Assembly (NCBI GenBank): GCA_001632435.1
Contig: KV423915.1
Coordinates: forward strand, 247,653-311,652
Direction of reading: 5' to 3'
Source of the DNA: Calocera cornea HHB12733
Taxonomy: Eukaryota; Basidiomycota; Dacrymycetes; Dacrymycetales; Dacrymycetaceae
DNA: 64,000 nt
Made by a program: the position numbers and the translations under genes. Position 1 is the stretch's first letter. Every line of letters starts with the position of its first letter. Below, in pieces: positions 1-64,000 of the stretch. Under the pieces are notes generated by a model. It searched no databases and was not told the origin of the DNA. It saw only the letters and a list, made by a program, of their open reading frames with translations.

Positions 1-1577
1 GTCACGTGCCGACGGAATCAAAAATTGTGTACCAACTTGGATGACCGTGCACGAATCCAGTCTCCTATCATCTCCTAACCACCATCAATCTCACATGATC
101 CTTTGTGCTGTGTATCGCATTTGAACACGATGTCGGAACTGCAACTGAGCATTCGGAAATCGAGTGAAGCGCCTGACGCGCTCGTCAAAGAAGCGGCGTG
201 TCGTGGCGCTCTGCTGTTCGGCGAGTACCGCTGTGCTTTGTAGCAATCTACACTGTATCGGCATTGTGGACCATCTGACTCATACAGGACTGTGTCCAGG
301 AGATGTCTTGGAAGCCACATCAGTTCCCTTTCAGGAAGGGGCCAGCGCTGTCCAAGATGTGTACTATGCCGCGTATCCGTCTGTTCCAGCAAGCCTGCTC
401 CTGCCTTCACGCGTTTCTGTCGGACCATCTCGGTGACTCGAGTACTCATCTTTGGTTTAGGTGTGAGAACTCTGCACAGTAAGCTTCCGAACTCAGCCAT
501 GATCTCCTTTGGCCATGATTGGCCGCTGACTCACTTTGCACCGCCGACCTGTTGAGTGTGTCAGAACTCATTGAGTCACTCTGAGAATTGACTGTTATGG
601 TACTTTGCCTCATGCCATTGCGCTTCAAGCGGGTCTTCATTCCCAAGCAAATCGGTAGATCCGCGGGGACCTCGGGCATGAGCTTGGCCATGAACCTTCA
701 CCTCATATGCAGTCATGCATGGAAGTTGTTGCTGTGTCGCGAAGGTTCTTCCCTCTTCGAACCCAATACAATAATGTTCAGGTACTATAAGCTTCGCCGA
801 CATAGGCGCCTGGCGACGATCATGTGTATGCAGACAGCGTGTATATCCCCTATGTGTGTGACTGTTGATGAATTATAAACGGTAGTCGTGTGTACATGTG
901 AGCTAAGGCCAGAGTCAGCGCATCCTGATGATCCGCCGAATACGGACGATCGGCACAAATAACGCGCCAGGTGACGTTGGCGTCTGGCAAAACCGAGACT
1001 AAGAATAATACTCGAGTCACACTCCCGTACGTCTGAGACATGCGAGTCTTGAGTCCCGAGGCATGGTAGATGCAAGGCATCTAACTGTGCAAACCCACAC
1101 CCTAGACACGCAGCATCCCGCCAGATCCCATGATGCACCAGCAGCCGGTCATCCGGATTCAACCCCACCAGAGCTCTTCCAGCCAGCGCACGCAGAGGGA
1201 TAGGCGCCAGCTGTTAGGGAAAATGTTACAAACGGCAACTATAATCCGAGCCTGTCACACGGAGGGTCGGACTTCCGAGTTCCGACCAGTGCATCACACT
1301 GAGCGTGATTGTAAGGTTCCCAGTCAAGTACTGCGATAGCTGTCTAAAGCGCCAACAATTACAATGAATTAATAGTGCTCACTGGCAGCACAGAGAAGGT
1401 AAAGATGAACGCCGGGGGTAGCCGCGCCCATCGCTCGCGTGAATACAGGTAGAAGTCAGAAGTGATTGATACGCTACAAGGATGAGAGGGGATATCATCA
1501 GGTCGTGAATGATCGAGAAACATGGTCCGCAAGAATTACAAGAATTACACAAAGAAAGGGGTAGAAGGCACGGATCA
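1..1577. other. Unassigned region left of the bZIP gene
   Basis: Several overlapping open frames of 60-140 codons occur on both strands, but none has a recognisable domain, signal peptide or convincing exon chain. A gene may run in from the left edge on the minus strand (open frame near 75-500), but I cannot support it. Confidence 0.4.
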
Positions 1578-2390
1578 TCAGGTACCGCCTCCTGTCTCCA
1601 CCATGTTCAGCCTTCCTCGCAGAGCGGCGTTCTCGGTCAAAGCGTCCGTGAGCCGCCGCTCTAAGTCCTCCACACGGGCCAACGCATTGTCCCGCTCTGA
1701 CTCGAGTTTGAGCATGGTATCAAGCTTCCTGGCCCGACTGCGACGTGCGGCGAGTGTATTCTGAGAGCGACGACGCGAACGGTCCTGCTGCATGCGAGCC
1801 ACCATAGAATCGACCTCCGCAGGAGATGTAGAGACAGTGTCGACGCGATTTTGAGCGCGAGAGTCATTGTTGCTCATGACGACGTCGCTGACAGAAGATG
1901 ACTCGAACGGTTCCGCGCCGTCCGCAGAGGGAGATACGGAGGTGCTGGGAGATGTGACGCGGTAGACCTCGGCTGGCCGGGGACCATCTCGTCTGGAAGT
2001 GGCGGATTCCACATAGTAGGTGCGTCGCTCAGTCGGTGCTTGGACAGGCAGTAGCTGGTTTGGCGACAATCCCTTTCGAAAGCCCGAATAGGCATGCGGC
2101 TTCTCCTCGTACTGCCCGCGCGCAGCGCCTTCATATGCTGCAGATGCGATGGCCTCGGAAGATAGCCTTTGGGCACCATTCCGGTTGAGAGTCGGCGGCG
2201 GTGAACAGCTTGTGGATGCAGTTGTGGGAGCAGAAGTCGGGGTAGGTTGCATTTCAGTCCGATCGATCGTAGGAATTGGCATAGTTGGTAGCCACATTTG
2301 TCTTTCGACAGAGGGCAAGGTGATCGTAGAGAAGAGAGTTGCGCCGGAGGAAGGCGCAGAGGTTTGGGAGGTCGAGATGCTCTGAGTCAT
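1578..2390 (-). CDS. bZIP transcription factor with Gcn4-like basic region
   Basis: Intronless 270-residue protein. The first 200 residues are Ser/Thr/Pro-rich and disordered, as in activators. The C-terminal 70 residues form a bZIP domain. The basic region reads NTLAARRSRARKL, very close to the DNA-contacting NTEAARRSRARKL of yeast Gcn4 and fungal CpcA. It is followed by a leucine heptad coiled coil ending in ERRLTDALTENAALRGRL. It should act as a nuclear dimer on TGACTCA-like sites; a TGACTC half-site lies upstream near 2683. A TATAAAG box on the minus strand lies about 55 bp before the ATG. There is no ATG in the 297 bp upstream, so the uORF control typical of GCN4/cpc1 is not visible. It may be the amino-acid starvation regulator or another bZIP of that group. 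The family call is firm; orthology is not. Confidence 0.85.
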   Translation of the reverse strand: MTQSISTSQTSAPSSGATLFSTITLPSVERQMWLPTMPIPTIDRTEMQPTPTSAPTTASTSCSPPPTLNRNGAQRLSSEAIASAAYEGAARGQYEEKPHAYSGFRKGLSPNQLLPVQAPTERRTYYVESATSRRDGPRPAEVYRVTSPSTSVSPSADGAEPFESSSVSDVVMSNNDSRAQNRVDTVSTSPAEVDSMVARMQQDRSRRRSQNTLAARRSRARKLDTMLKLESERDNALARVEDLERRLTDALTENAALRGRLNMVETGGGT

Positions 2391-2445
2391 GGGATCTGCT
2401 GTGTACGTCGGTGATCAGCCGAGAGGGGCTGGCGTAAGCGCCGAT

Positions 2446-2452
2446 CTTTATA
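2446..2452 (-). promoter_or_regulatory. TATA box of the bZIP gene
   Basis: TATAAAG read on the minus strand, 56 bp before the start codon at 2390. Position and sequence fit a core promoter with a short leader. Confidence 0.5.
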
Positions 2453-4731
2453 GGGCCGCGTACGACTTGTCGATTGAGGACAGCTGATGACTGTGCTAGT
2501 GACGAAGATCGCGCCGCGCCGGAGTCAAGCAAGGGGGGTGCCCTGAATTCGCAGGGAATTCGTGGCAAAGCGGGAGGCGACTGGCTTGCACTCGCCACGC
2601 TAGCCCCCCTATTTCTACCGCAGTGCTTGCTGCGCCCCGTGCTCCCCACGGCTGTGAGACACTGCAGCGACCGGGAATTGATGACTCCATGCTAACTGTC
2701 GGAGCTGCCAGAAGGTATCACCAGCCGAGAGGCCCCATCATGTGAATGCCAGATACGACTGCATGAAAGAAGCTGAGTCAGATGAAGATGCCCCCCTGCC
2801 GGTGTGCTGAAGAGTTGGTAAAGGGTATGTGTTCCTTAGTCAGACTGAGGTACAGGCTACCACTAGTCGTGGGGAGTCGGGGGAGCGCTCGCCGCTCGGC
2901 TAAGCGCTCGCATATGTCGGCGCTGCTTCTGCTGCGCATTCGGCCCTTAGCGAAGCGGGGAAAAAGCTCCGTGCAGTGCCGGAAGCAACCGGAATCATGA
3001 CTCATCCATTGAAAGCGGAAGCAAGAAGCACAGCCGTCACTGGAAAAGGCAAGGGGGATACCAGGGTAGGTAATGCAAGTGAGTCCAGGAACACTCAGAG
3101 TCAGCAACGGTGCAGTAGCACGCGCCACACGCCAATACAGATATCCGCTGGAGAGAGTACTCTTCCGCTGCGGCGCATGAGAATCCCCGGATGTTTGTGC
3201 GCTGCCCAGACCCGTGCTTCACTCGACCCGGTACTTTGGCAAGTCCAACGCTTGGGCAGGGGAAAGGCCCTCGGCGACCAGCCGCCGCCGCGCTCCATGG
3301 CGTGTCCCTCCCGCTCGGAGTACATATCGGCATGGTACTGACAATGCAGAGCCGGGTTATCCACAGCAATGGCCATGCAAGAACCACGCCCGCAGGCATG
3401 GCCCACGAGAAGGGCCCCGCTACCAGACTGCGGTCGGCCACAGCAAGGGCGCGAACACGGCGGCCGTGTGCAGGTGGATCTCCGGTTGGGGATCCGGCAA
3501 CCCAAGGACGACAAGCAAGATACGGAGCCAGCACGCAGGCAAGCAGGTGCTCGAGAGGACAGCCAGTAAGCAAACCGCAGTTCGTTCAGCAATCCGGCAG
3601 TGAGGGTAACTGCTCCTAGCCGGAGGGCCGATCGGAGGACTAGGAGATGGATGCCGGCTCAGCCTCACCGGTGACCGTGATCGCCGAAAGCTGTACAATT
3701 CAGGATCTTGAGCTTAGGATAGTACCAGACCGTTGAAGAACGCCCGCAGTTTTCAGGCGGGTTATCTGGTCCGGGTCGTGGTGGTAGGACCGATGAGAGA
3801 GACGACACCACAAGTCTTTCTCTTGGGCAAAGAGGATGGGATGGGTAATCATGCTTTGACTAAGCATTGTCAGTGCACTGGTTTAAAGCATGGTCTAACG
3901 GCCAATAGATGCCGCTTGCACTGCTGTCGCTTCCGGCCGGAGGAAAATACATTCTGATACTGGCATAGGACCCGTTGTCATGCTGGGACCCTTCTAGCGA
4001 ATCCGCTATGCAGACAATATTGCATTTGGACGCACATCACCGTGTGAAACTGACCCATTGGTTAGTCACAACAATGTCTCACACTGACGATATCGATATG
4101 AATCAAGGTTAACAACGAAGCTTGTCCGGCCGCTGGAGCGCAAGAAACGGGGGGAACGTGCATCAAGTTCACCACGTGCTCCCTATCAACGTGCTTGTCG
4201 CTCCTCTCGCAGCTTCCCCTTCCTCTATCCCGAACACCTCGTCGAGGCTCTATTCACAAGAGACGCTGCGTGCTACGACATCGTTTCCCGTGGTTTCTAT
4301 TTTCGCCATCAGGACAATGCTCGGTAACCGCATGCTCGCCATCATTCGTGGACCAATGGCACTGCGCGGTTGCTGCATGCCAAGTGCTTCCTCCGGACGG
4401 TACATGCTGCACGCTGTTCCTCGCGCACATAGCCGGATGTTGTCGCCCATTTCTGATTTCCCCACCCTGTGGCCCGTCCTTTGGAACCTGTTTCCCACCC
4501 TCCACAGTGCATGTTGGCCGTAGTCTGTGGAGGAAACGTGTTGGCGAAACATGCTTGTCAAGGCGCTTCTCTGCTTCCAATCATGCTACGGAGTAGTGCC
4601 GTCCTCGGCGTTCTTCGAGCTATTGTCCTGGGATCTAGACGCTCTAACAGCATATAAGCTCCTGTTTGATGCGTACTCACATCCCCAGACTGCGATACCC
4701 GGACATCTCCACCTGGTTGCTTAATATCGCG
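2453..4731. other. Unassigned region
   Basis: Open frames of 100-180 codons overlap on both strands around 3000-3700, with Arg/Pro/Ser-rich translations typical of GC-rich non-coding DNA. No conserved motif or coherent splice chain was seen. Its right end carries the promoter of the secreted-protein gene, with TATAAG at 4653, about 80 bp before its ATG. Confidence 0.4.
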
Positions 4732-5706
4732 ATGCTGTCCTTCTCCCGCCTGACTCTTGCCCTTGCCGTTGTCGGCGCGGCTGTCGCGGCCCCGACGAAG
4801 CGCGCCGTTGCCTATTACAACCCGAACAACGGCGGGGGGTCCGAGGTGGATGTAAGCGGATCAGCAAGCCTTTCCGTCTTCGGATCCTGACTGCCGGCTT
4901 CTCCCTAAGATCGTCTCGGCCGGATTGGGGGAGCCCATGAACGTACGTCGTCGACGGTGGAGGCCGTGTCGCAGATCGGATGTTCTAATCGACAGCACAG
5001 GTCATCATCTCCGGCCTGTCTGACTCGACCATAATCAGCTCGCAGAGCAACTTCCTCTCGTTCGCCCAGGATATCGGATTCAGCACCGAATGCGTGCGTG
5101 TCACACGTCCAAACCAAGACACAGGCTGATGAGGGTGTTTGCAGCTCGGTATCCACATCGGTGCTGCCCAGCAAGCGAACCTTGGCGATGGCAACGGCGC
5201 CGTGGACCAGCTCGTCGAGTACAGGGAGAACTACAACCCCGGTGGCACTTGCCTCGAGTCCCTCATCGGCGGTAACCATCTCCGTGGGTGGATCCAGAAC
5301 GGCCCCAGCGCCAACTCTGGCGCCTGGTTTCTGGCTGTGTCTCAAGAGGAGAATGCGACCGAGAACCACGACATCGTCCCCAACGGGTGAGCATCCGATC
5401 ATCATTTCATCATCTGGCTGCCGCGAGACAACATGCTCACACGACTGATAGGTACAACATCGGGCGCGATGCCCTTGTGGCGAACGCCAATGCCTGGGCA
5501 GCGGGTCAGTCCGCTTATAGCTTGACGGTGGAGTATGTGAGCGGCCTTCTCCCGGCTGGCTCGGATGGCATCAACCATGGTGCGTACATTACTCATCTTG
5601 CCGTTATCGGAGAGAAGTTGCGGTGGTGCTGATCCGTGTTCCGTGTCTTCTCCCAGGCATCTCGCAGGATGGTCAGGTCGCTGTGATTACTGTGACCAAG
5701 AACTAG
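4732..5706 (+). CDS. Small secreted protein, six exons
   Basis: Exons 4732-4851, 4910-4942, 5001-5093, 5145-5386, 5452-5579 and 5657-5706 splice to 221 residues. The N terminus is a clear signal peptide (MLSFSRLTLALAVVGAAVAA) followed by a KR pair (APTKR), a likely kexin site. The mature part contains GLGEPMNVIISGLS, GFSTECLGIHIGAAQQANLGDGNG and CLESLIGGNHLRGW; the latter two carry the two mature cysteines. I recall similar secreted proteins of unknown function in Agaricomycete genomes, but cannot name a domain. Exon 2 is only 33 nt and was added because it restores the GLGEP segment in phase 0 between two 58-bp introns. TATAAG lies about 80 bp upstream. Likely extracellular; function unknown. 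Confidence 0.75.
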
Positions 5707-5829
5707 TTTCTCCAAGTCCGCTTATCCATATCGTATCAGAGTGTAGCCGATCAGGAACAGGCACCCCGATCTTGCTCATGTTGTAACTTATACTGGAATA
5801 ACTTTAAGGAATGACCATGGAGTTACGAT

Positions 5830-5994
5830 TCACCGCGTTTTACCGCTAACTTTCCTAGGCTAGAACAGGTGGTTCTAGGCTCAGAAAGGTCATCTATACC
5901 GGCCAAAACGGACTCAAAATCCTAGGATAGGTGTGAAAAGGTTGGTTGGTTGTGCCTTCCATAGCCTAGGAAAGTTCCGTGTAAAACGCGGTGA
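5830..5994. mobile_element. MITE-like palindromic element, about 165 bp
   Basis: The left arm at 5830-5861 begins TCACCGCGTTTTAC and ends CTTTCCTAGGCT. The right arm at 5963-5993 is its near-perfect reverse complement (AGCCTAGGAAAG ... GTAAAACGCGGTGA). The arms of about 31 bp differ by a few bases in the middle. The interior is about 100 bp and has no coding potential. This is the structure of a small non-autonomous terminal-inverted-repeat element. No clear target-site duplication could be fixed, so the exact ends are uncertain. Confidence 0.55.
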
Positions 5995-6078
5995 TTTCGT
6001 TGTAGCACGGGAATACTGGGCAATACGCGGGTATCCTTCAACGCGGTCGTGAGAGACATTGGGAAGGATCAGGCCTGG

Positions 6079-6152
6079 CATCTCCGCGGCCAATCACGAC
6101 GGCGAACGGGGAACGCGTTCATGCTCGTGACGCGGGCATTCGCGGACCCGTG
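6079..6152 (+). promoter_or_regulatory. CCAAT-containing promoter block, copy 1
   Basis: Contains GCCAATCACGACGGCGAA then AACGCGTT, a TGACGCGGG motif and GCGGACC. The same order with scattered changes recurs at 9005-9078 before the second desaturase gene, so the block was duplicated with the gene and conserved. CCAAT suggests HAP-complex binding (inference). Confidence 0.55.
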
Positions 6153-6595
6153 CAGGAGCTGCACAGTTGCAGCGCGTCATCGGCGAGCATCGCCCCCGTT
6201 GCCCGTTACCCCAATGGCCGCGAAGCCGTCTCGGTCTTCCTCCCCACCAAGTGCGACATTAGGCTGTCCGGGAAGGTTTCGTAACTTGTATGGGGCCGTG
6301 CTGATAACGCCGGCCTGATCCTTTGTCCACTGGGGCTCGGCCATTCCATATCAATGCAGTGATTGGTCGGTCCCCCCTCCCGCAATCTCCCATGCCGCTA
6401 CCTGCCCCCCAACAACGACCCCTCGTCAGTCAGATCTCCGCCCCGCCGGCACGGCGATCTTGAAGATCTCCTGTTGCCGCGGGCTGTACGCCGGGATATA
6501 AGGTTGGGGTAGCAGCCGAGCCGCGCTCGTCCCTCGAAGACCACCAGCAGTCAGGTACTCGCTTTCCTTGCCTTCCCACCACCCACACCGCACAT

Positions 6596-8537
6596 ATGGC
6601 GGATATCGAGACCATCCCCACCATCCCCTCGACGCCGTCGCCGGCGTCGGCCCCCACGCCAGTCAAAGCACAGAAGAACCCCATATGGTGGACCAATGCG
6701 ACGTTCTTCGTCGCCATGCACATCGTCGCATTCGTTGGGGCGGTCTGGCTATCGCCCTGGAGCACACTGAAACGGCAGACGCTGGTGTTGGCATTTGTGA
6801 GCTGGCAGCTGGCGAGCTTTGGCATTACGCTCGGCTACCATCGGTGCGCACTGCCGCAGCTGCTAACTCGAGAGTCGTCTGACATGAACGCAGCCTGTGG
6901 TCGCACAAGGCCTTCTCGGCCAACCTCCCTCTGCGGGTCGTGCTCGCCATCATGGGATCGCTTGGGTTCCAAGGCTCTATCAAGGTACGTCTGCACGAAC
7001 GATATGCTAAAGCACATGCACTGATAAGCGCATACAGTGGTGGGTGCTGAGGCATCGCCTGCATCATCGCTTCACGGACGACCCCGAGCATGATCCGTAT
7101 GCCGCCTCCCGCGGCCTTCTCTATTCGCATATGGGCTGGATCTTCTGGAAGCCGAAGTACGACAGGCTGGCGTTGATTGAGAAGGGTGATTTGGAGCGTG
7201 ACCCTGGTACGCAGATCCATCATACCGCCTGTGACAGAAGCTCATGTATGCGCTATAGTTGTCCGGTTTCAACACCGATACTACAGTGCGTATTGATTAC
7301 TGCGCCTCGTGGCCGGCCGGAGCTGACTGCGTGTCTGCAGTTCCAATAGCCCTCTTCTTCGGTCTCGCCTGCCCCACCATCATTGCCACGGCCTGGGGGG
7401 ATGCGCTCGGCGGATACATCTGGGGCGGCGTGATTGCCCGACTCGTCAGTACGTTCTTCTCCTGTCAAGTCATATTCCGTGCTGGAACTGTACATCTCGT
7501 AGTCTGGCACTGTACCTTTATGATCAACTCGTATGCAAGCCGCCTGTCCAGTGTATGCTCACGGCTGACCGTTCACATAGCTTAGCACACTGGGAGGGGC
7601 TGCAGCCGTATTCGAGGGATATGTCAGCTCGAGGAGACTTGGTCAGTGGTATTCATCCGTCCCGGGTCTAGCGCTGAAGAGTATGCAGATCCTTGCCGTG
7701 TTGACGAATGGAGAGGGGAACCACAACTTCGTAAGCACCCTCACACGATTTTAATTATGTATGCTAATGATTGTGCCAGCACGTATGTACCCGGAGCCTG
7801 ACGTTGTACGGCATTGCTCACGCTCATGCTCATCATTATACAGCATGCATTTCCGCAAGATTTCCGTAACGGGTGAGTTGGGCATATATGCAGGGTTCTA
7901 TTCTAATTCTGACCATCACCACAGGCCCTACCCGCTCGATTGGGACCCTACCAAATGGGTTATCTGGCTGCTCTACAAATGCACTCCGTTCGTCCCTCGC
8001 ATCCGCGTCACCCCAGAGCCGGATGTTCTCAAGGCTCGCGCACGCGTTCTGGAAGAGGAAGCCGACCTTGATGGCACTGACGGCGCGAAGAAGGAGGAAC
8101 TGAGGAAGAAGGCTGCCAAGCTCCGCGCGATGGTACCGCCGCAGGCCTGGGGTACCCCTGAAGAGAAGCTAGAGACATGGGGAAGAAAGCAGCTGCAGAA
8201 CTACGTCGAGAACGGCCGGAGGAAGGTGCTGCTTATCGATGGTTGCATCATCGATATTACCTCGTACATGAAGGATCACGTGAGTACTCGATCTATTCGG
8301 ATGAACTCACCCTAACGGCTGTTATAGCCTGGCGGTTCCAGTATTCTGACCAAGTTCCTCGCTATGCCGACCGTCGCAGAGACAGTTCACGACTCTGGCG
8401 TCGACATTGGCGAGTCGGACAATGCGGTGCTACCCTTCAAGGACGCGACCATCGCATTCCATGGCGGATTCAACAATCACTCGTCGGCTGCGAAGGAAAA
8501 GCTGAAGGTGCTGCGCGTTGCTCGGTTGGTGAACTGA
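6596..8537 (+). CDS. OLE1: Delta-9 stearoyl-CoA desaturase with cytochrome b5 domain, copy 1
   Basis: Inserts the 9-double bond into palmitoyl- and stearoyl-CoA in the ER membrane. Twelve exons: 6596-6843, 6894-6984, 7038-7206, 7259-7285, 7341-7448, 7503-7530, 7581-7641, 7689-7730, 7780-7782, 7844-7872, 7925-8279 and 8328-8537. They give 456 residues, near the usual Ole1 length. The three diiron histidine boxes are present: H82-RLWS-H87, H119-RL-HH123 and H256-NF-HH260. The C-terminal cytochrome b5 domain carries the heme motif HPGG (H387, split by the last intron) and a second His in FNNHSSA. Exon 9 is three bases long and codes H259 alone. The gene lies head-to-tail with a paralogue at 9566. 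Activity and substrate are inferred from the family; the family call is firm. Confidence 0.93.
7780..7782 (+). other. Three-base microexon (one histidine codon) in desaturase copy 1
   Basis: CAC lies between an acceptor (GTGCCAG, with CTAATG branch site 10 bp before) and a GTATGT donor. Exon 8 ends in HNF and exon 10 begins with H-A-F-P, so only inclusion of this codon yields the invariant HNFHH third histidine box. Confidence 0.75.
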
Positions 8538-9004
8538 GCCTCGGACCCGGTCGCTTAAGAGGAAAAAGGCGTTGGGGTAGACGGGGCGGGGTCGGGGTGA
8601 GGTATTCTCACGTGTGAGTTCTATAGGGTTACAGATACTTGCCTGCTGTCGTTGAGATCCAAATATACATGCGCTACGATACACCGCTTTCCCGGTCGAG
8701 GTTCGTTACATCTGATGCCTTCTCGTAAGGGGTGGCTCCATACGACACTGTGCACCCCATAAAATTCAAACTCACGTGCGGGCGCGCGACGGGATGAATG
8801 CATTTCTCCAAAGTCGCTATACCGATATCCGTGTCAAACTACAGCAGGCGGCGAGGAGCCCGTGGACCCTGTGGCGAGTGTACAGTGGGATAAAGGATGA
8901 CGTACGGAGCACGTCGTTGATCTACGGCGGGAAAGCGGCGGGTGTGCCCAACCCGGTTGCCAGGGTCTGATCGGTTATTGGCGAAAGAGTCTGACGTTTG
9001 GACC

Positions 9005-9078
9005 CCATCTTTGCCAGCCAATCAGCGCGGCGAAGCGCGCAACGCGTTTTCGCTCATGACGCGGGGGCGCGCGGACCA
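9005..9078 (+). promoter_or_regulatory. CCAAT-containing promoter block, copy 2
   Basis: AGCCAATCAGCGCGGCGAA, AACGCGTT, a TGACGCGGG motif and GCGGACC follow in the same order and spacing as at 6079-6152. CCAAT is at 9018-9022. Confidence 0.55.
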
Positions 9079-9505
9079 CCACGGACCCCAACGGACCCCT
9101 GGACCCCTGGAAACTCAGGCACTTGACTGCTCGACCCTTTATCCCCCCCCCCCCCTCCGAAATGGCCGCTGGGCACTCGAAGGAGCTTGAACCCCCACTG
9201 AGACTCATCCCAAAAGGGGTGTCGAGGATGAAGTACCCGATGGGGCCTCCGAGACGCTTGCCTTTTGCTTGTACTTGCACCCGGCAGTGAGAATCGATGC
9301 CGTGATTGGAGGGCAGCCACACGCGCGATCTGGAATTCCCCGACTGCGCGCCCAGACGACTCGCTTTCAGATGTTGCGCCACGCAGGCCGTTAAGACGAG
9401 ATCTTCCCCGTGTTGTGCGGGACCTAAGAGTGGGACGAGAGCCAAGCCGTTGCCCCGCTCGTTCTTCCCTAAAGACGACCAGCAGTAAGATATCCGGTCT
9501 GTTAC

Positions 9506-9506
<1 letters not shown>

Positions 9507-9547
<41 letters not shown>
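9507..9547 (+). repeat. Homopolymer of 41 cytosines
   Basis: An uninterrupted C run ending 18 bases before the start codon of the second desaturase gene, within the likely 5' leader. The G-rich opposite strand could form quadruplexes. The exact length may be a sequencing artefact. Confidence 0.9.
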
Positions 9548-9565
9548 TTCGCCCAGACCACAATT

Positions 9566-11517
9566 ATGGGGATGCTCAAGATCGTCCCGGAGTGCTCCTC
9601 GACGTCGCCGCCGGTAGAGACCTGCCCAACACTCAAGACAAAGAAGCCGGTCCCAATATGGTGGATGAACGCTATCTTCTTCCCGGCCCTGCACGTTTTC
9701 GGACTCGTAGGGGCGATATGGATATCGCCCTGGGCCACGGTAAAGCCCCAGACGTTGTGGATGGTATTTTTGAGCTGGCAAATGGCCGGCTTTGGGATAG
9801 TGATTGGGTATCATCGGTTTGTCTCTCCCTTGGATGTCCATATTCACAATGTCTGACACCACCGCAGATTATTCTGTCACCACGCCTTCGTGGCGTCCCT
9901 ACCTCTACGAATCGCGCTTGCCTTCATGGGAACAAACGGGTCCCAGGGGTCCATCAAGGTACGTCTGCATTACCGTTATACACCTCACCATATACTAATA
10001 AAAATATAGTGGTGGGTGCTAAGGCATCGCCTGCATCATCGCTTCACGGACGACCCCGAGCATGATCCCTATGCCGCCTCTCTCGGCCTTCTCTACTCGC
10101 ACATGGGCTGGATCTTCTGGAAGCCCAACTACGACCGACTGGTGTTGGTCGAGAAGGGCGATCTGGAGCGTGACCCCGGTGCGCATATACGTCGTCTTGC
10201 CTGTGCGGACGGCTCGCTGATATATGCATGATAGTTGTGCGGTTTCAACACAAGTACTATCGTGCGCACTCAGCTACTAGTTCTCCGTCTTGCCTGCCTG
10301 ATCCTTTGCCCGTACAGTTCCTTTGGCTGTACTCGTCGGTTTCGTGCTCCCCACCGTCATTGCTGCAACGTGGGGAGATGCCCTCGGCGGGTTCATCTGG
10401 GGTGGCGTGATCGCACGGCTGATCAGTATGTCGTTTTGCATCGTCAGCCGTACGAAACCCTGACAGTCTCACAGTCTGGCACAATACCTTTGCGATTAAT
10501 TCGTATGTAATTATTATGCTTGACACAACTGATTGCTCATTGCGCATATAGCTTCGCGCATTGGGAAGGGCTTGGGACCCAGCCGCACTCGAGGGATATG
10601 TCAGCCCGTGCAGACTTCGTGGGTGAAATTTCTAGTCCCTTCTGATCGGCGGTTGAACATTCTTCAGCTTATCTCCATAGTCACGACGGGAGAGGGGAAC
10701 CATAACTTCGTGAGCTCCTTATATCGCAAACTCGAAAAGGCATGCTGACGTCGCCGCCAGCATGTACGCATCTGGTAACTTTGGTCAGCGAGCGTGCACC
10801 CTGACCAAATTGTTTAGCATGCATTCCCGGCGGATTTCCGTTCCGGGTAATTTTAGCCCTCTCGCGCGGTCGCTTCCAAATTCTGACCCCTGAGACAGAC
10901 CCGACCCACTCGATTGGGATCCTCCCAAATGGATCATCTGGCTGCTCTGGAAGTACACTCCCCTGATCTCCAGTATCAAGGTGACAGCAGAGCCGGAGAT
11001 CCTGAAGGCTCGCGCGAAAATGCTGGATCTGGAAGCCGAGGAGCTGAGCTGCACGGAGGAGGCGCAGAAGGACGCACTGAGGAAGAAAGCGGCCGATCTC
11101 CGTGCCATGGTGCCGCTCGAGGCATGGGGCATTTCGGAAGACAAGCTAGAACGGTGGACCAGGAAGGAGCTGCAGAATTACGTCGAGAACGGTCGGAGAA
11201 AGGTGCTCCTTATCGACGGCTGTGTGGTCGACATCACCACATACATGAAGGATCACGTGAGTCGCAGCCTAACTCCCTCAGTCGGCATCCTTATCATAGT
11301 ATCATAGCCCGGTGGTGCAGCTCTTATGACAAGGTTCTTGGCTTTGCCAACCGTCATGGACACAGTTCACGACGCTGGCGTTGACGTTGGTGAGTCCGAC
11401 AACCTGGTGCTGCCCTTGACGGACGCAACGGTTGCATTCCACGGTGGATTCAACAATCACTCATCTGCTGGGAAGGAGAAAATGAAAGTAATGCGCGTTG
11501 CTCGCTTGGTCGACTAA
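9566..11517 (+). CDS. OLE1: Delta-9 stearoyl-CoA desaturase with cytochrome b5 domain, copy 2
   Basis: Same reaction and architecture as copy 1. Twelve exons: 9566-9816, 9868-9958, 10010-10178, 10235-10261, 10318-10425, 10475-10502, 10552-10618, 10668-10709, 10761-10763, 10818-10846, 10899-11256 and 11308-11517. They give 460 residues. Every intron position and phase matches copy 1, including the 3-nt exon 9 (CAT, H262). Box 1 reads H83-RLFC-H88 instead of the usual HRLWSH, with HHAF for HKAF after it; boxes 2 (H120, H123, H124) and 3 (H259, H262, H263) and the HPGG heme site (H391) are intact. A two-residue insertion sits in exon 7. An alternative start is the second ATG at 9572. The changed box 1 neighbourhood may alter chain-length preference (inference). 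Expression could be affected by the C41 run in its leader. Confidence 0.9.
10761..10763 (+). other. Three-base microexon in desaturase copy 2
   Basis: CAT between GCCGCCAG and GTACGC, at exactly the same place as in copy 1. The flanking introns have diverged almost beyond recognition, yet the codon and both splice sites remain. Confidence 0.75.
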
Positions 11518-11867
11518 CTATCCACCTGAAGGACATTGGTGTTAGTATTCTTACGTACGAGTTTATGATGGCTACCCTTGCCTGTTATTGTTATGATTCC
11601 GATTACATGCCGCGAAAATACACGCTTTGTCTGCACAGATTGATTCCACGGGGTTTCTTGACCGTACCCATAATGTCGTGTCATATCCGTGACGCGGTAG
11701 CGATGGTTGTGTCATGCAGATTAGCGTAAGAGGTCCAGCTCAGCTCAGCATGATGATATCAAGTTCACGTGCAGACGCGTCACGGGGGCAAACTTGGTCG
11801 CGTCGACGCGACCCCACCCACCCCTCCTAGCCCGCGCCCAGCAAGGCATATACCAACGACGACCACA
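11518..11867. other. Intergenic region, desaturase 2 to SMC4
   Basis: The terminator side of desaturase 2 and the promoter of SMC4. No gene seen. GCAAGGCATATACC near 11842 may be a weak TATA element of SMC4. Confidence 0.4.
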
Positions 11868-14800
11868 ATGCCTCCCAGACGCTCAACTAGAGCAGTCAGT
11901 ACTACAGCACCCTCTGCGTCCGTCCCACCACCTGTTCTGAGGTCTCGGCGCTCAGTCGCCGCGAAAGCCGCTCCTGTTGAACCGAAGGTCAAGGCAGAGC
12001 CAACCGATGATGACGACGACGACGACGACGACGACGAGCCTGACTCCGACGCGGAGACGGCTCAGCCAGTGACGAAGTCTCGAAAGCCGGTGTCTTCGAA
12101 GTCTGCCAGGCCAAGCTCGACTCAGAACAAGCGATCGTCCGCTGCCGCGTTTGGTGAGGAGGGTGAGAAGGCTGCGCCGGCAGCAAAGAAAGGTCGGGCG
12201 GTGTCGACTTCATCCAAAGCGCAGAGCAAGGGCAAGGCGGGTCGACCATCAAAGGATGTCGAGGCAGAAGAGCAGGCGGAGGTCGAGGCTACTGCTGTCG
12301 AAGATGACTCGTCCGATGACGAGACGGTCACGAAGCCAAGCCGGCGAGGCGCTAAGGGCAGAGTCGCTTCGCCCGTAGACGACGATTCGGACTTCGAGGC
12401 ACCAGTCCGGCCGCCCACATCGAAGAAGGTGTCTTCCATTGTTGCCCCTGTCAAGGGTCCGATGAGCAAGAAGGCCGTCGCGGAAGATGACGAGGACGAG
12501 GAAGAAGAGGAAGAGCGCGCCAGAACTCCCGTCAATAAGGCACGCCCGTCAAACGCAACGACGACCAAGACCTCTGCCACTTCTTCGGAAGATGACGATG
12601 AGGAGGAGGAAGAGGACTTGATCGCTGCAGCGGCCGCTATGCCCACACCCGCCCGACAGAGCCGTCTCATCCCACCGACGCCTGCTGCAATTTTGACGTC
12701 CCTTCGGGAGAAGAACGCGTCAATGCTACAGGAACCAGAGCCTTCTGGCCCCAAGTCCCGACTTGTCATACACAAGATGGTTCTCATTAACTTCAAATCA
12801 TATGCCGGTCGACAGGAGATTGGTCCCTTCCACAAGTCGTTCTCCTCCATCGTTGGCCCTAATGGTTCTGGCAAATCGAACACTATCGACGCGCTTCTCT
12901 TCGTCTTCGGTTACCGCGCCGCGAAGATGCGACAAGGAAAGCTGTCCGAGCTGATTCATAACTCGGCCGACTACCCGGACCTCGACTTCTGCTCCGTGGA
13001 GGTTCATTTCAGGGACATACTTGACTTGGTGAGCTCCTCGAATCATTTTGCAACCTTCGCCATTGACCATCGATGTCCTGACAGCCTGGACCGGATGCCT
13101 TCGAGGTCGTTCCCAACTCGGACATGGTCGTCGCGCGGAAAGCGTTCAAGACAAACTCCTCAACGTACACTATTAACGACCGCACCTCCAACTTCAAGGA
13201 AGTCACCACCCTGCTGAAAGGCCGTGGTATAGACTTGGACCATAAGCGGTTCCTCATTCTTCAGGTGCGTTTCCATGCACCTTGCTGTATGACATGGCCT
13301 AACCCAATGTTCAGGGTGAGGTAGAGTCGATCGCCCAGATGAAGCCTAAAGCGCCGACAGAGCATGAGGACGGACTGCTCGAATATCTCGAAGATATCAT
13401 TGGCACTGCCAAGTATAAAGAGCCCATCGAGCAGTCGTTGGCGGAGGTCGATAGATTGAATGAGGAGCGGGCGGACAAGCTCAACCGACTACGCATCGTA
13501 GAGCGGGAGAAAGCAAGTCTCGAGGTGCGTAATCTGAACCACTTGCGCGTTGAAACGGTTCTGACATCCACTGCAGGAGAAGAAGAAGGAAGCCGAGGCG
13601 TACCTCAAAGACCAGAACGAGCTCACGCGTGCTCAAGCTTTGCTTTGGCAGTACTACATGTGGCAGCTTCGGGCTAATATGGAGATTACCGGCAAGAACA
13701 CTGTATGGATTCTCGCTCCAATGCATTGCTCTCGGCTAATCACGACGAGCAGGCCCTTTTGGAGAGAAAGCTCAAGGACGAGACTGAGCGTCACGAAGAG
13801 CAGATCAAGGATGCTGAAGATCTGCAGGCGGCTTATGACGAACAAGTAAAGGCATTCGAAGATGTCAAGAAAGAGACAGACAAATTGGTCAAGGAGCTTG
13901 GAAAGCATGAGAAAGAAGAGGTCCAATTCCAAGAGAAGAAGAAACATCTGGCGACGAAAGCGAAGAAGCTGTCCAAGTCGCTTGCGGATGTAAGTTGGAT
14001 TCGTGTGGTCCTGTATAGTGCTGACAAGTCGGGCAGGATAAGCACGCGAAGTCAACGGCCGACGCTCTCGTACGAGACAAGGCAGATGAGATCAAGAGTG
14101 CCCGCAAGGAGATCGACGAGCAAGAGAGCGCCCTTGTCACAGAAGAGGGCGAACTGGAGAATATTGTCGAAGGTCTCAGGGGTAAGACGGAAGTTTTCAA
14201 TGCCCAGATCCAGACAAAGCAGAAGGAACTGGAGCCTTGGATGACCCAAGTCCGCAAAATCCAGTCCGACATCGACGTCGCCACCAATGAGAAGCAGCTG
14301 CTGGAGGACAAAGCTGCATCCGTCGGCAAAGGTGTAGACCAAGCTGTGGCGGCAGTAGACGAGCTCAAGGGCGAGCTCTCTGGCAAGCAGGAAGAGCTCC
14401 GCAAACTGAGCAAGGACAAGAAAGACTTCGAGATCGAGGCGAAAGAGGGCCGACAAAAGTTGAAGGTATTATTGTTTGTTGTAACGCTTGTGGCACTGGC
14501 TCAGCTTCCTGCAGGCAATGCAGGACGACGTGGGCAAGCTCAAGACGAAGGCAAAGACTCTCCGCGAGCGGTCAGATGAGGCTAAAGCATCGCTTTCCGC
14601 CAACCGATCCGAGGATGCTGTTCTTGAGAGCCTTACGAAGCTTCGCGACACTGGGCGCATTAAGGGCTTCCATGTAGGCTTCCCTCCTACTTGACATTAC
14701 ATCAATTCCTGACAACTTGATCAGGGCCGCCTCGGAAATCTCGGCACCATCCCAGACAAATATGATGTTGCGGTATCGACGGCTTGCACATCGCTGAACA

Positions 14801-17174
14801 ATTTGGTCGTCGACAGCGTTGAGCAAGGTCAAGCATGCATCGAGTATCTCCGAAAGCACAATATCGGCCGAGCATCTATTATTGTTCTAGAGAAGCTTCC
14901 ACCCAGAAATCTAGAGAAGATTGACACGCCTGAAGGCGTTCCTCGCCTGTTCGACCTGATTACTCCCAAGGATCCCAAGTTCGCCCCTGCTTTCTACAAG
15001 GGCCTGTTCAACACCCTCGTCGCCGATAATATGGAACAAGCCAATCGTATTGCTTTCGGTGCGAAACGGTGGCGTGTGGTCACTCTGGCTGGCCAGCTCA
15101 TCGATACGTCCGGGACGATGTCTGGAGGTGGGAATCGTGTTGCGAAGGGCGGAATGAGCTCGAGGTTCGCTGCTGATCGTGTCGAACCCAATGTTGTTGC
15201 ACGGTACGAGAAGGAGACGTCGGACGCCGAAGAGCATGCACAAAAGACCCAAGTGGAGCTTCGGGAGGCCGAGGTCCAACTTGAGATTGTGGAGAAGAAC
15301 ATTCCCAAGGTCGACATGTCAATCTCTAAGATCCAGTTGGATATCAAAGGGCTGCAGGCGCGGCTAGATGAAGCGCAGACGCGGGCCAAGGAGCTTCAGT
15401 AAGTGAGATCGCAATCATGCCAGCCTTGCCTCATGTCCGTGGAGATCGCAGAGCAAACCTGACGTCAATGACGCCAAGAGAATCAAAGCTCTCGAAGCTG
15501 AGATTGCGGCTCACACCAAGGAGCTGGAAAAGGTCAAGAAGAGGACCGATGCGATCGAATCTGATATTCGTGATCTGCAAGAGAAGATCCTTGAAGTGGG
15601 AGGCGTCCGACTACGTTCACAACAATCGAAGGTCGATGGCATCAAGCAACTCATCGACTTAGCCAACGAGCGCCTCAACAAAGCTGAAGTTACCCAGGCG
15701 AAGGCTGCCAAAGATGTTGAGAAATTGACGAAGTCCATGGAAACGCACTCCAAGCATCTGCAGGATGTGCAAGCGGAGGTTGAAGTCCTCGAGGCTGACT
15801 ACGCTACCTCAGCGGCAGACCTTCAGGTCATTCGGGAGAATGTCGCCAACGCAGAAGCTGCTCTCGAGACTGCCAAGGATCAGCTTGAAGATATGAAAAC
15901 AGATCTAGACGAGAAGACAGCATTCATCAAACAATTCCGAGCATTAGAAGTGAGGATTTCGTCAGGTCTTGAGGGTTTTTCACTGATGCACCGCAGATGG
16001 AGCTGAAACAGAAGCTCGATGAGGCTGGGAAGTCAATGGAGGACTCGAAGCGCAAGCTTGAACATTGGAGGGCCAAACACGATGAGCTTCGGCTTGAATA
16101 TGTCGAGTATGTGAATCAACCACGCGGATCGTTCCCATGCTCAATCGTACTATCAGTGATGATGACGAAGAGGAGACCGAAGCCGTACAAGGTGAAAGCA
16201 ACTCGGCGGATGCCGAAGCAGACGCCGAGGCCGGTGCCACTCTTGAGGCCGGTGAGGAAGCTGGTGATGAAGAAGCGAAGGAAGCTGCCAAACCTGTGAA
16301 GAAGGAGAAGGGGCAGCGGCACCCTAAAGATGAGATTCCTGTCTACACAGATGATGAGCTCGATGGCTTGAATCGGGATCAACTTGTCGGCCGAGTTTCC
16401 CTGTTGGAAGGTGAGCGTTTCGACCAGTGGCTTGGACAGCTCTTAACAATGCGCAGAACGAGTGGGCAATCCACCAAACATGAATGTTCTGGTAGAATAC
16501 CGCAAGCGGGAGGCTAACTTCCTGGAACGCGCTCAGGATCTGGAGCGAGTAACAGCTCTCCGAGACGCTGAAAAGCAAAGACATGATGACTTCCGCAAGA
16601 TGCGCTTGGAGGAATTCATGACTGGTTTCAGCATCATCACTTCAAAGCTGAAAGAGATGTATCAGGTACGCCTGCACCTTTTATTTCCATTTCTGCATGC
16701 TCATCCTGAACAGATGATCACCCTGGGAGGCAACGCCGAATTGGAGCTCGTTGACAGCATGGATCCGTTCTCTGAAGGCATCAATTTCAGTGTCATGCCA
16801 CCGAAGAAGAGTTGGAAGAACATTTCGAATCTGTCTGGTGGCGAGAAGACACTGAGTTCACTTGCCCTCGTGTTTGCCCTTCACGTGTTCAAGCCAACAC
16901 CATTGTACTTCATGGACGAGATCGATGCCGCTCTGGACTTCAGGAATGTTTCCATCATCGCAAACTACATCAAAGACCGGACCAAGAACGCCCAATTCAT
17001 CATCATCTCCTTGCGTAACGACATGTTTGAGTTGAGTCATCGCCTCATTGGGATATATAAGACTGGAAATGCAACAAGTAAGCTGCACCTTCTGCAGAGT
17101 TAGGGACGGGTTACTGACACGCATCTGCAGAGAGTATCGCTATCAACAACCATGCTCTGGTGGCGGCAGCATGA
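11868..17174 (+). CDS. SMC4: Condensin subunit SMC4
   Basis: ATPase of the condensin ring that compacts mitotic chromosomes. Fourteen exons: 11868-13028, 13085-13264, 13315-13524, 13577-13702, 13753-13989, 14037-14465, 14515-14673, 14725-15398, 15454-15949, 15997-16106, 16157-16410, 16457-16665, 16714-17077 and 17131-17174; total 1550 residues. The order is: acidic disordered tail of about 300 residues with an Asp run and Ser/Glu-rich tracts, Walker A GPNGSGKS (330-337), coiled coil, hinge around 800-960 (RIKGFHGRLGNLG), second coiled coil with an acidic insert, signature NLSGGEK (near 1455) and Walker B DEIDAALD (1483-1490). The motif YAGRQEIGPFHKSFSSIVG and the tail FALHVFKPTPLYFMDEID fit SMC4 rather than SMC2. 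The ATG at 11868 was preferred to the upstream in-frame one at 11769 for its CACAATG context. The exon 8/9 junction assumes an acceptor ending CAGAG. Confidence 0.93.
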
Positions 17175-17447
17175 AACAGAAGAAGATTGTTCCTCTCCTT
17201 GATATGCACTGTTTGGGTCATTTTGTATTTTATGACAATTTTCTTGATGATGACTACTGCGTCATCCACCAGATCTCGTGGGGCACGTGGGTTGTTGTAT
17301 TCCCACCAGAACCCTTAGCGCCCGTGGCGTGGTAGCTCAGCTATTCTTAGGCAAAAACAGTCAGACCCTCATCACGTCGTCCACGGCGCCTGGGGACGAC
17401 GATTGACGGTTACACATCACTTTCTCTGTCGTCCCTAACCGTTCAGA

Positions 17448-18879
17448 ATGCCCAAGTCGCCCAGCCCGGTGAAAGTTATTCCTGGCATACCCAGCTCGAC
17501 ATGGGTTCAGCCTGAGGAAGTGCTGAAGGACATGCATGGGCCGTATCGCGACCGCATCACATCGTTCGTAGCGACCTTGCCGTGGGAAAAGATTGAGCAG
17601 CTCGCAACTTCGTACCGCGATCTAGCTGTCTTATGCACCGTCAACCGCGAAAGATACACTTGGGGCGTGTTCAGCCTGGTTCTAGGTACGTTTCACTTGG
17701 GGGAGCAGATAACTATGTGAGACTTGAATATCTTTTGCAGAGCTGATTTTCGACGACGGCGTGCCGTGGGTTATTCGGCTTCGCATGCCTCCTGGCTCCA
17801 TCCTCTGGCTTGAGAATCGTGGTCGGTTCGAAGAGCAAGTCCTGGTCAGCGAGCACGCTACGATGCAGCTCGTCAAGGAACGCACATCGATTCCCGTGCC
17901 TGCGCTAATCGCCTGGTCCTCAACGTCCGACAACCCCATCGGCATCCCGTTCGTCATTCAAGAAGCCATTGTGGGTTACCGGCCTTGGCAAGTGGGAGTC
18001 GCCTTTGACGACAAGATCGACATGGAAAATGAGAAGTTCCGCCGCTACATACGGCAGATTGCGGACTTCCACCTGCAGCTCAGCCAGATTCGGTTCAAGC
18101 AGGTCGGCTCCGTCCTCTTGGACGGCAAAGGCGGATACACGATCGGGCCCGTCGCACAGTGGCAGCGTGGTCCGTACACCTCTGGATTGGCGTATTACAG
18201 CTATCTTGCCAGCAGGATGGCGAAAATTGTGTCAATGGGCGATCCGCCCAAAACGCCCAAGGAGCGCCAGGACCGACTGAAGAGATACTTCGGGGCGTGG
18301 CTGTATCGGACCGCCATCGTGCACGTGGCAAACTCGGACGATGGAAGGGGACCGTTTCCTCTGGCCCATAACGACTTGCATATGGGAAATACGATCGTGG
18401 ATGAGGTGAGCAGGCTAGCAAGTCCAGCTGGTTTTGTGTATTCACACTTCACTCAGGATGGAAACATATTGGCCGTTCTCGACTGGGATCACGCTCATAC
18501 GGTGCCGGTTGAACGATTCTCGTCACCCTCGGCAGCCTTTGGAGCATTGCCGTACACGTATCAGCCAGTGACTGCACAGCGTGCCAAGCTGTTCCACGAG
18601 TCCCTGGTCGAGCTCGAGCCCAAGTACTATCCGAAGCCGACCACAACGTCAGGCAAAACCTTCGCAGATCTGCACCAGTCCACCGAGGGATGTATTGCCG
18701 CCGTGATCGGTGCGCACCTGGAGAGCTCGAGGTGCGACTTTGAGTTTGCAGGTGACCTGTATAAGCTCGTCTTTGGCGAGGAGGCGGACGTGGAGGCGGA
18801 CTGGAAACGGATCGTCGCTGCGCCTCTGTTCAAGAGCTGGATGGAGGGTCTCAAGAGGATGAAGGATGCTAAAGTCTGA
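17448..18879 (+). CDS. Aminoglycoside-phosphotransferase-fold (APH) protein
   Basis: Exons 17448-17685, 17741-18405 and 18457-18879 give 441 residues. The protein has the APH/choline-kinase fold: an N-lobe with VPWVIRLRMPPGS, then HATMQLVKERTSIPVPALIAW, the catalytic loop H289-N-D291-LHMG-N296 and the metal-binding segment ILAVLDWDHAHTVP. The second intron (51 bp, phase 0, no stop) could be read through, but splicing joins TIVDE to DGNILAVLDWD, the expected family sequence. Fungal members of this expanded family mostly have unknown substrates; they are not antibiotic resistance enzymes. It follows SMC4 by 270 bp on the same strand with no functional link visible. Confidence 0.85.
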
Positions 18880-19177
18880 CGTGCCATATCCTTTACTTAG
18901 TCTGCCTCTTCTGTATTTGTACGTTAGTGAGACGAGTCTACCGGCAGAAACAGATCTGCGTTGACCATGAAGGTGTTACATCTGCTTCCGCACGGAATGT
19001 GTTCGCGGTGTGAGACGTTCCCTCTCGGCATTATACCACGTACGGACGCCAACGGGCGAGAATTGGACCAGCCCGCCTATGCTGCATGAGTAGCACTAAC
19101 CCTGTATGGGAAGGAAGACCTTTGACTTGGAGGTCCCCTCAGGCAAACAAAAAGACGCGAAAAAGATGTTTGTGCGA
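18880..19177. other. Intergenic region between APH gene and tRNA
   Basis: The 3' flank of the APH gene and the downstream flank of the minus-strand tRNA. No gene seen. Confidence 0.4.
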
Positions 19178-19268
19178 GGGCCTGACCGGGAATTGAACCC
19201 GGGACCTCGCCCAGATTTCAAGCTTGCGCTTTCCCTAAGGGCGAATCATACTACTAGACCATCAGGCC
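19178..19268 (-). tRNA. trnP-AGG: tRNA-Pro (anticodon AGG) with intron
   Basis: Read on the minus strand: acceptor GGCCTGA pairs with TCAGGCC, the D-arm is GGTCTAGTAGTATGATT, the anticodon stem CGCCC pairs with GGGCG around loop TTAGGGT, and the T-arm is CCGGG-TTCAATT-CCCGG. A 19-bp intron (19214-19232) lies one base 3' of the anticodon, the canonical position. Discriminator base C as printed. The A and B boxes coincide with the D- and T-arms. Confidence 0.93.
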
Positions 19269-22200
19269 GCGGATGAATTCGATTACGTCTTCAAGATATA
19301 TGTACTTCCCAGCCTTACCAGTTCCGGGCTCACCGCTTGCTCGTCGCCCAGAGTATGGTTTGCGATGTCGGATGTCAGTTTCCAGTCTTCGAGAAGTTCC
19401 GGAAGAACGCTGAAGAGCATGGTAATTTTGCCATACCAGCTGCATGCAGGCCAAAGCTTCCAAGTCCACGACCTGTCCCTTGAGCATCATCCCCAGTCGC
19501 CGACCCTCCCCAGGCCCCCCTCCGGATCCCATTCCCAACGAGCAGCACTGACCTGCCTACCGGCTCATCCCAACACTCGTCCAGTGCAGCACTCATCAGC
19601 CGCCGTCCGAAAGCGTGCTGACGCGCTGATGCCCCAGCCGATAACATGGATACTGTACAGTAGACCGGGAGTCCGTCCGGTCGCAGCGCTGCCGCTGAGC
19701 CCAACGGCCTTCCGACCACTCTCGAGACACCACAGAGGGCGGTGCACAGGTCCGTTGTGCGCTTGGCGGGGAAGCGTCGAGCGTACGAAGTGAGTCTAGA
19801 TGAGTTTGGGACAGCGATCATCACGAGGCGGTGTTAGCCAAGTGCTTCTACGATGATGATGATGATTTTCTCCTTCTGCAACCGCCCGTCTTTCGAGGAA
19901 CGTTTCCATCTCCACGGTGCTAGATGCGGCTATCCAGCACAGCTCAACCCACCTGCTACACCATAACAGAAGCAGACAATACACCAGTTCTTCCCCAAGT
20001 AGCCACAAGCAGAGCGCGGTACAATGGCCCTTCCGCACCGCGCGAGTGACGGCGTCACCGGGGGGCTGACAGGTCGGCCCTGCCGGGCCGAGGGGCCTCA
20101 GGACGCGGCCGGCCGAGCGGACACGAGCGGGGGCGTGCGAATCCCGCTGTCACGCATCTGGTCGCTGCTGTCAACTGGGCGTCAAGGTGCTTGCTGGGCG
20201 TACGGACGGGAGATGGAATCGGGTCGGGTTTCGCGTGATCCTGGCTCCTCCCTCCCTCCTGCAAGGTGCGGTGGAAACACTACTGCGGGAGTGCTGGGCA
20301 GCGCGCGGGGATGAGGGTGCTCCGCCGCCGGAGTGCCAGGGCTGTGCGCGGGCGTGTGAGCGTGTCCGCGAGCGTAACGTCGGGCGGCGCGGGCGGGTTC
20401 GACGACCGGCGACGAGTCCGGCTTCGGATTGACGGTGGATGTTCTGTCTTTCTTTTCTTGACACTTTCCTTGACACCTTTCCAAGAATTTGCCAATAATT
20501 AGCAGTTGGCACGTTTTCCAAGCCTTTTTTTTTGTCTGCGAGGTGGACATGGTACGGTACAGTAGTTATGACGCATTATTGGCGTGTCTTGGGCTCATTT
20601 ATTGGGCGCGAGGAGGTAATTCTTATTGTACTTTTTTTGGGAAGGCGGGATAGTGCTGTTTGCACGTTATTAGGAAAGGCTAGTGCTCACATAACGTGAC
20701 ATCTCAGTCCATTTGCGACAGGTCGCAGGTTGACAGCTCATTAGCTGGGGACGAGCGGGAATGGGCAGGATTGACGGTTGACGGTTGACGGTTGATGACG
20801 GTGATAGGTTTTATTGATGAGGTCTTCTCCGGGCATCGGGGTTTGCGGGAGGAATTATCTGAGGGGTGACCGTTGGAAGGAGGGAAGGGTTCGGCCGACG
20901 AGGTGCCGAGGAGGACGGATGCGGACAGAGGGGAGGACAACGGCTGCTCGACCTGGCCAGGGTGCAAGAGGAAAGATGGGGGGAAGACAAACACGGGGAG
21001 CTGCTTCTTCCAGGGATCGGGCGGTGTCGAAATGTATTCCGAAGGGAGATGAACTGCCAGTGATCGAGCGGCGATCGAGCGCGATCGAGGGATGATATTG
21101 ATCTACTTGTTAACAGTAGTGTTACGGAATGTGCGGGAGGACGGGGGCATGACGACGACTTCGCGAATTCACGAGCGGTGAGAGTCATTCAATCAACTCA
21201 CGACGGCGCGTCGAAAAGTCTCGCAGAAGGACGGACGTGTTGGAGCGTGCAGAAAGAAAGAAATGGGATGGCGATGGCGATGGGGCCGTACCGCTTTTCT
21301 CCACGCGCTGCGTGTGGTCTGCTTGCTTCGCCATTGAGGGAGACGCGCGTTCGTGCGCGGGGACCGTGGAGGTCACTGGAGGTTACGCGCAGTCGCGGAG
21401 GTCATACACCGCGGTGCGTGCGGCAGCGGTCGCCGTGGGACCGCCGGTAACCTCGCCGCCAGGACTGGACAATAAACTCGGACTGTACAGTTGTTAGGTC
21501 TGTGCGAATCCGGTTCTCACGCGCGGCGTCGCCCATCGCGGACGCCAAGTTCCAAGGTCTGGTTGTGTGGTTCCGAAGGCGGGTGCGTCGTGCGGCAGGG
21601 TGAGATGTGCTGCAAGGCGATGCAAACGGTGTTCTGCGAACTGACGGCGGACGGTGGGTGGATCGGGCCCCTTTTGGGCGAGACGCCGGCGGCGCGGTGC
21701 TCGGGGAAAGCGTGGACCGGCATCGTGAGCCGCTCGGGCACTGGGGGCGGTTTTGGAGCGGGAGCAGTCTGGGCCCGAGGGTGCGTGAGACCCTCCGCGG
21801 GTCTTGTGCTGTCTCGCGCTTCTGATCACGGTCCCTGACGCCACGGTGCCCCATGTGGGCAGCGCTGACCCGGGGCGAGTGAAGGCATCGGCGCATGGGG
21901 GCGGGGAACGACTGCCTGTCCTCGCGCATATACCCACCTCGAACGCTCCATCTCCATCTCCATCTCCATCTCCGTCTCTCTTTCTCCCCCTGCTACCCCT
22001 GCACTCTACTCCCTCCAAGCAGCGTAGGCGCAAGAAAGCAGCAAGCAGCCAGGATAGCGCGCTCGAGGTGTGTCACGCGCCCACCACCCACCGCCGCGCC
22101 GCAGGGACCCCCTCGGTCCGGCCAAACAGGCTCGCAGTCCACCCCCTTCCGATACACCGAGCCGCAAGCTCAACAACCGCGTTGTTAGACGGCATCCTCT

Positions 22201-22303
22201 CCACCCGCACCCCCGCTTGCGCTGAGAGGGGACGAGCGTGAACCTCTCCTTCCGCTGCGGCTCTCTCTCCAACGGTCCACATCGATAAGACGAAATAGCG
22301 ACG
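19269..22303. other. 3-kb region without a convincing gene
   Basis: Many overlapping frames of 60-180 codons on both strands, all low-complexity and Arg/Pro/Ser-rich. A TTGACGG tandem (20771-20797) and a CATCTC/pyrimidine-rich tract (about 21944-22000), plausibly the leader or promoter of the next gene, are the only structures. A non-coding RNA or a strongly spliced gene cannot be excluded. Confidence 0.4.
20771..20797. repeat. TTGACGG tandem repeat
   Basis: Three perfect 7-bp units and a partial fourth in an otherwise unannotated region. Confidence 0.7.
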
Positions 22304-25300
22304 ATGGTGCGCTCCGAACTCCCCCCGCCAGTCGCTTCGACCTCCGCATCCCTGCCCACGCCAGTCCCCACGCCAACGACGTCCACACCCGGCTGCGGCC
22401 TGAGTAAGCGGCGCTCCTCCTCTCGCGGACGTTCCGGCAGCCCCAAGCGCCGATTCCCCCTCCCCGACACCGACACATGCGCCTCCTCGTCCACAGCCCC
22501 CTCCTACGAGCTCTGCGAGCGCACTTTGGTGCAGTACGACCAGCTCGGGGGCGGATCAGAGATCGACGCGCTCCTCCCCGAGCTGCGGCGCGCTGTCTCC
22601 TCGGGCTTGTACGTCAGCCGCGCCTGCACGTGGCAGGCTCTGCTCGGGCTCGCCCTCGCCTTCCGCTTCGACATGCATGACACTGTGGAGGACCTCGAGG
22701 AGGCCAGGGTGCTCATGGAGCGATGCGTGAGGGGGACGGAACTGCGCACGGGGGCGCACACGCAGGCGCTCTTTGCGCTCGGAAGGGTGTGGGAGGCCGC
22801 GTACCGGCACTGGGGGAGCACGGACGTGCTCGACCGGGCGTACAAGTGCATCATGGACGCGCGCGCGAATGCCGAGGCGGATTGCTCGGGCGACAGCGCG
22901 CGGTACGTCGATGGGCTGGATATGTTCCAGGGGTGGCTTTTGACCTGGCATATACCTGTCATTCGCGCCGGGGGGGATCTCACAGAGGCCATCGCGCTCG
23001 TTTCGGCCGGACTGGACAGGCTGAGCGATACAGATCCGTGGAAGGCACTCGGGTTGGGTATCCTCAGCCGCGCCTACCGCTGGCAGTGGCACCTCACTGG
23101 CTGCTCCGACTGGACATACCTATACAAGAGCGACGAGGAGGTGCGACGCGCGCTCGCGCTGCATCCGAACCACCGGCGGCGGCACTGTCTCCTCCACATG
23201 CTTGCCAGCACCTGCCAGGACCGGTTCGACGGGGGCGAGGGCATCCAGCACCTGCACGAAGCGCTGTCCGCTTCGCAGGAGAGCGTGCGCGGCGTGCTCA
23301 AGAAACGGCCCAAGGTCACCCGCTTTGAGGACAAGCAGGTTGTCCAGAGCCTGGCCATGGCATACTTCACGCTCTCGCGCGCCGAGGGCCGCCTGCAAGA
23401 CCTCGACAAGGCGATCGAGTACCAGACGCTGATCAGCGAGACGAGCGGGCGGGACGAGCCCCCGAGCTTCTTCCTTAATCTCTGCATCTTCCTCTCCTTC
23501 CGCTTCCGGATCGCAGGCCGCCTGATCGACATAGACAAGGCGATCGAGGCCGGGCACCAGGCACTCGAGCGCACGCGGCCAGACTCCCTCCAGACCGAGC
23601 TCACCCTCTCCAACCTCGGCAACGCCCACGCCCTCCGCTTCGTGCACGGGGCGGACCAGGCCGACTTTGACGCGGCGTACAAGTACCTCGACAGCGCTGC
23701 GGCCCGCGTCCGCGCGAACAAGTGCACCATCGCCCTCCTGCCATGCATCACCCGCGCGCTCGCTAGCATACACGACATCCAGTTCGAGACGCACGCCCGG
23801 CTCGAGGACATCGACCTCGCCGTGCGGTACCAGCGCGAGTGCGTCGCCGTCGCCGGGGAGAACTTCGAGAAGCCCTCCTTCTACTCCGAGCTCGCGCGCT
23901 ACCTCTCCAAACGGTACGAGGCGGGCGGGGACGAGGCCGACCTCAACGAGGCGATCATCAACCACGAGATTGCGCTCGCTACCGTCGCCGAGGGGCTCAC
24001 GGAGCGCCACATGATCCTCTGGCGGTACGGCAACTCGCTCCGCCTCCGGTACAAGCTGCACCGCGATGCGCAGGACTTTGACAACTGCGCGCGCATCATG
24101 AAGGAGGCTGCCGTCCTCGCCCGGTCCGCCGTGCACCCCAAGACGTCCCAGTACCTCGGCGAGCTGGGCAGCCTCTTTCACATGCGGCACGACGCGCAGG
24201 CCGACGTCGAGGACCTCAACCTCTCCCTGCGGTACTACGCCGTGTCGTACGCCGTGCCCGAGGGGTTCATCGACAACCGCTTCCACTCGGCGCTCGCGGC
24301 CGCCCGGCTCGCGCAAGACCACGGCCGGTCGAAGGACGCTGTCAGGGCCTTCTCGGCGGCGATTGGGATGCTGCCCCGGCTCGCGTGGCTCGGGCTCAAC
24401 TCAAGCAGAAGGCATGCCAAGCTCATGTCTACTGCCAGCCAGCTCGCGTGCGACGCTGCTGCGTCGGCGATTCAGGCTGGCCTGCCGGAGCGTGCGGTGG
24501 AGCTGCTGGAGGAGGGGCGTAGCGTGCTCTGGCGGTCGATGATGGAGCTGCGCACGGACTTCAAAGGGCTCGAGAACACCGCGCCGATGCTGGCGCGGGA
24601 GCTTGTTCTCGTCGCCCAGTCGCTCGAGTACGACTGCATGAGCAGCGCCAAGCTCACTGAACGGCAGATGGAGGAGCGTGCGCAGCACCGGCGCCGCACG
24701 GCCGAGCGATGGGAGTTCCTCATCGAGGAAGTGCGCAAGCTGCCCGGCTTCCAGAGCTTCCTCATGCCCCTCCCCTTCTCCGAGCTGCGCAAAGCCGCCG
24801 CCGAGGGGCCCGTCGTCATCCTCAACGCGAGCCGGTACAGGAGCGACGCGCTGATCATCCCGCCCACGGGGCTCGTCCGCTGCATCCCGCTCGAGGGGCT
24901 CGACTTCCACACCGTCAAACAGCTCAACTACGTCTTCTCCAAGGCGATGCGGATCCCGCGGGACTCTAATGGCTGCCGGTTCATCGAGCAGCTTCTGCGC
25001 GCCGTCGCCTCGCGGCTGTGGTACGGCGGTCTGTCACAGGTCGCCGACGTGCTCGCCTCGTACAGGCCGCCGGAGGGCGACAAGCTCTTCCGCGTGTGGT
25101 GGATGCCGACGGGGCTGCTGAGCCTACTGCCGATCCACTGTGCGGGTCCGTACGATAGCGCTGTGGAGAAGGAGGGGATTGCGGACCTGTTCATCTCCTC
25201 GTTCACCACCACGCTTTCGTCCCTGCTCGCGGCGCGCAGTTCGAAAGCCAGCGGGCCGAGCGACACGCCGACGCGCATGGTCGCCGTCTCCCAGCCCTAC

Positions 25301-25861
25301 ACACCGGGGAACGTCCCCCTGCGGGCGGCCGGCGTGGAGATCGAAGTGCTGGCGCAATCGCGCTTCTCGCCCTCCATCACATTCCTCCACGAGTCCACCG
25401 CGTCCGTCTCGGCCGTCACCGCGGCGCTCACCACGCACAACTGGATCCACTGCTGCTGCCACGGCCACTGGGAGGCCGAGCGGCCGCTCTCCTCCGCCTT
25501 CGACCTAGGGGACGGCCGGCTGACGCTGCAGCACATCGTCTCGCTGCGGCTGGCGCAGGCGGACTTTGCCTTCCTCTCGGCGTGCCACACGGCGCGGCAG
25601 TCGACGGCGCTCCCGGACGAGTCGATGCACATTGCGGCCGGGCTGCAGATTGCGGGATTTCGCGGGGTGCTGGCCACGGCGTGGGCGATGGCGGACCGGG
25701 ATGGGCCTGCGCTGGCGTGGCACTTTTACGCGGCGCTCGAGGAGCTCGGCGGACTCGAGGCGCGCAACGCGGCGCGGGCGATGCAGACGGCGGTGAGCAA
25801 GCTGAGGCAGGAGGGGATGCCCATGTTCCGGTGGGCTGCGTTTGTGCATATTGGGATTTAG
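22304..25861 (+). CDS. Intronless TPR-CHAT domain protein
   Basis: Single open frame of 1185 residues, unusual here because almost every other long gene is spliced. Residues 1-65 are Ser/Pro-rich. About 70-740 form a run of TPR-like helical repeats with recurring units such as DLDKAIEYQ, DIDKAIEAGHQAL, DLNEAIINHEIAL and DIDLAVRYQRECV. Residues about 890-1185 form a CHAT domain, a caspase/separase-like fold. The catalytic histidine lies in CCCHGHW (H1053) and the cysteine in FLSACHTA (C1094), followed by AGLQIAGFRGVLATAWAM. Both catalytic residues are present, so an active cysteine protease is plausible. Basidiomycetes carry expanded sets of TPR-CHAT genes; roles in heterokaryon or innate immune-type cell death are hypotheses. 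No partner such as a gasdermin was recognised nearby. Confidence 0.88.
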   Translation: MVRSELPPPVASTSASLPTPVPTPTTSTPGCGLSKRRSSSRGRSGSPKRRFPLPDTDTCASSSTAPSYELCERTLVQYDQLGGGSEIDALLPELRRAVSSGLYVSRACTWQALLGLALAFRFDMHDTVEDLEEARVLMERCVRGTELRTGAHTQALFALGRVWEAAYRHWGSTDVLDRAYKCIMDARANAEADCSGDSARYVDGLDMFQGWLLTWHIPVIRAGGDLTEAIALVSAGLDRLSDTDPWKALGLGILSRAYRWQWHLTGCSDWTYLYKSDEEVRRALALHPNHRRRHCLLHMLASTCQDRFDGGEGIQHLHEALSASQESVRGVLKKRPKVTRFEDKQVVQSLAMAYFTLSRAEGRLQDLDKAIEYQTLISETSGRDEPPSFFLNLCIFLSFRFRIAGRLIDIDKAIEAGHQALERTRPDSLQTELTLSNLGNAHALRFVHGADQADFDAAYKYLDSAAARVRANKCTIALLPCITRALASIHDIQFETHARLEDIDLAVRYQRECVAVAGENFEKPSFYSELARYLSKRYEAGGDEADLNEAIINHEIALATVAEGLTERHMILWRYGNSLRLRYKLHRDAQDFDNCARIMKEAAVLARSAVHPKTSQYLGELGSLFHMRHDAQADVEDLNLSLRYYAVSYAVPEGFIDNRFHSALAAARLAQDHGRSKDAVRAFSAAIGMLPRLAWLGLNSSRRHAKLMSTASQLACDAAASAIQAGLPERAVELLEEGRSVLWRSMMELRTDFKGLENTAPMLARELVLVAQSLEYDCMSSAKLTERQMEERAQHRRRTAERWEFLIEEVRKLPGFQSFLMPLPFSELRKAAAEGPVVILNASRYRSDALIIPPTGLVRCIPLEGLDFHTVKQLNYVFSKAMRIPRDSNGCRFIEQLLRAVASRLWYGGLSQVADVLASYRPPEGDKLFRVWWMPTGLLSLLPIHCAGPYDSAVEKEGIADLFISSFTTTLSSLLAARSSKASGPSDTPTRMVAVSQPYTPGNVPLRAAGVEIEVLAQSRFSPSITFLHESTASVSAVTAALTTHNWIHCCCHGHWEAERPLSSAFDLGDGRLTLQHIVSLRLAQADFAFLSACHTARQSTALPDESMHIAAGLQIAGFRGVLATAWAMADRDGPALAWHFYAALEELGGLEARNAARAMQTAVSKLRQEGMPMFRWAAFVHIGI

Positions 25862-26532
25862 GACGGGCTGGGGGCATCGGATCCAGATGAGGGTGGGGGT
25901 GGGGATGATGATGTGGATTAGACCGACTTGGTTGGATTGACTGCGTTAGAGTGACCCGGTCGGACGGGATCAGGATGGAGCATGCGAGCTGCCGGCCATT
26001 GTCGGCCACACGGCTGTCGGCTCGTGTGTGTAGCAACATTGTAGCAGTAGGACCGGAGGATACACTCCTAATAGCACCTGAGTGCGTGATTGATGGCCCA
26101 CTATAAGAGGGGTGTGGCTGTGCCTAGTGCACTGTATTGAGCCTCCGCTTCGGGGCGGAGGGATGAAAGAGGGTGACCAACGGCGCGAAGCAGGCTGCTG
26201 CGTCGCCTCATCTCGCTCGACTCGCTCACTCTCAGGCTGTGAAAGGTCGGGCTACAGCACACGCCACACGCCACACGCCACACGCCACACGCCAGCACCT
26301 TACGCGCACGCTCACGCTCACGCTGACGACGCCTCACGCCTCACACTGCAAGCGCACGCGGTGCACCGCCCACCGCCCACTCGCTCCCACCGCGCCGTCG
26401 CCTCGGACGCCCTCCCCGGCACCCGGCACATCCAGCGGGCGCAGGATCATCCCTCTTGCACAGCTCACCTCACCTCACCGTCCTCCCACTCGACCAAGCC
26501 ATCCACCCCCCATCCCCCAACACTACTGAACG
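25862..26532. other. Intergenic region
   Basis: Holds the CACACGC tandem (26258-26294) and the promoter of the SKT5-like gene. The long frame crossing it has no motif and changes to the wrong frame inside the next gene. Confidence 0.45.
26258..26294. repeat. CACACGC microsatellite
   Basis: About five perfect 7-bp units, roughly 240 bp before the start of the SKT5-like gene. Confidence 0.8.
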
Positions 26533-28472
26533 ATGTCGACGTCGCACGCATACAGCGAGGACGGGCGGGTGGCGTTCCCGGCCTCCGCGGCCCCGCACTC
26601 GCACGCCCAACAGCGCCGGCTCTCCCACTCCCACCCGCAGCAACCAGACCCCTCCCAGTCCCCGGCCCAGCAAGGCGGGTACTACACGCCCTCCCCGCCC
26701 ATGCTCCACCCCCAGGGCTCCCCCACCCCGTCCCAGTCCAGCACCAACAACCCCAACGCCAACGTCAACGCCGCCGGGCCCGGCCAATACCCCGCGGACG
26801 GCGGCTTCTACGCGCCCCAGCCACAGCAGTACCACCTCCAGCAGCCCGGTCAGGCCATCTCCCGCTCCCCCTCGAGCATCAACGGCCACCTCCCAAACTC
26901 GGGCGCATCCACCTACAGCTACAACATGCATGCACCACAGCCGGCCAAGCCGGGCGACCCCTCCCCGCCCGCGCCCCCGCCGCTCCTGGACCACTCCCAC
27001 CTCCGCCCGGGAAAGAGCGCGCTGCTCTTGAGCCACGACCGCACGCTCGAGCTGTACCGCGCGAACGCAAAGAAGACCCACGACCCCGAGCTCCAGTTCG
27101 AGTTTGCCGTATTCATGATCGACGCCGCAAAGTCCCTCCCCGCCACCACGCTCGCCGGCGGCGACGCGACCAACCCCGTCGCGCAGGAGAAGGCGGACGC
27201 GCGCCAGGCCGACCTCCTGCGCGAGGCCCTCGCGCTCCTCAAGCGCCTCGCGGACAGGGGACACTCGCCCAGCCAGTACTTCCTCGCGGACTGCTATGCG
27301 AACGGCCTGGGCACGACCAGAGGGAAACAGGACTTTGACCGCGCCTACCCGCTCTTCGTCCTCGCGGCCAAGCACGGCCATCCGGATGCCTCCTACCGCG
27401 CCGGCACGTGCTGCGAGAACGGCTGGGGCTGCCGGCGCGAGAGCGCAAAGGCCGTCCAGTTCTACCGCAAGGCCGCCGCCGCCCTGCACCCGGGGGCCAT
27501 GTACCGGCTTGGGCTAGCGGAGCTGAACGGCGAGCTCGGCCTGTCCAAGCGGCCGAAAGAGGGTGTCAAGTGGCTCAAGCGGAGCGCGGAGCACGCGACG
27601 CACGAGTTCCCGCACGCGCTGCACGAGCTCGCCCTGCTGCACGAGCGCGGCGTCGAGAACGTCGTCTTCGTCGACTATGAGTATGCGGCCGAGCTCCTGG
27701 CCCAGGCCGCCGAGCTCGGCTATGCGCCCAGTGCGTATCGGCTCGGCGAGTGCTACGAGTATGGCAAGATGGGCTGCCCGCAGGACCCGGCCCTCAGCAT
27801 ACACTATTACGTGAGTCCTCCCTCCCCGTCTCCTGTCCCCGCGCATCTCCCCTCGCCCCGCCCTCGGTGCAGTGCAGGGTGGGATCAGCGGGGCCGTGCG
27901 TTATCGCGTGCGCTGGCTGACCCCCGCGCCGCTCTCCCGCAGAACATCGCCGCCCAGCAGAATCACCGCGACGCGTGCTTCGCCCTCACCGCCTGGTACC
28001 TCGTCGGCTCCCCCGGCGTCCTGCCCCAGAGCGACACCGAGGCGTACCTGTGGGCGCGGCGCGCTGCCGATCAGGGCCTCGCCAAGGCCCAGTACGCTGT
28101 TGGCTACTTTCTCGAAGTCGGCATCGGCGTGGGCCAGGATTTGCATGAGTGCGTCCCTTTCCCCTGCCTCTTTTCCTCTGTCGCGTGCTGTGCTTCGCCC
28201 TTCTCGGGGATGTGGGATGTTGGATGTTGGATGTTGCGCCATTGTGCTGGTGCAAGAGAGCCGAGCCGAGCTGAGCTGATGCGGTTGCGCGCGCGTGTGT
28301 GTGCAGGGCCATCCAGTGGTACAAAGCCGCGGCGGAGCAGAACGACAAGCGCGCGATCCAGCGCCTCAGGAGCAACATGGCCCAGGCTGGGCCCATCTCG
28401 CCCCACGACGCCATCCTCAGCCGGGGCGAGGCGAACGAGGCGGGCAAGGACGGCGCTTGCGTCGTCATGTGA
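26533..28472 (+). CDS. SKT5: SKT5/CHS4-like Sel1-repeat protein, chitin synthase activator
   Basis: Exons 26533-27810, 27943-28148 and 28307-28472 give 549 residues. Residues 1-155 are Pro/Gln/Ser-rich. Residues 165-540 hold about seven Sel1-like repeats (for example ADCYANGLGTTRGKQDFDRA, GTCCENGWGCRRES, GECYEYGKMGCPQDP and GYFLEVGIGVGQDLHEAIQ). The C terminus is C-V-V-M, a farnesyl-type CaaX box; yeast Chs4/Skt5 likewise ends in a CaaX box that anchors it at the plasma membrane, where it activates chitin synthase III. The match of repeat type, length and CaaX tail supports the assignment. The introns of 132 and 158 bp are longer than usual for this window. Confidence 0.85.
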
Positions 28473-28579
28473 GGGGCTGGGTTGGGCTGGGTTGGGCTCG
28501 CGTGCGTGCGTACGGCACTCCTCCGTCGGGTGTTGCAGGCTGCACTCGTACGCCGTCGTAGCCGCGGCCAGAGGCGGGA

Positions 28580-28616
28580 TGCACCATGCACCATGCACCA
28601 TGCACCATGCACCATG
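28580..28616. repeat. ATGCACC microsatellite
   Basis: About five 7-bp units downstream of the SKT5-like gene. Confidence 0.8.
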
Positions 28617-28729
28617 TTGGACGCGGACGAAGCAGCGCGGAACGCAGAGACGACGAGTAGACACGCCAACCGCGCGCTGGGCGCGCCGGAGCCGGAGCGC
28701 AGCGTGAGCCGGAGCAGGACCCGGCCGTC

Positions 28730-28758
28730 GGACAGACGGACAGACGGACAGACGGACA
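28730..28758. repeat. ACGGACAG microsatellite
   Basis: About three and a half 8-bp units. Confidence 0.75.
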
Positions 28759-28809
28759 CTATGTACTTATCCTCTTCCCTTTCCCGAACACTGATTGACA
28801 CCGGACGAT

Positions 28810-28827
28810 CCCCCCCCCCCCCCCCCC
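28810..28827. repeat. Homopolymer of 18 cytosines
   Basis: An uninterrupted C run followed by CCTAC repeats. Confidence 0.85.
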
Positions 28828-30081
28828 TACCCTACCCTACCTCATCCGTACTGCATCAGTGTATGGGCAATCGCATATCCTATCCTATCCAGCCTATTGT
28901 AGTGTATCCCTTCCCCCTCCTCCTATTCATTCCTTGATCCCTGAGAGAACTATGTGGTACTTACATACCAGTACGCCGTACCCAGTACCGGACCTTACAC
29001 CTCAACCTCACTGCACGCACGCATATGCTTCTTAAAATATAGCGATAAGTTATAGCTGTATGAAAGGGTACATTATTCGGTATTGTAATACGGAGCAAGA
29101 GCAATGTGGGTGTATCTTTGTTGGCTGGATGGGCGGGCCAAGGGGGCCAAGTCGAGAGTGTTCCTCTTCATCTGCATTCGTGTCAGTACATATGCAGGTG
29201 CGATCGCATACACAACAACATACACATCTTACTGCGCTTGGACGTACTCTTCTTGGAGGGTTCAGTTCGACTATTTCCATTCAATCGAGCCCGTGAGTCA
29301 TCCAGGTTCATAATCGATCCCGTGCTCTACTCTCTCTCATGTGCTCGCTTCGCCTCCCTGGTATTGCGCTCGTCTCCAGGCCTCGCGCTGTCGGACATCT
29401 CATCGTGGAAGTCCGGGTAGGAGAGATCCGTCGAGCCGGGCGCCACGTGATTTCATGCTTGTATCTCTTGGCGCTTTCAGACTCAAAGTGTTATTGGGAC
29501 GATAATGGGAACGAGGGGTGCCAGGAGGTGGAGCAGAGGCGAATCAAGAGGCCCAGCCCTTCCGTGGATTCCACAGGAACGAACAGGATCCTCCTTCTGG
29601 GCAGTGAACACAGCACTCCTACAGATTAACCCGTACCATGGTGGAGAGCATTTATGGAGCTGGGTGGAGGCGAGCGGTGCAACTGGAAACAAACCATGCT
29701 GTTTACGCCTCGGAAAAGCAGAAATTACGTAAATTTGATGGCCACGGTCCTTACATTGGTCAAGTCTTCTTTCGACTGCGCATCGCGTATTTTCTTGGTA
29801 TGGAGGCACTGTGACCCTCAAAGTCCTTGACCTTGGAGTTCCGCCGTCAACATAACTACCATTGTAAGGTCATGAGGCCGAATGGTGCCAGCCTTCGAGT
29901 CCGACTGGGTCGAGCGGTGTGAAGTTTTCGCGTTTATGTATAAAAAGACCCGCGGTGATCAGCGAACAACGGGAAGGTCGGCGCAGCACCTCTGTGCCGT
30001 GGTGCCCAGACGACACACACGTCCAGTGCGTCCAGTGTACCTCGACACTGTCTCGCCAAAGGTTTCGCCCCTAAGTTATGG

Positions 30082-30088
30082 TATAAAG
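30082..30088 (+). promoter_or_regulatory. TATA box of the 30.2-kb peptide gene
   Basis: TATAAAG 74 bp before the start codon of the small secreted peptide gene. Confidence 0.5.
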
Positions 30089-30155
30089 CAAGGGAGGACA
30101 CCGGAGCGGCGCTGGGCCATACCTACCACAACACCTTATACTACACAAATCAGAC

Positions 30156-30378
30156 ATGCATTTCGCATTCATCCTCAAGATTGTCGCGGTGTTGCTTCTC
30201 GGAGGAGCTGCTGCTAGACCGCTTGGTAGGCTTGAGAGTCGCCACCAGACTTCGTCTTGACTGAGTCCATGACCTGGGGAACACAGAGCTGAACCCACGT
30301 TTTACTTCGGCGATGAATGCCAAAAACCGTCGTGTGGAAGACATCGTGCGTCAGCTCTGTGACTGCGCAGAACAATAA
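30156..30378 (+). CDS. Small secreted peptide precursor (53 residues)
   Basis: Exons 30156-30225 and 30287-30378. Exon 1 is a 23-residue signal peptide (MHFAFILKIVAVLLLGGAAA then RPL) and ends in a phase-1 intron, exactly 70 nt, as in the peptide genes at 42.9 and 44.4 kb. The mature part has a dibasic site in NAKNRR followed by VEDIVRQLCDCAEQ, a short tail with a C-x-C pair. An alternative acceptor two bases downstream opens another frame (PTFYFGDECQKPSCGRH) that would need further exons to about 30.5 kb. Both models have signal peptide plus cysteines; the simpler one is given. Function unknown, likely secreted and kexin-processed. Confidence 0.5.
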
Positions 30379-30757
30379 TAATTGTTTAACATCGTCCGTT
30401 CGTCACATATGAAGGCTTTAGGAGCACCAGTTCCACAAGGAGAACCAGATCCAGGGAGCACCGAAGGCACGCCGGTGTTCCAACGCGGGAGTTTCGCTCA
30501 AGAAGTACGCCTGCTCTCTCCCGTCTCGCCGGGTTACACTCATTGAAGAGTTAGGACTGACAAGAACCACTCAACCGGACGTGGTACACGATCGAGTATC
30601 TTATCCGCTGCCCAAGGTGTGCACGTTCGTGCACGCCGCGTTCACAGTCATTTCCATGAATCCGACACCACTCATTCTATCCCAATTAATCGTGAGAGAT
30701 ACTTGCCGATTTATACAATGTAGATGTTCAGAAAACCACTGGCGGCCAAGACATGCC
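30379..30757. other. Intergenic region
   Basis: Possible additional exons of the preceding peptide gene (open frame ALGAPVPQGEPDPGSTEG near 30418-30500) and the 3' flank of the siroheme synthase gene. Confidence 0.35.
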
Positions 30758-32863
30758 TCATGCGGACACCTCAGTTAAGTCTTCGACCCATTTCCACCGG
30801 TCGCTCAACCCTTCCTCGACCTTCCACCTCTGTGCGCCCAACCACCTCTCAATCCTCGCCTCGTCCTCCCTATCTCTGTCCAAACCCTCCAGCCGATCCT
30901 TGAGCACTGCCAACTCGCCCTCCTCGCCACTCATCGATGAGCACGCCCAGCCGACACAGATCATCCCGGGCACGCGTGCCTCTCCAGAGCGGTCGACAGC
31001 CTCCACGACATGCTCTAATGTAGAGAGCACAACACGTTGATCGGGCGAGCTGCCGCGCTCGATAATTGCTATCGGCGTGTTCTTCGGGTAGCCGAGTTGC
31101 GGGCTGAGCATACGCTCCACGAGCTTGGCCAGGCGCGCGACGCCCATAAGCAGCACAGTCGTCCTGCTTCGCTCATAGGAAGGCAGGTCAACTTCCCTAC
31201 CACCTCGCCCAACGCCGGTGCAGATTGCAACGCTCTCAGCGACACCGCGCTGCGTCACGGGAATCTCGGCAAGTAGCGGTCCTGCGAGCGCCGAAGAGAT
31301 ACCCGGTATAATGAGTGGATGAAATCCGGCTGCGCGGAAGGCTAACAGCTCCTCCCCACCCCGCCCATACAAGAAGGGGTCGCCTTGCTTCAGCCGCACG
31401 ACCGTCTCTCCGCGCCGTGCAGCCGCGAGTGCCAGGTCGATCAGCTCGCTCTGCGCTCCCTCCGCATTGCCAGGGAACTTCTTGGCGATATGCAGCTCCG
31501 TGGTGCTGGGGATGAGCGCGAGGACCTCGGACGGGACGAGCTTGTCGGAGAGGACGACGGTTGCGAGCTTCGTTAGTGCAGTGTGGGCGGCCATGGTGAG
31601 GAGAGAAGGATGGCCGGGACCAGAGCCGACGAGAAGGATGCGACCCTGCCGAGGTAATCGTTCGAGGGCGGAGATGTTGAGCGAGTGATGCGATGCTAGA
31701 TCCATCTCGTCGTTTGAAGACGAGATTCCGCCACTCTTCATGCCCGCGGTGAGAGCTGATGTACTGGCCGCAGGCTGTGACAGCCCATCTGGGGATAGCC
31801 CCACGCCGGGCGCTCCAACTTCTTCTCCCCCTGAAGTTTTCGACCTTGCCGTACACCGCCTCCTCACCTCCCCGCTCGGCACCTTCTCAGCCCTCGCCCT
31901 CAGCAGCTCCCTCATCTCCCCCTCACTCATCGCCGCGAGTTTCTCCAAGCTCCAGTACTCGCTGACTTGCGCAACCCAGCGCATCCTCCTCCTCGCTGCT
32001 TCAGTACGCTCGTGCTCTTCCTTCTCTATTTCGGAGGCGGAGAGTTGCGGGACGGGTGTATTCAGGGGGCCGGAAGGATAGGATGGATCTTCGTCCCTCT
32101 CCGCGGCCATCTCAAAGGAGGAGGCGGTGGGCAGATCAGTAGCCCTGGCCATCCTCCGCAGCTTCCCAACAGCCTCGACCGCGTCTCCCACGGACGGCGG
32201 GAGAGAACGAATTAACTGTCTCCTGATCCTCGAGGCGAGTCGGCACCCCTGGCCATTGGCGGTGAGCGCCAGTTGAAGACTCGATTTGCGCGGTTCTGAG
32301 TTTGTGGTTGCGGTCAATGAGCTGACGCTTGAAGCCAATGGTGGCGAAAGGGGAAAGCGGTAGGTTGAAGGGAATGTGAAGTCGCATAGCTGTGGTGTAT
32401 CCGCGACCGTGATCGGTATTCGAAAGCTGCGGCATGTCTCGGCGACGCGGGTGGCCGATTCGACCGTTCGCACATAGGCGGAGTCGTCCACCAGCGTATC
32501 CGTTACGCAGACGAGCATCACGTCTCCTGCCTCCTCAACAATCTCCCGCATCTCCTGCTCAGATTCCACCCCATCATGCACGAGTAGCTCCACCTCCCCT
32601 TGAGATGCCCGCCAGCACAGCTCCTCACACACCTCCGCTCCCCTCTGAGCTACAACGACGACGCGTGCTCCTGCTTCGAGCGCGACGAATGCGCGGGATG
32701 CCGCTAGTCTGTTGGAGCCAATGATGAGGATGGTGCGCGACTGGGGATGGAAGGAAAGCAGGAGGGAGACGCCTAGTGTTGGGGTGGGATATGGGGCCGT
32801 TGAGGTACTCGTGCTGGGCAAGGACGGTTCCCAGGCGGATGGCGGAAGGGTGAGGATCGACAT
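30758..32863 (-). CDS. Siroheme synthase, Met8-Met1 fusion (uroporphyrinogen-III C-methyltransferase)
   Basis: Intronless, 701 residues. Makes siroheme, the cofactor of sulfite and nitrite reductases, from uroporphyrinogen III. The N-terminal third resembles Met8/CysG-N: a Rossmann segment (RTILIIGSNRLAASRA ... GARVVVVAQRG) and VADTPQLCDFTFPST, for precorrin-2 oxidation and iron insertion. The C-terminal part, from about 405, is the SAM-dependent methyltransferase with VGSGPGHPSLLT, VRLKQGDPFLYGRGGEE and IIPGISSALAGPLLAEIPVTQRG. The linker of about 170 residues is Ser-rich and low-complexity. Yeast keeps these as separate MET8 and MET1 genes; a fused form is known in filamentous fungi and bacteria (CysG). 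The first ATG sits close to the expected domain start. Confidence 0.9.
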   Translation of the reverse strand: MSILTLPPSAWEPSLPSTSTSTAPYPTPTLGVSLLLSFHPQSRTILIIGSNRLAASRAFVALEAGARVVVVAQRGAEVCEELCWRASQGEVELLVHDGVESEQEMREIVEEAGDVMLVCVTDTLVDDSAYVRTVESATRVAETCRSFRIPITVADTPQLCDFTFPSTYRFPLSPPLASSVSSLTATTNSEPRKSSLQLALTANGQGCRLASRIRRQLIRSLPPSVGDAVEAVGKLRRMARATDLPTASSFEMAAERDEDPSYPSGPLNTPVPQLSASEIEKEEHERTEAARRRMRWVAQVSEYWSLEKLAAMSEGEMRELLRARAEKVPSGEVRRRCTARSKTSGGEEVGAPGVGLSPDGLSQPAASTSALTAGMKSGGISSSNDEMDLASHHSLNISALERLPRQGRILLVGSGPGHPSLLTMAAHTALTKLATVVLSDKLVPSEVLALIPSTTELHIAKKFPGNAEGAQSELIDLALAAARRGETVVRLKQGDPFLYGRGGEELLAFRAAGFHPLIIPGISSALAGPLLAEIPVTQRGVAESVAICTGVGRGGREVDLPSYERSRTTVLLMGVARLAKLVERMLSPQLGYPKNTPIAIIERGSSPDQRVVLSTLEHVVEAVDRSGEARVPGMICVGWACSSMSGEEGELAVLKDRLEGLDRDREDEARIERWLGAQRWKVEEGLSDRWKWVEDLTEVSA

Positions 32864-33467
32864 CGGGCAGTGATTGCACAGCGGCTTGAATGGTCTGCTC
32901 GGGTTCTAAGATGCCCAGAAGCAACATATAAGCCGAGCCGAGCTCATCGACCTTTTGACTGGTCGTTGCCGTCGACGATGTCGTGCTCGCCGTCCCTAGA
33001 CATAGGCGCTGGTGCTGCAGAAATTTGTGGGCGCTCGATGGCGTAATTTCCTGCCTTCATCAGGGTCCACGCCACGGTCGGTCTTTTCGCTCTTCCACAA
33101 TGTGTGCATCATATTGGCTACCCACCCTGGGATCTGGATTGTCACAAGAACCGTCAGCTCTGTTGGACATCTCCAGTAGGGCGATGCGCACTGCAATACT
33201 AGTCAGACCTTCGTTGTCTTCGCGAAGCTCCCGACGCGGTGCCTCTTACGGCGTGCCGTCGCTATCCGGCACGCCATCGTACGACCATGACATGTGCAAG
33301 GAAGAGCACCGCGCAACGATAGGCAAAACAGTAGATGCGCGTTTATTATCAGAAGGGCGATATGATAATACTAAGCTCATGTCTCGCTGGCCCCTGCACA
33401 ACTCTTGCCCTGCTACCCTCTCGAAACCGACGACACTCATCTCCCACCCTTAGAGACCTACTCGTAC
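32864..33467. other. Intergenic region
   Basis: Divergent spacer holding the promoter of siroheme synthase (minus) and of the next secreted-peptide gene (plus). Minus-strand TATAAG-like motif (ACATATAAGCC, plus-strand sense) near 32925. No gene seen. Confidence 0.4.
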
Positions 33468-33841
33468 ATGCAATTCTCCGTCGTCATCAAGTTCGGCGTG
33501 CTGTTGCTAGTAGCAGTCCACAGCGTTATATCGAGCGAAATCGAAATTTTGAACAAGGCGTCCGACCAGTGTACAATTCCGGGCCCGGTCATTGACGGGA
33601 CACAGTGAGCTTTGTCTATTACAAAGACGCGCTGGTTATCTGACTTCATTTGTACAGGATGCCTGACAAAATCTTCACTCTCCACAAAGTCCCCGAACGC
33701 CCCCTGTTGCGATCAAATGGAAATTCCGGCCGATTGCCACCCTTACCATCTGACGCAATTCCAAATGCATGCCCCTCAAGCCAAAGTCTGCCATGTTTCT
33801 CGGGCGGTGATGTGGTGGAGTTGGAGTTTTCTTTGTCTTGA
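33468..33841 (+). CDS. Small secreted protein (106 residues)
   Basis: Exons 33468-33604 and 33658-33841. A signal peptide (MQFSVVIKFGVLLLVAVHSV) is followed by EIEILNKASDQCTIPGP. After a 53-bp phase-2 intron the protein continues with MPDKIFTLHKVPERPLLR and ends in an acidic/hydrophobic tail. Three cysteines occur after the signal peptide. The intron phase and position differ from the other small peptide genes of this region, so it may not belong with them. It has no recognisable domain. Confidence 0.45.
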
Positions 33842-34856
33842 GTAACGCTGGGAGAAGAGCAGTAATCTAGAATACCGTTCGGCTCCCAAATCGTATAATA
33901 CCTCGGATCGTGATTGGGGTGATACTGCTTTACCTTGTGCCCGCTTAAGTTGATAACGAACGTTCGTCATGTGTCCAGCAAAGGTATTGGTCGCAAAGTA
34001 GGAGATCCCGCAATCTGCCCCCAGCTCTCTGACTGGTAAAGGGCGCACCCATGCATTAAGCCATACTGATGGGCGATGGCTTACTGCAGGCCACGCGCGT
34101 CTCCCAAAATTCGACATCATACACCAACAGGTTCACAGCCGCAAATGGTAGCTACTGCACATTCAAGATCGTCATGACCAACAGCTCAGCGCGCAACCGA
34201 CGAGAGGGACCGTATCATAGATTATTGTGGACCGCAACCGTATTCTAGATCTTCGCCCCAAATTTCGACGTATTCTAGAAGATAACTCCTTCGCCTGATT
34301 CTTCCGGTCGTTGTACAGCAGTACAGGCTGTGTTGTTGCAGGCGAGAATGCAGTGATATTTCCTGTGCGGCTGAACCCTCATCACGGAAATAGTAGTTCC
34401 CAGCCAAATCGATACATGGAACTGGAGCTTGACAATCCTGCATAGTCCAATAACAGGCACATTTTCAGTCCCCATCACTTACCGCCCGCAGAATCGGGCC
34501 GATTTTGTTTTCAGACACAGATGCGCAGAGTGAACAACTACACATTTTAGCTTCACTCCAGTGCACTCAAGCACCGCCCGCAGAACTAGAGTTCAGGGTG
34601 AGGGGGTACGCTGGAAGTGGGTTGTGATACTGAGTGCTAGCAAGATGGAAAAGTTGCAAATCCTATTTCAAAAGGGCGGGTGTCCTGTAGCCCAATTAGT
34701 AATGGAGGGCGGCTGTTGTGTAGCTCAAGGCGATGACGTCGGACATACTTAAGCTCGCCCTTGGTAGACTCGTGTCAGAGGCATACTGATTGACCGTCCG
34801 CTCTACCCACCACTAATCCGGCTCGCGACCTGCGTGTGATCTCGAACCTCATTGAA
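33842..34856. other. Unassigned region with possible degenerate peptide exons
   Basis: A minus-strand frame at 34222-34443 preceded by a good splice acceptor, and a GTAAGTG donor at 34482, could be exons of a Cys-containing protein. Two copies of ACCGCCCGCAGAA (34481 and 34573) and paired GGGCGG-TGT-GTAGC motifs (34674-34731) suggest old duplication. No complete gene could be built. Confidence 0.35.
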
Positions 34857-35085
34857 ATGCATTTTCTCCCAGTGGTTTGCTTCCTGCTTCTGGGAAGCCG
34901 TGTCCTGACGTTGTCGCTACGTATGTGATTTCAAGAGATATAAATGGCTTTGGCTGTCCTGATCTCACCTCAAACGTGTAGAGGCAGAATCCAGTAAATC
35001 TGAAACCGGGCAGAAGAACATTCGACGCCCTGGATCGTCTGGGGTTAGTCCTATAACTCGTGAACCGTCTTTGAACAGCACCTGA
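34857..35085 (+). CDS. Small secreted peptide precursor (55 residues)
   Basis: Exons 34857-34920 and 34982-35085. The signal peptide (MHFLPVVCFLLLGSRVLTLS) is followed at once by a phase-1 intron of 61 bp, as in the other tiny precursor genes here. The remaining part is hydrophilic with a dibasic site (KNIRR) and a Ser/Thr-rich end. A weak GTTAGT donor at 35044 would allow a third exon to about 35198. There are no cysteines in the mature part, so this is the weakest member of the proposed set. Confidence 0.35.
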
Positions 35086-35970
35086 CATGTCTGATTGTAC
35101 AGCCACCGCAGACCGATGGTGCGCCGGGACAATCCAATGGAGAAGAGAGTTCAGAGTGGGGAGATGACTGGTGAAGAGCTTTGAAGTAGCCTAGAGTTGG
35201 GCCAACGTCTAGAAAGGTCTTCAAAATTCTATGTCCATACTGCAGGGGCCCAACCCAACAAGGCACTCAGAGGATGATCAACCTGAAGCAAATCAAGTCG
35301 GACTTTGGCCCGCGCTTGATTTTCCCCCTCATAACCCTGCCTTACTAAAGAGCGTGGCCGAGGTGCCTCTTTTCCAACAGAACGGCCTTCCGTGGTCTCC
35401 AACGTTGCCCAACATGCGTATCTTTTTGTGCTCCATCCTGTCTACTTCCTGTTTCTTACCAGTGTACTGTCACAACGTGAGCATCTTCTACGTATACCTC
35501 TGCAGAATCTTGTTTTAACCAGAGTCGGAAGCAATGACCCTCAGTGGCCGAGCACCGTCTAATGTGAACTTATCGTAACGAGCGGGAGGCTCGCGACAGG
35601 ACTCTCTCACTAAACGACTTGACGATGAGTATGAGGTGCGTCCAAGAACACACAAAGTGAAAGGATAGATACCGACACTTCTGAGCTTAGTGGGGATATG
35701 GGATCCCCGGCGGCTCTAATGGGATGGCCCCGGTGGATCTCCCATCGCCGAGGTGACAGAGATAGATATGCTGGCATCTGTGAAGGCGCACATAGAAACA
35801 GCTGTTGTACGGGCAATACGCTGATCAATGCTGGTAGATACTATCCTGATACAGGTCACCAGGCTCGATACCCTATCTCAAGTGACGGAAAGATGCGCAG
35901 AGTGTAACATTGCTTCGATCGAGTACATTGTAGATTGTTGTGGTGGATTACTTCGTAGATGTCAGGGCGC
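35086..35970. other. Intergenic region
   Basis: One signal-peptide-like frame (35414-35517) lacks a coherent second exon. Otherwise no gene seen. Confidence 0.4.
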
Positions 35971-36312
35971 TCAGTTGCCCGACTTCTCCTGCAAACGCAG
36001 CTCATCCTGCTTCTTGAGCTCCTCATCGATCTCAGCGCCACGGCTGGGCTTGTTCCCATGCTACATGCGCGCATATAAGCTACCATCCTGCGTCAAGTGG
36101 GTTATGAGGCGCACCTCCTTGGCCAACTCAGTCGGGTTGCGGTTCTTCATCTCCTCATCGGCCTTGTCCTGCAGCGTTTGCTCGAGATGGGCGGCCTCCG
36201 CCGTCTGCGGGTGGCTCCGGGCGTCCTTCTTGTCGAGCGGGTTGTGCGCCTTGTTCTCGCTCACTGGCTTGGTGTCGTACTGGGACTTTACGTGACCTGC
36301 GGGACCGGACAT
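35971..36312 (-). CDS. Conserved-looking small charged protein (95 residues)
   Basis: Exons 36115-36312 and 35971-36060 with a 54-bp phase-0 intron. The protein is highly charged, without signal peptide or membrane segment: it starts MSGPAGHVKSQYDTKPVSEN, has a helical Glu/Lys-rich middle (EQTLQDKADEEMKNRNPTE) and ends in EIDEELKKQDELRLQEKSGN. I recall similar uncharacterised proteins of about 100 residues in basidiomycetes, but no function. The splice used joins LAKE to HGNKPSRGAEID; reading through would stop after 83 residues. It is divergent from the GAL10-type gene, sharing a 640-bp promoter region. Confidence 0.7.
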
Positions 36313-36949
36313 GACGCGATTTTCAGTGGATTGCTTTTGGGTGGCTAGACAGCGAGGTTATGGGGGTCGTGTATGAGATGGAGAGGGGGAAAATTGGAGG
36401 TCGCCTGGCCATTTTGACCACCTCTGAAGCCTACGAATAAGCATGACGTCAAAGCGACGCGCCTCTCGATCAGCCGCTGCTGTTCGCTCATCGCAACGGG
36501 TCCAGCGCGGAAGAACGCTCGGCGTCGGTTCCTCGGGCATTAGGGCGTGTGGGGCGGGAGCAGAACGGCTGAGGACCCTTCTTGGAATATTAATAGGGAT
36601 TCCGGTCGTTCAATTTCTGCGCCGAAAGCGACTCGTAGCGTGCCCGTCTGCTTCTCTCCAACGCCCAAACTCGCCTCGCCCCTGAGCCCCTCCCACTCCG
36701 CCAGCTCGCCAGCTTGTACATAATAGCCAGCAACCACCAGCACCCGTTTCGCCCTGCTCCGCCCGGCCGTCGTATCTCGCACAGACCGCTTGACCTCGCT
36801 GCATCGGTACCGTATCCCGCCCGCGTCGGCCCGGCCACGCCCGCCTCTTGTCGCACCCCAGCACGCATATAACCGGTCCAAGGCCGTCCATTCATTACTC
36901 TGCACTTTCTCCCATCGATTAATCCTTTCATCATCATCATAAGCCCGGC
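36313..36949. other. Divergent promoter region
   Basis: Shared by the small charged protein gene (minus) and the epimerase gene (plus). ATATAA near 36867 lies about 80 bp before the epimerase start, followed by a pyrimidine-rich leader. Confidence 0.45.
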
Positions 36950-38191
36950 ATGGCTCAGCAACCATTAAAGGTACACATATACCCTGACAGCTGGCAGGAA
37001 CTGGCTGACCGCTCCCAGCGCGTCCTCGTCACCGGCGGCGCAGGTTACATTGGCTCGCACATCGTGCTCACCCTCCTCCTGACACGGCAATACAAGGTTC
37101 TCTCCATTGACAATTACCACAACTCCTTCCCCACCGCCTTGAAACGTGCGACGCAGATCGCGACCGAGGCTCTCCCTGCAGATGCAACTGAGCAGGATCG
37201 TGACTCCACGGTAGTCGAGTCGTTCACCGGCAACCTCAACCTGCGCGCCGACGTCGAGAAGGTGTTCGCGAGCGGGCCCCTCTGGGGCGTCATTCATGTT
37301 GCTGCGCTCAAAGCGGTGGGCGAGTCGAGCGAGCTCCCGCTGGACTACTATGCCACAAACGTGGGCGCGACGATCCAGCTACTGCAAATCATGCAGGAGC
37401 ACGGGTGCCACTCGATCGTCTATTCGAGCAGCGCGACTGTCTACGGGACACCGCCCCTCGTGCCCATCCCGGAGACTACGCCGCTCAAGGCCGAGAGCGT
37501 GTACGGGCGGACGAAGGTCATGTGCGAAACGATCCTGTCGGACCTGTGCAACGCCTATCCAGACAAGTGGCGGGCGATCTCGTTGCGGTATTTCAAGTGC
37601 GTATATGCCAAGAGCGGTATAGCTGCACGGATGCTGACTTACGTGGGATCTAGCCCCGCAGGCGCGCATACATCTGGCCTGATGGGCGAGGACCCACGGG
37701 GCAAGCCGGGCAACCTGCTCCCCCTGCTCTCCCAGATCGCCATCGGCAAGTACGCCGACTCCCCGCTCAAGGTGTTCGGGAACGACTACCCAACACCGGA
37801 CGGCACCTGCGTGCGGGACTACATCCACATCCTCGACCTTGCGCGCGGGCATCTGCTCGCGCTCGAGGCGCTGTCCGACGAGCGCGCACCGGGCTCCACC
37901 ATCTCCCCCGACGTGTTCCCGAAGGAGGGCGGCAAGTACAAGGCGTACAACCTCGGCAAGGGCCACGGGCAGAGCGTGCTCAGCATGATCGCGGCAATGC
38001 ACAAGGCGTCGGGATTCGAGTACAAGTACGAGATCATCGGCAGGCGCGTGGGCGACGTGCCCGACCTCACGGCCGACCCGGCGCTGGCGCGGAAGGAGCT
38101 GGGCTTCTCCGCCCCGCTCGAGCTGGAGCAGATGTGCGAGGATCTCTGGCGCTGGCAGTCGATGAACCCGAATGGGTATGGCGAGCAGTGA
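36950..38191 (+). CDS. GAL10: UDP-glucose 4-epimerase
   Basis: Exons 36950-37596 and 37654-38191 (57-bp intron) give 394 residues. Interconverts UDP-galactose and UDP-glucose in the Leloir pathway and supplies UDP-Gal for glycans. It is a short-chain dehydrogenase-type enzyme. The NAD-binding glycine motif is [11 protein letters not shown], the Ser/Thr loop is [10 protein letters not shown], and the catalytic Tyr-Lys pair lies in YGRTK. The substrate end has [13 protein letters not shown], created by splicing, with [20 protein letters not shown] and [12 protein letters not shown]. Unlike yeast Gal10 there is no C-terminal mutarotase domain, the usual state in filamentous fungi and animals. 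Confidence 0.95.
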
Positions 38192-38743
38192 GGAACGCCC
38201 GGGTGGGCGCTGCGGTGGAGTCCCGAGCGGCGGGGAGAAGGAAAGAAGAAATTGGAACCAGACTGTAGCAAAGATTACCCTAGACGGCCTCATTATTTTG
38301 GCGTTCGGTGCGTAGTAGGCCGTGGACGAACCCAAGGATACCAAATGGAAACGTAAACCCATAAAACAATTGCCCCATATGCGCCCGCGGGATCCTGGAT
38401 GACGCCGGCACCGCATGGCTGCGTGCTCTTGGGCATGATGCAGAATCACAATATGATTGCGTGGAAGCGTTCTACAGCTATGCTATCTACATGAACAACA
38501 GGAAGAGCCGCATAGATGACGTCTGGGTGTCAGGGCGCCAGGAAGGGTAGAGTGGTTTGCACGGTCTTGAGGTATGGTGGTCGTGAACTGGGAAATGATG
38601 CTTATGCTATGAGGTGGGAATATAGGGAAAAGGCGTACGGTATCCGGTGCATGCTAAGAGGTTGCGAGAAAGAAACGATAAAACGGGGACGGGTCAGCTG
38701 ATTCGAGTCAATGAGTCGTGTTTCGGGCTTGGCTGGCAGAGCG
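38192..38743. other. Convergent 3' spacer
   Basis: Lies between the 3' ends of the epimerase (plus) and the zinc-ribbon gene (minus). No gene seen. Confidence 0.45.
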
Positions 38744-40318
38744 CTATGCGAGGGTAGTCCCGAGCTCCCAGCCGAGCCCGCGCATCGTCTGCACGAGCCG
38801 CTTCTGCCGCTGAGTCGCGATCGGGTGCGGCGCACGGAGCATCATGTACTGGTCGACTCTCCAGCGGCTGCCAATGCCGAGCTCGGGCGGAGGGGGGCCG
38901 ATACTGTTGCCGTACGTTGCGAGCAGGCGCTTGAGCCGCGCTGATGCGCCCGCGGGATCGACGAGGATCTCGTGGGTGAGGAACTGCTGCAGGCCCTTGC
39001 GGGAAAGCGCGGGCGTGCGCTCGACCACGGCCGCGTTCTGCGGGTGCTGCGTGACGACGTTGGCGTACTCATACTCGAGCGCGTTGTACAGTCGCTGCGT
39101 GGTGTCCGCGTTGAACAGGGTGAGGAAGTCGGAGCGGCCCCAGGCCCACTCGAGGAAGTACGTGCGGGACATGTCGACGAGGCCCGACTTGGTAGGCACT
39201 TGTTTGACTGCACGCATCAATCACAGGAATCAATCAGATCAACTCGGGAAACCGGCATATATGCACTCACAAAGCCAATCGGCGAGCGCTATGCTGAGCG
39301 CCTCCAGCTTGGGCGTAGCCTTGCCATTGGGCAGCACGAGCGCCTCCCGACCAGCGGGGTGCGTTGCGCCCGGCCCGGCATCACTCCCGACCTTCGTCCC
39401 TAGCCCGCCACCGTCTAAACTCCCAATAGGGGAGCTCGCAGGGGAGCTGTAGACAGGACTCCCAATGGCACTCGATACCGTCGGCGCCTCGGAGATGTTC
39501 ATCTTGTGCGTCGGGACGGCCGTCCCGTACCCTGTCGTCCTGCCCGTCTCCCTGCTCCCGTTCCTGGCCATGTCGCGCGGGGAGAGCGCGGGTTGGCCAG
39601 AGATTCCGGGGATCGCGAACCCGTCTGCTTCGGGCATGACGCTCGGTGGCCGCTGGGGGTAGGCGGACAAAGGGCGCTGGCAGGCGGAGCAGAACTGGAA
39701 GTGGTGTTCCGTCGGCACGCGGGAGTTGCAGTGCGGGCAGAAGCGGGTGATGGGTGGGTAGTAGACTGGCGAGCTGGGGTTGACCATTGCGGCGGGGGAT
39801 GCGAGGCTGCCGCGGGTGTTGATCTGCACACCGGGTATGTTCATATGCTGGACTGGGATGGGGGAGATGGGTGCGGAAGGCGGGGGCGAGCCGGCGTAGG
39901 CGAGTGCACGGCTCATGCGCTCACGTTCCTTGCGGGGTGAGTGAAGCTTTGTACTGCTCTGCCTGCTCATTGGCGGTCGCTGCATTGCGCCGATGGGGGA
40001 GAGCGGGGAGAGGATAGGCGGGGAGAGGACCGGGGGGGAGCGGGCGCCGGCGTAGGGGACGTAGGTGACGAACTGGGGTGGGGGTTGGCCGGGCGCGTAC
40101 GGCATCTGTACGAGGGGGACGGCGGGCATGACGGGGTATACTGGCACGGCGGGGAGCTGCAGCGGGGGCAGCGAGCGCGCGCGGGAGGCGTACGACGCCG
40201 GGAGGAGGGGAGACGAGGAGGAGGAGGGCGCAGAGGCGGCGAGGGAGGCAAGGGTCTCGCGAGTTTTGGTGTTGGAGCGGACGCTTTTGCGAGACCGGCT
40301 GCGGGACAGGAAGCCCAT
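38744..40318 (-). CDS. Zinc-ribbon protein of unknown function
   Basis: Exons 39271-40318 and 38744-39207 (63-bp intron) give 503 residues. The N terminus has an Arg/Ser-rich start (MGFLSRSRSRKSVRSN) and a long Pro-rich segment. A double CxxC motif (CPHC ... FCSAC), a likely zinc ribbon, lies near residues 195-215. After a Ser/Gly-rich linker, the last 170 residues look folded: FKQVPTKSGLVDMSRTYFLEW, LYNALEYEYANVVTQHPQN and KGLQQFLTHEILVDPAG. No family was recognised. The start was taken at the first ATG after which composition becomes protein-like. Confidence 0.72.
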
Positions 40319-41956
40319 CCGGATCGTCGTATATTCGTAAGCAATCGTGGATGCGAGCGTCGACCACTCGTCGGCGTGATGTTGGTGGGCGTGTGCTGGG
40401 CGTCAGGGGGGAGAATGGCGAGGATGGGAGGCGGCGGGGTATATGGGCGTTAGAAGCGGCTTTAGGAGGCAGGAGGAGCGGGGATAGGGACAATGGCCAG
40501 ACAGGGGAATGGCAGGGGATGGGGTGGGATGATACGCTTGGCTGCGTGCGTGCTGCAGGGGACGAAAACTGCATGCCGAGACATACAGGGGCACGTATTA
40601 TAGGGCCGACACTGCGCTCGACCACCCACCGGGGGGCTCTGTGGAGTTGACTTGACTCGCCTTCCTCCGAGGGAAGATGCCCGCCCATTTCCGGATTGGG
40701 GGGGGCCTGGCCCTCACGCGAGCGCGCAGCGGCGTGAGGTGCGGCGGGCGCGCGGCGTTGGGTTTGCGTTGGGAACCCAGGTGATTGCCGGAGCTTGGAG
40801 CTGTGCGCGCGGGGGATGCGCCGGCCGAACGAGGTGAATAAGCCACTGGCACTGCTGGGATTGGTAGGCGCATTCCGGTCATTGTTATGTCTCGTATGCA
40901 AGACGTCAGGACACACGCCTCGCACGCGCGGCCCGCACAAAATTCTACAAGAAGGTGCAATAGTGCGGGCCCATCGCCCGCCGTGCTCGAAATGGCAAGT
41001 GTGGCAGCCGGTGCGTCATATCCATCGTCTGTTGTGATGCGTGGTGCGGGAACGTGTACTACACGAGGCGCGAGGCTAGAGTGCAATGTAAAGTTGCTGA
41101 GAAGAAGCGGTGATGGGGATGGATAAGTTAAGGGATCAGCGGATCAGTCGGGTGCACAACGACGCGACGCGGGCGAGCACGGCCAGGACCGGGCTGCACC
41201 GCACCCAGCTACTAATGCGCAGTGCGGCTGCGTTTCTGCTTCTGTCCCTCCATTTCCCTCTTTGACCAACCGCTGCTGAGCTCGGTGCGCACCGGATTCT
41301 CTAATGCTGTCCTGCTCGGGCAGGTGGGTCGATCGCCATGGGGAGAAGGGACAGAAGGCGGGATGTGCTCGGGGCTCCGCATTCTCAGGCTGCTGTACAC
41401 ATGGACGCCCCGCCGTCGTCGGCTATCATCCCGAACTCCCCTCTGCGCTCGTGTCCGAGGGGATGGATCACTACGTATGTCCCTTGCCCAACGGACGGGA
41501 GCCTGATGCTTTTGGCCATCCTTCGCGACCGTACTTCTGATCCGGGGGCTCGATCGCGCAATCCACATATCGTCATACATATGTGGGGAGGCGCATCGTT
41601 GGGGTAGCTTCCCATGTCTCGGGCTATGTTGACCTGCCCAGAAGCTTCTTTGATTCTTAGGGGATAGAGCCTGGGAGCCTCGTTCAGGCAGCCAGAAGCA
41701 GGCACAACTTCGGTCCTGGGCGATAATGACATGTGTCCGACTCATAGCTTACCAGGGACAAGCACCATAACGAAGTACTACCACCAGCTACTACAACAAA
41801 GCGCTGCAACTAAGCGTCCAGAGAGAAACAAGTATTTCACATCGGCGCCTCAGAAGAAATTTCCACCCGCTCAAGTCCGATTCATTGCCACTACACAATG
41901 AATCCATATTTTAGAAGGGAATTCGGGTCAGTGTGACCAGGCAATGAACTCAAATT
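40319..41956. other. Unassigned region
   Basis: Frames of up to 340 codons on the strand opposite or beside the zinc-ribbon gene extend into it but are antisense shadows. Right of 41 kb GC falls. No gene supported. Confidence 0.4.
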
Positions 41957-42953
41957 TCAAAACGGAGCCGCGGCTGGGACGTGCACCATTGAGTTGGCGT
42001 CGCCCGTTGGGCAATCTTGCCCGCTGGTGCAGCCGGGATAGCCGTCGCCCTGCCAGCTCGGTGAGTCAAACTGCTCAACGCGCTGGTCAGGCACAGAACG
42101 CACCCGGTCTGCTCGAGGTCGTTTCGTAGCCAGGATGCGCGGCATTTCGTTGGCGTCTCCCGCCGGGCAGTTTGCGCTCGTACATCCTTGACCGGGGTAG
42201 CCCTACCAACTAAGTGAGTCAAGCTAGTCACTGGTCTGGCTTAGCAAATTACTCACGTCTGATCGGGGCCGGTTCACCCCCAGGATGTGCCGCAGTTCGT
42301 TGGCGTCTCCCGCCGGGGTGTTTCCGTTGGTACATCCCTGGCAGGGATCGCCCTTGTGTACCAGTTCAGTAAGTCAGTCTGGTCCCTGTTCGGGACACGC
42401 AGAGACGCACCGCTGATGGGAGCTTATTCGTGGCCAGGGTGAGCTTCACTTCGTTGGGTTCTCCCGCTGGACAGTCTTGACCGCTCGTACAGCCAGGACC
42501 CGGCTCTCCCGGCTACCCAGTTGAAGCGGACATAAGTCAAGCTCTCTTGATGTGTATGGTATACAGATTACGTACTTCGGATACCAAGCCGCTTGTAAAC
42601 GTCGACAATTCAGCTCCAAGTTCTCCGGAGAGGACGTTCTTCTTTCCGCTGGGCTCTGCCTCCGGACAGCCCTGTCCGCCGAGGCCGCGACAGAGCAGCT
42701 CGTTACCCTACCGAATCCAGGACGCCCTGTGTCAGGTACTGTCTCTTGCTTTGCTACATTCAAGATGTACCATGTGTCGTAGCTGGCTTTGAATTACCCA
42801 GGGCTCCGCACCAGTCGTTTTGTTGTATCCTGGTCACTCAGGTTCAGATCAAGGCGGCGTTCACTAGACATTGAGGACGTTACCTAGCTGATAGCCCACG
42901 GCCCTGCTGAGCAAGACCAGAAGGACGGTGTTGGTTAGGAACACGATTTTCAT
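41957..42953 (-). CDS. Secreted Cys-repeat protein built from serial repeat exons
   Basis: Seven exons on the minus strand: 42884-42953, 42798-42829, 42576-42707, 42411-42512, 42257-42352, 42104-42202 and 41957-42049; total 207 residues. Exon 1 is a 23-residue signal peptide (MKIVFLTNTVLLVLLSRAVG) closed by a phase-1 intron. All later introns are phase 0. Exons 4-7 each encode one copy of a repeat of about 33 residues: G-Y-P-G-x-GCTSGQDCPAGDANE, then x(4)-L-A-T-K-R-P-R-A-D in the best copies; exon 3 is a diverged copy (GLGGQGCPEAEPSGKKN). Each strong copy has a C-T-S/N core. One copy has a Lys-Arg pair, others Asn-Arg or Asn-Lys. Intron ends are also alike (GGTAG, GGCAG), so whole exon-intron units were duplicated. 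TATTTAAG lies 93 bp upstream. Secreted; function unknown. Confidence 0.72.
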
Positions 42954-44284
42954 GACGTTGAGAGATGAGCGAGTGAGAGGAAAATTGCGTTGGATGTGGT
43001 GGTGGGAAGGATAGGAGATAGACGTATACTCGGGGCAGGTCTCTCTTAAATACCTGATTCCAGGGCGGAACCTCGTTTCAATCCCGGGGATAAGGCCTAT
43101 GCTGACCACCGATGCATACGGAGCTATGACCTCTATGACTCCTCTCTGGTAGGTGAATTGTACGAGGATATTTCGGTCACCTGATCAAGGGTTGAAACTG
43201 GGCGCCTATGTGGCAAGTATTCTCCGCGGCCTTTGTACATAGAGGCCCCTGCAGAACTCTGCACACATAGGATATAATGGTCTAGACCAGTTTCACTCCC
43301 CGATGGCGCTTGCACTCTACAGTGTCCCCTGTACAGCCCCCGGTGATGCAAGGCCACGTAGCCGGACGTTCGGGGATTCAGTCATGATGATTAAGATCCG
43401 GCTCACGCGACTCGACTATCCATACCCGTGCATGGGCGCTTAACGCTGCCACGTACATAGCGTGTAACATTCAGGCAAAATAATATTCCTTCTCGCTCAC
43501 CTGCGGTACCGCTGGCAAACAGTGTCCGGCTACTTGCACAACAACCGGACGTGCGAACGCGCCATACATAGGTGGATCATATCAGGGGGAGGTGGACAGC
43601 GATAGATATTTCCTTGGCACAGAGTAAACCATAGTACCTTGCAGAAGGGGCCTGGCCCGTTCGTCAGAGTAAATGAGAGCTCACATGCCACTAAGGGATG
43701 CATGACGATGGACATGGATGTCCGGTTGGAGCACGTCACGCGGGCGCACCTTGTGATTCCAAATGACAACTGAGAATGTCAGCTGCGGATTTCTTTTCAA
43801 AATATTTTCCAATAACCTGTACTAACCGGCCAGACGGTTTCGTATGGCTTCAGTCAAGCCAAGTCTGAGTGTTGCTTGAAGGGTTCGCCTGCGGACGTTG
43901 TATGGCACGGGAAACAAGCCAGGTCCCCTTGAGCTACAGTGAACAGCCCTTCTGGACCTGGCGCATGGAGCAGAGCATTACTCGATGGGGCACTTGTATG
44001 TCAAATGACAATCGAGACCACAAGCCGACGTGACGTTTCAGTCGATTGGCTACATACAGTAAATGCTAGCCGGGAGGTGCTTCGGAGCTACAACACAGCA
44101 AACACATGAGTTACTGTCCCATACATGTGGCTCGTACTACAAGAACATAACTTTCCAAGGATATAGGCCAAGGTCTGGACTGCTGTGGCTTCCAGGAACC
44201 GTTGATGAAGACATTTGAGGGAGTAATGAGCTATGCAACCCTCATAAACGACCACAGTCTCTCGGCCCATCCCCCCGCCTCGTC
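42954..44284. other. Intergenic region between peptide genes
   Basis: Contains the promoter of the repeat-exon gene (TATTTAAG at 43045-43052, minus). Short minus-strand frames at 43133-43357 and 43530-43769 have no signal peptide or motif. Confidence 0.4.
43045..43052 (-). promoter_or_regulatory. TATA-type box of the repeat-exon gene
   Basis: TATTTAAG on the minus strand, 93 bp before the ATG, matching the box of the two genes to the right in sequence and distance. Confidence 0.5.
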
Positions 44285-44451
44285 TCACTCGCAGGTCTTG
44301 ATGGTCTCGGGAGTGCACTGCCGCTTCATCTCTACATAGTATGAGCCTATATGAGAATCTCCCTCGTTGTAAGTGACTCACCGGTGGGTAGTGCGACAAC
44401 AGTACCAATCAACATAAACACCGCAAACGTGACGAGCGAGAAGACTTGCAT
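44285..44451 (-). CDS. Tiny secreted peptide precursor, copy 1 (38 residues)
   Basis: Exons 44382-44451 (70 nt) and 44285-44331, separated by a 50-bp phase-1 intron. Exon 1 encodes a signal peptide (MQVFSLVTFAVFMLIGTVVA) and LPT. Exon 2 encodes EMKR followed by QCTPETIKTCE and a stop. Cleavage after Lys-Arg, as by the Golgi protease kexin, would free an 11-residue peptide whose two cysteines could form a disulfide ring; its N-terminal Gln could cyclise. This processing is inferred from the motif. The paralogue at 45365-45553 keeps the KR-QCTPET core while the rest diverges. It is neither a fungal lipopeptide pheromone (no CaaX end) nor a recognised RiPP class. Confidence 0.65.
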
Positions 44452-45364
44452 GGCGATGGTATGGGAAGTGCGAGAGGTATGGGCTGTTTTTGCTGGATAG
44501 AGGCGCTGGATCTAGTTAGGACAGTCTGCGCTCGTTTAAATAGCCCTGAGACCGGCAAAGGTTCGCACAGTCGCCGCGGATTACACACTTGAAACCAAGA
44601 ACAATGCTCGTGAAACGTGCATACTGGCAACATAAGACTAGCTTTACTCAACCACCCTCACTTCTTCGCTTGAAAGAAGACACGAGCCGGATCAGCTGCA
44701 GCGAGCATGAAAAAATCAGAAAAATGTGGCATATTGCGTTTCCCTCGGTGCCGAGAGATAACCTGAGGTACTTGAGTTGGGGAAACACCATCGAACTTCA
44801 GGACAAGTGCTGCTTTTGCATGAGAATGTTCGGCAAGCGATAAGACGTTGGCCAATCCGACTCTGCGGTTCTTGCGCTCGGTAAACCTTGGCTACTGTAC
44901 CAAGCCAGACCTAAGCTTGTATGCATCCTGTCCGAAGTGAAGTCAAACAACGAGCGACTGTGTTCTTGTATTAAATGGAGAATGATTACCTCTGTGCCGG
45001 GACGACTCCCAGTATCAGCATATGCATGGCCCTTGACCGCTAGTTACGTCGACCCGAGGATGGCTAATTGATGGATTTAGTCAGCGATAGGGGACAGTAT
45101 TTTCCCGGAAGGACGGTTACTCCAGTATCGTCACCAGTTCTGCCCCCTGCAGGGAGCCCAGAGGACGGGTGGGCCAGTGTTTCGGAGTTACAACCCCCAA
45201 AACTCTGATAGTGATTGATGTCCGATAGATCTCGTTAGACAGTGCCATACAGTGTGTACAAGGCTAAATGACAAAGCAACCGGGCGGGTGAAGTAGCACT
45301 AAGCATTGCTGAGAACGGATATTGACGCGTAAGCTGCGCGACCACAGCTGATCAAACAAGCGTT
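44452..45364. other. Promoter and spacer of peptide copy 1
   Basis: The first 400 bp match the region upstream of copy 2 (TTTAAATAGC box, GCACAGTC-CCGCGGA, ACAATG-CGTGA, CCCTCACTT-CGCTTGAAAGA and GAATGTTCGGCA in the same order). The remainder has no gene. Confidence 0.5.
44535..44542 (-). promoter_or_regulatory. TATA-type box of peptide copy 1
   Basis: TATTTAAA on the minus strand within GCTATTTAAAC, about 85 bp before the ATG; the same GCTATTTAAAC precedes copy 2. Confidence 0.55.
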
Positions 45365-45553
45365 TCACCTTTCCGATCCTAACCTACAAGTATTCCTGGT
45401 CTCAGGAGTGCACTGACGCTTCACGTCTGGAGTGGGCTGTGAGCCGCGATAAACATCTCTCTTCGTGCTATGGCTCTTACCACCGGTGGGTAGTGCAGCA
45501 ACCGTGCCAAGCAGCATAAACGCCGCAATCTTGACGAACGACGACAGTTGCAT
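45365..45553 (-). CDS. Tiny secreted peptide precursor, copy 2 (44 residues)
   Basis: Exons 45481-45553 and 45365-45426, with a 54-bp phase-1 intron after the signal peptide (MQLSSFVKIAAFMLLGTVAA). Exon 2 gives GDVKR, then QCTPETRNTC with a short basic tail RLGSER. Compared with copy 1 the signal peptide keeps its TVxALPTG end, and KRQCTPET is identical at protein level. The intron length is a multiple of three and it has no stop, so an unspliced transcript would encode a 62-residue form with a second Lys-Arg site (HSTKR). Predicted to be secreted, kexin-cleaved and disulfide-bonded; function unknown. Confidence 0.62.
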   Translation of the reverse strand: MQLSSFVKIAAFMLLGTVAALPTGGKSHSTKRDVYRGSQPTPDVKRQCTPETRNTCRLGSER

Positions 45554-46849
45554 GAGGATGGCGTGTAACTTTGGAGGGTATGAAAGTGGTACTGCGGGAC
45601 AGAGGCGTGGGTACATCGCTGGGCCCCAGTCTGGGCTGGTTTAAATAGCATCGGGACCGGCAGAGGTCACAAGCACGTATCGCACAGTCACCGCGGACTA
45701 GACAACATAGACTAAGGACAATGCACGTGATCCGTTTGTACCGGCACGATGAACCCGATTTGCTCCATCGCCCTCACTTGTCCGCTTGAAAGAGGTCCCG
45801 AACCGAATCTGCCACACAGAACGTGAAAGGTGTGGCATAGCGCAATTCCTCGAGCACGGCCAGATAACATGAGGCATTGGAGTCGGGGTATCTAGAGAAC
45901 GCATGGCAGGTGAAGCTTAGGGTGTGAATGTTCGGCAGACGGTAGCGCTCACATTTGTGTCGCCTGCAGCCATCCACCCGGTTCAATGTCGGGAGAAGTA
46001 GGCGAAAGGGGGACCTGGCTCGCCATCGCGCTCTGTAGAAAGGACTGCAGCTTTTAACCCACTGGAGAACTGCATGTTGTCCAAGGTGCCAAAAGTTGTG
46101 AGGCACGTAGTATTTCTAGTTATGATTCGTTCCTCTCAGCGGTTTACATAGCCATGTCCCAGATCAGGTATTGAGGCTCGGAGACGGAGACGCGAATCGC
46201 GATTTGGTTGGCTAGATGGAGTTTTCTAAATTTCTGCCTTAGAAGTAACCCCGTCTTCTTTGTGAAAAGAAGATGTCGATTGCGGTATCTCGGAAAGTTT
46301 CTGTCAAGTGAGCGCATGGTAAAAGTCAAGTAGCACGCCTGTGGCAAAAAGCCATATGATCGTGCATCCCGGTATCATCGCGTCACCACTGTAATAATGA
46401 CAAGCCTCTACTATTTCCCTGGAGATGTCCACGGCACTACCGTAGCTACGGCCTCGGGGGACGCCGCTTTGAAGCCTTCGGGACTCCAGCAATGCTCGCG
46501 AGGAAAGGTCCGAGATAGCTGCCGACGGTCAGTCCGTCATGTCTGAGGCTCGAATCACCCAGGCTCCTCGCCGCACCTGAACATGCGGTCTCCCCAAGGA
46601 GAGTCTTGCTTCTGTGCTCGGAGTGAATCTGTAGTTGAAACAGAGCCATCTGAACAAAGCCCTGTCGTGCTAACGGTAGGCTGTGCTGAATGTCAATTTG
46701 GCTGAGGAAGGAGCTGTTCGTTTTGACATGCACTTGCTTTATACGTATGATGGTACTGTACAATATGCACTGGTATCGCTACAAAGAATCGGAATGACCT
46801 GCAGGCACCGCAGTATACTGTAAACCACAATGGAAGAATGCTTGAGGCT
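45554..46849. other. Intergenic region
   Basis: The left 400 bp are the duplicated upstream region of peptide copy 2. The rest, up to the 3' end of the cohesin-loader gene, shows no gene. Confidence 0.45.
45640..45647 (-). promoter_or_regulatory. TATA-type box of peptide copy 2
   Basis: TATTTAAA on the minus strand within GCTATTTAAAC, about 88 bp before the ATG. Confidence 0.55.
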
Positions 46850-49286
46850 TCATGCCGTTATCTCCTCCTGCTGCACAGCGAACAGTCGAGCCATCTCCTC
46901 TTGATCCCTAGTCCATCTCTCCCTCAGAGCGTGATTGATCCCCTCCTGTTTCTTAGCTTGTTTATCTTTTCCTTGCCTCTGCAACAGTTCCGCATACTTC
47001 TCACCGACCCACAAACCGATGGAAGCGTTTCCGTAAGTGCTAGTCGGCTTCTTCTCACCCTCGGGAGGTGCACCGAGGCTCAGGCAGAGCTGACGACATG
47101 CCTGTAGGGCACTTACGGCGCGACTGGCTTTCGTGAGCTGATAGTGTGAGGCCGTGATGGATAGAACGAGAAGTCGAAGGTAGTTGTCTTGCCGAAGAGT
47201 AGCGCTGTCCAACGCGAACTTCAGATGTTGCCTGTATTTGAGATCAGCAGTGGTTCGGTTAGGCGTGGTGCATGCACTGCTTACTTCGATTTGTGAATCT
47301 CCTTTGCAGCGATCGCACGGAACACGCGTGCAGGCTCGTTGAGGTTTTCATCGTTGCAATCCACGAGCTTGAGTAACAAGTCCTCAGAGTCCACTTGCAC
47401 ATCCTCGCCCAAGCCGAGTTTGAGGCCCAGCAAGTCGAGAGTAGCAGAGAGTCGGATGCCTGTGTCGTCTTGCTCCTTGGCGAGGTGCGAAGCCAAGAAG
47501 TAGCAGTCTTTCGCACGAGAGACGGAGAACACTGAATGCGCTAAGCGACCATGCAGAAGAGATATAATGGGGCTGAACTGGGTGAAAAGATCGACGGATG
47601 AAGTGTACAGCTCGAGAGAGTCGAGATGCTATTGGGGAGATCAGATAAGACCATTGAACACGCGGCATTACATACCTTCTTCGCCTCTTGGAATTCACTC
47701 CTCATAATAGCGACGCTTATAAGCTCACACAAGAGCAGCGCCCTGACCTCGTGTAGTTGTTTCTCGAGTGCCTTCTTCTCCTTCAGGGAATACCAGCGAG
47801 GCACTAATACATTCACAGTCGGTGATGTGCATATATGTGAGGATACGATACGTACGCTCGTCCATTTCCTCCTCAAACAGCTTCAACCCTTCTGCAGCCC
47901 AGATGCCGCGCTTGCTTTGGCGTCCGCTGGCGTCGCGGCTCGCCGCGGCAGCCACCAAGCATGCGAGAGATAATAAGAGCTTTTTTGGAGGTGATGGGAA
48001 TAAAATTGGGACGGTTTTGGATGCTTTGGGTGCTGGTGGCGGTGATGCAGAGAGGATATCATCGAGCAGAGCTGGCAGGGAATCGAGTAGTTTGGAATGA
48101 AATGCGCATGAGTCGCTTGTTGCAGGAGACGACGAAGAATGCAGTAGAGAGAGAACCTGAGTGATAAGAAGAAGAGAAGCGTCGGAAGCCTGGAGAGCGG
48201 AGGGATCGGAGAATGAAGACAGAAGCGAGCGGCACTCGGCCGGGAAGTCTTCTGGCTGATGCAGGAGGAGGTAGGTTAGGCGAAGCACAGAGTGTATGCG
48301 CGTGAATAGCGGGTCTACGCGCGGTGGTGTGGCGAGGTGGCCGAGCTGGGGCGTGATTTGAGAAGGGGCGAGGGTGGAGAGGACATGACTGTGGTGGAGG
48401 TAGTGCAGCCAGCTCGCGTCCGAGGTCGAGTTCCTAAAACGCAATATGAGCATACATGCTCTTAGAGAGAGATGTCAAGACGCACGGCTGAGAATACTCC
48501 GCATGCGTCTGCCTTGACAGATTCAGCGCCCGTTTGGTGGGGCCTCGCAGGACTGCCAGCCGGACTTGGAGGAACGACAGCGGCGAGGCGTAGTATGCGA
48601 GCGTTGGGTGCTGCTTAACGATCTGGAGCTGCAAAGGTATCAGCAACTGCACATACATCTGAGTTCCCCGTACTCACACCTCGCGTAATCCCATTCTCCG
48701 CGACGTCTGCCACGCCCTTGACCCACGGCTCCTCGACCGCCGCATCAAGCACGAGCAGCGCGACCTCCGCCTGCCCCGTCAGTGCTCTCAGCTCCACCTC
48801 GGGCGTCAAGTCCATCCGCAAGCACCGCCGCATCGCCAGCCAGGAGACGTACAGCGCGGCGACGTAGTTGGGGCTCGAGGGCGGCTCCAGCACCAGCTGC
48901 GGGATCATCAGCAGGAGCAGCGCGTCCGGCAGAGGCGGGGGCGGTTTCTCTTCTGGCGGCTCTAATGGGACTTCGGACACGTAGAATGTGTCTTTAAGCG
49001 GCGTGGGCGTCATGGGGGTGTCGGAGAGGTCGGACGGCGCGTCCGCGTCGTGCGCCATCTGCGAGCCGGCCACAATCATCGACGGCGTGGTACGCGTCGA
49101 GGTCGAGGTCGACGCGTCCGACTCGGGCTCGCGCTCCAGGGTCAACCGGCGGCGCTTGCTCGCTGGCTGCTGCTGCTCGGGCTCGGGCGCTGGGTGGGCA
49201 GGGCGCTTAGCGGGCGTGGGGAACATGAGCGGGTCTGGCGAGGAGGCCTGCCAGGGAGCCGGCGGGCGGGACGGGGTGAGAGCCAT
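46850..49286 (-). CDS. SCC4: Cohesin loading factor Scc4/Mau2
   Basis: Six exons: 48678-49286, 48486-48628, 47856-48433, 47676-47803, 47285-47628 and 46850-47231; total 727 residues. With Scc2 it loads cohesin onto chromatin. About 95 residues of Ser/Pro-rich leader (with a nuclear-localisation-like SKRRRL) are followed by helical TPR-like repeats: SPNYVAALYVSWLAMRRCL, LPRWYSLKEKKALEKQLHEV, and the C-terminal ASHYQLTKASRAVSALQACR. The end, GEKYAELLQRQGKDKQAKKQ, resembles the conserved tail of Mau2-type proteins. Family recognition rests on this helical pattern and the C-terminal block, so it is probable rather than certain. Alternative starts further upstream would add a low-complexity stretch. 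Confidence 0.7.
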
Positions 49287-49645
49287 GTGGTCCGAGTCGG
49301 TGGTCGGAGGTCGGTGGTCGGAGGACGCGTTACAGTCAACTCGAGTGCCCTGAGCGGAAGCTATCGCGTACATTGCGCCGACGCGGTCCTGTAATAAATA
49401 TTCTAGGCCGATCGTGCAAGTATCCATACAGTGCATACGTGCGGCAAGCGTTGGATGCGCTAACTTGTCAAGTATAAACACAAACACGCAGCTTTGTTAC
49501 TTCTAAGCCTACAGCACCGTGCTAACGGGCCAGGAAAACACCCCGATGCAGCATAACAAGTCATAAACACGATAATTCCGCTTCCTTACACGGCTGACCG
49601 GCGCGGTTGAAGCGCGTCACGCGCACTCACTCGCATCGCGTCTCG
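49287..49645. other. Promoter of the cohesin-loader gene
   Basis: AT-richer spacer upstream of the Scc4 start and downstream of the next minus-strand gene. No gene seen. Confidence 0.4.
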
Positions 49646-50500
49646 TTAGTTCTTGCTCCTCGGGTCGCCCGCGGGCAGCCCCTCCCTCCACCCGAGCAGC
49701 CCCTGCACCCACTGCCCAAGCCGGACCTGCGCCTCGCGCATCTCCCACGCCTCCGTCCTGTGCTCCTCCTCCGTTCCCCCCGCGCCCGCGCCCGCCCGGC
49801 GCGCATCCTCATCCACCAGGCGCGAGGCAGTGAACATCAGGTCCTGGAGGGCGTTCTGCAGCCTGTCGAGCTCCTCGGCCGAGAAGTGCTTCCACCACCG
49901 CACGAGGGGGTGTTCCTCTTGCCCTAGGCGCTGGGCCTGGGCCTGGGACTGAGACTGGGGCGGAGCGGGGAGCGCGGGAGAGGCGGAGAAGGCGAAGCCG
50001 GGCGGGTAGCTCGGGCGGGGCGCGTGGGCCTGCTGCACCTGCACCTGCTGCTGGTACTGCTGTTGGGGTGGCTCACGCCCCCTGTACTCGCGCGAGCCGT
50101 TCCGCCGATGCTTCCTGCGCTGGGCGAGCGCACCCGGGCCCGGGCCAGTGACCGTCCCTTCCGCCTGGGGGAAGGCGAGCTTGAGCTTGGGCCGGTACGC
50201 GCTGGGGGAGGGGGTGTGCCCCGCGACCGCGGCGGCTGGTGGGCGTCAGCCGGTGCTGCCGCGTTGGGAGGGGACAAGGGGCAGGGGCGCACCTCCGGGC
50301 ACGAACACGGGCGCGTTCCCCATCAGCATCGAGGCTGGGCGCCGGGCCTCCCCGGCGCTCGCCTGGGCGTGGGCGTGGGCGTCCACGGCCGCTGCGGAGG
50401 AGAGGGAGAAGGCCGGTGTGGAGAACGCGCTGGCAGCCCTGGGGGCGGGGGCGGGGAGGTCCACCACGCCCGGGGTGCGGGGCGGGGGAGTGCGCTCCAT
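49646..50500 (-). CDS. Pro/Gln-rich protein of unknown function
   Basis: Exons 50293-50500 and 49646-50235 (57-bp phase-1 intron) give 265 residues. The first 170 residues are Ala/Pro/Gln/Arg-rich, with a QQQYQQQVQVQQ tract. Only one block looks folded: EEHPLVRWWKHFSAEELDRL followed by QNALQDLMFTASRLVDEDA, probably amphipathic helices. The start at 50500 is tentative and upstream exons cannot be excluded. It is transcribed away from the alcohol dehydrogenase gene. Confidence 0.5.
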
Positions 50501-50947
50501 CCAAGAGTGGCACGATCACAAGCAGAGCTGGGAGAGAGAGAGAGGAAGAGTGGTGTATGCGCAGCGGCAGGGGCGGTGTGGGGGGCAGGGGCAGGGGACA
50601 ATGGTCGCTGTATGCGTTATCGGGCGGTGGGGCGGGGGAAGATCATGCGGCCTTGTGCGTGTGGGTGTGCGCTGTACGCGGGGGCTGCTTCGGGGATCGT
50701 CGTCGGCGTTGGTGAGGTGGTGAGGCTGTCAGTGGGCAGGGACGAGCACACCCGCCGGGACCGCCGGGATGGCCGTCAGACGCGAGGCGGAGGCGCGGGG
50801 CATGCTGCTGGGGGGCGCACCGCGGAGGGAGGGTGTGATGGTGAGCGGCCATCACAACGTGCGCACACTGCCACACCTGCGGGGTTCCGCCCCTGCTCCT
50901 CGTACCCCCGCCGTTCCGTCTGCGACTATAGTGCTGCACTACAGTAC
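50501..50947. other. Divergent promoter region
   Basis: GC-rich spacer between the Pro/Gln-rich gene and the alcohol dehydrogenase gene. Long frames read through it in several phases without motifs. Confidence 0.4.
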
Positions 50948-52293
50948 ATGCAATCAATCATGGCCCCCTCCATCCCGTCCACAATGCGCGGTCTGCAGAT
51001 CGTCACCTTCGGCGCGCCCTACGTGCTCAACCCCCGCATCCCCGTGCCGCGCATCACCCCCACCCAGCTGCTCATCAAGATCGCCGTGGCGGGCTACTGC
51101 CACACCGAGAGCATGGTCCTGCGGGGGGATTTCGCGGGGATGGCTCTGCAGGACCCGCTGCCGCAGATCCCGAGCCACGAGCCCGTCGGGTGGGTCGCCC
51201 AGGTTGGCGAAGCGGTCGATGCGGGCCAGTGGAAGATCGGGATGCGTGTCGGGTGCTTGAACTACCGCGATCCGTGTGGCGTGTGCGAGGAGTGTAAAGG
51301 CGGAGAGGTCAAGTTCTGCAAGAGTGAGTCCGGCGCTGTCATGCCTGGTCTGCGCTGGGAGGGAGCTCGAGTCGACTGGGGTGGCTCACGGACTGGTCCG
51401 CAGAAATGCAGATGGCCGGCGTCACGGCCGACGGGGCGATGGCCGAGTACATGGTTGCCGACCCCTGTGTGCTCCCTCCTCCTTCCCTCCCTGCCTACCC
51501 GCAACTCACCACCGGCCTAGTGACGACGGTCCCGCTCCCCCCCACCCTCCCGTTCGAAGCCGCCGCGCCCCTCTTCTGCGCGGGCGCAACGATCTACAAC
51601 GCCCTGCTGACGTGCGCGCTCGCCCCCGGGCAGGCAGTCGCCATCATCGGCGTGGGCGCGCTGGGCCACCTGGGCGTGCAGTTCGCCCGTGTCATGGGGC
51701 TCCGCGTCGTCGCCGTCGACGCGCGCGCCGCGCCGCTCGAGATGGTGGCGACCCTGCGGCACCCGCCGGACATCACTGTCGACGCGACGGAAGGGTCAGC
51801 GGCGGCGCTGCAGCGCATCCCCTTCCCGGTGGACGCGAGCATCATTGCCACCGACGCGGTGGCGGCGTACGGCTTTGCCCTCGAGCTGACCCGGCCGCAC
51901 GGCACCGTCGTCGTCGTCGGCCAGCCGCGCGAACCGATCCCCGTCCCGTACGGGGCGTTGGTGTTCAAGGACCTGACGCTGAGGGGGAGCGTGCTGTCGA
52001 GCCCCGAGGTGTGTCGGGAGATGTACGTGGCACCCGTCCACTCTTTCTGTACTTTCCTGTGATCACCCTATGGTGCTTGTTTCCCGGCATGTGCCGCCGC
52101 TGCTTTTCGTGGCGGTGTGGGAGCTCGGAGACTCGGAGCTGACGTCCAGCCCAGGATCAAAGTCTTCTCGGAGAACAACCTCGAAGTGCGCACCAAGGCG
52201 TACGCACTGGAGGAGATCGAGGCGCTGCTCGCGGACTCGCACAGGCCGGACATGGCCGGCAAGCTCGTCGTGCGTGTTGCTGAGGAGTTCTGA
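50948..52293 (+). CDS. Zinc-containing alcohol dehydrogenase
   Basis: Exons 50948-51323, 51404-52026 and 52150-52293 give 380 residues (376 if the ATG at 50960, with better context, is used). Medium-chain dehydrogenase: NAD(P)-dependent oxidation of an alcohol. Catalytic zinc ligands lie in GYCHTES and PSHEPVG, and the four structural-zinc cysteines in DPCGVCEECKGGEVKFCK. The nucleotide motif is GVGALGHLGVQFARVMG. The C terminus IKVFSENNLEVRTKAYALEE is typical of fungal secondary or primary ADHs. The last intron uses a weak GTGGCA donor; it was set by the frame of IKVFSENNL, so a few residues around it are uncertain. Substrate not deducible. Confidence 0.87.
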
Positions 52294-52885
52294 TCCATGT
52301 GAGCTGCCCTCGCACGCATGGATTGACTGCCTTAGGCAGGAGCGCGGGAACATGCACATTGCCGACCAGTGGGGATGCGATTTGATTGATATGATTGATT
52401 TGGTTTGAGGTGAATGGAGCGGCGCTGAACGAGGGTCGATAGGAGCAAGAACGTGCAATATATACGTTAGTCAGACAGCAACAGAAATGGATTTCAAACA
52501 GGTCAATCCTTGCCACACACGACCCGGCGGGAGTACTAGTGAAGGAGCGCGACTCTCCCTGGACAACAACGTTGCCAGGTCTGCAGTCGTGCACGATTGC
52601 TTCCATTTTCCTAATCGAGACACCCGCCCACCGCATCACGCCTATGCATCCGTTACGCGCTATTCCGCCGGAGGCAAACCGGCGATCGGAGATACTTGCC
52701 TCCGTGCCGGGAGCGAACAGGCTAAACGGCGGAGAAAGGAGACGCGTCACGTGACATAGATGACTCGCGTCATGTGACTCCGCGGAATCTCGAGCGAAGT
52801 AATGCGTGACATTGTTCGCGACTGATATTACGGACGCGCCGTCTTTTTATTAACGATGCGTCTCTTTAAACTGCTTACCACCATC
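52294..52885. other. Intergenic region
   Basis: The 3' flank of the ADH gene and a TTTTTATTA element about 40 bp before the next start. No gene seen. Confidence 0.4.
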
Positions 52886-54043
52886 ATGAACACTGCTCCT
52901 CTCCAATATTCTGCTTGCGCCCACGGTAAACTCATCGCCCGCAAGAACCCCGCGAGCAAGCTGATCGAATGGCGTGCGTCTTTTCTTTTTTTTCCCTCTC
53001 GCGCTGCTTTTAACACGCATATATCTACCCTTTAGAGTGCCCACTGGATGCTCGCGACCCAAACAGGTGCGGTGCAAAGTATGGTGCGTGGTTTTTCTCC
53101 TCACAACGCTGCATATATGCTAATCTTTTCGCAGATTTTGACCGACTTCGCCCTGTTCTCTTGCCCGTCGTCGGCCTTCGCAACCAAGCGAATCACGCTC
53201 AATCCGCAAACGCGTCCCTCTCCGTCGGCATGCCAAGTTCCGCGTTCACTGTCGTCTGTCCGATTACTCCGCCACCGAACGATCCTCTCGAACGCAAACG
53301 ACACGCTACGTCCAATACCTGCGGGACTAAGAAGCAGAAGGGCGCCGAGTGGGAGGACGCAATGCTGGTTGATGAAACGGTGCACCCCTTGTTATTTTGC
53401 GACTTTGACGCACGCTGAAGTCTTCCAGCCTATGCCTTTGCCGCGCCAACCCCAACTCTTGCCTTTGCCGTATACCCCCGCTACGCCCAACCCTACTCAC
53501 CAAGCTCACCGTGCGTCATCCACGATCGCAACTTCCCACGTCGCGAGTCATCAAAACGCTTCTTACCCTGCTGTCGCGTCTTCTCTGGGTTTGCACGCTT
53601 ATGCGGTTCAGCCAGCTACTGTGCAGTCGACTTACTTTTTAAACGCTTCTTTGCAAAACGCAGCCTCTTCTACTCAGCAACTTAGCGCTCTCGGCGCTCC
53701 AGCTAACACTGTCAACAATGCAACGCTGCCATCGTCGCAAGCGATGATCGGCACTGCCGTACCTCCCCCGAATGCTAACACTCTCGCATCTACCTCCAAC
53801 GCGCACGAATACTCGAACCCGCACGATCTCCGTATGCAACTCGAAAGACAACGCGTCTTGAACAGCCAAACGGCTTTCCTTCTTCAACAGCGCATGGACG
53901 AGCTCATGCAACTTGGTGCTTCTTACCGCGAAATGCGTGTCTCGCAGCGCGAAATTACCGAAACACTGGACGCCTACAAGGCCGAATACAACAAACTGCG
54001 CGCTGAACATCAGGCACTCAAAGCCAGACTGCCCCATCCCTAA
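52886..54043 (+). CDS. Coiled-coil protein with N-terminal Cys motif
   Basis: Exons 52886-52973, 53036-53083, 53135-53379 and 53429-54043 give 331 residues. The first 45 residues hold CAHGKLIARKNPASKLIEW, then QCPLDARDPNRCGAKYD, a set of Cys/His that could bind zinc. A basic NLS-like stretch follows (LERKRHATSNTCGTKKQK). The middle is Ala/Pro/Gln-rich. The last 75 residues form a strong coiled coil (LRMQLERQRVLNSQTAFLLQ ... YKAEYNKLRAEHQALKARL). This layout suggests a nuclear regulator, but no known family was recognised. Codon use is visibly less GC3-rich than in the neighbours. An in-frame ATG at 52856 would add 10 residues. Confidence 0.65.
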
Positions 54044-54388
54044 ATTCCTCTTTATACTGCTTCTCCTTGTAATGCTGCTTAGATAGTTTTAATAAATTGC
54101 ATTGTTGTATATCCTAATGTCCGCGACATCTAATACATTGCTGGTTTTGTTATGGAAACTACGCTCGGGAAACTATTTCGGCGGGAGCTATTTGTTCCCG
54201 GTCCGCTCCCCCGATTTGTCCAGGTTTTCGCGGAGCGTCTGACTATTGCGGAATGCTGCTCGGGTGTGGCTCGCGTGGCTCTGCCTCCGCTGTGCTCAGC
54301 TCTTCGCGTCCCTCTCCGCCCCAAACTAGAATTCATCACCTCCTGCCCTCCTGCCCTCGTCCCTCTTCCCTCACAGAGCGAGCCGGGG
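54044..54388. other. Intergenic region or leader
   Basis: An ATG at 54152 is in frame with the following gene and could extend it by 79 residues. The stretch before it is AT-rich 3' flank. Confidence 0.4.
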
Positions 54389-56277
54389 ATGCACCTCCTC
54401 CGCCCGGCCTCCCGCCCGCTCGGCCCGCCCGCCCACCACCTCACCCGCTTCCGGCTCCTCTCCACCACCCCCGCCCGCCTCGCAGAGCCCTCCGACCCCG
54501 GTGCTCCCCCCGCCGGGCCCCTTCTGCCTGGGAACGGCCGGGGCGCGGGCAGGGGGATGGACATGACCGTCATGCTCGCTGGAGGGCTGGTTGACTGTGC
54601 GCATACATCTACTCTTTTCTCTCTTTTTTTCTGGTGGAGCAGCTTGGCTCACGCGGGGGTACAGTGACCCCAGCGATTGTTAGAGCGCCTCCCAAGGCCA
54701 AGCCGAAGCCGCCTCCTGACGAGCAACAGCAGCACCAGGGTCTGCCGAAACTCCGCTCCCTCGGACAGCGGCTCGGAGAGCGCCGGCAGCCGGAGTACGC
54801 GCCTCCCGGCCCTGGCTCTGCACCTCCGACGATCCCCATCCCTGGCCAGAGCGCAGCAGCAGCAGCCGGCGAGCCAGGGCAGTTCGACGACTCCCCGCTC
54901 GACTACACCGATGCTGCCCCGGTGCGGCTGAAAGTCGCCCAGTCGCATGCTGCGCTGACGTCGGGGGAGAGAGGCGTGGGCGACTTTGCTGCGCAGGGCG
55001 GGCGGGAGCAGGGTGCCGAAAGGCAGGGGCAGAGGCGGGGGCAGGGCACTGGCGACCGGCCTCCTAGGCAGTATCAGCAGCATCAGCGGCAAGGCTTCCC
55101 CCCGAACCAGCAGCTGCATGGGCGCCTGCGCGAGCAGAACCAGCCGCGCGAGGGGGGAAGGAAGCTGTTTGGCCCTGAGGCGAGGCACGTCGGTGCTGCT
55201 GATGCTGGGCAAGGCGGTGGGGAAGGAGGAGCATGGGGCGAGGGACAGGGGCGGGGGCAGGGGGAGAGGAGGCTCTTCGGCGATCGCGGGAGCGGGGAGG
55301 GGAGGGTACTGGCCGGCGGGTACAGAGGCAGGGGCTCCAGCCCGCGTGGACGAGGGCAGGGCCAGGGCCAGGGGTTTACCCAATATGCTGGGCGGGGTGC
55401 CGGGCAAGCGCGGGGCGGTGGTGGGCGCGGGCGTGGGATGCGCGGTGGGCGCGGTGGGCGAGGCCGGGGTGGTGCGCGCTCGCGCGGGCGAGGGGGCGGC
55501 GACCGCGAGCTCGACCCGGCGGAAGCGGAGGAGGAGGAGGGGGAGGACGACGGCGAGGTGTCGGAGGAGCAAGTGCTCAAAGTGGACCAGACATTCTCCC
55601 GCTGGTCCTCCTTGTACAACATGCACCCCGTCCCGTCCGTCCCGGCCATCCTGCGCCGAGCGGGAACGGCGGGGCTGCCTGCGCCTGCTAAGGGCGAGGG
55701 CGAGGGCGAGGGCGAGGGCGAGGGCGAGGAGGAGGCGCTGGACGTGCGCGCGCTCGCCCCCCGGCTGGGGAACGACCTGCTCGTCCCTGTGCTCACGAGG
55801 CGGAGGCGGGCGTTCGTCCAGCCCGGGCTGGAGGCCCCCGCCCTGGAGGAGGATCCCAGTTCGCAGGCGCTGGTCACACAACAGCAACAGCAGCAGCAAG
55901 CGCAAGTGCAAGTCCCGCGAATCACCCTCAGCCACCCGCTCGACGGGGACAACATCCTCGAGTCCCACCTGGGCGACTACACGCGATACACGGCCCTCTC
56001 GCGCTCCACATCACCCCTCTCGACGCCCGGCCCGTCCCTCTCAGCTTCGCTGCCGGCCCGCCCGCTCACCCCGGCCCAAGCAGGCGCGCTCGCCCTCGTG
56101 CAGAACCCCACTCTGGATCTGGCGGACACACGCCAGGCGCAGCGCGAGCTCGGCCAGGTCGTCCAGGGGAAAGTGCGCATGCGGCTCGTGAGGCTCGAGG
56201 CGCCCAGGGGGTCGTACAAGCGCGCGGGGGTCAGGCAGGCGCAGAATGGTTCGGCCGTCCACGCCAACGTTTCGTAG
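54389..56277 (+). CDS. RG-rich, probably mitochondrial protein
   Basis: Exons 54389-54596 and 54665-56277 (68-bp phase-1 intron) give 606 residues. The N terminus looks like a mitochondrial presequence: basic, no acids, with RFRLLSTTPARL, a typical processing region. The centre is very Gly/Arg/Gln-rich with RGG-type tracts (GRGMRGGRGGRGRGG), as in RNA-binding proteins. It is followed by an acidic tract, VDQTFSRWSSLYNMHPVPSV, a (GE)n run and a Gln run. The last 80 residues (ALVQNPTLDLADTRQAQREL) look structured. The splice rescues one continuous frame. I infer a mitochondrial RNA-associated or mitoribosome-associated protein; no family was recognised. Confidence 0.62.
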
Positions 56278-56658
56278 TTGTGTTGGTGGACAAACTGAGT
56301 AGACGGACGAGGGAATCAAAGCACTCTTCTGAACTATAGTACGCACGGAGGTGTGGTGCTTGGGGTATCGCACGCTGTCTGACCGGCTAGAGCCGGTGTA
56401 CAGAGCAGTTGTACGGCTGCCACTCTTCAGTCCTGCAGCCGTCACTCCAGATACCTGCCTGCCTCCCCGAGGCAGCCGATAGGATCGATCTCCGCATCTC
56501 GGCCACCAAAAATGAAGATCGACGTCGTTAGATTTCATTGCTTTTGACTACTACACATGATAACCCGAGGATTCAGCCACAGCGGCGTTCTAGTTGGCAT
56601 TCAGTTTTGCATTGCATTACAGGCCAGGTCGGTTCCTGGTTCGGTCTCGGTCCGTTGT
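56278..56658. other. Convergent 3' spacer
   Basis: Between the RG-rich gene (plus) and enolase (minus). No gene seen. Confidence 0.45.
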
Positions 56659-58273
<1,615 letters not shown>

Positions 58274-59091
58274 GTTTTACGGTAAGGTGTTGGGGGAAGG
58301 TGAGAGTAAGAGTAAAAGATGTGCAGCTGTATCGGTTGCGAGGATGGGGCGCGGTATGTGGCTTGTGCGGTTGGGCTCGGGACCGTCGGACTATCACCTG
58401 CGCGCGGCAGCACCCCCGAGTGACGTGACTTTCCTTGGACATCCTCCCTTCCACGCCGCTACCGCCCCTCCCGCCGGGCTTGCGCCGAGCCCCTGATGCG
58501 CTACTGCTGCTGGGAGCTGCAACAGCCCCTGCAACAGACAGCCAGACGGCACCGAAAATTTTTACACCGTCCCATGTATGCCATCTCCACCCAGAACAGG
58601 CAACTCCACCGAGGTTATTGCGGCCTGCGGATCGTAACCCTCTTCCGCCCGCACGCTGTTCGCCGACGACCCCGGCTCCGAACGCGCGAACTAGTACGGC
58701 ATGTCTGACTCGCCCAACGCCCAGCATCCAGCAACCGACGCGGTCCAGTCACGCTTAATACATTCCAAACACGCAATTTTGCCTGCTTCACTCGTGCGCC
58801 GTCGTCCAGGCACGTGTGATGTTCCTCGGCCCTCGGCCCGCAGCGTCCAACAACGTTCGCCCACGCGTTATCAAACATCTAATAAGATTGAGCAAGAACA
58901 TATTTTACAGATCGATGAGCCTCATCCGCATCCTAGTCCAAGGTTGAAAGGTAACAACAGGTATATACATCAGGCTCGCTCCTCGTTGAGCAACAGACGC
59001 TGAAGAATGCCGGGAATACAGCAGAAATGCGTCGAGGGTCAGGATATCCGTCCCCGGCCACACCGGCCTGGTGTTTGACAACGGGCGACAA
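58274..59091. other. Enolase promoter and spacer
   Basis: Minus-strand CT-rich leader directly before the enolase ATG, and GC-rich upstream sequence. No gene seen. Confidence 0.45.
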
Positions 59092-61145
59092 TCAGTCGTC
59101 GAACTGCGGGCCCATGCCGGCCGGGTGCGGCTGGAACAGCCCAAACCCGTTGTTCCAGTCCTCGACTCTCCGACGAGCCATGATGGACACTGTCACACCT
59201 ATCAGCACGCGCTCTGCAGCAACAGCCAGATCGGGAACTCACGAGTGCTCGTGGATGTGCCCAGGAAGCCCGTGGACAGGCTCAGCATGACGCTGTCCAG
59301 CAGGGTGGGGTACCACATCCCGTACTTGTCCACCGTCTGCTCGCGCTCATGGTCGATGAGCGTCCACCCGGCGCGCACGGCCTCATACAAGAACCCCTTG
59401 TCCGTCTCGTCCGTCGTCATCAGATACCGCTCGGGCGCGTAGCCGAGCCGCTCGGTAAGGTTGCCCTTGATCAGCTCGATCCGCTCCACATGGTCCGCCA
59501 CCGTGGGCAGGCACTCGGGCCTGTCGTGCGGGCAGAGCTTGGCAAAGTCCCCACGGCGGATGTGGATACCGATGAACTACGATGACTCGGTCAGAATTCC
59601 TCTGCGCCCGCACAAGGTTACTCACAGGAGGGATGGACGCCCCTGGCCGGTCGGTAACCTTGAAAGCCCTCCTCAGGTACCCCTTTGCGATCTCCTCCAG
59701 ATCCGGGTTCCACCTTGCATATCGCCCCACGCTGCCCCAAGCGCCACCCCACCTGCCCGCCGAAGTTCTGCCCGTGTACTCCTGATGCACTTCCAGGCCC
59801 GTCTCCGAGATAAAGTATAAAAAGTCGAAGCAGGCTATATGCTCGTCTGGCTTGGGATCGGCCATGGGGATGTGTTTCTGCTTTACAAACTCCTTGAGCT
59901 CGTTCGACGGCTGCAGGTAGTACTGCGAGAGCGGGTTCGGCTGCGGCTGCGCGATGTTGCTGATGTTCTCGAAGCTGATCGGCTCCCAGGGCATCGCCCT
60001 GCGGAAAGAGGGCGGGATCGGGGTATAGTGCACATCTGCGTCCTTGTCAACTCGGCTCCTTTCTGGAATCGACATCACCACTCACTGAGCATGTACACCC
60101 CCGGCTCCTCCGCCGCCCGCGCGTGAATACAACCATCATCGCACGTAGTTAACCAGGTCGACCAGCAGCCAATCACGTCCGTCTCCGGGGGCTCCTCGAG
60201 CAGCCCCTCCTCGACGCCGAAGATCCTGATTGTGTGCGGCTGCATGCTCTTGAGCTCGTGCATCTCCACGATAGGCGTGCCGATCTCGTGCGCGAGCCGC
60301 GGGAGGTCGAAGATCTGGCTGAAGGTGATGAACCCCGCGGAGAGGCCGTGGCCACCGACGAGATGTGCCTACAACCACTGGTTAATGACGATTCGGGTGT
60401 AGCTCGCAGTACTGCTTACATTATCGGGAGGGAACGGAGGGAGGATGGGGATTCGACCCGTCATTTTTGCAAGGTGTATTACTTTGCACGCGATGAGTAT
60501 TCTTACTCTCATCATTCGTAGATATGGCGCTTACAATTAAACGCCATCATTACATCATTCGTCCATCCTGCGTGATACCATGCGGTGATATACTTCTTAT
60601 CGGTCCTCAAATTAGCTATGGAAAGTTAGAAAGTAGATTCCTGAGAACGGATAAGACGCACTCCTGAAACTGCTCTTCTGCCCCTGCATCCTCAGCGCGC
60701 CCTCGCTCGCTGTCTTCGGCCGCTTCCTCTGCCACCCGTAGAACTTGAGGTTCGTGGGCGCCGCTGGTATGTACTTCTGCACATGCCGCTGGTCTACGGA
60801 GAGGATGACCGCGAGCGCGCAAAACAGAGCTATGCACGCGACGAGCTGGAGGAGCCTGCGTCTCGGACGGAACGAGCGCCTGCCGGAGGAGGGGAAGTCG
60901 AGGGGCGACGCGGGGCGCTGGGGCATCGGCGACGTCGTCCTGCGGAGCGGCATGGATGACGTCGGCCGGGTAATGGTGATCGGGGCGATGTTTGGCGATG
61001 GGCTGCGGCGGAGGGGCTCGAGCTCGCCGCCCGAGTACTTGCGCGGGCCCGGCGAGCTGGCGCCGTACGGGTGCAGGTGCAGGTTCGACATGGACGTGCT
61101 CGCCGCGTCGACCGTGTAGAGCCCGCCGGCTGTGGCAGACGACAT
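59092..61145 (-). CDS. GDP-fucose O-fucosyltransferase-like membrane glycosyltransferase
   Basis: Seven exons: 60662-61145, 60535-60615, 60420-60481, 60086-60368, 59626-60035, 59243-59576 and 59092-59189; total 583 residues. Type II membrane topology: Ser/Pro-rich cytosolic tail, basic RRSFRPRRR, then one transmembrane helix at about 98-117 (LLQLVACIALFCALAVILSV). The lumenal part has KYITAWYHAGWTNDVMMAFN, LVGGHGLSAGFITFSQIFDL, and the GDP-fucose-binding signature FIGIHIRRGDF (447-451 RRGDF). It ends with MWYPTLLDSVMLSLSTGFLG and ARRVEDW. This pattern fits the fungal O-FucT-like family, likely in the Golgi or ER. Fungi generally lack well-defined O-fucosylation, so the true donor is open. Confidence 0.82.
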
Positions 61146-61721
61146 GGACTGCTTGTGCGGCTCGGCTTGGCGCCTGGGCGGATTTGGGCGAGGGAGGCGG
61201 CTGGGCGCTCGCGTGGGTTAATCACGCGCTGGCCGGAAGGGGACAAGGTTCGATGCTTTGCAGCCGGAGGCGAGCTAGCACGGACGCAGTCAACAGACAC
61301 CCCCGGACGGCGAGGAGGGCTCAAGGAGGTCGTGGACGTCGAGCAGAGGGCTGAGCGCCGACGTGGTTGGAGATAGCCATTAATGGTCTGCGGCTCGACT
61401 CGGCTGCGGATAGACACATGTACAGGTGCAGAGATCCCTGGGCGCGGCACACGGAGGCGCAAGGCGGCTCAGTCAGTCAGGGGCTGGCCCGTCCCGAGTC
61501 AATATTCTTCTCCGTCACCCGCACCCATTGGAGACATCGTCGCACAGTTCCCGCCCCACATCGAACGTCTTACCCGTTCTGCACGGGCGCCTGGTGAATC
61601 GTTACCCGCTCACTGCTGTGCGCTCGTCACTGTGAAATTATGTACCGACTGCCGATATGCTACTAGGCTCCGCTCTATGGGTACTTTTACATGTATGTAC
61701 GTGTCTCATCCATTGTCGCAC
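61146..61721. other. Intergenic region
   Basis: Promoter of the glycosyltransferase gene (minus) and 3' flank of the next minus-strand gene. No gene seen. Confidence 0.4.
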
Positions 61722-63605
61722 TCAGTGCGCACTGGGCCCGCTCGCAACCCAGACATCCCACAGCCCCTGCCTCGCCTTACAGTCCCCGATACACCTAGCA
61801 AACTGCAAGACATTCCAGACATCCTCGAAGTTCGTCGCCAGCCCGAGGCTGACGCGTACCACGCCTAGCTCGCGCCCGACCCAGTGCTCAAAGTCCTTGT
61901 ATGTCACCCCGGGCTTGAGTAGCGACATGTTGTGCTCAATGCCGAGGATCGCCGCTGCCCCGCCGGGGTTGCATACGCAGCCGGTGCGGAGTGAGATCCG
62001 CCGTTGCGCAGCCGCATGCTCGATGAATGAGTTCGGCAACATCTTACCATCGGGCTAAAAACTGTCAGACAAGATCTCCAGGTTGACGAAAAGAATCTCA
62101 CATCGAAAAACATCATGGAAACAGTAAACCCAACCTCCTTCCCTACGACCTGCCAGCGGTCCTTGGACTCCGGCACCTTGCTCGGCAACCGTGAAAGGAT
62201 CTTGAGCACAGGTCTTCCAGTCGTATCATGTGTCAGCTTCTGGAGTTCTGTAGACAGGAAGGCGAACAGCGGGCTGAGCCGTTGTGGTATTAATGGCAGC
62301 TTGGGGGCGAGCCACCGCAGCCCGTTCGTTATGGCAGGCAGGCCGAGGTAGTTGATCGTCCCGTCCTGCACAGCACCGCATGAGCACCGCCCGGTCTATT
62401 TCGGACAGTCCAGCACAACGCACCTCGAATTGTTCGTACATATCCAGCGCCATCGTCACGAGCGTGCCCGGGACCTGGACAACGTCGACGGTGCCGCCCG
62501 CGAACCACGGCCGGCGGAGGTGGCGCAGAAAGCTCTCCTTGACAATGAGCGCGCCGATGCCCGTCGGGTAGCCGAACATCTTGTAGAAGCTGACGGCGAG
62601 CGCGTCCACCCCCGGGTTCTCCCGGAGCGAGATCGGCGTCGTGGGTGCCAGCGCGGCGGCATCGACGACTGTGTGCCAGCCGAGGGAAGACGCATGCTCG
62701 GCGACCGAAAGGGGCGTTTTGGTATTGGAGATGTTGGACATGCCTGTAATGACGTAGAGGGAAGAAGCTCCCTTTTGTGGTGCGTGACTTGTCAGCATCG
62801 CCTGTGCAACGCGATGATCGTATCAGCGATAGCATCTCCCAGGGCGCTAATTTAGGCTCGCACCTTAGCGTCCTCAATATTGATGCCGCCATGAGGCTGG
62901 CATGGGAGGTACACGACCTCCGCGCCGGCGTGCGATGCGAACTGGCGAATTCCGTTCACCGAATTATGACTGTCGGAAGGGAGGAGGTACGTGCTTCCCT
63001 GCTGGAAGGGGTACGATTCGCCGATAAGCTTGAGCGCACCCGTCGCGTTTGCCGAGAAGACGACGGTGTAGCCCGGAGGTGCGTCGAAGAACTTGAGTAC
63101 CTCGCGGCGTGCTTCCGCCGCGTGACGAGCTGATACGGCCGAGCTGAGACCCTTGATGAGAAGGCGGGCTGGAAAGAGAAGCAGACCGGACCCACCTGTT
63201 ACTGACCGAGTGGGTGTTGCCCATTACGCTCTGCGCAAGAAACTCGGTGTGTGCGCGCACGAGGCTCTCCGGGTACAGATTGCCCCCCATGTAGTCCATG
63301 TAGGTCTCCTTGCAATTTCCAAGTCGGGAAAAGTCTTGCTTGCGCAGGTTGTCCAGGGCAGCAGTTTCGCGGTATTCAGGGTAAGTGTTCAGGAACTGCG
63401 TATATGCGGGTTGGATGGCAGCGGAGGAGGGGTCCTTGCGAGATAACGTGGGGAAGGTGTCGTGAGGAGCATTCTCGCGAACCTTTTCCTCTCCATCGCT
63501 TATAATGGAGTGGATAGAACCAGACGAAGGGATACATGAGAGGCGATCACGGACAGAGCGCTTGACCAGCTGGGGTGAGTTGGGGGAGGACTGCGCGTTG
63601 CCCAT
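61722..63605 (-). CDS. Molybd. cofactor sulfurase-like PLP enzyme (class V aminotransferase)
   Basis: Five exons: 63196-63605, 62864-63143, 62424-62801, 62102-62365 and 61722-62054; total 554 residues. PLP-dependent cysteine desulfurase fold. MDYMGGNLYPESL and VMGNTHSVSN begin the domain, VVDAAALAP holds the PLP aspartate (D277), SFYKMFGYPTG the Schiff-base lysine (K304), and LRTGCVCNPGG the sulfur-carrying cysteine (C472). These match the N-terminal domain of MoCo sulfurases (ABA3/HxB). The MOSC domain that normally follows is absent, and no frame downstream supplies it. The start MGNAQSS fits an N-myristoylation site; an upstream in-frame ATG at 63770 would mask it. Substrate uncertain. Confidence 0.83.
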
Positions 63606-64000
63606 GGTGATCGAACAAGAAAGGGAGGGAACCACAGGGGCTTCCCGAGGTTGTCCGTTCACGGGTTTATCTATGCAAGGGTGGGACCTCCGAGATGAAA
63701 ATGAGTCTGTCGCGGGACCCCCGGGCCATGAGGCAGCATCGGCACCAGTGATGCCGGTGAGTCTTCCCATGATATGTCACTGCACGGAATAGGGGAGGGG
63801 CGCAAGAAAGCCGGGATTCCGAGGCTTCGGACGGAGCACCATGGGAATCTTGGGGTGGACGGAGGTTCAGACCCGTCATGTGCCGGCACGGCCCGTCCGA
63901 ATGACCACTCCGGTAGACTGATAGACATAGCCACCAACGGGACGAAAAGCCAGATAAGAAACCCGACCGGACAGACGACGAGCTAGTTGGCGGGGTAACG
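63606..64000. other. Right-edge region
   Basis: Promoter of the MoCo-sulfurase-like gene (minus). Overlapping short frames only; nothing supported. Confidence 0.4.

Follow-up and report, generated by a model that had tools for sequence, protein, structure and literature searches.

Whether a short run of similar exons represents a working gene or the remains of an old repeat is the question raised by a locus on the minus strand of the 64-kb window (the whole stretch of DNA that was analysed), and if a gene is indeed present, both the nature of its product and the manner in which its repeats arose have to be accounted for. The gene model, which runs from 42953 to 41957 on the minus strand, comprises seven exons and six introns, all of the latter bounded by GT and AG, and joins into a coding sequence of 624 nt, stop codon included, that encodes 207 amino acids. 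Exons 1 to 7 measure 70, 32, 132, 102, 96, 99 and 93 nt; the phase is 1 at the end of exon 1 and returns to 0 with exon 2, and the introns between exons 3-7 all lie in phase 0. The features of the locus are as follows.

43046..43052, minus strand: TATTTAA, resembling a TATA box, 99 bases upstream of the start codon; a consensus match only
42884..42953, minus strand: exon 1, start codon and signal-peptide-like MKIVFLTNTVLLVLLSRAVGYQL, ending in phase 1 (from splice sites, frame and hydropathy)
42830..42883, minus strand: intron 1, 54 nt; resembles no other intron significantly (58-326 of 500 shuffles equal)
42798..42829, minus strand: exon 2, short linker with one N-glycosylation sequon, NKT; the least certain exon of the model
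42708..42797, minus strand: intron 2, 90 nt; a weak likeness, confined to intron 3 (9 of 500 shuffles)
42576..42707, minus strand: exon 3, 132 nt, phase 0-0; unit 1, diverged, with GQGC and two Cys
42513..42575, minus strand: intron 3, 63 nt; like introns 5 (0 of 500) and 6 (4 of 500), not significantly like intron 4 (106 of 500)
42411..42512, minus strand: exon 4, unit 2, beginning PGEPGPGCTSGQDCPAGEPNE, phase 0-0 (from splice sites and unit alignment)
42353..42410, minus strand: intron 4, 58 nt; like introns 5 and 6 (0 of 500 shuffles each)
42257..42352, minus strand: exon 5, unit 3, phase 0-0, beginning GDPCQGCTNGNTPAGDANE, with the Cys pair placed differently
42203..42256, minus strand: intron 5, 54 nt; like intron 6 (0 of 500 shuffles)
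42104..42202, minus strand: exon 6, unit 4, from GYPGQGCTSANCPAGDANE to ATKRPRADR, with the sole KR of the protein, phase 0-0
42050..42103, minus strand: intron 6, 54 nt, a multiple of three, free of in-frame stops
41957..42049, minus strand: exon 7, unit 5, from GDGYPGCTSGQDCPTGDANS to PAAAPF, and stop codon

The four repeat exons given in the preliminary description (42411-42512, 42257-42352, 42104-42202 and 41957-42049) proved to be exact, in that each is open, lies in phase 0 and is preceded by AG, with GT following the first three and a stop codon closing the last; its total of 624 nt for seven exons was likewise reproduced, stop included. If splicing proceeds as modelled, exons 3-6 form a run of consecutive symmetric (0-0) exons, and exons 3-7 are alike. 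Read through intron 6, exons 6 and 7 make up one continuous 81-codon frame, and retention of this intron could keep the frame and join the last two units by 18 extra residues. The leader is 73% pyrimidine in the 60 bases that precede the start codon. A CTGAC/TTGAC motif is found in introns 2-6, starting 20-28 nt from the intron end, and in each of introns 3-6 a C/T-TGACT motif starts 20-28 nt before the end.

Repeat units and the copying of exon-intron modules

Five Gly/Pro/Cys units are encoded by the locus, one per phase-0 exon (exons 3-7), of which that of exon 3 is diverged. Aligned to the unit of exon 4, protein identity reaches 44% for exon 5, 50% for exon 6 and 52% for exon 7, and 25% for exon 3. 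At the level of the module, the score of exon 3 against the exon-4 module exceeds all of 300 shuffles (z 7.0), while it is equalled by 4 of 300 against the exon-6 module and by 34 of 300 against the exon-5 module. The earlier designation of exon 3 as a decayed copy is thus correct as regards the copy, whereas ‘diverged’ fits better than ‘decayed’, since the exon is open, its splice sites are intact and it carries two cysteines. The unit motif proposed at that stage also requires qualification: CTSGQDC is present in full in two of the four units then listed (exons 4 and 7) and absent from exons 5 and 6, exon 6 carrying C-x4-C and exon 5 lacking the second consensus Cys and having another one upstream.

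Similarity between the repeats extends to the introns. Among introns 3-6, no shuffle aligned as well as pairs 3/5, 4/5, 4/6 and 5/6, and few did so for pair 3/6, the similarity of pair 3/4 being not significant. Intron 1 or 2 is part of nine further pairs, in eight of which, pair 2/3 being the exception, 58-326 of 500 shuffles scored as well. Despite indels, the lengths of the unit exons (132, 102, 96, 99 and 93 nt) are all multiples of three, and introns 3-6 measure 63, 58, 54 and 54 nt. Since five of the six pairs of introns 3-6 are alike, as are the exons, it is complete exon-intron modules that appear to have been copied, and their serial duplication in phase 0 is supported by these sequence comparisons. 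The shared intron ends that had been noted previously are therefore borne out and extended by similarity beyond that of shuffles, and the suggestion that whole modules were copied is upheld by exons and introns together.

In an ungapped scan of one strand, as given, for 90-nt stretches recurring 120-190 nt apart with at least 62% identity, the locus was the sole such site of the window, and a repeat finder (repeats of at least 40 nt within 1000 nt) reported one family in the window, located at this gene. A further module remnant after the stop codon, plausible by eye, scored as shuffled sequence does (200, 488 and 62 of 1000). No significant likeness to a module emerged from local alignment of the sequence after the stop, of intron 2, of the stretch spanning exons 1 and 2, or of the upstream sequence.

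Predicted protein and search for relatives

Exactly two cysteines are present in each of the five units. Exons 4 and 7 share the spacing C-x5-C; in exon 6 it is C-x4-C, in exon 3 C-x7-C and in exon 5, where the pair lies at different positions, C-x2-C. Random placement of ten cysteines would yield two per unit with a chance of 1.2%, and in simulations of neutral drift from two-Cys units the pair was kept in 0.4-5% of cases for five units and in 1-9% when four were counted. The chain is Gly/Pro-rich and acidic, with a net charge of −7 after residue 20, and its N-terminus is hydrophobic (Kyte-Doolittle maximum of 2.4, residues 3-13). Of the signal peptide and secretion previously proposed, it is the hydrophobic N-terminal stretch that was found, and from this stretch only is secretion deduced. 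The product may be a small secreted cysteine-rich protein.

DNA and protein searches of the genome to which the window belongs (32.1 Mb, 302 contigs) returned only this locus among the best candidates scored. A motif pattern, used as a possible guide to paralogues elsewhere, gave four matches, two of them in this gene and the others on contigs C175 and C210; neither of the latter two showed a unit-like repeat when all three frames of the strand concerned were translated. Protein searches covered annotated entries with exact five-residue words in common with the query, at lengths of about 114-362 and 71-226 amino acids, and among 5.8 billion proteins they yielded 544 and 7 word-sharing candidates, none of which scored E 10 or better. 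The best Pfam match was SAP25 (E 0.064, 13.3 bits as compared to a cut-off of 27), NCBIfam gave no match at E 1 and PDB none at E 10; nine pattern matches among viral contigs included no relative, and Rfam gave no match at gathering score in the 38-46 kb region. The gene thus appears, from these searches, to be single-copy and lineage-restricted. An annotated protein with the present reading was found in neither protein search, and this result was counted against the gene, since such a protein should have come up had an annotated copy of the gene been in the database.

Coding constraint and rival explanations

The locus could instead be a decayed gene or a degenerate tandem repeat of DNA with a period of about 150-157 nt, in which old exon-intron copies persist and no protein is made; we regard this explanation as unlikely, although a number of results point towards it, including the lack of annotated relatives in protein searches. 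Exon and intron parts of the modules are about equally diverged (identity of 0.66-0.78 for exons and 0.65-0.72 for introns, where gaps raise the intron values except for pair 6/7; in that pair, aligned without gaps, 0.65 for the intron and 0.68 for the exon), and the expectation that exons would be better conserved was not borne out; exon identity being hardly above intron identity, protein constraint is weak. Pairwise dN/dS simulations gave values of 0.08-0.39 for full-length units (n=6, none below 0.05) and 0.04-0.53 for the core (n=6, one below 0.05), so that 11 of 12 lie above that level. Codon bias is also weak: usage is slightly coding-like (−0.086 bits per codon, as compared to a best value of −0.087 in 500 shuffles), and an antisense frame with five stops scores higher (+0.037). 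Against this explanation stand the 12 splice sites, all GT/AG in the model, the seven open exons, whose stop-free frame recurs in 11 of 5000 base shuffles in a test biased by the choice of exons for openness, the two cysteines per unit, and the signal-peptide-like exon in front of the units. A tree-wide codon model further gave an omega of 0.49-0.50 between units, and omega=1 was weakly rejected in all three tree topologies (2dlnL of 4.60-5.05, or p of about 0.03 with one degree of freedom). A gene is also favoured by unit exon lengths that have stayed multiples of three and by the TATA-like sequence and pyrimidine-rich leader ahead of the start codon. Equal rates of synonymous and nonsynonymous change between units, which the preliminary description had named as an outcome that would tell against it, are therefore weakly rejected by the tree-wide model and left standing by 11 of the 12 pairwise simulations. 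On the sequence as it stands, the locus would quite probably be a fast-evolving real gene, the other reading being a decayed or non-coding repeat.

If the gene is real, its repeats could also be those of a Kex2-processed repeat precursor (KEP), perhaps alpha-pheromone-like, from which Cys-pair peptides with G-Q-x-C would be freed by cleavage at basic sites; in favour are its repeated sequence, a secretion-like start and two cysteines per unit. GQ-x-C in exons 3, 4 and 7 recalls the RFCHLPGQGCSK motif described in PMC6339444, in which a two-Cys basidiomycete KEP of Trichosporon oleaginosus provides a parallel and basidiomycete secreted repeats with alpha-pheromone-like features are described; these repeats are the nearest functional lead. 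The KEP pipeline set out there demands that cleavage at KR/RR (or KK) sites leave four or more fragments, three or more of them similar repeats, and the present protein is far from this: KR occurs once (residue 171, in exon 6), KK once (residue 56) and RR never, and the earlier proposal of a precursor processed at K-R is not sustained by these numbers (pipeline of PMC6339444). Dibasic sites bound no repeat, no unit contains Trp, and no Ste13-type XA/XP follows KR or KK, such that the combination of Kex2 release and Ste13 trimming that marks an alpha-pheromone precursor was not found. A search for STE2 in the same genome gave no match, as was also the case in 14 control genomes, and one STE3 locus was found (contig C41:145089-146099). 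Agaricomycetes usually carry several STE3 genes. A KEP is considered improbable here, and the sequence makes a peptide precursor appear less likely than an intact chain of loops. The UstYa family is known from ascomycete dikaritin peptide pathways, and a dikaritin-type (ustiloxin-like) RiPP precursor, modified by UstYa-like cluster enzymes, would also display a signal-peptide-like start and repeats; the genome contains one UstYa-family match, but this single match sits on another contig (C16:276888-277109), and no UstYa was present among the 59 ORFs scanned out of the 185 listed (at least 60 aa) at 33-53 kb, a scan in which enzymes with short exons could be missed. Within the same 59 ORFs, Pfam at E 0.001 recognized only a zinc-type alcohol dehydrogenase and DUF7514, with no sign of a peptide-modifying cluster, and a dikaritin origin is deemed highly improbable.

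A number of other features were observed in the window. A siroheme synthase-like ORF of 701 aa (30758-32863, minus strand), with tetrapyrrole methylase, NAD-binding and sirohaem synthase domains, lies 9 kb away; among the best 120 of 1072 matches, its best match outside the window is from Calocera viscosa (89% identity over 36% of the query, in the best local alignment), with Tulasnella, Gelatoporia and further Basidiomycota next. Calocera is a member of the Dacrymycetes, and the genome is therefore probably that of a dacrymycete, a jelly fungus, in keeping with the basidiomycete setting presumed in the preliminary description. A UDP-glucose 4-epimerase ORF of 413 aa (36950-38191, plus strand) is longer than its best solved relative by about 46 residues over the aligned stretch, a surplus that is possibly an unspliced in-frame intron. 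Two long single-exon ORFs adjoin one another on the plus strand, one encoding a CHAT-domain protein of 1185 aa with weak TPR matches (22304-25861) and the other a Sel1-repeat protein of 724 aa (26533-28707). At 40003-40227, four purine-rich rows of short tandem repeats (GCGGGGAGAGGACAG and others) lie in a region where long ORFs overlap on both strands.

Proposed origin and known systems

The explanation that we favour, and consider fairly probable, is that of a small, apparently lineage-restricted secreted protein, consisting of a chain of disulphide-closed loops that grew by exon-module duplication. An ancestral exon of about 33 residues with one Cys pair, together with the adjoining intron, would have been copied in tandem about four times; since every copy begins and ends between codons, as is the case in the gene model, each copying event would add one module with the frame unbroken. 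The putative signal peptide of the start exon would direct the chain through the endoplasmic reticulum, where the two cysteines of each module may close into one small loop. The result would be a flexible string, rich in Gly and Pro, of five loops each closed by a disulphide; its action would lie outside the cell, possibly on neighbours or within the wall or matrix, this last step being the least certain. Skipping of a unit exon also keeps the frame, and isoforms with fewer loops may therefore be produced. That the protein is in addition newly born, restricted to dacrymycetes and growing by phase-0 exon-intron modules of one loop each, with skipping generating isoforms that differ in loop number, is a more ambitious proposal, offered tentatively and with considerable doubt.

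If this more ambitious proposal is true, the locus would represent a recent, small and readable case in which a modular extracellular protein arises in fungi by exon duplication. Fungi commonly possess small secreted proteins for which no relatives are known, little being understood of how most of them arise. At this locus the steps are still visible: exon and intron were copied, the frame was kept, and each unit has a Cys pair even at shifted positions. Should transcripts confirm the gene, the locus would allow exon-module duplication to be put to the test, and its timing to be established, among jelly fungi; should it be unexpressed, the locus would be an ordinary decayed repeat.

Several known systems resemble this one in part, and the locus is assigned to none of them. 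Schistosome micro-exon genes encode proteins implicated at the interface with a host or partner and are made up of a number of small exons in a common phase; the likeness is one of plan, and the present locus differs in organism and in that its exons are visibly copies. The fungal small secreted cysteine-rich proteins are also short, with a signal-peptide-like start, an even number of cysteines and no relatives found, and, to our knowledge, are not usually described as being built from serial exon copies. In open-licence literature, no description of such a serially exon-duplicated secreted-protein gene was found among titles and the opening lines of abstracts. KEPs, including the ascomycete alpha-pheromone precursors (PMC6339444, PMC9769878), are likewise secreted fungal proteins with similar short repeats, some of them with two cysteines; here, in contrast, units are not separated by KR, RR or KK, each occupies its own phase-0 exon, and no homologue was found. 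Of three KEP papers (PMC6339444, PMC9769878 and PMC7329392), none uses the word exon, and intron appears once in one of them and not at all in the other two. The SP7-like effectors of arbuscular mycorrhizal fungi are also secreted fungal repeat proteins, in which the first repeat lies behind a conserved intron (PMC11333574), whereas here every unit has an intron before it and the organism is a basidiomycete; the likeness is again one of plan. The same holds for the bicycle genes of aphids, whose products, implicated at the interface with a host or partner, have Cys motifs and are assembled from several small same-phase exons. These genes form large families (476 in one aphid) with about 17 exons on average and phase-2 internal exons (PMC9168663), while the present locus is a single gene with exons of 93-132 nt in phase 0 that can still be recognized as copies of one another.
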